Below, one piece after another: positions 1 to 64,000 of a stretch of DNA of 64,000 nucleotides. The notes under the pieces were generated by a model. The model saw only the letters and a list, made by a program, of their open reading frames with translations. It ran no database searches and was not told the origin of the DNA. The stretch covers positions 1 to 64,000 of the forward strand of contig LVLI01000170.1 in assembly GCA_001687465.1 (NCBI GenBank), read 5' to 3'. The stretch comes from Halocafeteria seosinensis. Taxonomy: Eukaryota; Sar; Bigyra; Bicosoecida. The position numbers were made by a program, and so were the translations under genes. Numbering within the stretch: position 1 is the stretch's first letter; each line of letters begins with the position of its first letter.

Positions 1-69
1 AAAAAAAAAAGAAAAGTTAAGATGGCGAGTGCATGTCCACGGTCATCATGGAGTTAATCAGGCACTTAC

Positions 70-481
70 CCGGTATATCGAAGGCGAATGGACCACTCCC
101 GTCGCCAGAAGTCTGATCCTGACTTGCCCCACCAGTCTCATTGTCATGTTCCATCATAGCGTGTGTGCTACTCGCCATAGCTTCATGTGGGGATTGGAAG
201 GAGTCGTAGGCTCCGCCGTACGCCACTGTATCCTGTCCTCCTGTTGTGGCCGAGGGAGCGTCTTCGTCCAGTATAGGGTCATCATCGTCCAGATCGTCTT
301 CCACGTCTTGCTCTCCCACCATATACGTATCGCTATCTTCATCCGCCTCCGGCTGTCCTTGCTGAGAGTAGAAACCACTGGATGCACTTGCTGCTGCAGC
401 ACTGGAAGGGGCATTTCTGGAAGAACGACCTCCCGTCATGGCAACATCATCCTCCTCCACTTCACGTCTCTTGCGGCTCAT
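70..481 (-). CDS. First exon of an acidic protein, truncated by the window edge
   Basis: The start codon is at 481 (MSRKRREVEEDD...), and 137 codons plus one base are coding down to a strong donor (GTAAGTGCC) at 69. The intron then runs to the left edge, where a pyrimidine-rich tract on this strand (1-18) suggests that the acceptor lies just outside. The encoded part has a basic N-terminus, an Ala/Ser-rich stretch, a strongly acidic Asp/Glu segment near residues 45-75 and a Gly/Ser/Thr-rich end. This low-complexity acidic head is typical of nuclear proteins, but no domain is visible, so I give no function. Confidence 0.55.
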
Positions 482-647
482 TGGATTGGATGACGGAGTG
501 GAAGAAACGATAATAGTTAAGTAATTTTTTTAGAAGTGATCGGAATTATATGATATGGCTATTTTCTACAATCAATACCAGTAAAAGAACTGTCAGTAGT
601 TTATTGTTGTTGGTAGACTATCATTCATTCAAGAACTGCTGGTGAGT

Positions 648-1524
648 CTACTTTTTTGCCTGACTCTCCCATTTTTCACGTGATTTTTGCAGCTGAAATG
701 AAAGCATACCCAAGACGCAAAGTAAGCAAGAGAGAAGGAGCGCAGTCGTTAGAATGTATCAACTTACGACGTATTTCACCCGGCTGACAGCAGCGTCTGT
801 TGCCCCAGATTGTAAGGGAGATACATGAGACTCGTCATACGGCGGATCGATACAAACAGCATCCATTACAACTATGCGTGATTCCTTCCATTGGCATGGC
901 ATTCTGTGTGTGCAGCATTAATGCTTGAAATGGATTCGCTCCAACTCATCAGTCGCGAAGGGACACTCACGTTTTCTTAATTTCGTCAAATATAAACTGA
1001 CCAAAATCAGATGCTCCGGCGTTAACAGAGTCAATGGCTTCTCGATACCTCCTTTCTGCAAAGCTCTCTTTTTCTTTAATTTTGTCAATTTGAGGATGGG
1101 GAAGTTTTATCTTTTCGTCTTCAGATAATGGTCTCAGAACCTGTGTATGTATGAATTATTATCTTCCGAAAAAAAACCCAACTTCCACATCCCGTACCTG
1201 TAAGTTCGTAATATTTTTGTCTGTAATGAATCGAAAGCCTTCGAATCCCTGTTGCGTGGCATCTCCATGTTGTTGCCGCTGTTGGTCCTTATCATCATGC
1301 CGGTGCTGAAAGACAGCCGTCCGAGAAGCAGGGTCGTATCCAATGAGTTTACCTTCAAACGTTTCATTTGAGCTAGTGGTCACTTTGAGCAGCGAGTTGG
1401 CATTCCTACTGAGCACTTGTTGCGCATCACTATCACTCCCCGAAGCTCTTGTATTGACCGTCGCTGTAGAAGATGCCGTAGGGGCTGCTTTGGAAGCAGC
1501 TGCTGCTATCGACGCATAGCTCAT
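648..1524 (-). CDS. LSM12: LSM12-like protein (LSm domain + anticodon-binding-like AD domain)
   Basis: Four exons: 1198-1524, 971-1140, 768-903 and 648-692, with every phase closing, giving 225 aa. After a Ser/Thr/Ala-rich head, residues about 45-110 form an LSm fold (LLKVTTSSNETFEGKLIGYD... ITNLQ). The second half is the AD domain: EEKIK-like helix, FAERRYREAI, then CQWKESRIVVMDAV...I.PPY...HV, which aligns with [20 protein letters not shown] of human LSM12. The protein ends in LQKSREKWESQAKK. LSM12 proteins bind RNA-related partners (ataxin-2 complexes in other eukaryotes); that role is family knowledge. The ATG at 1524 is the first in frame. It is divergent from the gene at 1717, with 192 bp between the starts. 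Confidence 0.9.
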
Positions 1525-1716
1525 CACACCTTATCTACAACCTATGATGACGTATATAGATTTGTTTAATACTCTAACCTAGTCAATCGAGACGAATAAA
1601 TGAGTTGTCTGCAATAACAATACAATCAACTACCACTGAGTGCATACGACGACTTGGTTGGCTGGGTTTGTTTGTCCATTTAAGCAAGAGGTACCCCCCA
1701 GACTAGGTTCATCATC

Positions 1717-3619
1717 ATGATGATGCTACACAGGAGTGCCATGCTCTCGGGAGGTGGCCAAAGAGCCATCACTTCCTCCAGATCTTCCTCATGCATGGCA
1801 GCCACGGCCTTAAGACGCTCTGGAACTCTGGCTAACAATGGGTTCATATGGGGTCAAACTCACATGGTGGAGGCCTGTCCGGCTATGAATCACGTCTATG
1901 CAAGTCTGCAGGTGCCCCGAAGAACCTTTTCTACGTCGAAAGAGGGGAATAAGCCTCGTCCACGACCGCAAAGAGGTTCACCCACTTCGGGAACGACGGC
2001 GACTGGAGGCGCAGGGTCCTCACTCAAGGGTTTAATCGCTGAGAATTGGCCTTATGGCATTTTGGGTGCCCTCCTTTTTGGAGTATCCTATTTTGTATAC
2101 GACAGCTATGGTACGTGTGTTCCCGTGGGGTTGTGTGGGGAATGGCTGTTGGTGTAGAACGAATGGCTGACACTCCCCGTGTATTTAAATGATGCAGTGG
2201 AAAAGAAAAAGGACCCCTTAACGCGAATGAAGGAATTCATTGATGAACTTTTTAGCAACGTGGAAACCTACTCTGACCCAGACCCAGAAATGTTCCAGGT
2301 GCAATATCTGCAGGTAAGCTTTTCCCCGCTAGTGAAGTGCTGGTATACCGACAGCTGCAGCTTGTTCCATTGGCTGGCAGATGCTGGGCAATCCCATTGT
2401 ACAAATCCCTGCGTCTGCTCAAGATGGTAGCCGTGGGCAGCCTATTGTCACAGTTGTATTCACGTTGGAAGGTACCCTTCTAAAGCAATTCTACGACGTA
2501 AGTGAAGGCGTGCATCACCGATTAGATTGATTTACCAGCACACTCGGCGTCCGTTCAGAGAAAATATGGATACCGGTATGAAAGAAGACCCAATATTGGC
2601 CCATTGGTTAAAGGATTGTATCAGATGGAGACTTCGGCCTTCTTTTGGAGTACAAGCCAGTCGGGTGTCTCCTTAGGAGATCCTAACTCCATTGCATACA
2701 GAATGCTCAAGGTACGACTTGCGTATCTCTTCCATTGTCGTTCAAGTTTTTATGCCTTGGTGTAGTGTACGTGAGCAGGAGGAAAAAGTTTTCCGGACTG
2801 CTGCAGAAATGATGTCTTGCGGCTTCGGAAAGGAACATACCTTTATTGAGGCAGGGAAGCCTGTAGTCGTAAGTAGCGTACTGTTTGAGGCTGGAATGGA
2901 AATGCGTGTTGTGAAGATGTCTCCTGTCCTAGTTCAGAGCATTGCCCCTCTCCCAAGGTTTAAGCCCAATGTTCTGCTCGTAGACTGCGAGCGGCGAAAT
3001 TATGATAAGCAGCCTAACAATACATTGCTGATAAAGCCGTATACTGACGAAGACGATGACGGCAGTGCTCTTATGGATGTTCTTGCATTCATGCAATGTA
3101 AGTAAACTATGCTCACTTTCGTGCACTGCCTGAGATTATTGATTCCTAAGCTGTTGATGCTAGCTCAGTGTTCCGGAGATTGTTTAAGGCTAGGAAAGTG
3201 CGCAGCGTGGAGGAAACAATGATCTGGCTCAAAGACAAACACCCTCAAATTCTCAATGATCCATATAAAATGGGCGAATTCATTCGAGCTGAAGTAAGTC
3301 TAAGGATCCTCGAAGTCCTCCGTCCCCATCGACTGGCTCATTGTCCCTCTCTGTGTTGTCCCAGAGTGCTGACATACGTGCCAGGCAAGAGGAGATCGAA
3401 CAGAAAAGTCTGAAAGCTGTCATGCGAGGAGTCCATGGACGATCAGAGGGACTGTCGCATGCAAAAGCGGTCACAGCTCACAGCAGCCGGTACGAACGCG
3501 TTCCCGAAGAGAGCCTGGTTGCCAAGCGAATCAATAAACTGAAGAGTCAACAACAACAGATGATGAAGGCGCAACAGGCTGAGATGCAAAGACAGCAAGG
3601 TAGCGATGCTTCTGAATAA
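1717..3619 (+). CDS. Unknown mitochondrial-type single-pass membrane protein
   Basis: Exons 1717-2110, 2198-2313, 2381-2497, 2559-2711, 2779-3097, 3169-3293 and 3365-3619 join in phase to about 492 aa. The first 80 residues are rich in Arg/Ser with almost no acids (MMMLHRSAMLSGGGQR...), as in a mitochondrial presequence. One hydrophobic helix follows (YGILGALLFGVSYFVY, near residue 115). The rest is soluble: KKKDPLTRMKEFIDELF, GNPIVQIPASAQ, FKPNVLLVDCERR and a Gln/Met-rich C-terminal coil. GTAAGT at 2869 and CAG ending at 2937 bound a possible in-frame 69-bp intron, so a 469-aa form is equally possible. I do not recognise the family. It converges on the PNP gene, with 109 bp between the stops. 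Confidence 0.7.
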
Positions 3620-3728
3620 CTATTTTCATTTCCTACAAATAAACGTCAACCCTTTTAGGTTTATTGAACAGAGACTACTGAATCACCTCTATGTGACGGG
3701 GCCCATTTCATGCAGCCAATTGCTGCGC

Positions 3729-4992
3729 TCACTTGTTGCCGAACTTCTTCATCATAGCAAATGCGGTCGCTGCACCTACAGCAGCGGCAACAGACACAAG
3801 TCCAAAGTCACGACAGCATGGTCCGAAACTGCTACATGAAGGCCAGTAGGGACATCGTCGCGCTCTATTCTCTTTAATGAAATATTTGTGGGCTCTGGTT
3901 TCTTCATACTGTGATAGATCTACCTCATTGAGTGTTTGCTTCACCAATTTTTCCATATCTTTCGTTCGCTCTTTCGTTGCATTAAGCACCTCCTCATGAG
4001 TAGGAATCGGCGTCGTGTCGTCACCAGGTTTCAGGCATATGTTGGTAATGAGGGCCAACCCCAGAACTTGCATACCACAATGTGAGGCAGCAATTATTTC
4101 AGGGCTCGTACTCATACCAACAGCATCTCCCCCGAGTCTTTCTAAGGCTTGGAGTTCATGAGGAGTTTCGTATGCGGGTCCGCAAACACCAGTGTAGACA
4201 CCCTCCCTCATGTAATGGCCAATACCCAACGAGGAAGCAACCTGCTTCGCAAGATCCCCCAATCCCTTGTTGTATGCTTTGGCAGCGGGAGGAAACCTCT
4301 CCCCAAAACGGTCATCATTTGGACCACGCTGCGTCCCATCAAGGGAGTTATGGTATGATGATATCTCCGGCCTATTGGACAACCGACTAAATAAAGACTT
4401 ACCAATGGATGAACGCCTGCTAGTCCTGGAAGATGGATATGGTCGCGGATCACCATGATGTCTCCGACTTTGAAATTCGTATTGATCGCACCCGAGGCGT
4501 TCGTCACCACCAAAACTTTGGCGAATGCAGCCATAACTCTCACTCCAATCACTACCTGTCATCCCAATGAGAGCGCGCGTTACAGCTAGCAGAGTCAGGA
4601 CCCGTACATCTACCAAGTATGTACCTTGTTCGGAGAATATCCTTCGTAGTAGTGGAACCTTCCTCTCATCATGATGACGTACTTGTCTCCTAGTGTTCCA
4701 CAAACCAGTTCACTTTTGTGTCCGGCTACCTGCACTCACCACCAGCAGCAGAACAGTATTTATTCTCAGAGACCACGTAACCTTCTTTCGAGACCTGACC
4801 TACCGTTGATTCGGGGAAGCCCGGAATACTGGAGTAGGGTATGGAGATCCTGTCTTCCATAATTTTGTACAAGTCCGCCAGGCCACTACCACAAATGATG
4901 GCGATCTCTGGTGTCCGAGGGATGCACTTGCGGATGTAGGCAATGGCCTGAGTGACATATTCCTGGTCCTGCTCTGTTGCATGAAGCGCCAT
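3729..4992 (-). CDS. PNP: Purine nucleoside phosphorylase with C-terminal hydrophobic extension
   Basis: Four exons: 4804-4992, 4625-4729, 4403-4555 and 3729-4328, giving 348 aa. It cleaves purine (deoxy)ribonucleosides with phosphate. Trimeric-PNP motifs are in order: GSGL (phosphate loop, about 35), [81 protein letters not shown] and LALITN. All active-site segments are present. The protein is about 60 residues longer than human PNP: after the last helix comes a Cys-rich stretch ([16 protein letters not shown]) and then a hydrophobic segment ([19 protein letters not shown]). This could be a tail anchor or a targeting tail, which is inference. The start is the ATG at 4992. Confidence 0.93.
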
Positions 4993-5463
4993 GGTTTTTC
5001 TCTTTCTAACAAAAAAAAAAACTGCAAAAAAGTAGTACTATATTATAGTGTCAACAAATACATGTAGAAAGGTTAAAAAAAAATAAAAAAAAAATGTGGG
5101 TGAATAGCGTCAAACAACCCTGAACAGAGACGGAATGTGAGAGTGTTCTCTGCCACTTGGCACAAGGACACTCAGTCAGTGCTATGATTCGGATCCAAAT
5201 ATATGCCCCACAAGGAAGAACAGGGTAAAGAGTAGAGAGAAAGGCTTATTACTACGGAAATCGGCCAACGTGGAACACGTGGAAAGGGACGAAGGAAATG
5301 AGCCATTGAGGCCAGCGCTGCGCTTGTCCCAACTTCAACAATGCTCTCAAATTGAGTCTCAAAGGGAGGTGTATACACAGAGTAGGGTGCCAGTATTTGG
5401 ATTGAATGCTTTGCGGAGTTTGGTATTAGTTAGAGTGAGAATGAATGCCTCAATGGATACGAT
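4993..5463. other. Divergent promoter region PNP / BBS6
   Basis: 471 bp between two divergent start codons. It holds A-rich runs at about 5010-5095 and the motif AACTTCAAC at 5331-5339, about 125 bp before the BBS6 start. The short frames across it have no supporting splice sites or similarity. I see no RNA gene. Confidence 0.5.
5331..5339. promoter_or_regulatory. AACTTCAAC motif upstream of BBS6
   Basis: One copy of the motif that recurs upstream of several genes here (also at 27504, 31204, 45798 and 49956). It lies 125 bp before the BBS6 start codon. A promoter function is inferred from position only. Confidence 0.4.
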
Positions 5464-7508
5464 ATGGCGGCATCTTCAACATCAGCACCCTCCACCCAAG
5501 CTTGCTGGCAGGAGACCCTCCAGGAACTTCGTGATATTCAATACATGGCCCATCGGATGATCGGTCCTCATGGCAGGTAAGTACACTGTTGTACTCACTG
5601 CCGATCCAGTAAGGGACACAAGCTCTCGGGCTCTGGTTGTCATGAATGCAGGTTCTTTCTCACGCAAGACGGATCGCTTCTTGCTCATGGAATCGATATT
5701 GTGAATTGTCCGAGGTTAGTGAGGCGGCACTCATCTATAACAGTTAGCTTCTGTGAGGAAATTACAGAAGTTTTAGAGCCTATGCCATTTGACTGGCACA
5801 GATTCCAACGATGCACTGTAACTACCAAGATACTCATGGACATGGCTCGAGCCCAACAGAGCCAATGCTACGATGGAGTTTTATTGCTACTCTACGTTGC
5901 TTCCTCTGTGGTCATATGCTGCACATCTCTACCTTTTTCGAATAGCACGGTATTTCAAGGACTGGAGCGATGCAGGACAGATATTGATAAAGCCATACAG
6001 CAACACGACCACCGCTTTGGATTTGTGAACTTCCAGCTGCGTAACTCGCAGGTTCTGCAGAATTGGGCGACCTCGGATGTCGCAACCGGCAGCAAGCCAG
6101 CAACATTAAGCCTTTTTGAAATCAAGTTTCTGGCCAACATGGCTCTACAATCTTCCTTATGTCTTCTCGATGGACTCTCCGAGCCGGATACACCTAGTCC
6201 TATAGAGGATCCTCTGGCTCCTTCAGAATCGTTACGAAGCCTTCGAATTCTGAGTTGCTTCCGAACGTCTACTTGTTTCGAACATGATGCGCAATTAGTT
6301 AAAAGGTCTGTGGTAATTGACACACCCGTACCGCCCTTGGGAAGATGGCCCATAGCTTTCAGAGAGGACGTAGGAGAAATTGGCCTAATGCTGTGTTTTC
6401 AATGCTCGCTGCTTCCCTCTGAAGTATCTGACCCAGGATTGCCTATCCGTAGTTCATCTCGTCACTATGAGCTGTATGATTGTCTAGTGCGCACTCTCAA
6501 GAGGCAGCAAATATCCGTTGTAGCGTGCCAGAAAGTAATACCGCGTCTCTTTTTGGAGTGGTTGCTAAACGAAGGTATTCTGCCCTTGGAGCGACTCTCC
6601 ATTCGTCACTTCGGTATGTGAACTCTTTATGCGTACGATCATGATATTGCGATCTCACTCTTAGGACGTGCTTGCTCTCATTTTCATCTTCAGGAGCGAT
6701 ATGTCGGATAAGTGGAGCTACACCGATAACTGATTGGCTTGCCTTTGGTAATGACGACAGGACTGCGTATTCGCGCATTGTCAACTCGGTCGGTATTTTT
6801 GACTGTGTGAAACCCTTGCATGATCAAAAGCAGTGGGACAATATCTACGATGAGTGCGAATTGACAGTTGTACGTGGAGTCGCTTCCCTGGCGTCTGTAA
6901 GCTCTAGCCGAAACCCCGCGCTCTTCAATGCAATACGGGAAGCAGTCAGTCAGAACAAACGTGGAAGTCCACTGCCAGTCTCTACCGCCATCGTGCCACG
7001 GGTTTTCAGCGCTGGTAGTGATACGAATATCTTGGACGGTGTGTACCATGGGTTTTCCCGTCGTTTTCTAGCTTTACTTAGGGATAAAAATTCGAAAATG
7101 GTGCCAGGAAATGGTTGCTTCGAACTTAGTTGTGCTTCGGTGTTGCTTTCTGGCGTTGAATCGAACTACCATCGAGCCGTGTGTACTATTGTTTCTGTAG
7201 TAGCGGGGGTGTTGTGCAGATGTGCGTGGGCCATATCAGGCCTCATGTTGTCAGGCACTGGTTCCGCGGGACAGCAATTAGATGGCCTGCCTGAGTTCCT
7301 CGCATCCAGTCGTTCCGCGATAGACCCGTTGCAATTTGTGTCACGATATGGTGAGGAGACTTCTACGAAGCCTGAACAAGATAGCCTAGTGTTGGACCCA
7401 CTGTTGACGAAACTCTCAGCTCTCGACGCAGCACTTCAAAGTGCTCAAACAATACTGAATGTCCGGTTAGTGCACCCTAATCTGAACCGGCCATTCGACC
7501 CATACTGA
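5464..7508 (+). CDS. MKKS: Chaperonin-like Bardet-Biedl protein, BBS6/MKKS type
   Basis: Exons 5464-5576, 5652-6613 and 6694-7508 give 629 aa. The N-terminus (ELRDIQYMAHRMIGPHGR) matches the chaperonin opening ...L..I..S.GP.GR. The C-terminal half has LERLSIRHFGAICRISGATP, as MKKS has VERVSL...LT.MTGTQP. A central glycine turn (GNGCFELSCASVLL) follows, and the end LLTKLSALDAALQSAQTILN matches the KLSGLQVAVETANLIL end of MKKS. The ATPase signature GDGTT is not present at its expected place (QSQCYDGVLLLLYVASS instead), as usual for BBS chaperonin-like proteins, so it is probably not an active ATPase. The family helps assemble the BBSome for ciliary membrane traffic. BBS10 or BBS12 are alternatives, but length and the last helix fit BBS6 best. 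Confidence 0.8.
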
Positions 7509-7755
7509 ATTGTCACAAGCCATTCGCGAATCAACTTGCGATCTTCTGTTACTCAAGAGAGTGTGTGGTATACAGCACTGTCGATTGGAAGGATATCAAA
7601 ATTGATTAAGTGAACAGTTGCACGCACAGGAAAACGAGACAAAAATTCAGAGGACGCACTTTGTCTCGGACAGGTTCTCTGCACTTACTGATCCTCACCA
7701 AAGGATACCACAGGGTTACTTTGGTGAGCTCTGAAACATAACAAGCCCAAACAAA

Positions 7756-8343
7756 TTGTCACCGTGGAGGAAGGCCTTCGTCCGCGAAGATCTGGGAAAT
7801 GACGCTGCTCTGAATAGGCATCGAAACCGAGGCAGTGACGCCCGCGAAAGGAGACGCTGGATGAGTCAAGATGATGAATGGCCGGAAGAAAGAGACAGCG
7901 GAAGTTGCTGGGTTTGTCCGTACGACATGAAAACGTTCAGTTATTCAAGTAGGATACGCCCGTTCATTACCATTCCGGTAGTACTTTCAAGGATGGCGAA
8001 CCTGGAGAGGTTCCTGAACCTACACCTAATGAAACGGGCCAATATGAGCTTTCGACGCTCAGCAACCGTGCGGGCGTCTATTCAACTAGAGGCCGTAGCC
8101 AAAAGCATGAAGGAGGCAGCTACTCTCCATTTAAACGGTTTGGATTAAAACACTCGTGCTGTGGAAGCAGCCTTTGTACAAGAAAACCTGTGTGAGGGTC
8201 TCGTATATCTGCACACAATGTCCAAGTTTCTGGCCAAGGTTGAGAGGCCTCGTTTCGTTGTTTTGCCAAATGGCCTCATTAGCAAAATTGCGGGTCGTGT
8301 GCAGGAGTGGCAGCGCTCTGTTGGAAGTCGTACAAGTCAATAA
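7756..8343 (+). pseudogene. Open frame broken by a single in-frame TAA
   Basis: One reading frame runs from about 7756 to a TAA at 8341 and is interrupted only by TAA at 8146-8148, about 196 sense codons in total. The first usable ATG is at about 7861 (MSQDDEWPEERDS...). The text on both sides looks protein-like: an amphipathic RASIQLEAVAKSMKEAATL before the stop and AFVQENLCEGLVYLHTMSKF / LPNGLISKIAGRVQEW after it. No GT..AG intron of normal size removes the stop. It may be a decayed gene, a read-through gene, a sequencing error or chance. No family recognised. Confidence 0.25.
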
Positions 8344-8576
8344 ATCTCAAGGCCACTCGGTCATGCAAACTGCACCCGAATAGCAAGGCAGTCATCCCGC
8401 TCATGTACATGTGTGTTGGTGGCTCTATCGAAACTGGGGACAAGGACGAGCACACAACCACATGTGACAGATAGCCCACCGGCTGAGAGCGAAACGATTG
8501 CTGGACTACAGGTTTGCGTCAAGGATTGAAGTCCCTCGTTCTTTTTGTCTCGCTTCTCCCGCTAGATCAGCGGGCA

Positions 8577-8606
8577 GTGTGTATAAATATTGCTCCTACC
8601 GAAAGA
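8577..8606. repeat. Dispersed repeat fragment, copy 1
   Basis: 30 bp matching 17644-17673 at 27 of 30 positions; the shared core is TATTGCTCCTACCG. A partial echo (TTGCTCCTAC) sits near 8826. Both full copies lie in gene-poor stretches, which suggests remnants of an old mobile or repeated sequence. Confidence 0.4.
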
Positions 8607-9290
8607 ATTCTAGTCTACATGCTACGCTAAGCCGTGTGAGGAGTAAACCCTACTCGGAACTGCTCAAGCATGTTCACGCTGTGGCGCATCAACGTCCACA
8701 TCTCCCTTACCCGTAGCAATCCTCTGCAGGAACGTGCAATCCGTGGTGTCGCGCCATCACCGCGGCTATTGTATCCCGCATCGGTACTCTGGAAGAAGTT
8801 CCGAGATCCCTTACTCTTCCGTGCCGTATTTGCTCCTACAGATACAATTGTAGAAGTTGCTACGTTAAAGCGTTGAGGTATGAAGTTCTATACTATGAAC
8901 TCGATCCAGTATCCTCATGATCCTCACATTGTGGCGCAACGTAATAGACAGCCTGCATCCCGGCCATTCTCCAGTTTTCGAAAGTTCCTTATCTCCATAT
9001 TATCTCCCTACTGCCTACAGTGTACTCTGGTGGTAGTTGAGACCATCGTGGCCATCGGCTTCAGGAAGTTCAGGAACTTGGACCTTCACATATTCCCATC
9101 AAAATTTTGCGGATAACACCAGCCTCATAGTTCCAGTTCGAGCTTGGGAGTGAGGGACGAAGTCTAGTTTACATGCAAGCAGTGCTAGCCAACGCTACAT
9201 CTGGATGATGTAGCCTTCCAACCTTAACTAAGGGGCCCATTTTGGCACACATATGGAGTAGACGAAATGTTTGTTCGGTTCGTGAGCGAC

Positions 9291-9308
9291 AAGTTCAAGT
9301 TCAAGTTC
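9291..9308. promoter_or_regulatory. Triple AAGTTC repeat upstream of NIFK
   Basis: Three tandem AAGTTC units, 112-129 bp before the NIFK start codon. They resemble, but are not identical to, the GAAGTT units at 49956-49970. Regulatory meaning is inferred from the position. Confidence 0.35.
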
Positions 9309-9419
9309 ATCAGCGTTAATAATACCCTCACTAGTTTGGCAATGAATCGTTAAACCATATAATTGATTGATTCTCTAATTAAGTCATCTGGGGAGATATA
9401 TGTGTATACCATCGTAGAT

Positions 9420-10442
9420 ATGCCGAAACGCCGAGCAGGCTCCGCCACCAGCGGTCGCGGAAAGCAGGAGTCACTGAAGGCTACAATGAGTGCTCCAGAA
9501 GAGGACTTAGAAGAGCATAATGGAAAAATCACGGAACTCAAGAAGGATTCAGTTTCCCAAGGTCCGCGAGTGGCTTCTTCCGGTTCGTCTCTGGCTGCCA
9601 AAGGTAAAAAAGGCAAGAAGAAGACAGCTAAAAAGGAGGGCCAAATTAGACCCAAGCCGAATTGTGTTATATACATTGGGCATATACCTCACGGATTTTT
9701 TGAGGATCAGATGAAAGGATTCTTCTCTCAGTTTGGAGACGTGAAGCGGGCTAGAGTATCGAGAAATATGAAAACTGGAGGGTCCAGAGGGTACGGATTT
9801 GTTGAGTTTAAGCAAGCTGAAGTAGCCAAAATCGCAGCTGAGACGATGCATAATTATGAACTTTTCGAAAGATACTTGCAAGTTCACGTGGTCCCTAAAG
9901 AAAAATTACATAGAAGGATGTTTGAAGGAGCGGACAAGGTGTTCAAAGAAATACCGCGACACGCCATCCACAAACACAAAATGGAAAAACAGACTACGGA
10001 GAGTAGTAAGAAGCGTCGTATGCACCAACTGGTCAAGAAGGAACGAGAAAAGAGAGCCAAACTGGCAGCACTTGGGATTGAATATGAATTTGAAGGTTTT
10101 GAGCAACAAATCGAACCCCTTTTAGACTCTAAGAACGAACAGCAAACAAACAACAGTGCCACAACTCCTGCTACGAGCACAGCTGGAAACGCTGGCACGA
10201 AACGAGACAGAGAAGATACATCAGCAGCCACAAGTGATGGTGCCGCACCACCTACGACTGGAGCTAAACAGGTTAATGTCAAAACTCCCGCGCGCTCCTC
10301 GAAGAAGAGCAGGAAAACCACGCCAAGCTCTACTCCATCCAAACAGGGAGTTGAAGCCACGACCACAACGACGCCAGGAAGTAACAACAGTGCGGTAGCC
10401 CGTCGGACACGTAACAGGAGTACGAAAAAACGAAAGCAGTGA
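9420..10442 (+). CDS. NIFK: Nucleolar RRM protein, NIFK/Nop15 type
   Basis: Single exon, 340 aa. A basic low-complexity head is followed by one RRM at about residues 78-158, with RNP2 VIYIGHI and RNP1 RGYGFVEF. After it come AKIAAETMHNYELFERYLQ and HVVPKEKLHRRMF, which align with AKIVAETMNNYLFGERLL and FMPPEKVHKELF of human NIFK. GIEYEFEGF corresponds to KGIDYDFP. The tail is Ser/Thr/Lys-rich (RRTRNRSTKKRKQ end). The family acts in pre-60S ribosome maturation. The ATG at 9420 (MPKRRAG) is preferred; an in-frame ATG at 9363 would add 19 residues that look non-nuclear. Converges on PKA, with 176 bp between stops. Confidence 0.88.
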   Translation: MPKRRAGSATSGRGKQESLKATMSAPEEDLEEHNGKITELKKDSVSQGPRVASSGSSLAAKGKKGKKKTAKKEGQIRPKPNCVIYIGHIPHGFFEDQMKGFFSQFGDVKRARVSRNMKTGGSRGYGFVEFKQAEVAKIAAETMHNYELFERYLQVHVVPKEKLHRRMFEGADKVFKEIPRHAIHKHKMEKQTTESSKKRRMHQLVKKEREKRAKLAALGIEYEFEGFEQQIEPLLDSKNEQQTNNSATTPATSTAGNAGTKRDREDTSAATSDGAAPPTTGAKQVNVKTPARSSKKSRKTTPSSTPSKQGVEATTTTTPGSNNSAVARRTRNRSTKKRKQ

Positions 10443-10618
10443 TTAATAAACTTCTTTACGTCAACACAAACTAGCAAACGCATTTTAATGCTTTATTGGT
10501 TTTCGTCTGCTACTTGAAATCTTTGTATTGTGTTGTCTTTAACGGGGGGAAAAGACAGTTATCTTACGTTGTAGCTCCGAATGCTCAGAGTCGAAGTCGA
10601 ATTGAGGAAAAGGAGCCT

Positions 10619-12292
<1,674 letters not shown>

Positions 12293-13343
12293 TGTTTTCC
12301 CACGGCCTTTAGCGATTGCTTATAACCAAAGCGAAAGCAGCGCCTCTGAGCTGCCCCAGCTAGAGCGGTGTTCAGTGTTGCGTAAAATAGCCGGTGTGGT
12401 GTTAAATAACTTTAACTCTGTGGTTTCTCCTGCAAGTTCCATAAAAGCGCGCACGGGAAAAAGGTGAAGATTTAGTCCAAAAAACCCACTGTAACTCCAC
12501 CATACACAAGCTCAACCAGAGGAAAACATCCACCCGCCAACATTGATAGATAATGAGGGGAAATGTAACCTTGTATACGGCAGCGAGCGACACAATCTCT
12601 CAAGGGGACGCAAGGGGGACAAAAAAGGGCTCCCTGAGGATAACTTACCTGACGGAATTCGTCCTCTTTTCTAACCTTTAATATCTAGCTTTGAGAGGAA
12701 ATAAGGGAAAAGTCCATCTTCCTTCCTATGGCTACACTAGATAATGAGTACGCCGTCCATATAGAGCCAATAATGCACCCCAATAGCAGGAGCTTTTTCT
12801 CAACGTCCCTCCCCTGTAGGTTGATAGGTGCGTTTTTTGCTACACACAGTACACTATCGATATAACTGATCACTGAGACATGTGCTATGAAACATGAAGA
12901 TCCAATACACACTCTTTGATCGGTGCAGCCCCTACAGAGCTCTATCGAAACAGGAACTTCAATTATTAGCCCCTGGGAACCGTTTAAGAGCCGCGGTCCG
13001 CGGACCGGGGGGAACGGCCGGTCACGGTCCGGATCTCTTCGTTGAAGTTTGGTCTGACAGTCTGCGTCGAGACTCTGCGAGTTCATTTGATGTAGGATTG
13101 AGACGGCGTTTGACAACGTCAACTAATGGGTCTCTCTGGCTGACAAAGACCGCCGGGAGTATCCACCTTTTTTATGGCAAACCAGTGTCTACGATCCAAT
13201 TTAGAAACGGTGCTACTTGCGGTCTGGTGGTCTTATGGATTCTGCTTGACGTACTTCCATTCACAGCACACGGCCAGTCGAGCCACAGTTTGCTGCGAAC
13301 TCACAGGTTTGCCCCACACTGGTCTCACCTTAAATTCTCGGAT
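12293..13343. other. Divergent promoter region PKA / SLC66A2 with GC-rich palindrome
   Basis: About 1 kb. AACTTTAAC, a variant of the shared upstream motif, lies near 12408. A local GC-rich island at about 12988-13035 contains a perfect 14-bp palindrome. The SLC66A2 frame stays open upstream to 12894, but that part has no similarity to the family and would double its usual N-terminus, so I leave it non-coding. Confidence 0.45.
12994..13007. repeat. Perfect 14-bp GC palindrome
   Basis: CGGTCCGCGGACCG reads the same on both strands and sits inside a CCGCGG-rich island in an otherwise balanced region. It may be a binding site or a CpG-type island of the promoter. No function is proven. Confidence 0.4.
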
Positions 13344-14228
13344 ATGTTCGGTGACTATGTACTCCCCACAGTCTTTATAGGGGGCTCTATACTACGTAAG
13401 GCGCGCAATAGAACGTCCATTCTGGTGTCGTCTTTACAGCTGTACCGATGGCTCGCAGCTTACTATCCCCAGTATAAGGAAATAGAGAGAACGAGAGACG
13501 CCTCCGGATTCTCTACGCTAGTTTCTATGATACTGCTCAGCTCAAACATTGTCAGGATATTCTATTGGTACGTCTGTTACCCTGCAATTGCTATGCTTCC
13601 GGCGGCTATGGTACGTCTTGGTTCCAGGTTTGGAGAGAGGTTTGCTCTGTCCCTACTGATCCAATCGATTGCTGTCATAGTTGGACAGCTGTTACTACTT
13701 CGATTGTGCGTCATTGTGCAAAATGAGACAAAGAAGAAATTAGGAATTGTTCGGGAGCGTCATCGGCGATTCTTGGACTTCAAAGCCGCGGACTTTTGGA
13801 AATGGGACGACTTCTCGAGTTATCTACAGGCACTAGGCACACTGATTCTCCTGCTCTCCGTATCGTTTGTTCTTTTCTCTCCGGCAAAATTGTATATCCA
13901 AGTTTTAGGTGGCATTGCTCTCGGTATAGAAGCAATGTTGGGAGTTCCTCAAGCATACAGGAATTTCGTTAACAAGTCTACCACAGGACTAAGGTAAGTC
14001 GATTCTGCCGACGATTTATACAAAGGTATGATTTATCCGTACTCTTTTTTTCAATGCGCTTCCTCTTGCAGCATAGTGATGGTTTTTTCATGGCTTATTG
14101 GAGACGCGTTCAAGACATTCTACTTTTTATACAGTGCTAGTCCTATACCATTTGTCGCCTGCGGAGCATTTCAACTGTTTGTGGACGTGATAATTCTGAT
14201 TCAAATCTTTATTCTGTACAAGAAGTAG
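13344..14228 (+). CDS. SLC66A2: PQ-loop membrane protein, SLC66A2 (PQLC1) type
   Basis: Exons 13344-13993 and 14072-14228 give 268 aa, against about 271 for the human protein, which is why I chose the ATG at 13344 and not 12894. Two PQ-loop signatures are visible: AYYPQYKEIERTRDASGFS (compare PYVPQYRDIRRTQNADGFS) and EAMLGVPQAYRN...STTGLS. Between them lies FLDFKAADFWKWDDFSSYLQ, which matches [20 protein letters not shown]. The end, SWLIGDAFKTFYFL...FQLFVDVIILIQ, is also conserved. Seven membrane spans are expected from the family; members act in endosome/Golgi membranes and lipid-flippase partner pathways. The residues before the first PQ motif are the least certain. Confidence 0.88.
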
Positions 14229-14622
14229 AGATGCATAGCACACGTTGCTCGTTCGCGTATTAATTACACTAGAATTGTACGTACGGCTGAGCATGAGATT
14301 ATTTTTCGTAGTAGTCTGAAACGGTTGTAACAAAGGTTGGCAATTGGGTCACCCAATTTCAATTTGGGTTGCTCGTCTCGGCTCAACTTCAAGGTGCTTC
14401 GAAAGAAAAGCGCGCGTCCACTCGGTCGCCAGGCTCTTTTGAGCCATTCAATACACAGTCTGCCGCATTGTACACGCCAGAAAGTGTGGTTGTCTTGCAT
14501 CTATTGTAGTAGGTGAAGGGTCTATCTGCTGGAAATTTGAGAAGATTCGCATCGGAGGCAAATTAGCGACCTCAGCCACAAGTTACGGTTGGGAAGTGCG
14601 TTAACACCGATATCCAGCTAAT
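14229..14622. other. Intergenic region before RSPH9
   Basis: 394 bp between two plus-strand genes. It has CAACTTCAAG at 14384-14393 and the inverted pair TTGGGTCACCCAA at about 14345-14357 (arms of 5 bp around GTC). No gene is seen. It presumably holds the 3' end of SLC66A2 and the promoter of RSPH9. Confidence 0.4.
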
Positions 14623-15895
14623 ATGGATCTTAAGCGAGTAGAAGAGCACTGTACTGCGACAGGATCTGGCCGTACGCTCAATGTGGAAGAGCGTGCAGGC
14701 CTGGAAACTGCCATGGCGGAACGGCGGTTAGATGAACGTCTGGTAGACATCAAATTCTGGGGCAAAATCGACGGCTTAGAGAAGGACTATCTCATTGTTT
14801 ACGGGCTCAAGCGTTCCCAAGAGCATCCTCAGAAACAGCTTTACTTTTGGTACGTATTTTTACGCATATGTTTGCATCCCATTCCTCCCTAATGTGGCTC
14901 AGCGAGAAAGAAGGACGGACATTCCGTTAGCATAAGGGCTGGCCGAGTATCTCGTTTATCTTTGATTTCATCATCTATTGAGTTTAATGACACTGCCGCT
15001 TTGTTGTGGTTTCTTACAGCACGACAGGCAATTTCCAATTGCAACAGTTACCCGAATTAGACGAAGTAAGTAGCCTCTATACTCGAAGACGCCGTGGTAT
15101 AAGCATGTATTACGAAGTGCTTTACACTACTGCTTGCCTGCAGGAATATCGTAACAAGGCAAAAGCCATAAAAGGTCCATTTAAGGGAGACCCCACCGAC
15201 CTTTATGGGGAAGGTAAGTCAAGCAATAATTATGAACTAAAGGAACCTCATTACACACTACTGCTGCTGCAGAAGAAGAGGAGGAAGAAGGAGAAGAAGG
15301 GGAGGAGGAAGAAGAAGATGAAGAAAAGCCGCTTGAATCAAAATATCCTGATTCTGACGATGAAGACGAAGAAAACAAACAGAAACAAAAGAAGCCTAAG
15401 TTTTCTGAGATGCATAGGCTTTCATATGTCGTTGGGGTAAGTGCACTTGCTTCTGTTAGCCGTCATTGTCCATACACGTGTTACGGATCATCTGCACAGG
15501 CTATTGATTATTCAACGGCCGTGGTGCCTCGCGGAGCTTATATTGTTACGGCTACACACCACATTGTGGAGAATACGTCGTTCCAGGGGTTAACGTTGTC
15601 GGAAGCTGAGTCTCTCGGCAACTATTACCATTTTAGATATCCAGAGAATACTAAACGAAAATCGATTCTTGAGAAGAGAGGGATGGTGGAGAGCACAGAT
15701 TTCTTGGACCCCTTATCCGAAGACACTCCAAACGGGGTATGGTGCTTGCAGACAAATTTGAACCGCGGTCACGCTGTACTGCGTAGTCTGGAGTACCCTG
15801 GATACTTCTTTTTCCACACCATTGGTACCAAAGACTATGGCGGAGCATACTTCGGTGACGGCCAGCCCAACAAAGATTTGCCTTTCATGATTTAA
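14623..15895 (+). CDS. RSPH9: Radial spoke head protein 9
   Basis: Five exons: 14623-14849, 15020-15065, 15144-15213, 15273-15436 and 15500-15895, giving 300 aa. Diagnostic stretches are DIKFWGKIDGLEKDYLIVYG near residue 45, FSEMHRLSYVVGAIDYSTAV, and the end FFFHTIGTKDYGGAYFGDGQ followed by DLPFMI, which matches the FGYLYFGNGLKNYDLPFML end of animal RSPH9. Exon 4 inserts an almost pure Glu/Asp run, common in spoke-head proteins. RSPH9 sits in the radial-spoke head of motile 9+2 axonemes and relays signals to dynein. Converges on the b5 reductase gene, with 78 bp between. Confidence 0.92.
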
Positions 15896-15973
15896 AATAG
15901 AGAAAGGTAGAAAAGCAGACCCCTCCCCCCCTTCCGTCCATTATGAAAAAGTATGTCAATCTAACAGAAGTAC

Positions 15974-17357
15974 TTAAAATATAAAAATGTTATCGGCTGG
16001 GTAATACATGTCTCTCAACACATCATCGAAATGTCGGCAAAAGTCAATCGTACCACATATTCCGGCAAATATTTTACTGGAGGGTTCTGGCCACATGCTC
16101 GTGAGAAAATCTGCAGTTAAATGTCCCGTACTGCTCATGTATGTAACCGGGCTCTCCTCAGTGTTGAATGACGGAGGTGAGCTACCCTGTGTGAAAGCGC
16201 AACTGATGCGAAACCGCGCATCTGACTTCGCAACTTGCTCAAAGTGATCCAAAAGCATCGCTGACTCTCTAGATCTATGTATACAAAGTACGTACACCGG
16301 AATATCGCGGGTAGACGATCCGGATTGCAAAAACTCAAGTATTTGTAGCAACGGGGTAACACCACTTCCGCCTCCAACGAGGCAGATATGCGACGGGGTG
16401 TACACTTGAGTGCCAAACTTGACTGCATTTCGTCGCAGTTTCAAATCTCCGTATGGGCCGCTAACTTCCAGATGTTCCCCCACTTGTATATTTCGGATGC
16501 ATTTGGACATACCATCGCTTTCATCATATGTCTTAATAGCCAACTCGAAGTAGCCCTTCTCCCTCAACGGGCTCACTGGCGTATACTCGCGCGCCACCAC
16601 TTTCCCTCCCGGAGCGCGCACCAAAATATGCTTACCGGCGGATGACAAACCTAGTCGCTGATTCCGTTCGAGATCGAATCGGAGGAGGAAACACTTGCCG
16701 TCTTCGGATATCGTTTTCTTGCTGGCGCAAGTTACACATTGCCATTCTTTGTGACCACCGAGCAAAGAGGAAGGCGAGGTCTCGGAATCAGAACGTTCAC
16801 TAGATGCATCACTGGCATCGTCTGCTATTCCAGTAGCTGACCAAACATCTGCATCGTTGCTAGATAGCGTACCGATATAGCAACTGGACAGCAGCGTTTC
16901 GAAATTAACCCATCCATGCACTTCGTAAAACAGCTCAGTGGCATCCCGTCCGGCAGCACGCATTAACTCACCCTTGCCCCCGGGATGATATGGTAAAAAG
17001 GGAGTTATGTTGTAGACTTGGCCTTTAAGCACTGTCCAAGCGTCGTCGTAGGTTCGATGCTTGGCCACTTCCGATAGCGGTATCACTTTTCCCCGTTCTG
17101 CAGCTGGCAAACCCGATAGATTATCGTTCGATTGGACCAGTTTCATCCAATGCTGCGAGAAAGGAGGGAAAACTACACCAATGCACAGTATAAGTCTAAA
17201 ATATCATACGCATAAAGTGGCCACTTACCAGTTGGGAATAGCCTGGAGGCACGCCAGCGCCCTCCAAATTCCGTGCTAGAGGCGGTGCTTTTCCTGCACG
17301 AGTATCCTCTTCCTCCTCCATTTCCTCCTGGCGTTTCGTTGCATCACTAGAAGCCAT
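15974..17357 (-). CDS. Cytochrome b5 / NADH-cytochrome b5 reductase fusion (CYB5R4-like)
   Basis: Exons 17229-17357 and 15974-17152, 435 aa. Residues about 45-60 (HWMKLVQSNDNLSGL) match the pre-heme segment of human Ncb5or. The cytochrome b5 domain (about 65-145) has the heme ligands in LPYHPGGKGELMRAAG and EVHGWVNFE. The reductase part has FAD motif REYTPVSP, GPYGDLKLR and the NAD(P) loop CLVGGGSGVTPLLQ, and ends GTIDFCRHF...DNIFIF. The CS (p23-like) domain found between these parts in animals is absent; only an acidic Ser-rich linker is there, and the protein is shorter than the human 521 aa. The family carries electrons from NAD(P)H through FAD to heme at the ER. Confidence 0.9.
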
Positions 17358-18540
17358 CAGCTTTGTCCTCGACCGTGCGTATGTATTGCCAAAACTGGCT
17401 GGCACTCTTATGCTGCCAAGGACGGAGGTGCGTAATATGGACCTACCGCTTGCTGGTGGTATTTTGAACCAAACCCAGATCAACTTAATGTGCAATAAAT
17501 GCACTTTATTGGAACTATTCGTTCCACTACACAATATTCAGTATTTCCGTGTACTACTAATGACGGCCTGGATTTGTCATGTCTACCTTCACATTGTCAG
17601 AGTACACTCAGAGTGTAACACTCGAGAGTCTCGGAGTCTAGACGTGTGTATTAGTATTGCTCCTACCGGAAGACGTGTATAGACCGCAGGTCGATACGGG
17701 TACTGGTGGCCAAAATCTGCGAGTCCAGGAAGTGTTGCATCGGGTGACTACAGTGACTATGATCTATGTGCCCGCAACAGTTCACTTCGTAATGTATATT
17801 CCTCGACCACTGGTATTTCATGTGGGCAAGATGAATCGTCACGAACGTCAAGAACGAAGCGCACATCGAATTCCCGGTAGGATAGGTATAATACCATATA
17901 TGATACACAAATATCCATCGGCTCACACCAACGGAGGTTAGAAATATGGGAAGATATCGGCAACAATCCCTTGAAAGCAGCGTCAGCTACGGTACATCGC
18001 ATGTAGCGCAATGTACCTGCTGATTGATAAAGTAATTTCCAAACGAGCTTTAAGGAATATCCCTCTATTTGTAAAGTGCTTTCATATGAGTGAACAACCA
18101 CTGAGCGGAAATAGATAGGACATCGTAGTAAATGCCGCTACTTATTGAAATAGGGGTATTTTCAGATTCTTCACCACGGTATATGCCGCTGTTTGCTCAA
18201 CTCCTCTGCGTCAAGTCTTGCTTGCGTTAGCATTCGGTTTTCGCTTCGTTCGTTGCCCTAAAACAGATACTCTTCCTAGCCCGAATGATCTCGCCTACTG
18301 TCCCATCAGTTAAGCTAGAAGAGTGCTAAGTATTGTTCTTCACGCTCTCAGCTGTCTAGAGGGCGAGTAGACAAGAGCGAGCGAGCTATCAATTTCAGCC
18401 CGTAGCAGCATTCTTTCTCCTGAATTTCCCTCGGGGTGCCTGTCCGGCATGTTCTAGTCATGGAGGTGCACTTGCGCCACCATTTCGTCACGTAGCTGCT
18501 ATAAGTGCAACAGGGCCAAGCAATGTCCCAGAGTAAACAC
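17358..18540. other. Gene-poor interval with repeat fragment
   Basis: 1.2 kb between the start of the b5 reductase gene and the end of the AcpS gene. It contains repeat copy 17644-17673. Overlapping frames of about 90-115 codons on both strands (17657-18101) have no introns, no similarity and no codon bias, so I take them as chance. No RNA gene seen. Confidence 0.45.
17644..17673. repeat. Dispersed repeat fragment, copy 2
   Basis: 30 bp, 27 of 30 identical to 8577-8606 in the same orientation. Flanks are not alignable beyond a few bases. No target-site duplication could be recognised. Confidence 0.4.
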
Positions 18541-18989
18541 TCATGATGTTTCTAGAAGAACCGACGTGAAAGCATAGTCTCCATCGTGAGAAATCGACAC
18601 ATGGCTGCGTTCAATTCCACTCTCCGTGATCAGTCTGCGCGCTTCTCCACACCACTCAATGGACGGCTGAGGAGATGAATGGATCAGGATTTCAGGGAAG
18701 AGCAACCTCTCTTGGCCGTATGCTTTTAGTGCTGCTTCCTTGGCACTCCATCTGCGAAACGAAGAAGTAAGTGGCACTACATCACATTGCTTGGGACACT
18801 TCCTTCGCCTGTGCAGCAAGCTTACCGTCCTGCTAGATATAGAGGCTGTTTGACGTCATTCAGTGCTTTGAATGCTTCAATCTCTTGCTTGTGATACGCT
18901 CGATTTAGAAATCTGGCGCCAAAGCGCTGGTATACTCGCCAAATACGATTTATCTGAACTATATCGACTCCAATACCGTGAACAACCAT
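18541..18989 (-). CDS. Holo-[acyl-carrier-protein] synthase, AcpS type
   Basis: Exons 18826-18989 and 18541-18751 give 124 aa, the classic AcpS length. It transfers 4'-phosphopantetheine from CoA to the serine of acyl carrier protein. Signatures: IGVDIV with the metal-binding Asp at residue 9, and RWSAKEAALKAYG with Glu60 (E. coli Asp8/Glu58), followed by SHVSISHDGDYAFTSVLLE. FLNRAYHKQEIEAF and LAGRWSAKEA fill the usual spacing. It starts directly with MVVHGIGVDI, so no targeting peptide is visible. A mitochondrial ACP is the likely substrate, by analogy with fungal PPT2. An upstream exon carrying a presequence cannot be excluded. Confidence 0.93.
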
Positions 18990-19365
18990 GTTCTACCCTA
19001 GCAACGCCTAACCCTGTAGCATATGCTCGTGCAACATGAACATGAATAAAGAGCAGTGAAATAAATACCGCCAGCTGGTGCAATGTATCATTCCTCAATG
19101 ACAGGAAAAACTATACAAGTGACTGTGAAGGTGCTGAGAGACAGGTTAGGCGGTCGTGCGCCACGCTCCGTGGTATGCCTTCAGCCATTTTATCCTCCAA
19201 ACCAATTTTGCACAGCACATGCAGGGCAACTACAGATTGACGTAGTACATGCATCACACAACTTGATACCGTACTGCGAAAGTCATACTCGTGGTTAGCC
19301 TCTACAACCCACAGTAGTAACCACGTTGAGAAATTACACCTGGTAATCAAACACCAGCTTGCCGG
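18990..19365. other. Intergenic region between two minus-strand genes
   Basis: 376 bp between the AcpS start and the zinc-finger stop. I see no gene, RNA or repeat in it. Confidence 0.4.
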
Positions 19366-20781
19366 TTACGCTTCTTCGCCGCCGTGAACGTCTCGCAGAT
19401 GCCTGGTAAGATTGGCCTTAGCCGTGAACCCACGCTCGCATTTTGGACATTTATGTCGCCTCTGCCCCAAATGAGTTGCATAGTGGTCATCACGTGAGGA
19501 CGGATGCGCGAATTTCCTATCGCAGCCCGGCCAGTCGCATTGGTATCGCTTTTCTCCCGTATGAATCCTTTCATGAGATCGTAAGTTCGAGCTATGAGCA
19601 AACTTTTTACCGCATTGTTTGCAAGAAAGTGGTTTCTCTCCCGTATGGGTCCGAGCATGACTAATCAGATCTGAACGTGACTTGAACGTTTTTTCACAGT
19701 CTTCACAGACAAAACGACCATCTGCTCGTGGTTCGGACCGACGAATCCTATCTTCGTTGGTCTTATTTTCGCCCGTCTGTGGGTCTATTACCAGATATGC
19801 ACTTGGGGTAGTCTTAGCCTGTTTCTTGGCTGGGTGAGCAGCTTCTTGTCGTTTACGTGGGCGCTTCTTACTCTTGGGATCAGTAGCGCCGTTGACCTGG
19901 CCAGTCGGTTCGCCGAAAGCGACTTGCCCGCCGCCTGTTTCTTGAGGTTCACCTATGATAGTTGGAGACTCTTGATATCCTCCCTGGAACAGCTCAGAGC
20001 TGTGTGATTGCCCAGAGGTCTGCCGCCACGCAGGAAACTGATTAACATTAGCTTCATACGTATTCCATTCCACGGGAAATTGAGTAGAATGCTCTTTCGA
20101 ATTTTCTAAACTAAACGAATGCGATCCAATGGCATTCAAGTAATCATACGTAGGAATTGGTGCCTGTCCCATGAAATTTTGATCGGGTAACGAAGTCGAA
20201 GATGATATAGCGGAGAAGGAGTGGTGTTGTTGTCCGTCCGAGCTCACATTGTGCATGTCCCTTGCTGTAAGCCCCAGCATCGAAAAGCCAGAACCGGAAC
20301 CACTATGCAAAGAAGAGAAGCCACCATCTTTCTGCGGTCGCATTGTCGGAGATATATGGCTTGGTAAAGGTGCATATCCGGGGTACGCTTCAGGATAAGA
20401 CCCCGAAGAAGAGCTCGTATCATGCTGCGATCTCCGACTGCTATGCAAGACGTTCAAACTTCCGCTTCCTGATCCTGAAACCGATCCTGATCCGAGAGAA
20501 TCAAATGCTGTAGAGGGTACCATATCGTTGGTCATTTGTAAGTGGGTGTTCTGGTAGCTTTCCTCCATAAAATTCTCTGCATCGTTCTCCGGAAATCGCT
20601 CAGCGCTACAGACTTGGCATTGGTACACATCCAGGGCGTTTGGCATTCCACATCTGCAATACCATTTCCCTGGTTCTTTATCTACGCTTTGTCCAATTAG
20701 AGTGCCTGAGCCCGGTCCACTGTTGATACTGGACGTTGACTGCGAGAGCCTTGAGGCTGTGTACAAAGCAAACGATTGCAT
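19366..20781 (-). CDS. C2H2 zinc-finger protein with an N-terminal W-C4 finger
   Basis: Single exon, 471 aa. Residues about 40-62 hold KWYCRCGMPN...YQCQVCSAERF, a four-cysteine finger resembling a RanBP2-type finger but with one residue fewer between the first two cysteines. A long Ser/Gly-rich middle (SGSVSGSGSGS) and a basic patch (KSKKRPRKRQE, near 310) follow. The last 115 residues carry four C2H2 fingers linked by HTGEKP-type linkers: FVCEDCEKTF..HARTH, LSCKQCGKKF..HERIH, YQCDWPGCDRKF..HYATH and HKCPKCERGF..HLRDVH. It is probably a sequence-specific DNA-binding regulator (inference from the fingers). Target unknown. Start at 20781. Confidence 0.85.
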   Translation of the reverse strand: MQSFALYTASRLSQSTSSINSGPGSGTLIGQSVDKEPGKWYCRCGMPNALDVYQCQVCSAERFPENDAENFMEESYQNTHLQMTNDMVPSTAFDSLGSGSVSGSGSGSLNVLHSSRRSQHDTSSSSGSYPEAYPGYAPLPSHISPTMRPQKDGGFSSLHSGSGSGFSMLGLTARDMHNVSSDGQQHHSFSAISSSTSLPDQNFMGQAPIPTYDYLNAIGSHSFSLENSKEHSTQFPVEWNTYEANVNQFPAWRQTSGQSHSSELFQGGYQESPTIIGEPQETGGGQVAFGEPTGQVNGATDPKSKKRPRKRQEAAHPAKKQAKTTPSAYLVIDPQTGENKTNEDRIRRSEPRADGRFVCEDCEKTFKSRSDLISHARTHTGEKPLSCKQCGKKFAHSSNLRSHERIHTGEKRYQCDWPGCDRKFAHPSSRDDHYATHLGQRRHKCPKCERGFTAKANLTRHLRDVHGGEEA

Positions 20782-22000
20782 CGTGTATGTGCGTCAAGTC
20801 CGTACAAGCCCAACCGACAACAATCTACTTACAACTGCTAGAGAATGCAATGCCGAACGAAGTTAGCGTCGTCATTTCCCGTGTATTCGTGTAGTGAAGC
20901 AATGTGGCATCAGTCAGAGCGAGTCCTGTTCTGCTTGTCGGTACTATTCAATTGCCTTAGCTGAGCTTTTATTACCCCAGTCACACCTTTGAGTACACCC
21001 AAAAGTACGCATACACGACTACTTTAACCAGCAAATACTGTCAAGAGATCAATTTTTCGGTCTGAACTCCGAAAACCAGAGATAGTGTATGTCAAATACC
21101 CACCCGAGAGCTCGTATTGAAGGTTCCCCAGTGCAAATGCAGACAAGTGTCAATGTTTCAACAGCCAAAATGAATCTTTCTCTCGATGAGTTTCCTTCAT
21201 CCACGCTCCTCCTCTGTTTTCTTGAGCACACACATAACAACACGTGGAACAGTAGAGACTAGACGGTCTAGCCCGGCGACTTGAAGTTGCTTATACCCAC
21301 TGGTATTACCCAGGCTCGGTTCATCGAACCCATATGGGGGGATGCAGATAAGGTGAGGGCTTAAAATAGGTAAGCATGATACATCTATGTTGTATGATGG
21401 AACTGTTTGTGCGCAGCTCAGCTGAATGATGTATGGACATTCACTCGCTACCAACTGTACTGCTCGCTGACTCGCGACGCTGAGAGACGGTCAATCCCGA
21501 GATGCGAAGCTACTGTGGAAGTCTTGCTTGATTTCCTCGACCTCGCAGCATCCGCTCCCGCAGATATAAGGGGATTAAAAGAGAGAGATGGAGAACCTCT
21601 TAATTCCAAGCAAAAGCATTGGACAATCGTTAATGTGTTACGGTTACATACCATATGGTACTACAGCCGGGTGGTGGTCTCCTGCACCTTCAAAAAAATT
21701 TCGCAGACATAAACCAGCACGGTTCTCATTGATTCAATCGTATTCTGAAGGTCCAGGAAACTCGTTCAATCATGGGCTTCACTGCCAGACAGGCAGTGCC
21801 AGTTGACCGAATGAGGTTGTGTGACAACTTGTGTCACAACCGTTGTAATTCAACTTGTGAACTTATCTTGCCTGTGAAGGAAGTCTGACACCACAACTCA
21901 AGACAAAGCAGTAGCTTTCCTATAAGTTAGTTTGAACATAAGTGTAGGGAAAATAGAAAAGATTTCCTATCTTGCTTTTCATCAGCCGGGCTAGTTACCT
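20782..22000. other. Divergent intergenic region zinc finger / Sua5
   Basis: 1.2 kb. Just before the zinc-finger start on its strand lie an acceptor-like CAG and donor-like GTAAGT (about 20815-20835), possibly a 5'-UTR intron. A motif-like AATTCAACTTGTGAACTT is at about 21848-21866, roughly 135-150 bp before the Sua5 start. The 101-codon frame at 21407-21712 has no ATG start or similarity. No RNA gene seen. Confidence 0.4.
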
Positions 22001-23685
22001 ATGTTTCTGAGGCTTGCAAAGTTTGCCCAACGTAGTTTGAAGTTCAATCCACGGGTTCGCAGTGAATTATATTGCCTACTTCCCAAGCTCTTATCCTCGG
22101 GAGCGTATAGTCAGGCCTGCTTTAGTGCAAAGGCACAGGACATAGAAATGGCAGACATCGTGGAGGCCGACGAGGAAGGCTTAATGAAGGCCGCAAGCCA
22201 CCTTCAGAAAGGAGGCTGCGTGGCGTTCCCAACAGGTAAGTCCTCATGTCGTTTGGGATACAGAGCGTTTAAAAGGACTTCCCGGTGCAGAAACCGTATA
22301 TGGACTAGGGGCTGACGCGCGCAATGAGCAGGCTTTATTGAATATCTTCAAATTCAAGGAGCGGCCTCTGTCTGACCCACTCATAGTCCACCTACTCTCG
22401 GCCGAGAATTCACATGAGATTGTAGCTACGGATGAAAAGGTATGTGGGGTTACGTTGCCGTTACAATGTTTCGAGGAAGCTAAATGAATCTGCCGGGTTG
22501 TTGTTCTGGACGCATCAGACGGCTCCTATCTTCGATGCGTTAGCACGTCGCTTTTGGCCTGGACCACTGACTATCATACTCCCTGCTCGCGAGACGATGC
22601 CATCACAGGGTACGTTGAGGATCTCAACGCAAGCGGTCTCTCATATATTACCAATAAAAAATGATATCTTATATTGATTCCCTTGCAGTTTCTGCTGGAA
22701 CTGGATTTATAGGAGTACGGTGTCCGGAGCATCCGATCGCTCGACAGCTGTTAGAGAAGGTACGTAGTACGTACCTTTGAAGTGTGCATGCAACTTCACC
22801 CCATTGAAGTTTCTCCCATCACAGGCAAACCTCCCTATCGCTGCTCCTTCCGCTAATAAATTTGGGCATGTAAGCCCCACTACTGCTGGTCATGTGTACA
22901 ATGACCTAAGTGATTGCCCGATCATTATCGTGAAAGGGGAAAACGATACGACTGAGGGTCATGTGACTTGTTCAGTCGGTATAGAGTCTACCGTTATAAA
23001 GATATCAACTTCAGGCAATGTTGTAGAAATCCTGCGTTCAGGAGGTACTTCTGCTGTTTCATTACTTAGAGCGTTAAGCGAAGAGGGGCTGACAACAGTG
23101 CGCGTGGTAGAGGGTGGTACTTCCGCAGCGAGCAAGACTCAGCCTACCGGTAGCGGTGCCTCTCAACAATCAACCCATGGAAATGCAGATGACGAATTGC
23201 AGCGGCATGAATCCCCTGGACAACTACTGCGTCACTACGCTCCCAATGTAACCACGTTCTTGTTGCCCCCGCGGCAAGCCCTTCCGGCACAAAATACGGA
23301 AAATTGTTCCCTACCTGAACCGAAGAAAATACTAGAAAAATCTGCCCTGATTGACTTTGCAGGTGCCTACTGCGAGTTAAAAAACCATTTAGGATACTAC
23401 ACTGATTTATCGCCGGAAGGAGATATAGTGATAGCCCGGCAAAGAGTTTACAGCTCACTCCGGGAAGCTGAACAAATTCCTGGGATCACTACGGTTCTGG
23501 TTTCATTACCAAATGTGGGAGAAAATACGAATACTTATGGCAGTCCAAAAATCAATATAGAACATACAGATTCTTTGAGAGACAGACTGTTTCGAGCTGC
23601 CTCAGGTAGGTATCTGGCCCCAAAAGATGAGGACCAGGGAGAGATATGGTCAGCTGTAATGGCAACGTGTCTGTCACAAAGTTAA
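22001..23685 (+). CDS. SUA5: Threonylcarbamoyl-AMP synthase, Sua5/YRDC with C-terminal Sua5 domain
   Basis: Exons 22001-22235, 22291-22439, 22519-22609, 22689-22759 and 22825-23685 give 468 aa. It makes threonylcarbamoyl-AMP from threonine, bicarbonate and ATP for the t6A37 modification of tRNA. The first 45 residues look like a basic/hydrophobic targeting peptide. YrdC core motifs: VAFPTETVYGLGADA (split by intron 1), KFKERPLSDPLIVHL, ARRFWPGPLTIILPA, GFIGVRCPEHPIA, APSANKFGHVSPTTAGHV and SVGIESTVIKI, then RSGG. The long C-terminal Sua5 part begins SPGQLLRHYAP and ends YLAPKDEDQGE. The presence of a leader suggests dual mitochondrial/cytosolic use, which is inference. Confidence 0.94.
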
Positions 23686-24057
23686 TCAACAACAAACGCT
23701 CTCTTGTCTCTGAGAGTATCTAGTGATCTAACTACGTGAAACAAATTTCTTTCTAGTATTTCATTTTCTAATCACGAATCGGTTCGTTAAGTCGCAGCCG
23801 CATCAGCTTCGTCGCAACCGGTTGGAACTTAAGCCGTTGACCTTTCCAAGAAGACTACCGTAAGAAATCATTCAGTCATTTTAGTTGGTCATTGTCATTT
23901 GATCGATGTCGTTAAACACCAAGCTATCGGGTCGTAGTATAGTTTATCGAGTTACACACGATACTGAAGGTGGTTTGTTTTAACGGACGACCCGGACGCG
24001 CCATAAACGCAATTGTCTGTCCGATTTTAAGCCATACACACGACTCATATAGTGACA
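23686..24057. other. Intergenic region Sua5 / LRRC23
   Basis: 372 bp between two plus-strand genes. The only inverted structure is a weak CGAATCGGTTCG (23776-23787). No gene seen. Confidence 0.35.
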
Positions 24058-26217
24058 ATGGGAGACTCAGAAGAACCTCCTACCCCTCTTCCTTTGGTTC
24101 TAACTCCTGAAGATTGCGCTGATGGATTATATGAAATGTAAGAAGTCGCCGGTGGTGCTCTGTCGCAACTGATGGTGTAGATGTTGAATTCTCACCGCAG
24201 AAAGCGCACTCTTGATGGAAATGGATACGCTTATTGTAAACTAGTACTTTCAGAACGGCAGCTTACGTCGTTGGGAGATGGAAGCAAGGTACATAGTCTT
24301 GCGTCCCTGTAGCGCGGACTGCGGAATGCGTTGTTCACGCACGCTCTTCGAAAAATTACAGCCACATGATACAAAAAGAGGGAATGCCTTAGAACAATTC
24401 AAGCACATTCAATATCTTGACTTGTCCAAGAACTACCTTCAGGACTTTCGCGCTATCGCTTCCATGCCCTCTTTACTTGCGGTAAACTTGAGGTACGTTC
24501 TTTCAACGGTGGAAACTCGCTAGTGGCAAATAAGATGAATTCCTCTCTGTTGGAGACGCTTTCGCAGCAAGAATGACATTGTAACAGTGTGCGACTTGAG
24601 TGAATGTCAGCACCTTCAGGTACTTAACCTTAATGAGAACTCTTTGAAGAGTTTCAAAGTTGGCCCTCCGCCTCCTGGCCCTCCTTCACCCGAGCAGTTG
24701 GAACATTATCGCAAGCTTGCGAAAAAAGGTGGGTCGCATCTGATTTGTTTTCGCATTGCTTGTAGTAGCATATATAATATCCTTCTGTTGGTTTTCACGT
24801 CTCAGAAGCCCGCCAACGCACGCAGCAGAAGCAAGCCCCTTTGGATGAAAAAGAAATTCTGAAAGAAGTCATTCAGTACGTTTAACGTTATACGTTTTGA
24901 TACAATACAGTACTTCCCATATTATATCCGTTGTTCAACATGGTATCTTTGCAGAAGAGAGGAGGAAAAGATTAAACAGAAGGAAGAAGAAAAGGCAGCC
25001 GAAGACCCGGAACACCAGCAAGCACTTGAGAGATGGAAACGCCTAGTGGACCCAGAAACGGGCTTCAAAGCTCCTAGCCTACTACACCTTATTGTAAATC
25101 GTACGATGCAGATTTTACGAAGCATTTGGGATACTGCGGCAAAGACGCTCAAACTGTTGTGCAGATAATTTTCTTACTTCCCTCGAAGGACTAGACGGCC
25201 TTCCATCGTTGATGAGATTCGAAGCAGCTGCAAATCGTCTCACTTCTACTTCTACCATTGCAAGCAATGAGAGTCTTCCCAAGTTAAGGGAACTTATACT
25301 GGTAAGTAAAACTCACCGTAGAAGCAGCCGAGCTCGTCGTAACCACCGTATCTTTTCAGCCTGCCAACCCCATAACGGATCTCTCCGGGTTACACTCCTT
25401 TGCGAATCTGCAAGTCCTCAATCTTGACAAGTGTAAGATCTCTTCTTTGAGACCCCTTATCACGGGACGCCCTGATCCTAAAAAGAAAGAGAGCACAAAA
25501 GAGGAGGGGGAAGAGGAAGAAAATGCGGAAGGAGAGGAGGCCGAAGAGAAACAAGAACAGGAAGCCCCTGAGGATGAAGGAGAAGGGGAGCATGTACCTG
25601 AAGTCCAAGATGGTGATGGTGTTCATTTTGGAAGATGGGAGGACGACGAACACGGTCGCTGGATTCCTGAAGAGAGAGAAGAGATGGTCAAGGAACTAGA
25701 GCTCGATAGCGAGGACGAAGAGGATAGAGAGGAAGAAAAGGAAGAGGATGCTTCCAAAGGATTGATGTCCCATCCGCTCTCTCAACTACGCGTATTGAGC
25801 CTGAGGGGTAACCCCATTGAGAAACTGGTAGAAATAAACAGACTCAGGTATCTGAGAGGCCTTGTAGCAGTTGATATCAGGGATACTCCTATTGTCGAAG
25901 AGCTAGGCGAAGAGGAATCGATAACGGAAGTCCAAATCCGTCTTGGAGGCCATCGAGGACAACGGATACGTGTGCCATCACAGCGAGGATACATGGGACT
26001 TCCAGAAGGAGCTGCAATACTCCATCGGGTCAACGGAAAAGAGATCACAAGCGAAGATGTTGACAATGCGCGCCAAGAGCGGGCAAAAAGAGTGAAGACG
26101 TTCCGTGAACAGTGGCTCCAACGCGAAAAGGATCGAGCTGAAGCGGAAAGGCAGAAAAGGGAGCAAGAAGCAGCTGGAGAAGAGGAAGGGGGTGGTGAAG
26201 ATGAAGATGAAGACTAA
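24058..26217 (+). CDS. LRRC23: Leucine-rich repeat protein LRRC23 (radial spoke component)
   Basis: Eight exons: 24058-24137, 24201-24288, 24362-24492, 24568-24728, 24806-24875, 24955-25100, 25165-25301 and 25360-26217, giving 556 aa. The opening LTPEDCADGLYEIKRTLDG followed by NGYAYCKLVLSERQLT aligns with LTEEMMLEGLSLL..TGNG.AHAYVKLEVKERDLTD of LRRC23. LRR units follow (IQYLDLSKNYLQDFRAI, LQVLNLNENSLKSF, FLTSLEGLDGLPSL, LRELILPANPITDLSGL, LQVLNLDKCKISSL, LRVLSLRGNPIEKL). Two charged inserts, a KREEEKIKQKEEEK helix and a long Glu-rich stretch, split the LRRs and make it longer than the human protein (about 340 aa). LRRC23 belongs to radial spoke 3 in motile cilia. Its stop is 12 bp from the PHAX stop. 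Confidence 0.85.
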
Positions 26218-26229
26218 CCCAAAGACCGA

Positions 26230-27360
26230 TCAACTACTGGCGCCCTTGAACGATGCTATTTCTCCTTCTTCCATTCCCAGAATCTCATTAAGAGTCTTAT
26301 GGGTTTTGAAAAACGCCGGATGCGATTCAAAAGAATCATCGGAAGCACTGGTCTGGGTCTTTTCGGGAGGAGTCGCTGCACTATTGGCCTTCACCTCAGC
26401 CGCATTCTTGGCTCTTAGTGCCTGTCTCTTCTTCCGCCTTTTATCACGTTCCTTATTGTGGCTGAATATGTACTGATAATTCTCGTTAGTTACGCGGCTG
26501 CTTTCAAGCACGCAACAGAAACACAAATGAAACAACAACAAAAAAGAGGCTGATGCATCCTGACAACGTACTCTTTCAATAGAAGGAAGTAAACTCCACC
26601 TTTTGTCCGTTTCCTGGTCCCATTCTCAACAAACATTCCTCCTTGGCCCTGCACCTAGCGCGTACATACCAACAATCTGGTGTGCTGCAAATCGGAAAGC
26701 AAACGAAATCATACCTGTATCTTAAGCGTCTCTTGTAACAATTCCTTGGCGACTTCGGCCCCAAGAACTTCGACCGATTTTTGAACTGCAGGCCGGTTTT
26801 TCTCCTCCAGTTTGGAAGCAATGTACAACGTGCACTGAGTGGCATCATGATCAAGGAATACAGCACACCAAACATAAAATAGCATATTGTCCGCCTAGAA
26901 CGCGAGGCCGACGTACTTCTCGAAGTTGCTTCTTATTCTTAGCATTGGCTTCTTCCCGTCCACGTTTCCTCTTTTTCTTCTGGGTCGGTTGGATTCTCCT
27001 TTTCTCTTTATTCTCATCGACAGCCCCATTGGAGGCGCTGGTGGGAACAGCTCCTGTACTCGTTGTAGTAGTGGTGCTGGATATCCCTTCCGTAGCTGTG
27101 GAAGTTGCTTTATTCTTTGGCTTCCTCCGCCGCTTCTTAGCTTTAAACCGGGATTTCTTGCCATCAGTGGTATTTGCCGTAGTCGAGGCAGTGACCGTAC
27201 CGGGAGACGACGATGACACTATCGAAGGCGACGGCATGGACTCGGACAACTCTGACAAAGAAGGACCTGAAGCATCAGTCATGGTATGGTCGAGTTCAGC
27301 CATTAATTCATTCGTCCATTCCTCGCCTCCCGAAGCATACGGACCGTATTCCAGCTCCAT
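26230..27360 (-). CDS. PHAX: PHAX-type snRNA export adaptor
   Basis: Four exons: 26917-27360, 26715-26834, 26572-26648 and 26230-26497, giving 302 aa. The N-terminal third is acidic/Ser-rich and then strongly basic (KKSRFKAKKRRRKPKNK, QKKKRKRGREEANAKNKK), fitting nuclear localisation. The PHAX RNA-binding domain spans exons 2-3: CTLYIASKLEEKNRPAVQK, VEVLGAEVAKELLQETLKIQ, then GGMFVENGTRKRTKGGVYFL, which matches GGLFIMNGSRRRTPGGVFLN of human PHAX. The family bridges capped snRNA, cap-binding complex and the CRM1 exportin. It has no visible leucine-rich export signal, so partner details are inferred. Its upstream region holds the AACTTCAAC motif at 27504. Confidence 0.88.
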
Positions 27361-27503
27361 CTTCCACCCTAATTAACCTAACTAGCTACTACACCGATGA
27401 ATGAGGAAGTAGGCCTGGGTGGAACTCTTGTTTGTGGTCAAAAGTGAACCTGAATGACTGTATTCAGCTTCAGCGTGTTTGAATGTTGAACGGGGTTCAC
27501 AAA

Positions 27504-27518
27504 AACTTCAACTTGAGG
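27504..27518. promoter_or_regulatory. AACTTCAAC motif upstream of PHAX
   Basis: AACTTCAACTTGAGG lies 144-158 bp before the PHAX start codon, in the short gap between the ACAP stop and the PHAX start. This gap has only one promoter to serve, which supports a link to PHAX. Confidence 0.45.
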
Positions 27519-27639
27519 TGGAATTGGAATCCAATCATGGTTGCAGTGTGACATTACTTAATTTTTAATATTTCCGTCGAAAACATCAAAACAAACCCTA
27601 TACGAAGCAAAAAAAAAAAAAAACGCCTTATGATGTCGG

Positions 27640-30490
27640 CTAAGCTTGCCCATCACGCAACCGTTTCAGCATTAGGTTATGGATGGCCTGGTGCGGATCA
27701 CTAGAAGCAAGATCACTAGCTTGCTGCGGTTCATCACGTTTGTCGGTGGAGTTCGTCTGCGAAGTGAATTCAGTGCCTAGCTGCTCACTGTATTTCCGAG
27801 CCATGTCCACTGCGGTCAGACCCGATGAGTCTTCCTCGGTTAGTCGGGCGCCGTTCTGCAGCAGAAACTCTACAGTGGCAATACTGCCACCATATACCGC
27901 GGCGTGTAGAACAGACCATCTGCAATTAAGCGACTCAGATTTAACCTTAGCACTCTCATTACAATCGCCTACAAAGTACAAGTAGCGTTCAGAGGGCTCT
28001 AGTTTCCAGTTAACGTCCGCACCCAGCGCCATACACAGCTGAACAAGTTCAATCCTACCGAACGCAGCACACATGAATAATACAGAAGAGCACGTCTCCG
28101 CAAATGAAGACTCCGACGAGGCGGCGGATTCATTCTCTGATGTCGTAAGAGTATCTGTTTCGTATGAAAGTTCCAATTTATTTAGGAGTTCTTTCGCGGT
28201 ATACTGAGGCAGAAACCCTTTCCACTCGTACTTCGCTCGGATCCATTTTTCCAGTTCCTTGTGTTCCGACTTGTGCGTAGGTTTCTCCCATCCATATGGT
28301 ATCTGACATTCCCAAACAAAATTTGATAGATCATTGCCCAAGTTTTGCAGCACCGAGACGGAAGAAAGTTCCCAAGTATCTAAAGTTAAACTCTTGATCT
28401 TCGATATATGAGTGCCCAAAGAGCGATGCAGGCCTGAGCACCGAAGGCACAGCAAGACTCCCAAGTTTACACTAGCCCAGTCCGGTATTTCCGCATTACA
28501 ATCTGCGCAGTGGGGATTTTTATCCTGCACTGCTCTAATAATAGGGTCATATGCGGTATTGCCTACTCCCAGACTAGTATCACCACCATAGCCGCCCGAA
28601 CCACCAATCACGCCTGCTGTAGGCGAGGTATTCTTATTTCCGCTGAGCAAAAGAGACTCTGCATGTTTACGCAGCACTTGCACCCATTCCCGCTGATCTG
28701 AGCGGGAGAACGCCTGTAGCAGATATGGCCGTCTCTGAGGAGTTTGGATCTCAAAAACATAGGGCCTAACAGACCTGCTCATAGTCGAGCCACCAACTGC
28801 TTGGCTCCCAGCTTGGCTGACAGCGATTCCCACGCCTCGGGTCCTCGTGCTGTCGTTGCTGTCCCCCGTACCCGTTAGCTCTCTTATGTTGGCGACAACT
28901 AGTTCACATATCAGTTGGGGACTAACGTCATGAGGCCCACGCAGGTACCATAGTTTTCCATCTCGAACGTAGAACCACCTCCGTTGCCATTGGGCCAGCA
29001 TTCCGCTGCTCTGCTTCCATAAATACCCTGATTTAACAATGCCATGGGCACCATCTTCCTTAGTGCACTCATCACCACTATCTCCGTCTGAGAATGACTT
29101 AGGTCTTACAAGGTTAGTACTCGCTTGTGATTTCTTGCTACTGTCTTTGGCTATCTGAACGAGGGTGGGTGACACAGCTTCAGACTTTTGTTGCTCCAAC
29201 GAAGCCAGTTTTGCCATAGGAGAAGCAACGGGCTCCGTCTGACCAAGGCGCGTCTCACGTAGCTCGCTTTCTAATTTCTTCATTGTTTGCGAAGATATGC
29301 CATAGATTGTATCCAGAGGCGAATGTGGATCTGCATTGTTGGCAGAACGATAGTGAAGTAATAAACAGATGGATACCATGGTACTAGAATCGCCCAAAGC
29401 AACCTACCCTCGTCATTAGCCTCAAATTGCTGGATCAAGCCCATTCCTGCAGCTCCAGACGGTAGCGCATTGCAAGTCTTCGCGAGCTCCTGCTGAAATT
29501 CCGAGCCTAGTCTCTGCCAAATATCGCTAACCTGTCCCTGAACGTCTAAAGTGTGCTTCACCGCAAGCTGGAGCCCACGAACACCCTCTGAGACTTTGTT
29601 CAAATAGCTACTGCAATGATCAAAGTACGCTCGAGTAGCGTACAGACAACCGCACGTGGCATCAACGAAAGAGCTTCTCTTCTCCAACTCGCATAAGTGG
29701 AATTTGCGAACAACCTCGAATCGCGCTATTTCGGATTTCCGTAACGCACTAATCGCGTCCGAAAGTCGCGAATCTAGTGAGCTCGTACTACTTTTACCTT
29801 TGTTCGCCGATTCCTCAGAATCGTCTACGGTATTTTCGCATTCAGCTTGCTTTGACGCTTTGGAACTGCTTCCTTCTTTCTTGTCTCTCAACCACTTCAC
29901 ACCTCTAGCCAAAGCTCCTTTAGCCGTTGACTGGAGGTCACTAGCAGCAAAACTGGGTGATGCATCACTATCGGAGTCCCCTTGGTTCCCCCTCTTGATG
30001 CTCAGTACACGGTTCAAAGCATTCTCTGCCTCAACCCGTGCGGAATCTGCGTTTTGTCTCGCCGAAAACACAGGCTCTAAATAGCTCTTCTGATACTGGT
30101 CAAGTTTATCTATGAACGACCCTTGGAACGAAAGCAACATAACTTCTTGATAAGATTGGATCTCATTTACAACTTTAGCCAGTATATCCAGGGAATGGTG
30201 CAGCGTTGGTACACTGGCACACCAGGATCTATACCGACATTGCTGCAAATACGTAGCTAGATTCTCCCCCGCATTCCGGAATTCTTGGCCTCGGTCGATG
30301 TACTTGTTCATCAGTTTCGTTGCTTCTTTCACAAATGTCTGTAGCTCAGCAAGCCTCGATTCGATATACATTTCTTGCGACTGCATTTCCTCCCATACGA
30401 GTATACCACATGCTAGGAAAGACAACACAGCAACGCAGGAACTCTCCATTCACTCACATGTACGAACGGATTATCAGGCCCAAACTGCAT
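27640..30490 (-). CDS. ArfGAP with BAR, PH and ankyrin repeats (ACAP family)
   Basis: Exons 30458-30490, 29408-30380 and 27640-29330 give 898 aa. The BAR coiled coil covers about residues 10-330; its start, PDNPFVHSQEMYIESRLAEL, mirrors the DSPRFRAALEEVEGDVAEL start of human ACAPs. A PH domain is at about 432-565 (GIVKSGYLWKQSSGMLAQWQ, YVRDGKLWYL, EWVQVLRKHA). The ArfGAP zinc finger is C610-x2-C613-x16-C630-x2-C633 with the catalytic arginine in SGLHRSLGTHISK (R638). Ankyrin repeats follow near 745-850 (VLHAAVYGGSIATVEFLLQN). The family senses membrane curvature and switches off Arf6-type GTPases in endosomal recycling. The tiny first exon rests on splice phase and similarity; an in-frame ATG at 30449 is the alternative. 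Confidence 0.92.
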
Positions 30491-30588
30491 CGGTTGATGG
30501 TCTTTGAGTAGTCCTTCTCTATAGGCTGCACAGAAACAACTTTTTTTGTGTATCTCACAGGATTGAAGATTTTGGACAACGATTTATA

Positions 30589-31074
30589 TTACATACTTCG
30601 TTTGTGACGTTCTGGCGTGGGGCTTCCAGGTTCCTGATTATCGCTTTGATTCTTATTGGTGGTCTCTGTATCGGATTCTTCCAACGACGAGTACTCTAGT
30701 TGCTGATCATCGTCGTGGTTGTCCACATCGGCAAATCTACCAAAGGCCTGCTGGTGCTGTTGCATCTCTCGCAGTTCACTCTTGAGACTCTCTTTCTCAT
30801 GTTGTACTTGGTCAACTTCCACCCTCAGCCGTTCCTCGGCAGATTTGTGATGGGATAGCTTCGTGGAGAGACTTTTGTTTTCATTCTCCAGACTCTGAAT
30901 TTGTTCCTTTAGTCGGTCCACTTCTGACTGGGACGACTCGGCGGCTTCCAGCTCACGTATCCTCTCGTTTGCGCGGAGGACCTCATTGGAAAGTCGTTCG
31001 AGTTGCTCCCGTAGATGTTTGTTTTCCGCCTTGGCGCCTCCTCCGTTGTTGGTCCCTCCTCCTGCGTTGCTCAT
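30589..31074 (-). CDS. Small coiled-coil protein
   Basis: Single exon, 161 aa, from the ATG at 31074. After a Gly/Asn head the whole middle (about residues 17-110) is a heptad coiled coil rich in Glu, Leu and Lys (LREQLERLSNEVLRANERIR, VDRLKEQIQSLENENKSL). The tail is acidic/Ser-rich and ends SPTPERHKRSM, a possible proline-directed phosphosite. No family recognised; coiled coils alone do not give a function. It lies 98 bp upstream of the ACAP start on the same strand and is divergent from the uL15m gene. Confidence 0.6.
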   Translation of the reverse strand: MSNAGGGTNNGGGAKAENKHLREQLERLSNEVLRANERIRELEAAESSQSEVDRLKEQIQSLENENKSLSTKLSHHKSAEERLRVEVDQVQHEKESLKSELREMQQHQQAFGRFADVDNHDDDQQLEYSSLEESDTETTNKNQSDNQEPGSPTPERHKRSM

Positions 31075-31203
31075 CGTCCGCTTTTTCCCAAGTCAGCACA
31101 GACCATGAATAGACTCTAGGAGCGGTAACACTTGTCGATTTGTCTACAAAACCGCGGCAAACAAGCTTTGAGCGGCATCGTGAATCATGTCGTGATGGAG
31201 CCC

Positions 31204-31212
31204 AACTTCAAC
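31204..31212. promoter_or_regulatory. AACTTCAAC motif between divergent genes
   Basis: It sits almost midway in the 275-bp divergent gap: 130 bp from the coiled-coil start and 138 bp from the uL15m start. One element could serve both directions. Confidence 0.45.
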
Positions 31213-31349
31213 ATCACAAGTGAAAGGAATGATAGTCGCCTTTCAAGCCAAAATTGAGTGTGGTATGGCATGGAATGGATGGACAGTGTGACAGCGCGAG
31301 AGTGATTTTTTTGTTGTCTTTGTCTGTCGCTAGGGGTTAGTTTCAACTG

Positions 31350-32342
31350 ATGGCAACGTTGATAGTGATGAATAGTTCGAGGAGACTCTTCCTCGGACAG
31401 AGGTCCGTCACCGTCACAAAGAGGCCACCATTGTATGGGTTGTCTACGGTCTTTTCTAGTCCTTTTACGTCCACTTCAACGCATTTCCAGCAAAGGGGAC
31501 AAAATACACAAGGGTCCCACTTGGCCCTGAACACGCTCCGGGACAACCCAGGTGCTAGAAAGAAGAGAAAACGAGTCGGGCGAGGCCCAGGAAGTGGCTC
31601 TGGTAAAACAGCAGGAAGAGGACATAAAGGCACGTATGCGCGATCAGGAGGCTCTGTACCTCCCGGTTTCGAGGGTGGCCAAACACCAATACAAAGACAG
31701 CTTCCCAAATCGGGGTTCACGAATAAAAAGTAAGTTTGGGTATTGAGCCTGGAACTCAGGGGAGACCGACACCAACTGTTTAAATGATACAGGTTTAGGA
31801 AGGAGTATGAGACACTCAACCTCGACAAACTACAGCTATGGATTGACTCCGGTAGGATAGATCCCTCACAGAAAATTACGGTCAAGACCCTGTGGGATTC
31901 AGGTATCATGGGAAGGGACGTAAAGAACGGGGTAAAGTTGTTGGGCAAGGTATGATTTCGCTAGTGAATTATATTCTGATTACACAAGAACCAAGCGGTT
32001 GTTGTTGGGGTTGTCTATATTCAGGGCTCTGAAAATTTTGCCTCCAAAGTAGATATTGTTGTTAATCAAGCATCGAGCAGCGCCATCAACGCAATTGAAA
32101 ATAATGGGGGTAACGTCGTTGCAAAATACTACTCACCTCTTTCTCTTAGGGCTCTGCTGAAACCATGGAAGTTTGATACACTTCCGCGAGAAGCCAGACC
32201 TAAAGCAAAAGAAATGAAGTACTATACGGATCCAGAAAAACGAGGATACTTATCTCAGTATATTCAGTTGAAACAATTAAAGCGGAGTGCCGAGGCTGGT
32301 GACACACATTCGATCATGCATCAGTTCGATGATAGGGAATGA
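31350..32342 (+). CDS. MRPL15: Mitochondrial ribosomal protein uL15m
   Basis: Exons 31350-31729, 31793-31949 and 32025-32342 give 284 aa. A presequence rich in Arg/Ser/Thr covers about the first 50 residues. The uL15 signature follows: [54 protein letters not shown] and PKSGF. The second exon carries [16 protein letters not shown]. It is a large-subunit protein of the mitochondrial ribosome. The long basic C-terminal extension ([20 protein letters not shown]) is typical of mitochondrial rather than bacterial forms. A second ATG at 31368 is possible. Confidence 0.93.
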
Positions 32343-32446
32343 TATAAAACCTGTGCGTGTGATGATCGTATTTGGCATAGGCAGCCTGCGGCTTGAGTGA
32401 ACTCAAATAAAACAATTTAATTTTTGTACGCTACAGCTTAATCGCT

Positions 32447-35400
32447 TCAACCCTCCTGCTCTTTACCTTCCTCCTCCGGAAACTTTGAGTCCTCGTTCTC
32501 GAAGCTAGGCTCCTCTTGGGTTCGATATGTCTCGCCTTCTAAAGTAGCATCGTCTACCAGCACCTGGAAGCCCAGCGCTTCATCAAGTGCAAATGCTCGT
32601 TGGAATTCATCCTCATAGGACAATCGCTGATCTTCATCCTCCCATTTGCGTCTGTACACGAACTTACACTGACTGAGGAGATCACCAATAGGCCGCTTCA
32701 GCAAAATACCACTAGTCACTGTGCGAGGGGCACTACTAGATGCACTTTGAACCTCGAGCGACAGTATTCGCTGCTGCGGGGAAGTAACTGGAAGCATACC
32801 CTCGCGAAGCGTACCAGCTTGGCTGTTTGCCAAGCTATTTTTGAGCCACTGCTCTGGAGCGGTCGAGTCGCCAATGACCTTGGCCGCCACCTTGTAGGTG
32901 CTGGCATTCTCGGATCCAACATTTTCAGACCACTTTATGGTATCGCCAAGTACGATATCATTTGGACTATTGCACATTATATCAAAACTAGGGATCTCGG
33001 TTCTCCCAGATGAATCCTTAGAAATTACTATAGTTTCCTGACTAGGGGCAGACGCAACTCCCGCAACATTCAGAGCCCGTATTCGCATTCGATATACGGT
33101 TCTAGCTGACAACGATACAACGATGCATTGCTGAGATGTTGCTGTTTGCACGTGAGTCCAGTTTAGACTTTCCGACGGTACGTTGAAATTGTGAGACGCG
33201 TGCGTGTACCCTTCTCTCAAGCTCCGGAGATTCGTCTCATCATCATCTGCACCTCGAGGTGGAAGAGCCTGGAGAATGGCTGCCTCGACGACATACTTTG
33301 AAGCACCGCCTTCCCCCACATACCACCTCAGCCAAACCGATCGAGCCTTCGTCTCCAGCACACAAGGTGCTGATGGAGCCAACGGTGGAGTAAAAACGGG
33401 CAATGGTGGACACCACTTCGCGGATGGACCGTGTCCGATCGCTCGCAAACGATAAAAATATAGAGTGTTTGGGAGGAGAGAAGTCTCCTGCAACGTAGTC
33501 CCCTTCCCACGGTATACACAAGAATTCATCGCCAACGCTTCGTAGGCAGAGACAGTACCACCCACTCGTTCCATGGATTCACCAGGGTGGCGGCGATCGT
33601 GTTCTTTCTGGGTGTAGTTGAGGTGTTTCTTGACAGTGCTAGTGGTAAGTTGAGACGCGTTTGCATCCCTTTTACCAGCATCGGATCCTGATCCCACGTC
33701 AACATCGCTTGAAAGAATTCGGTTTAAGCGCATTACGGCCTCCGTTAGTGTAACGGCCCATCCGCGTATTCCCCTGCTACGCCGCACTTCGAACACAATG
33801 TCTGTGAAAGATCGCTCCCTCCACCATTCATAAAAGCTGTCAAAGTCTACCGTTCGATTTACTTCCAGTAAGGGACTAAGTTCCCAGGGACGGTCACTGT
33901 TTGACTGTCCCTTCCTAAGTTGCTTGATTGTGTCAACTAAGATATCTTCCGATTCAAGCAGATCCGTGCACCCAATATCTCTCAGTAAACAGCAAAAACT
34001 TGCTATACTCATCCTCCCTTCTTGCTGGTGATCGTAGCTATCCCAGAGACGACGCAAAGAGACACCTAAACCCCCGTCAGCTTTGGTGTTAGCAGTGGAG
34101 TTTCGCGTCGCCCCAATCGCTCCTGGAGGATCAGCAGACGCCCAAGCAGCAAGCAGCTTGCCTGTTTGCAACTTTCTTGCAGAACGGAAGTCTGTATCCA
34201 TCGCCATTTTCGAGCCAATAGAGTGTCTTCCCATCCTCTCGGCGGCATTTTTGCGCCGGGCTGTATCTTCGTTCTCCCCTTGTTCACCTCCCAAGGACAT
34301 ACCCATGCTCATACTCTCCTCAGACATTAAACTATCTTCCGTGTCAACTGCGGCATGAGACTTGCCCAACTGGGTGAGTTGAATCCTGTTCCATCTCAAA
34401 GTTACTGTACATGCTTGCATCAGAGTCAACATAACAACATCTCTAGTCGTTCCCAACGGACGTTGAGGTCCCGGTGACTGTAATGACAGCGTAGGTGGCG
34501 GGAGAGTTTTTATTGGGGTGGTAAAATACAGTGGCGGCGACAATTCCGACGCAATACCGTCTGCATTTACGGCCTGAACCCGAACCAGGTATGTCGTAGC
34601 ATGATCTAGCTGCTTGAGCTTCCTGGTAACAGACTTGCCGACAAATACCTCTTCGTATTCAGGGTAGTCCGAGTCATTAGACATCGAGTAGTTGTCTTTG
34701 ATAGCAAGCATTAAACTGTACTTGATGTCGACCCCGTCGATGATCCCACTTGAGTCCTCGCGATCTTTGATAGTCCGTATGCCTGATGACCGCTTATTGT
34801 GACTTGCTGTGGAACTGACACAGCCAACAGGATCTATGCGTTTGAGAGCATTGAGGGTGTTATCCGCTTGTTCAAAATATCGAAAGCTATTACTGTCATA
34901 CGCAAAATGTCGAACTTGGCGAGGAAGACAAAGTGCCAATAACTCGGAACTATCATCAGGCGCAGGTACTAAGCAATAGGTACAGCATGCTGATTCTAAC
35001 ACAGGACCAAGCTCCCTATCCGCCTGCTCTCCGTTGACAGTCACTGTTCCCTCCTTGTAAGCTAATTTGCTGGAGAACACCGGGGTCAAAGCATCCTCCG
35101 TAGAAGGCGAATTCTTGGTAGAGCTGCCGGGCCCACTCCTTAGGTCGATCTCAGTATCCATCAGGGAAGATGAAAAAGCATACTTTCCGAAAAGGAAACA
35201 AATTTCGCCCCAGGTCACCCATTCTGGAACATTCTCAGATGCAATGTTGGCTATCTTCACAGCAGCATCTTGCGAAGAAGCAGTGTCCACAGATCCAGTT
35301 GCTGTTTCTTTACCAGTACCACCGTGCTTATCCCCATGGTTTGAAAAAGCTCTTGCATACCGACGAAGGAAGGCATCTTCCTCTGCTGCCGTTGCCCATG

Positions 35401-38369
35401 CTGCGTCTTCCATAGCGGTGAAAATCGTTGATGGAAGATTCTGCAGGCCATTATCAAAGTCTGCCTTATCATGGGTAGGATTACATCCCTGGAGACTCAT
35501 TACTCGTCTTCTAAGTTCGTTTTGTAAGACACCCCAAGCAAAATAGCGGATCGCATTTGCCGATACGGGCCACTCCTGGAGCCAGCTTCTTAAAGCGTGG
35601 TCATGCTTTATTGCAGTCATGAGCTGCTTCCGTGGCACAGCCTCAAGGAAAGGGTTCCCGGAAATATACACTTGCTTACTATGCTGCTTCAATCCTTCGT
35701 ACACAATCTGGAATACTCTCCGTAGGTTTCTAAAATTACGTCGAAATTCCCCATACAATGTCCAGGTAAGCGAAACCAACTGCGGGCTAGCGCTTACTGT
35801 TACGGGAGTAGGAGGTGGCAACGGGGCCGTAGTAAAGGAGGCAAATGTATAACCGGATGCGCCGTACTCGTTAAATGCTCTGATCCGATAGTGGTAGGTA
35901 GTGTTGGGAAGTAACCCGCGGATACACTCACTGTAGTTGGCATCCAAAAGTTGTTCACTATCGGATTGTGTTTCGGGGGTTGGGGGATCGACAAGAAGTA
36001 CTCTCCAGTTACCAGATTTTTGGGACTCTGATCCCTCTGCACCGCATGTTTCGACGACGAAGAAAGACGCGGGATTACTTCTATCGGGACACTGCCACCG
36101 AAGCAATAACTCAGCAGGACCGTGCGTGCAGCTCACTTTCGGTAGATCCAATCGAGGAAATGGTATGTCCGGCGAATAGCTTGATTCACCAGAATCAGCT
36201 TCAAGGTTTTCTAAGTGAGAAAAATTCGGCAAAGAATCGAAATGGATTTTGATAAAGTTCCGAATGCTCCTTTCCCCATTTTTGACGCGACACCTGACCT
36301 TATGCCTTTTTGGCAAAGTTTCTCCTTCAAGGTCTCGAAATATAAGGGGGGCACTTGGTGGCTGTCCCATTGCCCGGCGCTTTTCTTCCCGGAAAGATTG
36401 CCTGTCCTTGGAGGATAGTGTCAGTAGTGCTCGCAAGCCTTCGTCCCGTTTTTCGTCCGGCCATGTTTTGGAAGCGTCGTTGATGTTGGTAGGAGGAAGA
36501 GATTTCCATTTGGAAACGCACCTCCCCGGGGGAAATAAAGGTTTAGACCACTCCAAGAAATCCGACAGAAGTGTGTGGTCGATGGTTTTCAATGACCTGG
36601 CGACATTCGACCAAAATATTACGTGTTCTTTAGTAGGATGCAACACCACCTGCTGTCGACGAGCAGCGGCAGCTTGCCTCCTGGCTCTGTCCATCATCTC
36701 ACGAAGTTGCCGCTGATCTTGGGTTCCAGAACTTCCTTTACCCCCGCTTTGCAACAGAGCCAAAGCATCTGCTTCAGTTTGGAGCCTCATTGCGTCGATC
36801 TCTTCCTGAGTAACAACTGGCATTGCACTTAGACACTGTCTAGCCACTTCATTACGCTTCTTTCGCGAGGCCCACTTTCTGCGGTAAACAATCCGGTTGC
36901 AAGCTGTTGTATCGGAAGATACTTTCGAACGAGACGTACCCAAACTTCTCTTCTGCTTCCTCTTGTTTCGTTGATTTCTCCTTTAGGCGCTCTTGACGCA
37001 CAGGGTTTTTCTCCAATTCTTGCTTGAATTCCGCCTCTTTATCCTCATCAAAGTCTCCATCCGTGTCCCGAAAATTATATTTATACACATATCCTTTTTC
37101 TAGCAACTTCTTTCTAACATCTTCCAGTTCCCTGGAGCTTTGGGCGTGAACAAACGCAGTGTGCTTTCCTGTGTGGAAGAGCAAGAGCGGGCAGCCTCAT
37201 AAGGTGAACGGATACTCGCAGGTAAAAAATACGGAAACCTAAGCTCACCTAGATCTGGAGCGACATTAAGGATAGCATATTGGTTCTCATCATCTTGAGC
37301 AACCTCTTTCAATTTTTCTGTCACGTGAAAGGCGACGGTGAGGTTGCATTAGGGACCAGCAAGGAATAGTTACTCTACTTACTTTCGCCACGAGGAAGTT
37401 TGATGCGAAATCGCTCTTTATTTTCTACCCAGGCTTTATGCGCGTGTTTGCTTTCTTGCACTTTATTCTTTTCCTCCTCTTGCTTCTTCTTAGCCGCGCT
37501 AGCCTCATCCTCCCTGATCCAATCCAACATTCGCTTCAACCCCATTTTCTTCAGCTTTTCACCTATTTGTTCGTCCGACTTATCGCCAGTATCACCGAGG
37601 CGAGATGTCACTGTCTCGTGTGCTTTATTCCACGAAGCACTCAATTTTTTCATAAATAGTGCATTCTTTAGCTTCGAATCATTGTCTAGGGGAGGTGGCA
37701 GTTTGCCCGATTCATCCGCTTCTGGCGGAAAAACATAACCCAGTACAGGAATGTTGTACACTTTTTTCCCGTCTTCGGTGTGCTCAAACTCTTTTTCATC
37801 TTCCAGTGTTTCCAGAAATTCGGTAGAGAATTTAGACGAAGTGTTTTCGTCGATTTTGACATCCTGGAACGTCTTGTTATGTCTGCTCCAATTATAAAAG
37901 GTCTTCCTTAAAGAAGCCGCACGAACGGCACCCACTCTTTGTCGCAATTGATCAATTGCAGCAATGCTCACAGCCACTTCGAACCAAGCGTCATCATCTT
38001 GTGAACGATGTTTGGCCAGTTGAGGCAATGTCTGCAAATCCACGTATCAGACGACGTATGTACACGATACCAACCATGACAGCCGGGAGAAGAACTTACC
38101 TTCTGCGCTTTCTCTATTAAGTTCTTGGTAAACAACCATGTATGATAGGCGTGACTTCTGGATTCATCCCGTTCCTTTCGACTATCTTGCTCTGCCTGTT
38201 TCTTTTCCCAATATTGCCGTCTGCACCAAAAGTCGACAGCAAAAATGCTGGTTTGAACACAACACAAATAACCCGATGCATTTACTGTTTCCTTTGCTTA
38301 CCTCTGTCTATCCTCTTCAGCTTCTTTCTCCTCCAGCCACTCCTCGAACCCTTTACGATTGGCGTTCAT
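32447..38369 (-). CDS. Giant fibronectin-III repeat protein with N-terminal charged coiled coil
   Basis: Six exons: 38302-38369, 38100-38220, 37383-38031, 37249-37317, 36940-37168 and 32447-36878, 1855 aa. The N-terminus repeats Trp-containing charged helices (EEWLEEKEAEEDRQRRQYWE, AYHTWLFTKNLIEKAQK, HKAWVENKERFR), as in several ciliary/centrosomal coiled-coil proteins. Several FN3 domains follow: one near 620-740 (LLPNTTYHYRIRAFNEYGAS), one around the middle (LDHATTYLVRVQAVNADGIA) and two or three near the C-terminus (LLPNTLYFYRLRAIGHGPSA, ARTVYRMRIRALNVAGVASA). Between them lies a degenerate EF-hand-like pair (WDSYDHQQEGRMSIASF, NRTVDFDSFYEWW). There is no signal peptide or membrane span, so it is intracellular. 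An axonemal or cytoskeletal scaffold is plausible but unproven. No named family recognised. Confidence 0.8.
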
Positions 38370-39097
38370 TCTCTACACGAGCCAAACCTATAATCAACCT
38401 CTATTCATTTCTCCCAAATAATTGAACACGCTAACAATCCTGAGGACCCCATCGCATCTGTCATTCCACGAGGAAGGTGGATTCCTGCCGGAAGTACGGA
38501 TCGCGCGGCCGTTAAAGGCCGCTTCCACCATAACTTCAAGAAAACAAGGTTCCTTTAAGAATTTCCTTACTTCCTGTGGTACAATTGTATGCAGGATATG
38601 CTCTAAAATGTTAGATAAGTGACTGGGACAAATGAAAAAGTTAGTCTATTTCGGGTTCGAAGGGAGCCTCTTTTGGCTAATGTGCACTGGGAAAGTGGAA
38701 CCGCCAATCACCTGACAGCGAGAAAGGCATTCACATCGCAGTTCGTGGCCACCCTGACCAGCCATCACTTCTTTGGCAATTGATTTCAACTGCATTCACA
38801 TGCAATGTAACTGGTCTATAGTTCGCGATCAACGCAATCTGTACCTATGCGCTATTCACCAAGTGCACTTAAGGAATCTTCATCCATCCATCCATCCATT
38901 TCATCAGCGCGTGATGGTACAAACGAGTAAAGGAAGTTGAACCTAAACCTAAACGCATCAATTGTTTTCTCCACCCATCAACGCACATGTGCTAGACTAG
39001 AGATTAAACTGAGTTTGAACAACATAGAAGAAGGATAAAGTGGATGTAATTGCACAGATAACCACTTCTTGTGACCCGTATTAGTGAGCAGGCAGCA
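38370..39097. other. Divergent intergenic region, giant FN3 protein / four-TM protein
   Basis: 728 bp. It holds AACTTCAAG (38532-38540, 163 bp before the FN3-protein start), AAGTTGAAC (38934-38942, about 156 bp before the four-TM start), two CCTAAA units (38942-38953) that resemble a telomere-type box, and the CATC microsatellite. No RNA gene seen. Confidence 0.45.
38881..38899. repeat. CATC microsatellite
   Basis: Four and three-quarter tandem CATC units. A short simple repeat in a non-coding spacer; likely length-polymorphic. Confidence 0.7.
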
Positions 39098-40389
39098 ATG
39101 ATTCAGCAGGAAGGGGAGCATCGTGGGAAGACCACAGCAGCCAAGATGAAGACACGAGGTATTAAACCGCACAGAATTGTTGCTATGTACTCTGAGTACC
39201 GCGTAATTGTCTTACTCATTTGCTATAATTACTGCAGTCGGACGCTCCGCGTTCTATGTGTCCATCATTTCGTTCGTCACGCTGATGATAGGAATAGTAA
39301 GCGACGCTTCTTGTTTACGGGATCCACATGGAGATGCTACGCATTCCTACTCGACATCATTCAGGCCGCTTCCCAACAACATTCGCAGTCAAGGACAATG
39401 ACAATGGCTCCGGCAGGAATTCCTTTTCTTCACTTCCTAATTATTACTCCCTTCATTGGAATCGTATGTCCTAAACAACTCCTGTCTAGTGGTCGGCATC
39501 TCTCCGTCCATTTGTGTGCGATGTACTCACAGATAACATCTCTCTTTGGCGGAGCCATTTGGCTAAACAAATTGGTGCTACACCGTATGTGGTTCAACAG
39601 ATACATCGCGACAATGGTAATTGACATGGCATTTGGTACGTTGGGATAAAGATATCGATAAGGAACTTATCATCGGAGTCAAAATCAAACAGGTTGTTGG
39701 GGAACCGTGGCTGGAGGTATGGCCATTCACGAACGACGTTTATTCGCTTCTACGAACTCCTTTGATGGAGACCTAAAGACTCAAATGCTCGTCGGTACAA
39801 TAGCAATAGCGGTAAGCTGCTACATCGTATAGCAGAGAGCATTACTAAAAGGACGCCATGACAAACGCAGGTCCATAGTTTTATATGTGCAATATTCACT
39901 GTGTCCTTGATACAACATCGACGGATCCACGCACATGAAACAGGAGAGGCAGTGAGGTTTAGCGAAGGAAACAACACTTGTTGCCTCTGGTTTGCTGAAG
40001 ACATAAAAGCATTTATAGGGATCCAAGAAACACGCGAACCATATGCTTTGCCCGACCACGTGCACCGTGAGACAGACAGTCAAGGAACTGCGGACGAGCA
40101 GGTCTCCATCGTTCTAGACGACAATTCTAGCACGTATAGTCAGGAAAGCGAACAGTCAACAACTTCAGCGGTATCAAGCAAGACGGACAACTCTTCATTA
40201 GAGGAGAGACCGTCCAACGACTCACCCTCATCGCATCGCGTGTCGGAGACTGACCATACAGGAATCCGGATAATAGACGCACCTGAGAGCACGTACGCAG
40301 TTCCACCGCCTGATGGAATAACAGTAACATCTGAAAGAGAACAACAGTATTGTGCAGTAACGAGGCCTCCTACCCCACCATTAACGTGA
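39098..40389 (+). CDS. Four-transmembrane protein of unknown family
   Basis: Exons 39098-39158, 39238-39296, 39365-39463, 39533-39635, 39693-39811 and 39871-40389 give 319 aa. Four hydrophobic helices are assembled only after splicing: GRSAFYVSIISFVTLMIGI, PFLHFLIITPFIGI, YIATMVIDMAFGCWG and MLVGTIAIAVHSFICAIFTV. Exon borders cut the helices, and each junction restores them, which supports the model. The last 150 residues are a hydrophilic Ser/Thr/Asp-rich tail ending TRPPTPPLT. Topology resembles MARVEL-type tetraspanning proteins, but no signature is present. Exon 4 could instead start at the CTAG acceptor near 39489. Its stop is 2 bp from the NUP155 stop. Confidence 0.65.
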
Positions 40390-40391
40390 AC

Positions 40392-43300
40392 TCAAATGTC
40401 TTTGGCAAAATCCTGAAAATCTTGAAGCGAATTCTGTATAGATTCAAATGTTCGTACCAACTCCTTCACATCGGGATCCTCCGGTCGCCATTCACCACTC
40501 TGAAGGAACGACCGCAGGGTCGATTTGTATCGGCTTTTGATATCGTCAATCAACTTGTTGCAATGGGAGTAGAGCTGTTCGATTTCTTCGCGATCCGTCG
40601 TAGCTCCATGACACGTCTGAATCCACGCGTCCAGCAGACTCGCCATGGACTCAAGATAGTGAAGAGTTTGAGTGCCACTGCTACTCTTGATACACTCATC
40701 ATAGACTTCGTATCGCAACAGCCATGAGACACCTACGGTATCCAATGTGTCAACACACAACCAACCAGCATGGTAGTCTTTTCTCCCTGTTGCAGGTAAC
40801 ACAACTTTATACGCGAAGCTCTCCAGCTCTTCAATCAGGTAATTTAGTGGAACAACAGCGAGCGGTCGTGAGTCGGGGCTATGTTGAAGACTGCTGGCGG
40901 CCTGAGATGTATTTCGAAATCGGCTCTTAACTGCACGTGCGTTTGCATCGTTCCAAAATCGATGCCCAATCTCACCAACTTTCTTTTGCAGCTCTGCGAT
41001 TGTATCATCCTTCTTGTCTACAATCGTCTCCTGTGGACGAACACCAGCAGTATCTTCAATTGCCGTGTTGATAACACGTTTCCAAACATTGACGACCGCG
41101 TCTTGATTCAGAGGTCGGTTATCAAACTCGAGAATAGCCAGGCAGGGGACAAAAAATCCAAACTTATCGGCGTAATCGTAATATAGTTCCGTAATACTCA
41201 GCAAGCGCCGTTCTAGCTCCGTTTCCGCTCTATTGAGTTCGTTGTAATTATCGGTGTTTCTCTCTTCCGAAGCCATCAAGTATCGCACTGCCCTCAAGAG
41301 TTCATGCTGTATCCGCGCAACCGTCCGTCTGCGCTCCCATGTGTCCAAAGTATTCTTGCCTATTCTCTCTGACACTAGTTCGCTCTTCTTTGATGCCGCT
41401 GATATAGCGCTATCATACCTGCTCAAGCGGACCTCTAGAGAGGGATTAGCTCCCTCCGAAAAGTATTCTTCAGCCCTCCCTATTTGCAGACACGCGGCAT
41501 CTACATATCTGCTATGAGCCTTGTAGTACTCGAAAAGCAAATCTCCGTACTCCCTCTTCCGCTTCAAAAACTCTTCCAAGTATCTTCCATCGCATCTGAC
41601 GAGTATGTCACTGAGACCCAATTCAATCAACTTCTTGTAGAGCTGTTCGTGCAGTAAACGATCTTTAGACTCTAAGAGTCTTTTCAGGAGGAACCGAAAA
41701 GAAAGTAGATTGTCACTGTCCTGGCTGTGGCCGGAGAACTGAAAACTGTCCTTTTCCCAATGACCCTGCTCAATTTGTCTATCCACCTTGGCTTGTTCCA
41801 CCAGATCTTCATGCGGTTCATGCAGAGTAGACTCTAGCATCTCGAGCAATATAGCGTAGCACTGAATCCGTACAAACAACCGGACTTCCGAAGGGTTCAT
41901 ACCTTCTTTAGGCGTATTGTTGGAGTTATAATATATACCTGCATTTCCCAAAGAAATAGTTCCTTCAGCCGCTGCTGCAGGAGACCGTTTGTGTCCATAA
42001 TTTTGCATCTGCTGGACTTTCCCAAGACCTTTGCTTTCCAAAACATCCACAGCGACCAAGTCATCGTACGAGTAAGCTTCTACATTTCCCTCTGCGGCAT
42101 GTGTTGCTGCCGTACAGCAAAGTGATATCACACCTTCGTGAAACCCTAAATCAACGAAACCAAGACAAAGTTCATGCAACTGAGGGAGAAATCGCTGCAA
42201 AGACCATTGTTGGCATGCGTTAATTGCGTGTTGTAGACTATCATTCAACCGAGATCGACGATCAGATGCTGTCGTAGTCAAAGTTGAGCGTCTTGCCAGA
42301 TCAAAGGAGATGAATGCTTGCCACATTTCAAAATCTTCCAAACTGAAGTAGTCCGGCGCTTCTGTCCGTAGAGTCGATTGCAAATCACGGAAAAAAGATG
42401 ACTTGGAATCTTCTCCATCGCCATCATCCATGTCTTCTGTGTCAATATTGTCATCATTCTCTGAAACCCGTAGGGTTTCGGTGAGCTTGTCCAACAAAAA
42501 TCTAGCTAATGTAAAGCCTCTATCATCGCAGATTAGTGTTTCATATGTCATTTCAAGCGCAACATCACGACCTTTGAGATCAAGCAGGGAAAGGTACTTC
42601 ATCAACCTCTTCGAGTTCTGCACGAGCACCTTCATGACGGAAACAGCTTGTGCTGAGCGGTTAAGTAGAGTAAACAGGGCTACGATGAACTTCCGTTCGA
42701 CATCCATAGGACTTTCATTCGGTAGCAGCGTGAGAATATCGCTACTTTGTGGGGTTTCATTGTACAGATGAGAAATAGATCGCCGCCCAACAAGATTTAT
42801 TTCGCCATAGAAAGATTTCAAAAACCCTTCTAAACCCTTCAATCTCTTTCGGACGTCTTTCAATTCGTCTGCTGTGAAGCGGCACTCAATGGATCCCCAA
42901 GAGGACTGGTTACCTCGGCTTTCACTCCTATGTATAAAGAGTGAACACTTCCAAAAAGAACGCAACAGACGAGACAAATATAAAGAAATACCCTCTGCTC
43001 GACTCGACTTTTGAATGTAACCACCGTGTTGTTCTGGGTCACCACCAAATTGTAGAAGCGCTTCTATAGCTGCTTTCTTCACATTGTGGTCCGGTGATCG
43101 TTCTTTCGAAGGACTAGTTATTGCAGACCTTACGAGATCCTCTTCATTTGCCGATGCGCCGATCGCAACCAACATCGCCGATGATTCTACAGGACCAAAC
43201 AAGCGGAAGAACTGTTTCAGATTGTTGAGATGGATCGGTCCTAGAATGTTTCCATCCTCGGAATTTTCTCTGCGATTAGGTAAGTAGTTCAGTTCGTGCA

Positions 43301-45661
43301 CTCTGTTCCGACGGTGAGTGCTCGCATAAGAGATGTGCCCTTGGTTATAATTCAGGATCTGTTTCAGTTGGTTCAGCGGTTTGTTTAAAGTAACGTAGTG
43401 GAGGCCTACATGCGTTAAGCACACAAACGAATGTTCAGATTCACTTTCGTGCTGCCTGTCTAAAGCGCTTAGTAGAACGGGAGAGCCGCCACCACCATAG
43501 CTGCCACTAAGAGTATCTCCGACTTGGTCATTGCCCGCTACTCCCATCCCTTTTCTCCTGTCTCTGTTGTTTTCACAAGATGAGACCGGCGCGCGTCCTG
43601 CCCACGCACGCCGTTTCATCACGTGCTCAAAATAAGAACGGAGATTTTTGGGAAGTCCTTCCAAAGGCGAGTCGTACTCATGCCCTAAACGAGGACCCGA
43701 AACATCTGCCGGCTGGCCGTGTCCGTCATCTCGGCGCCTCTTCTCCCCCACACTTGGAGCGGTAACAAAAAACCGGGCAAAATTGCTGAGCAATCCACGT
43801 GATGCCTCTTTGGGGGAATCCGACTGAACACTCGCCATATACAGCGCCTCAGGTGCTGTTTCTCCATAGGGAAGGGCTACAGCCCCAGAGGGAAGGTAAA
43901 CAACATCTTTCAATAGTGAAGGTGCAGGCGCAATTGATTCGATCGAATAGACTTTTCCTTCAATGTAGGCCTCATTAACAGACTCATCAAACCCCTTTGG
44001 CAGAGCGGCTCCCACATTTTCATGCCGGGCAAAGTCGAAGGCAGATGCCGCAACATGGTCTACCCCACCTTCACTCGTTGCGGCATACGCGGTAAGCGCA
44101 ACCGAGCCTGTTACCGCCGATACATGGTGTACTTTATCTGGAGAAACCTTGCCGGGATCGGTGCTCTCTTCGTTGTGCCTTGAAGGCTCGTAAGTTGGAG
44201 GCGGAAGTCGAATATACGCCAATGAGAGACTGGTCCCGAAGTTACACTTAGAGCTTGCAAGACTCATTGAGGGAGGCTGAAAATCAAGGTTGCCTTTACC
44301 AGTGGTAAAATAGAAGCGCGTACCACTCTCAGACACGGCCACAACATGTATGCGACGAGATTCATATGGCGGCAAAACATGCAATCCAACTAGGGGCCAA
44401 ACAGCACTCATCCTGTCCTTGTGTCTCTCAAAGAGTCCATACATTCTGTTCAATTCTCTTACTTGCTGCCATCTGTTGCGTTTTAAGAAGGCGTCGCTTT
44501 CTTCTGCCAAGTTCTTCACTTCCGCAAACCGCTGAAACTCGTTCCCGTTAGTGCCCAACGTGTAACCTGATATCTTCCCGTCAACTGACAACGTATATAA
44601 GAGACACCGATGATGATCAACGACAACGTCAATCAGTTCACTGTGAGTCGGTGTCACTAGGGAACCAACCACAGAGCTGAAGAATGCCGACGGAGAAGAC
44701 GCGTGATGTGTGACCATGGAACAACGTGAGGAGAACCCCAACAACCCCGTCCAAGAGATTTCATAATCCCTCTGGGAAGTATACACAAGCTCATGGACCA
44801 ACCCGGAATCACCAACCAAGAATATTCTACCCGTTGCAGTACCCGCAATCTTAGTGATTCCGATTCCATCGGTTTGGCAGACCAACCCAGTATCATAATA
44901 ATGCAGCTGGTTATGTATAGAGTTGCTATCGAAAGTGAGGGCCAGTAGCCTTATTTCGACAGGAGTAGCTACAACAAGTAAATACTGCGTGTTCATCAGA
45001 GATTGGTAGACACAGATCTGCTAGGTGCCAGGATCAGAGCAATACGTACTTTGACACTCCTCGGGAAGACGTGAGGTTTCGGGACCACTAATCCTACCGT
45101 GCGTATTGCTTGGCCTTCTTCTTTGTGAAGAACGTGGTTTTCATGTGCCTTCTCATAATTCCATATGTACAATACATTGTCGGCGACCACATATGCCCGG
45201 TTAATTTCGCCCAACAATCCTAGTCTGAAATCTACCTCACAATTCTGGCATAACTCCAATGCTTCGTTGGGTAACGGCAACTTTTCTGAGGAGACAACCT
45301 GCGATCATAGTACACATTGCAATACCATGCGTATGTATAGAGTGATGCACCCATTTTTGTCATTCCTCTAGAGGGGTGCCACAAGAGGATGTCACACACC
45401 CCTTACCTGTGGTGTCCAAGGCTTGCCGCGTGCATACGGCTCAAAGTAGTACTTGTGTCCACTTGAGCCTCCCTCCATTCCGGTTGCCTGGTAGGAATGG
45501 GCTCCAAACCTGGCAGCTAGATCATTGTCTTCTTGGTTAGAGAATTTGCCATTGACGTAATGGGCAGCATGTTTGCAAAGAGCATTCAGATACTCGTTTT
45601 GTCCTCTCTGGTCCCCATTCGATTGGGATCCTTCCCCGGGGCGCGCGAGAGAGTTAAGCAT
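40392..45661 (-). CDS. NUP155: Nucleoporin NUP155/Nup170
   Basis: Exons 45407-45661, 45050-45298 and 40392-44984 give 1698 aa, longer than the human 1391. The N-terminal beta-propeller has RAYVVADNVLYIWNYEKAHE, IRTVGLVVPKPHVF, and YLLVVATPVEIRLLAL, which matches LLVLATPVDIVILGLS of human NUP155. ATGRIFLVGDSGLVHELVY follows. The C-terminal alpha-solenoid is long and helical and ends in QNSLQDFQDFAKDI. It is an inner-ring nuclear-pore protein that ties the scaffold to the membrane. The extra length lies in a Ser/Gly-rich loop around the middle. The first ATG (45661) is used; a TTG-initiated extension has no support. Confidence 0.92.
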
Positions 45662-45797
45662 TTCTGACTGAACCAACAGCCTTACTACTCTATATTTGCG
45701 TCTAGATACCGTTTAACAACCCCCAAACACATGGACGAGAATCCGACACCTTGTTTGAAAGGAACGGGATACAGCAATCTTTTCGTGCACTTTATAT

Positions 45798-45806
45798 AAC
45801 TTCAAC
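45798..45806. promoter_or_regulatory. AACTTCAAC motif between divergent genes
   Basis: It lies midway in the 281-bp divergent gap: 137 bp from the NUP155 start and 137 bp from the start of the membrane protein at 45943. The symmetry is striking and supports a shared promoter element. Confidence 0.45.
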
Positions 45807-45942
45807 CCGGGAATATGCGGGTGTCAATGGCGAGCCACGAGCCATTGCCCTCTCTCTTGTTCCAGTTATTACAACACCCACGCGTTCTCTCAATAAGAAA
45901 CTTCNCCCCGCCGCAATCGTTGAGAGAGAAAGGGGTAGCATC

Positions 45943-46740
45943 ATGACGTTTTTATTTTACAAAGCCTCCGAGGTGATGCAAAGTGGGACCTTCGTCGTCC
46001 AACTCATTACATCTGTCCTTATCGTACGTCGACTATACACTGTCTTTTGTTCAGTCTATTTGCAGTCTAGGACCGTTCGCTTCATCTATTGTTGGTGGTC
46101 TTTATTTTGTGTGTGTCTCAAGTATGTTGATGTCCACCTCCCTTATGTTGCGCAGAATTTCGGCATCAATTTCGGCGTGGAATGGGCTGTCGTCAGTAAA
46201 TGGGGTAAACTATCCCATGGAAATTTCTACCACATACCCATGTGGCAGCCCCAGAACAGTCAAATAAATAGCAGTATTGCACTCGACATTTCCCTCACGG
46301 TGTTTTTCGTCTCATTCTTCGGCATGCTTTTGGGATCAAACGGAGTGGTTCAAGAGGTGAAGAAGGGGAAATGTAAACCCATCGACACGACGCTTACACA
46401 GAAAGGAATTTGGAGATTCACCCCCGTTCGCGTCGAGGGATTATGTGCGCGAAGTTTTGCCAACGCCATTTATTTTAGCTTGCTGTTTGTCGGACCAACA
46501 CTACTGTTGTTATGGGGTGCCTTGAGTGCCGCCGGAACAAGCCACATGAGCGGAGAAGGATACACTGCATTCAAGGGCGTCTACGCTTTCCTTATTGACT
46601 TTCCAATATTCGTCGTTATATTCTTTTCAGCGGCAGATAGTAGAAATTTCGAGGTTGTAGAGTACACAAAAATGCCGGAGGGAGACGAGGAGGCAGCGAA
46701 CAAAGGCATTCCGATGGTCGGACAGGACAGTCGCGTTTAG
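45943..46740 (+). CDS. Small multi-pass membrane protein of unknown family
   Basis: Preferred model: exons 45943-46023 and 46156-46740, 221 aa. The 132-bp intron (GTACGT..GCAG) is a multiple of three and open, so an unspliced 265-aa form is also readable. Splicing joins TSVLI to NFGINFGVEWAVV into one clean membrane helix, which favours the intron. Further helices: SIALDISLTVFFVSFFGMLL, AIYFSLLFVGPTLLLLWGAL and YAFLIDFPIFVVIFFSA. Loops carry KKGKCKP and WRFTPVRVEG; the C-terminus is acidic and cytosolic-looking. No family recognised. An undetermined base (n at 45905) lies upstream, in the promoter and not in the coding part. Confidence 0.65.
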   Translation: MTFLFYKASEVMQSGTFVVQLITSVLIVRRLYTVFCSVYLQSRTVRFIYCWWSLFCVCLKYVDVHLPYVAQNFGINFGVEWAVVSKWGKLSHGNFYHIPMWQPQNSQINSSIALDISLTVFFVSFFGMLLGSNGVVQEVKKGKCKPIDTTLTQKGIWRFTPVRVEGLCARSFANAIYFSLLFVGPTLLLLWGALSAAGTSHMSGEGYTAFKGVYAFLIDFPIFVVIFFSAADSRNFEVVEYTKMPEGDEEAANKGIPMVGQDSRV

Positions 46741-46926
46741 TGGAAATGCCCACAAACAAACTGACTCTGATAGGCTGATATTTTGGACTAAGCTAAGTGT
46801 ACATTGCCTCAAACTACAAGGATATGGACACCTGCTTCCTGTTGGACACAACTTACATTAATGGGAATGGATGGGAATATTTCTATAGTCCTAGCGGAAA
46901 TAGCAACAGTGCGTACTATAATATAT

Positions 46927-49821
46927 TTAGTTCCTGCCTTTCGCCTTACCACCTCTATTGACAGTGCTGTTACTAACCTCAACATACTTCTTAGGAATCT
47001 CCAACGTCTTGATGATGTACTCATTCACTTCCTTCAAGAAATCCCCTTGCAGCATTACTTCCTGTTTACCACTGGAGCCAGGGATGTCCTCTACTGTAGC
47101 CCGCGCAGCGAATTCCCGTTGAACGTTGCGCGAAAGTAAGTTGGGATTAACTCCCCAATCTTCCACATTCTTAATGAGAGTACTTTTCTTATTCTGGCGG
47201 TTAGGTACCTTTCCGGAATACAACTCAATCTTGGGTGGCTTCCCACGTTGAACTACTATATCTCTGTTCTCGAAGACTCGGATGTGAAAAGGGGAGCATT
47301 TTGAAGTTACTGCGTGCACGAGCTTAGATTTCTCTATCTGCTTGTTTAGAGTGGCCGCTCTCGTAGTCGTTGTAGGCGCAGCCTGAGGCTGAGCTCTGAT
47401 AGACAAAGATGGGAAGTTGTTCTCAGTCATTTCAGGAGCGCTTTCCCGTTCCTGGGAACCAGATGTTCGCTCTTGCGCATCCTTTCCTGCCAGTCCCATC
47501 AAGGTTTCATCCAAATAAACTTTGCTTTTCTCTGATTTATGCTGTAGATCATTATGCTTAATGTAATGGGAGAGGATAAACGTGATATCTTGGTTGCGCA
47601 ATAGGATACCTTGAACTGCTTCTGAGACAGTGCGCAAGTCAACATCTCTCCGGATTCGGCACCGGACAAGCCCATCCTTGATATGACCTCCTCTTTTCCA
47701 GATCTCGTCCGCAATGACAGAAAGATCCGCACCTTCCCTCACTGACTTCTCCATGTCCCGACGATTTCCGGCTAACCCGTTGACATAAATGCCAAAGGGC
47801 ATGGGTACCGTATTCCTCCAAATGGCGTCTTCGTTGTCTTCTTCCTCATCCGTGATACCGCCAATAATATGGCAGTCATCCAAAGTTATGTCGGAGGGTA
47901 GAGAGTTCCCCGATTCATCAGCTGTTCTAATCTCGTGAAGCAATGTTTCTTTCATTGGCTCTACAAGCTCTTTTGGAGGTCGTGATACCTCCATTACAAC
48001 TGGAATTTTTGAGGAAGACAACAATGCACCCTTTGGTGACTGTGTGTCTTCCGGTTGTTGCGCATCTTCCTCGCGAGCAACATCTCCCGCGGTTTTCTGC
48101 CATTTACGATGTGTGCGCACCTGTGGATGCTTTTTATCAACACCAACAATCCATAGCACACCACTGTCGCTGAGCGACTCCACATCACCCTTAGATGGGT
48201 TCCGTTCCATCACCGCTTGTACCTCTTCAGAGGAGACATCACCTTCGAATTCTGCTAATTTTACAATCCTCTCGCGGGCAGCTTCACGCAATAGGTTGGA
48301 TACCTTCTTAAACGAGCTCTTTTTGATCTCTATAGTGGTTCCCACGGGACGAGAAGGGAGAATATGTTGTGCCCAGACTTCAGACGCACGCATGGGAAGT
48401 GAAGACTCTTTGATTGACAAGCGTACAGCTTGTAGCAACGTGCGCCAAACCAAGTCTGTCGGATCCATATCAACACTGGCTTCAGAACGTTGATCCATTG
48501 CCTTTCTCTCAACAGGGTTAGAGCTATCTTCTGCTGCAGTTGAGCCACCGGCGGTACCGTCAGCGACGTTATTATCTACTACCTCAGCATCTTCTCTTAA
48601 GAGAACTTGGTACAACCACTTCGGGTTCACTCCTGCTTCAATACAAAGTTCCCATAGTGCGATTTTGCACCTTCGTGCCTCCTTCAAAACAAAATCGATT
48701 TCTTCCTCTAACGTAGCGTGTCTACCCTCGTTAGACTGTGTCTCTTCCTCTTCCTCATCCATACCGCTCATGGCGAGAGAAGCAACCCTTTCGATGCTCG
48801 CGACGATTTCCTTCGCTTCAGTGCTGGGACTGACTTCATGCTGGCGAAACCCGTCGTTCGGGATACCTGCAGTTTCGCCTTTCGATTCGTTCACTCCCCA
48901 TTCCCACAGTTGGTCTCTGTAGCACTGAGTAATCTTAGCAAAACGTCCCTTCTTTCCCGAGTCCCTCAGTTCTTCACTGTTCATTAACGTGTAGCCGACG
49001 GCAAATGGAATTGAATTTCCCATGGAACGAATCGCAATTTTCTCACCCCTCATGAAGTCCGCCTTATCATGAATCGTATAACAGGGACCTGCAAAGACGT
49101 TCTTCAGACCCCACTTCCTGCTACTGTCTCCGGATTCCGAACGCTCTTCAGAGGAAAAAAATTCAGAGGGTGCCACAGTTATCCCAGGTGCCATGAGGTC
49201 AGCCCCCTCGATGATGTACCTGGAAGCTGCCGGTACTACTACTACATGGGGCAATGTATCCGGGAGCGTCCACAGAGTGAACGCGGTTGGGTATAGGCTA
49301 CCTCCCTTTTTCGACTTCGCATCTGTATCTATGAGAAGAGGCACACCAGAAGGAACTCCTTCCGGTGATTTCTTTGCCGGCTTGAATGCATACAGTAAAA
49401 CATTGCTTTGCATCTTGATGCATTCCAAACCACCACCCTGCACATACATACTCATTGCATGGTAAGTCGCTGACCGTACACCACACGCAACCAGAGTATA
49501 GATAGGTAAGAAGACCATCTTGCCGCCCTCCTCCATGTATACGACACCCACACGTACCTTGCCAGCCAAAAGTTGTGAGACATCCGAAACAACTTGTTCA
49601 GAACTTGCTGAGCCCATCGCCGCTGCCGCTGCTGCTTCTCCTCCACCTCCAGTCTCAGCTACAGCTCCTGTGTTCTCTTCGTCTCCAGTGTCTGCCTTCC
49701 GCTGTCCATCCGCGCGAACACCAGGGAGCTGAAGGGAGACATTCTGCCGAAGCTGTCGTATGTCCTTATTCTTTAAAAGAGACCGTGATCTCACGTTGAC
49801 ATCGTGAGGTTTGGTGAACAT
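46927..49821 (-). CDS. EIF2D: Translation factor eIF2D (ligatin/Tma64)
   Basis: Single exon, 964 aa, against 584 in human. N-terminus MFTKPHDVNVRSRSLLKNKD...LR matches MFAKAFRVKSNTAIKGSDRRKLR. The PUA-like part shows LYPTAFTLWTLPDTLPHVVV and IIEGADLMAPGI (human GGADLMLPGL). Then comes the winged-helix/SWIB-like domain with TDLVWRTLLQAVRLSIKESS, EIKKSSFKKVSNLL and IVGVDKKHPQV. The C-terminal SUI1 domain has RGKPPKIELYSGKVPNRQNK and TLIKNVEDWGVNPNLLSRNV. It delivers initiator tRNA or recycles post-termination 40S subunits. The extra length is acidic/Ser-rich linkers. Shares a divergent promoter with RBM34. Confidence 0.95.
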   Translation of the reverse strand: MFTKPHDVNVRSRSLLKNKDIRQLRQNVSLQLPGVRADGQRKADTGDEENTGAVAETGGGGEAAAAAAMGSASSEQVVSDVSQLLAGKVRVGVVYMEEGGKMVFLPIYTLVACGVRSATYHAMSMYVQGGGLECIKMQSNVLLYAFKPAKKSPEGVPSGVPLLIDTDAKSKKGGSLYPTAFTLWTLPDTLPHVVVVPAASRYIIEGADLMAPGITVAPSEFFSSEERSESGDSSRKWGLKNVFAGPCYTIHDKADFMRGEKIAIRSMGNSIPFAVGYTLMNSEELRDSGKKGRFAKITQCYRDQLWEWGVNESKGETAGIPNDGFRQHEVSPSTEAKEIVASIERVASLAMSGMDEEEEETQSNEGRHATLEEEIDFVLKEARRCKIALWELCIEAGVNPKWLYQVLLREDAEVVDNNVADGTAGGSTAAEDSSNPVERKAMDQRSEASVDMDPTDLVWRTLLQAVRLSIKESSLPMRASEVWAQHILPSRPVGTTIEIKKSSFKKVSNLLREAARERIVKLAEFEGDVSSEEVQAVMERNPSKGDVESLSDSGVLWIVGVDKKHPQVRTHRKWQKTAGDVAREEDAQQPEDTQSPKGALLSSSKIPVVMEVSRPPKELVEPMKETLLHEIRTADESGNSLPSDITLDDCHIIGGITDEEEDNEDAIWRNTVPMPFGIYVNGLAGNRRDMEKSVREGADLSVIADEIWKRGGHIKDGLVRCRIRRDVDLRTVSEAVQGILLRNQDITFILSHYIKHNDLQHKSEKSKVYLDETLMGLAGKDAQERTSGSQERESAPEMTENNFPSLSIRAQPQAAPTTTTRAATLNKQIEKSKLVHAVTSKCSPFHIRVFENRDIVVQRGKPPKIELYSGKVPNRQNKKSTLIKNVEDWGVNPNLLSRNVQREFAARATVEDIPGSSGKQEVMLQGDFLKEVNEYIIKTLEIPKKYVEVSNSTVNRGGKAKGRN

Positions 49822-49955
49822 CTCCTACGTCTCTTCAAGCCAACACCCAAATCCATTCGTTACTGCTACTATACACCCCAATATACAAGCATTTGTGTTT
49901 TACACAGGCTCTAGAGAGCACTATACATGAATTCATTTCACCAAGTGCTGTGAAA

Positions 49956-49970
49956 GTTGAAGTTGAAGTT
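49956..49970. promoter_or_regulatory. Tandem GTTGAAGTT motif between divergent genes
   Basis: GTTGAAGTTGAAGTT, two overlapping motif copies in the 280-bp divergent gap, 135 bp from the eIF2D start and 132 bp from the RBM34 start. It is the strongest instance of the recurrent element and again sits in the centre of the gap. Confidence 0.5.
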
Positions 49971-50101
49971 TAGTGATGCTGACACCCTCCGCTGTACAAG
50001 GCCTTATTCAGCGTGTATTGAGCCCGTCCATATGTGTATCCTCCTTATTTTGTAGAGAAGACTATATTGCTGTTGGAGAGGGATAAAATTGCGGCGGAGG
50101 A

Positions 50102-52327
50102 ATGGCGAAAAAAGGCAAAAAACGAGCTCGTGAAGCCAAACCACCCAGCCACAAGCAGGGTAATGACTCTTTCCAGGGCTCTCATAATGGTGTTTCAGGC
50201 GATACGGGGGAAAAATCAGTGGATACAGGTGGTCAAATCGCCAAAGAAGTGCATGAGGTGCCAAAGAAGCCGATGGTGGAGGAGTACCAACCGGGCCAGT
50301 TGACTGGAATGATATCGATTGCGGGGAGCAAAGCGCCTCCCCAGGCTTCCATACAGCCTAAGAAATCGCCCAAGAACAATGAAACAATGTCTTCCTCCTC
50401 GTCTTCTTCAGAGGATGGAGAGGAGGTCCAACCGCGAGCGTCTAAGAAACAAAAACGGGACACGGAGGATAGCGAAGATGACGAAGACGATGGCGAAGAT
50501 TCAGAGGACTCACAGTTACGGGAAATGCAACAGAATAAGTACATGAGACGGACGTATCTCGAAGGTGGGTCCAGTGACGATGACGAAGACGAGGATAGCG
50601 ATGATGAGGATATAGGCGAAGGGGATGAAGAGAAAAATGGCGAAGAAGGGCACGAAAGTGAAGGCGACGAGGAGGAAGACGAAGAAATGAAGGAAGATAA
50701 AAGGGAAGCTGAACTGGGGAAGCAAGCAATCTCTAAATACCTCGGAAACACTAATAAAATGGTCGGAGGGGGTGATTTTAATGAGCTCTACGAAGGCGAG
50801 GAGACCAGCGAAGAGATAGACCAGAATGGTGAAGAGGCATCTAGGGCTGAGGACGAGGAAGATAGTGATGAAGAGAATGAAACGTCACTCAACAACGCCA
50901 CCAAGGATATAGAGAAAACCAACGAAAACATTATTGATGCATTTGAACGAGGGGAGCAAGCCCAACTGGAGGGGCGATTGGAATATCCGGCAAACACTGA
51001 ATCGCTTCCAGAGACAGGTGCGTACGGCAATCTACAAGAAGAGGAACAACAAGAACAACTTGATGAGCCTACCAAAACCGAAGCCTCAAAAAATGAAAAA
51101 CTGCGTCGTGCATTAGCAACCCAAGAAGCGACGAAGCGGACAGTTTTCATTGGAAACGTAGACGTTTCTGTCAAGATAAAAGAGCTAGCGCACTGGATAA
51201 AACAGCACATACATGAGATCCTCGGTCACGATGGTCTTGATGCTGAAAAATTCAAATTGGAGGCATTAAACAAGAGAAAAGAGGAATTAGCGGTGAACGA
51301 AGATAAATCGCCAGAGAATATTGAATTAAAGAAGTTACAAGGCGGTGGTGGTTTTGTGGAAAGCATACGGTTCCGGTCGGTTCCCTTGCAGTCAGTGCCT
51401 GTAGAAACTGGTAGTGATTTCAAGAAAATGAGGAAAGCTGCATTTATCCGTGGTAATTTTGATAGATCGAAGAGCGAAAACACTCAGAATTCTGAGAATG
51501 AAGAAGGGATACCAAAATATGCTGAATCAATGAATGCTTTCGTGGTACTTACGAGCCAACGCTTTGTAGACCCATTGCTTAGATCTAACGGGAAAGTGTT
51601 GAAAGAAAAGCATGTTCGCATCGATCGCGCGGCTATGCCAGCCTCGATCAGACGAAACGCTAAAGTATCGGGAGGTGCAAAGCCTGAGGAAGGGAAGCAC
51701 CGTCGGAGTGTGTTCCTGGGCAATCTCTCCTTCGATGTAAGCGATGAAGAAGTATGGCAGCTATTTTCAAAGAAGATCGCGGGCGGAGATCAAGCTATTG
51801 AGCAAGTGAGAGTCGTCCGGGATGGCAAAACGAACCTAGGAAAGGGGATTGGATATGTGGTTTTTCAAGACCGTTCCTTCGTTTCAGAAGCCTTGGGACT
51901 CGAGGGAGTGCAATTAAGAGGGCGGGAGGTACGCGTGCGCCGATGCGCAGATACCAATAAAGGTAAGGTAACGAGTCTCGGCTCGGGATCGAAGCCAACG
52001 ACGCAGTCGAAGAAGAATGGTGCTGGTCCTGCGAAAACCCCCAGAAAAGAACCGCCGAAGAGTGGAGAAACTGCGAAAAAGCCCAGACACAATAAGGTAC
52101 GACCTGGTCGAAACGGCGCGACGCAGCCTACTGTCTCGAAGCCCTCTTGGATGGGAGCAACTCCTGGTAGAGATGACGACGGTAGCCTTAAGAAGAAGTC
52201 TAAGAGTGAAGCCGCGAAACAAAAGCAGGAGCAAAAACAGCGAAAGGCGCGCAAGGCGGAAAGGCAAGCAAAGAAAAAAGCTGGAAACGCAAAGAAGAAC
52301 ACCAAATTGAAAGTTCCAAAACAATAG
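50102..52327 (+). CDS. RBM34: Nucleolar RNA-binding protein RBM34/Nop12
   Basis: Single exon, 741 aa. A long acidic first half (Asp/Glu runs at about 120-210 and 250-300) follows a basic start. Two RRMs: the first from TKRTVFIGNVDVSVKIKEL (about 345), with a large insert and then FVESIRFRSVPLQ (RNP1-like) and NAFVVLTSQRFVDPLL; the second from RRSVFLGNLSFDVSDEEVW (about 538), with VRVVRDGKTNLGKGIGYVVF and LRGREVRVRR. This matches KRSVFVGNLP and GIGKGFGYVLF of RBM34. The Lys-rich tail is nucleolar-type. Family role: pre-25S rRNA processing. Its stop is 28 bp from the TBCD stop. Confidence 0.92.
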   Translation: MAKKGKKRAREAKPPSHKQGNDSFQGSHNGVSGDTGEKSVDTGGQIAKEVHEVPKKPMVEEYQPGQLTGMISIAGSKAPPQASIQPKKSPKNNETMSSSSSSSEDGEEVQPRASKKQKRDTEDSEDDEDDGEDSEDSQLREMQQNKYMRRTYLEGGSSDDDEDEDSDDEDIGEGDEEKNGEEGHESEGDEEEDEEMKEDKREAELGKQAISKYLGNTNKMVGGGDFNELYEGEETSEEIDQNGEEASRAEDEEDSDEENETSLNNATKDIEKTNENIIDAFERGEQAQLEGRLEYPANTESLPETGAYGNLQEEEQQEQLDEPTKTEASKNEKLRRALATQEATKRTVFIGNVDVSVKIKELAHWIKQHIHEILGHDGLDAEKFKLEALNKRKEELAVNEDKSPENIELKKLQGGGGFVESIRFRSVPLQSVPVETGSDFKKMRKAAFIRGNFDRSKSENTQNSENEEGIPKYAESMNAFVVLTSQRFVDPLLRSNGKVLKEKHVRIDRAAMPASIRRNAKVSGGAKPEEGKHRRSVFLGNLSFDVSDEEVWQLFSKKIAGGDQAIEQVRVVRDGKTNLGKGIGYVVFQDRSFVSEALGLEGVQLRGREVRVRRCADTNKGKVTSLGSGSKPTTQSKKNGAGPAKTPRKEPPKSGETAKKPRHNKVRPGRNGATQPTVSKPSWMGATPGRDDDGSLKKKSKSEAAKQKQEQKQRKARKAERQAKKKAGNAKKNTKLKVPKQ

Positions 52328-52355
52328 AGATGTCAAGAATATTTCTCTCGCTATG

Positions 52356-57452
<5,097 letters not shown>

Positions 57453-58035
57453 CGTGGGCTTGAATGGTTCAAACACCAGGTATGTGCGTATACAAACGTT
57501 CCCGATTGAAGGAGGAGAAATCTATGCACAAAATTCGAGAGAAAAAGCGATAGACAACGCATGAGCATCTCCCGATCCCCAACATCAAGATGTTCGTTGA
57601 ATATAGTCTGTCGAAGACCTTCGTGTTTGAATTTCAAACCCTCCAGGCTGCCTGGCCCGGCGGTCTGGGACACGAGTCCCGAAGGGCCTTCGGCGAAGGC
57701 TACGTGAAGCTCGTCGATAATTCAATTTGCGGGTGAGAACGGATAGTGCTACGTAGTGGTATCGTGCATGGACCATCTGTCGGGTATGAGCGACTAGATA
57801 TGACAGTGACGGAAAGTGAGACAATCTTCTTGAACCTTAGATGGCTTCAGACTCAATCTCTTCAGACGGCAGGCGCATTGTGTACGTCCCTTTTTTTGTA
57901 CTGTGCGCTAGTGGTACAAAACGGTATCTGTTCCATTTTTGTCAGTCAGATCAGCTATACCCACGTGGTTCTGGCTATGCACGCTATTGCTCGACAAACC
58001 CAAGGTAACTTAGCCATATCAATTCCTACTACTAG
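57453..58035. other. Intergenic region TBCD / repeat membrane protein
   Basis: 583 bp between two minus-strand genes. It includes GTTTGAATTTCAAAC (about 57625-57640), an inverted repeat roughly 170-185 bp before the TBCD start. The plus-strand 97-codon frame near 57746 shows no similarity. No RNA gene seen. Confidence 0.4.
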
Positions 58036-61000
58036 CTAACTGGAATCTTCCCATCCAAATGCTGGATTTTTAGCAGATGATCTCTTGTCTTTACGAAGCA
58101 CGACTGGAAGTTCTTGTGCAGTATCATCCACATTTCCACCAGACTTGCGTCTTCTCAGCACAACCACCACTGCAACAAGTATTCCAACAAACGCTAGTGC
58201 TCCAATTGTCGCACCTGCTATCACGGCCGCAGACGAACCGCTTCCGCTCCCAGCCGCTGCAGAGCGTGGAGAAGCAGAGGGCATGGCAGTTGGCGTAGGG
58301 CCCGTTTGTAAATGAACAAAATGCTCAAAGGTACCTGCGTCATCGGAATCCTCTCCATTTATAAGCATTTCGAATGTGTGACTCTCTCGCGGCTCTTCCT
58401 GCAACTCTAGACTTGTCTTTCCGGTAGCTCCCCGTACATGGATGATTGGATCGGTTGATGCTGCTGCGTTGACCCATTCACTGGTAATCAGAGCATCCAC
58501 CAGGCTGCTGGAGTTATTGGGTATACCAAACAATTGAGTGAAAACGGCAACCTCTTTGCCTGCTGGAGATACGCCATAGAGGACAATAAAATCCCCCTCC
58601 TGTTTTACCCAAGTAGCGGCACTAACGCTAAGTAGTCGGTTGGTTGAAAAATCAAACCCTCCAGAACACTTAACTTCCCCACCGGTGCTCCCACAAACAA
58701 CCGACTGCCTAGATACTCCTTGCGTAGCTAAATTACTTGTGTCGAAAACTAGCACAAATTCACGGTCAATGGATACAGCGAACTCAGGGTTTTCAAAGGA
58801 AAACGTTTTCTCCTTTATCGCAGGTCCAGTACCAACGGTTCCCTCCCAAGCATTTTTCAAAAGAGAAACCACAGTTGCTTCTACACCACTGTCGGAGCAG
58901 TTCCACGACATGACAATGAAAGGTTTGCCATTTTTGTCCTTGCCAAATACTTTGACTCCCTCATGTAAGAGGCAACCACTGGAATCTTGCTGCACGTTTA
59001 TGGGAGAAACATTGACTGTATCGCTATCGGTGTTTTGCGTTGCAAGAATTTTTCCCTCTTCTCCAGAGGCAAGGCCGACAACGTAGGTAGTTAAGTCCCA
59101 CGTAAGTGCATCCACACTCCTTCCTACTGTTTGGTCTTGTCTGCAACTATTGCAACCAATGATCACTTGTTTTGATTGGCAGTCACTAGAAGCGTCAACA
59201 GGGGTCAATAACATCTCTCTCGATGCAGGAACTCCGGTGAGCAAGAATGGCTCATTGTTGAGCTCTGTTCCCCGAGGAAGATAGCTTAACGACCCGACAG
59301 ACGTTGGACGAGTACATGCACTGAACTGCTTAACCGTGTTGTTTGTCACTACGCCACCTTCACCTTGTCGTCCAGGAACTCTAGTTGCGGAAGCACTGTG
59401 GGTAGAAGTCGGCGACGGAGCGCGAGGTGAACTCGTTGGCACAAACGTTGGAGTACCACTAGGAGTAACTCTTGGGGTAGGGGTTGGCGGTGATAGGTCT
59501 GCATGGTCCGAATACAAATGAGACATATGGATACCTGCCCATTGTTAAAACCCAGTACACACCTCGAATGACAGCATCTCCTTGAGCTAAAGAGGGGGGC
59601 ATTGGGGGAGCAATGCAGTCGACATCTATCACTCCTACCCCTTCGTTCCAACCAAAGTAATGTGGATTCAACCACACAAAGCGCTCCTGTCGATTCTCGT
59701 ACGCGGTTTCGTACGTAAAACTAAGGCAGTACCAGTTCTGTGTCCCGTTCCCGCCAGGGAGCTTATCAGGATTAACGACAAAGCTGAACATGACAAAAAG
59801 ATCCCGGTTAAGCGTAAACAGGGCGTGAGCTAAGAAAGAATAAAAACGAACTTACTTCAGAACAGCTGCGTCGTCGCAAACCACGTTGTGTTCAACTCCT
59901 TTACAGAACTGGAAGTTTGGTTTTTTCTCTGTTGGGTTCCAGAAGAAATTGAAAGAAGCACGGGTACCGTCTTGCAAAAAGAAAAACCTTCGTCTGCATG
60001 TATCATAAAGGAAACTCTTACGCCTACCAATAATTCTACAATAAAAACCGGACTACATACTGCAGTTCGCCAGGAAGTCGCTGGCACATCCCTTCATGAA
60101 TGTCGGTCATCGAAGGAGGAGTACTACATGCGGAACTCAGCACCCCGGAGGTTCCATCGAAAGAAATCACGAGAGACCTGTTTTTCTCCGTTAAACCGTA
60201 AGAGGTAGTATATTCGAAATCCAAGCAGTAACCAATTGACGGGAGATCGGAAATGTTTCTGCATGAGAACGACCAGAGTCAACTTAACGTTCGCCTCTCC
60301 GGCGTTCCAAAACATACTTAAGCATAGCATTGTTACAATGCCCGTTTCCAGTGCAGAATTGAAAGGTGTCTGTTCCGACGTCGTTTCTGCCTGGATGCTC
60401 AGTAAGATTCAGAGAGCCACACGCTCCGCCATCAACTGGACCCTGGTAAAAGACGTTTGCTTTCCTGTGAAAATAAATTATATATCACATGCTTGCGTCG
60501 TTGTCTATAGCACCATGAACTGTCGTGCAACATACCTCGAAGATCTCGGGAGAATTGGACATATTCCCGCTGTGAGAAAACGACGATGCAACCTTCGCTA
60601 CAGTGGCTAGTAACAACCGTCGAGCAGTTCATCCGCCAACTTACGTGTTAGGACATTACTATATGCACGGAGATTCTTTTCCCCAGGCAAACCACTTCTA
60701 CATACGGTCTCAGAAAAGAAGGCGGATGATTCACTAGTTGTCTGATTCACCGTCATCCATAGCACTCGTCGCTCTGGTTCACCCTCAATGATGTCCGGCA
60801 CGGAGAATTCAATACAAAACCAAGTCGCACCACTCTGATCTTTAGACTTGTAGAATAATCTGCAACCGGGACATAAGACCAAACCTCATCTGTGAGATGC
60901 CGCCCCAACTGACACACATACTCTAAAACTGAGAAATGAGAATCGGACGCGCTGGCAGGCTCTGTGCATTGTCGACGACCGCCGACGCCTCTACAGTACT

Positions 61001-63837
61001 CAAATACGTCGAAATCGTCATAGCCGCGAATAGCCGCATTCTCTTCAAATAATGGTCCCGACAAATTGAACGAACCACATGTTCCGTTTCGATCCCAGAA
61101 TCTTAGCTGTTGTCTGCATGTCTCTCAATAGTTGATACGAGCTACCTCAACATGAACGTGTTACAGTACGTACCGCAAACTTGTGGGTAGTGCTTGACAC
61201 ATTTGTCCTGCGTAAATCCATTGTTAGCATGAAAGCATTCATACACGGACATTTTGGTAGGAGAGTAAACACACCATCTGAGGAAATTCGACTGGGACGA
61301 AAATCTAGTAAGGGATCACCATTACAGTCTGAGGATATCGCCGCCTCGCTACCATTCTCTTTCAACCATAGGAAAGAAGCACCGTCTGTAGTGATGGCGC
61401 TCGAGAACTCAATACAATACCATCCATTTGTCGTGTTTCTGATACATGAAAAATAGGAGAGAAGAGTGCTACAGTATAAATTTTCGCAAGATCAGGTTCG
61501 GCGTCACTTACGATATAGTTTTCAATCTGGCATCCGCATCACAGGCACGCTCCGTCTGTCCGAGGAAATCACTTTCGCCGTTCTGACAATAGCGAAACTG
61601 ACTATATAATCTTGGACCGTGCGATCCGCCTGCTGGAGGATTGCCCGAGAAATTAAACGATCGACAAGTACCTTCAAAGTCGTTAAACTTGATGAATTTT
61701 CTGCAAATACCATATCAAAGTTAATAGTCTTATGTATACCTCCCAACTGTGTGAAACACATACTGAGTTTCACTTGTCAACCCTTTGCATCGTCCGGCTG
61801 TTACAAATACCAATAGGAGTCATCATGCGCTATAGTCATTGGTACCATTCAAAAATATAATCACGGGTATGTACCTTGAAGGCTATAGAAATTGGGAGGC
61901 TCTTCGTCGCATCCGACGCTCATCGCTGCACGTGTCGTTCCTTGACCATCGGTTTCTAGCCATAGAAACGTGGCAGTGCCGTTCCAAAGAAATTCTACAC
62001 AGAAACTGGTAGATTCCCCATTCCCTCTCATCTTGTGTATGTCTCTGTGAGGTAAGAAACATTTGCGCCTCTAAACCGGCAACGAAGACGGACAAAACGT
62101 ACACCGTACGTACTGTGTGGAAGCAGGTAGACAACTTGCCAGGGAAGCGTTAGTGTCCTGGCAGAAACGAAAGTTCGAAACTGGTCCATTAAGCCCAGGC
62201 ATTGTTGAAAAATCAAATGAGCGACAACTTCCATCTTGTTTAAATTGGTGTTCCCCTCTGTATAAAAAATCCACAGCCTACTTGTAAATTGGGGAAATGC
62301 TCAAGGTGCTTGGCTTACGTCACTGGCAGTATTGGACAGTCGGAATCAACTGCGAGGCATAAAAGCAACAGGAAAAAAGTGCTCCATAAAAAGCAAGGGG
62401 GAAATTTGTATACAACTGTACCCAATACGTCTTCGCTTGCTTCAGGAGCGTCATTTTCCTGACAAGGGATTCCTGAAGGCTCCACTGCCAGGAACACTGA
62501 TTGGTTCACTGCTGTCTTGCTCATCCAGAGTGAAAAGTGTTTCGTTTCAAACGGCCCGAAGAATATGCAGGTCCAGTCTCGGGTGTTCCCTAGCATTGAG
62601 TTTACGGTGCTGAAATGACCACAAAATTAAAGCACAATTCCAATTTCCATGCATCTGTGGTAGTGCATGAATGTCCTCACCTAATTACCAAATCTTCGCC
62701 ACAAACACGGTCTCCAAAAGACCCTCGACAAAATTTATGCAACGTGTCACCTTCGTTTGGGTTGCTACCATCGAAGTCTACCGATACGCATTGTTCTCCT
62801 TTAATAGAGTCAGGGTCGGAAAATCGAAAAGGGTTACTACTGCAAATACGAGTTGAGCATAGAACCTAGTGGGTCACAGAGTAAGGAACGATTCCAGCTT
62901 ACCGGAAAAAAATAGGAACCTCGCCACACATCGCATCTGTTAAGGTACGCCAGGCCTCTATATATTAACAGAGAAAACTACTTAATCCAATACAAAAACT
63001 TACTCTCAGTTTTTGATTGGTACATAAGAAGTGGTTCTTCTCCAGCACAATCCGAGGAGAGAACCGCATGACTAGCGTCGTTTGACATCCAAACATAATT
63101 TGACACTTGCAAAGTTGTTGAGAACTCCACACAGAACCAGTTTTCTACATTCTCGTGGAACACGACGGAGCTGCAGCTAAAAGGTACAGGGTCAAGAATT
63201 GGAGGCCCCGACCAAACAGCGAACATACCTTATTTGTGCATTTGGATCAACATCGATGTCACTCCGTTTTGATCTCAAAGCTAGAGTAAATTCGTCAGTA
63301 GCGTTATTAATGTTGGAAAAATCGAAGGATACACATTCTCCATGTCGGCTCTTAGCAGTATATATCAGCCTATTGTCAAACTTGACTTTACGTTGCGCGC
63401 TGCAAAGGACATAACTCATGAGTACGAAGTTTGCAAGAGTCAACATTTAGGAAACGCATGGCAAAGTTTCGTTACATGACTCTGAGACAATTTGCACAGT
63501 GCCACCGACTCCAGAAACAAGCAAAGAAGGCTCCTACAAGCTTTCAGTCCCGGTTTAGACTAATTCTTGTAATCTAATCGCTCTGATATGTGCTAAGAGA
63601 TCGAATAGTGAAACCTGACCGAGTTGTGTGGTTAAGAAACACCACCCAAAAACAACCTCAGGCTATACTGGGGCATGCAGAGTGCTCTCCTTACCTTTCA
63701 GGAATACCCCCGCTAGTAACTTGTTCGATCGCTTCAGCTGGAGCTCCCGTGGCAGCTACTAATGATAGCAGAACAAATCCGAAGATAGATGTTAGCCCTG
63801 GCAGGGCTGGCTTCAGAATCAACTGAATCATTTTCAT
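58036..63837 (-). CDS. Type I membrane protein with seven tandem cysteine-rich A-B-C units (unrecognised repeat)
   Basis: Twenty-one exons, all in phase, 1443 aa: 63695-63837, 63229-63399, 63004-63176, 62903-62957, 62681-62839, 62422-62609, 62319-62349, 62105-62257, 61875-62044, 61740-61797, 61512-61700, 61275-61438, 61174-61207, 60922-61113, 60645-60859, 60536-60569, 60318-60464, 60061-60258, 59856-59993, 59563-59783 and 58036-59534. Exon 1 is a signal peptide (ltsifGFVLLSLVAATGAPA). Then come repeats: A exons with motif C-x-S-F-[DN]-[FL] (ECVSFDFS, SCRSFDFS, TCGSFNLS), B exons with W-[FY]-C-[IV]-E-F (WFCVEFS, WYCIEFS) and FLWL, and short C exons (GQMCQALPTSLR, GICPILPRSSR). The last exon has a Pro/Thr stalk, a 370-residue ectodomain, a membrane helix (near 1381-1404) and a basic tail. 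Probably a cell-surface adhesin or receptor; function unknown. Confidence 0.85.
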
Positions 63838-64000
63838 CCAGAAAAGCTTTCCATCGTTTTTCCGGTAGACAAAAACTTTAAAACGTTCCTACATTGCCCG
63901 AGCAAAACGATCCGGGTCAGATGCTCCTTGAGGCTTAAGCCTCGATATGTTAGCGCTGAAGCAGCGGAGTCTAGGGATAAACATTCTTCAGGAGTATCTT

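Follow-up and report, generated by a model that had tools for sequence, protein, structure and literature searches.

A gene family of Halocafeteria seosinensis with a seven-unit array of a Cys-rich, three-exon module and varied C-terminal ends

The window (the whole 64,000-nucleotide stretch of Halocafeteria seosinensis DNA analyzed here) carries on its minus strand, from 63837 to 58036, a gene of 21 exons encoding 1,415 amino acids. It belongs to a family of at least seven gene copies in the genome, which differ in their C-terminal ends and share a Cys-rich module of ~115 to 140 residues, present in seven copies, each from one C, one A, and one B exon. The reading favored here, with a probability of roughly 0.68, is that of a cell-surface or secreted family, so far found in only one species, in which the array would act as a binding or adhesion head joined to varied C-terminal parts.

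Results

Gene model of the window copy

The gene was re-spliced by specifying every donor and every acceptor, and all 20 introns are GT-AG (46 to 90 nt, intron 1 being 295 nt). All exons listed here stem from this re-splicing.

63695..63837, minus: exon 1, signal peptide (hydrophobic window), tail SGGIPES
63229..63399, minus: exon 2, A1, phase 2-2
63004..63176, minus: exon 3, B1, phase 2-1; later acceptor favored in one chain search
62903..62957, minus: exon 4, C1, phase 1-2
62681..62839, minus: exon 5, A2, phase 2-2
62422..62609, minus: exon 6, B2, phase 2-1
62319..62349, minus: exon 7, C2, phase 1-2
62114..62257, minus: exon 8, A3, phase 2-2
61875..62044, minus: exon 9, B3, phase 2-1
61764..61797, minus: exon 10, C3, phase 1-2
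61512..61700, minus: exon 11, A4, phase 2-2
61275..61438, minus: exon 12, B4, phase 2-1
61174..61207, minus: exon 13, C4, phase 1-2
60922..61113, minus: exon 14, A5, phase 2-2
60660..60859, minus: exon 15, B5, phase 2-1; chain search favors a donor 15 nt further on
60536..60569, minus: exon 16, C5, phase 1-2
60318..60464, minus: exon 17, A6, phase 2-2
60061..60258, minus: exon 18, B6 and C6 fused, phase 2-2
59856..59993, minus: exon 19, A7, phase 2-2
59563..59783, minus: exon 20, B7, phase 2-1
58036..59498, minus: exon 21, Thr/Pro-rich linker, predicted beta-propeller, predicted transmembrane helix, short basic tail, and stop (fold prediction, hydrophobicity)
58312..59364, minus: predicted beta-propeller domain, probably six-bladed, 351 amino acids modeled (structure model)
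58156..58233, minus: predicted single transmembrane helix, then RRRK (hydrophobicity)

The exon cassette of fixed order and phases that an earlier note had proposed for this DNA was reproduced: exon 1 is followed by A-B-C five times, then by A6, the B6-C6 fusion, A7, B7, and the last exon, and the phases are 2-2 for all seven A exons, 2-1 for the six separate B exons, and 1-2 for the five separate C exons (31 to 221 nt for all three kinds). Its exceptions in units 6 and 7 were found as well. B6 and C6 form one exon running from phase 2 to phase 2, a fusion also modeled in the paralogues L023, L038, L039, L027, L022a, and L022b, and no C7 was seen in the re-spliced model. The tail of exon 1 may represent a Cys-less C0.

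A gene finder based on hexamers broke the gene into too many pieces and was discarded. A chain search blind to phases recovered exons A1 to B7 with few border shifts (the longer B5 donor and, in one run, the shifted B1 acceptor); exon 1 was missed, and the chain finished with a short, spurious fragment of exon 21. The search serves as a consistency check only, as both the HMMs and the splice matrices it used had been derived from the window gene itself. The genome searched for paralogues was the 30.6-Mb assembly (605 contigs; the window sits on contig C115), whose introns and genes are eukaryotic in character and in which a search for chlorophyll-binding proteins had no match.

Transcript and paralogues support the splicing

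The array is transcribed in at least one gene of the family, a paralogue of the window copy. P0001, a 598-aa EukProt protein derived from transcript GECG01001852.1 and apparently from the same species, is 100% identical over its first six exons (30, 55, 57, 10, 48, and 65 residues) to paralogue L040 of the window's genome, and the exon joins have phases 2 (signal peptide to A), 2 (A to B), 1 (B to C), 2 (C to A), and 2 (A to B). Over the later exons the automatic alignment is imperfect (C2-A3 and A4-B4 merged through stops, A3-B3 misplaced). The last 64 residues of P0001 equal the A5 exon of L022b (64/64) and not L040, whose contig ends; P0001 probably ends after A5 in a retained intron.

Of 91 junctions looked for in the automatic models of five paralogues, 89 could be located, and 80 of the 91 had the phase seen in the window gene, the count covering neither the junction of signal peptide and A1 nor the partial genes L022b and L040. 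The mismatches include C2-A3 of L023 and L038, two models that read across a stop codon and are certainly incorrect there. When the models of the five paralogues were counted more strictly, fewer phases matched, mostly because of alignment offsets. Between L023 and L038, 10.9% of exon sites and 18.6% of intron sites differ, and codon positions 1, 2, and 3 differ at 9.9, 7.1, and 15.7% (all figures without L023 4690-5520 and 6699-6800). As the exons are less divergent than the introns and third codon positions the most divergent, the protein is under constraint.

The module is predicted to be one domain

The folding unit is better read as C-A-B, for which the structure model predicts, with moderate confidence, one eight-stranded barrel-like domain with the A-B junction inside strand 5. 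Neither this position of the junction nor an hhalign comparison of 33 A exons against 30 B exons (probability 0.3%, E 0.2) agrees with the earlier suggestion that A and B are half-repeats. Both Cys of B are kept in all 40 units and are predicted to pair with each other. In A, the second and third Cys are both present in 34 units and both absent in 6, never one alone; being retained or lost together, they show a disulfide-like pattern.

That no known named domain covers the units, as had been claimed, was borne out by the Pfam profile scans: the whole window protein matched 0 families at E≤1, and the sole match among four array members was DUF3383 (E 0.069, in one of the four). A pherophorin identity was rejected, the scan of the window protein being without any match. 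By sequence, the array profile reached a best E of only 0.3 in the PDB. A viral fold library gave no match at E≤0.001. When the array alignment (window, L023, L039, and L027) was searched against 5.8 billion proteins, a single match at E≤0.1 was obtained, P0001 (E 1.9e-168), and for the window protein alone none of the 7,991 candidates scored reached E≤1. The protein searches take candidates of 0.55 to 1.75 times the query length, a scope that leaves out shorter fragments; the 598-aa P0001 was therefore out of reach of the window-protein search. Two peptide patterns each were matched by 98 stretches of viral contigs and 109 of prokaryote genomes, but tblastn confirmed none of these stretches. 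No description of the C-A-B domain appeared in the literature listings consulted, and the domain appears to be undescribed in the libraries searched.

Exon 21 and membrane topology

The last exon had been taken for a stalk. It is not a stalk alone: behind its Thr/Pro-rich linker it carries a confidently predicted beta-propeller (structure model). The propeller is probably six-bladed; this count is given as probable only because the best Foldseek rows are other propellers (Ski8, integrin alpha). Identity to known six-bladed propellers is 9% (NHL domains) and 8% (the designed Pizza6). Among seven propeller members, no Pfam family was matched under E 0.2 (only TseB, E 0.26, in one of the seven) and no NHL profile. 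None of 7,996 candidates scored in the protein database reached E≤0.1, and the propeller profile matched no PDB sequence at E≤10.

Only two hydrophobic stretches occur in the window protein, namely the signal peptide and the transmembrane helix, the latter followed by RRRK, which matches the signal peptide, single helix, and short basic tail predicted before. By its sequence, the window protein is a predicted type I membrane protein, and its array contains 14 N-glycosylation sequons.

Paralogues differ in their C-terminal parts

The array search matched C115 (the window and 65006 onward), C140, C389, C506, and C170, so that array genes lie on five contigs, with two on C115 and two or three on C389. 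All six genes seen in full (window, L023, L038, L039, L027, and L022a) have seven units. A search with exon 21 found propeller exons on C389, C140, C364 (two), C194, and at C115:75978; in array genes, the exon is present in the window gene, L023, and L022b. No array match lies near the propeller exons on C364 (two), C194, and at C115:75978, and long Ser/Pro-rich stretches precede three of these four.

The remaining genes end differently. L039 has a short linker and a hydrophobic helix; L027 and L022a have a C-like peptide after B7 and a stop soon after, and some paralogues are probably secreted. The array of L038 runs into a frame of 1,467 amino acids with a weak nine-cysteine match (E 8.5e-4, below the Pfam cut-off). 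Of the 32 places listed, 31 are relatives of this frame and the remaining one is L038 itself; the array search found no array on the contigs of the relatives. In one such relative, L043, several hydrophobic stretches come next, as judged by eye.

L023 and L038 are 85.6% identical over 4.3 kb. Their similarity stops at L023 8082 and L038 4799, within the phase-1 intron after B7 (which ends at 8050 and 4767, respectively), and no further match was found beyond this break. As the similarity ends within that intron and the C-terminal parts differ, the L038 array was probably joined to a different C-terminal part by fairly recent exon shuffling; an assembly join is the alternative.

The array is older than the gene family

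A tree was built from 40 A+B units of six genes and P0001 (window 7, L023 6, L038 5, L039 6, L027 6, L022a 6, and P0001 4). Missing from it, because of poor models or overlap, are unit 2 of L023, units 3 and 5 of L038, unit 3 of L039, unit 6 of L027, unit 2 of L022a, the incomplete fifth unit of P0001, and L022b and L040. A single branch separates each position from 1 to 7 from all the others, and the position label changes six times in the tree, which is the minimum possible, compared with a mean of 27.6 after shuffling. Support is strong for units 2, 3, 4, 6, and 7 and weaker for units 1 (79/85) and 5 (79/82). Unit 2 of L039 forms a long branch. This grouping by position, shared across the genes, places the origin of the seven-unit array before that of the gene family. 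Tandem copying of the cassette, which the earlier note had claimed, is its likely origin, but the copying was not recent.

Duplication of the array in blocks was considered and not adopted: units 2 and 5 (81/76) and units 3 and 6 (84/67) pair without strong support, although these weak pairs would fit such an event. Pairing unit 1 with 4 or 4 with 7 was rejected in neither case (AU p 0.18 and 0.13).

Discussion

The signal peptide, the single transmembrane helix with its basic tail, the 14 sequons, and the occurrence of both apparently secreted and anchored forms point to a role in surface recognition or adhesion. We infer that the array would be an extracellular binding or adhesion head, whose ligand may be another cell, prey, a surface, or a glycan. 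Propeller and linker would hold the array away from the membrane or offer a second binding site. Given how short its tail is, the protein would either be an adhesin or signal through a partner, and those paralogues that are secreted could serve as decoys or as soluble forms. The seven-unit array was in place before the family genes diverged, and in at least one gene it has probably been joined to another C-terminal part since then, at the intron of phase 1 that follows B7. A bolder reading has about an even chance of being right: C-A-B would be an undescribed extracellular domain, and the array a portable recognition head that one protist lineage has set by intron recombination on secreted, short single-pass, propeller-bearing single-pass, and large multipass-type frames, so that modular receptors in the animal style would have arisen independently.

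The exon pattern was spliced by hand, by a single reader, and without annotation, and might in principle be an artefact in a non-coding or decayed stretch; given the identity of a paralogue to a transcript, the conserved junctions, and the codon-position bias of the divergence between two paralogues, the chance of this is very small for the family. It is also very improbable that the cassette was copied recently and is still being copied, so that genes would differ by gains and losses of units. Such copying would be easy with a phase-compatible cassette, but the units group by position with the fewest label changes possible, and each of the six genes seen in full has seven of them.

Two further alternatives concern what the module is and does. 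It could be a very divergent lipocalin/calycin, or another known eight-stranded barrel, binding small hydrophobic molecules. Many rows of the structure comparison with the unit model are small barrels (phenolic acid decarboxylases, lipocalin-like lipoproteins, avidin, nitrophorin, and fatty-acid binding proteins), which share an eight-stranded barrel shape, and the predicted unit resembles the lipocalin/calycin barrels in general shape. The unit has no significant match to these, is Cys-rich, and stands in a tandem array of seven. The signature of lipocalins is a G-x-W motif at the first strand, which was not seen on reading the aligned units. We regard this identity as rather unlikely. Somewhat less unlikely, though still the weaker case, is a structural role, that is, a cell-coat, extracellular-matrix, or mating adhesin acting by multivalent self-association and having no specific ligand. 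Seven similar modules, 14 sequons in the array, Thr/Pro-rich linkers, probably secreted paralogues, and the lack of any Pfam signaling domain would all suit it, but the sequence conserved at each position across genes exceeds what a simple spacer needs, and the L038 array is joined to a partner whose relatives resemble multipass receptors. A head for binding or adhesion remains the preferred reading.

The domain is missing from the curated library searched. In a length-limited search, four arrays together gave one match among 5.8 billion proteins, which suggests that protist genes with many exons are difficult to recover from protein databases.

Animal modular receptors were built by exon shuffling, from phase-compatible modules and at introns beside domains. 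The window family differs from them in its three-exon unit with mixed phases (2-2-1) inside, and Pfam found no animal domain in it. The mode of building, by phase-compatible modules and shuffling, is already known, whereas the domain itself appears to be undescribed. The breakpoint between L023 and L038, lying in an intron, allows a direct test of whether phase-matched introns enable receptor recombination.

Among protists, LRR genes of Tetrahymena contain arrays of 90-bp exons with constant intron phase, 1 to 51 per gene in T. thermophila, which have been ascribed to exon shuffling and exon duplication (PMC6564038). Both cases are protist genes with tandem, phase-compatible exons. Pfam matched no LRR repeats in the window protein or the array members. 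Unlike the single LRR exon, the unit described here comprises three exons, encodes an unnamed domain, occurs seven times per gene (six genes), and has long diverged; and whereas the LRR arrays keep to one phase, the phases here follow the fixed order 2, 1, 2. The family offers a clean non-animal case of multi-exon modules held in phase through deep divergence.

Divergent gene pairs and a near-identical copy

The 21-exon gene (58036..63837, minus strand) forms a head-to-head pair with L027, its plus-strand paralogue, which lies directly past the end of the window and probably starts at C115:64234 (L027:1235). The distance between the ATG of the former (63837) and the start of the latter, which was picked by eye from the open frame, is ∼397 bp. 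A similar divergent pair, L022a (minus strand) and L040 (plus strand), is present on C389. There, the L040 gene, itself truncated by the end of the contig, has from exon C2 onward a near-identical second copy, L022b, which may be a duplicate of L040 or an assembly artefact. The transcript-derived protein P0001 ends immediately 3′ of the A5 exon, as if the intron between A5 and B5 had been retained.

Neighboring and long open frames

Further frames in the window have family matches:

32447-36982, minus strand, uninterrupted frame of 1,511 aa, fibronectin type III
40392-45020, minus strand, long single frame, nucleoporin (Nup133-like N and nucleoporin C)
46927-49824, minus strand, long single frame, eIF2D
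53386-55515, minus strand, long single frame, tubulin cofactor D

The last three, all long single frames, neighbor the 21-exon gene. Very long open frames also make up a large family in the assembly (G000), with 32 places and lengths of 1,049 to 5,735 aa among the matches listed. Its member L043, for which all Pfam matches were weak, combines Thr/Ser/Pro-rich stalks with a Cys-rich region and hydrophobic stretches.
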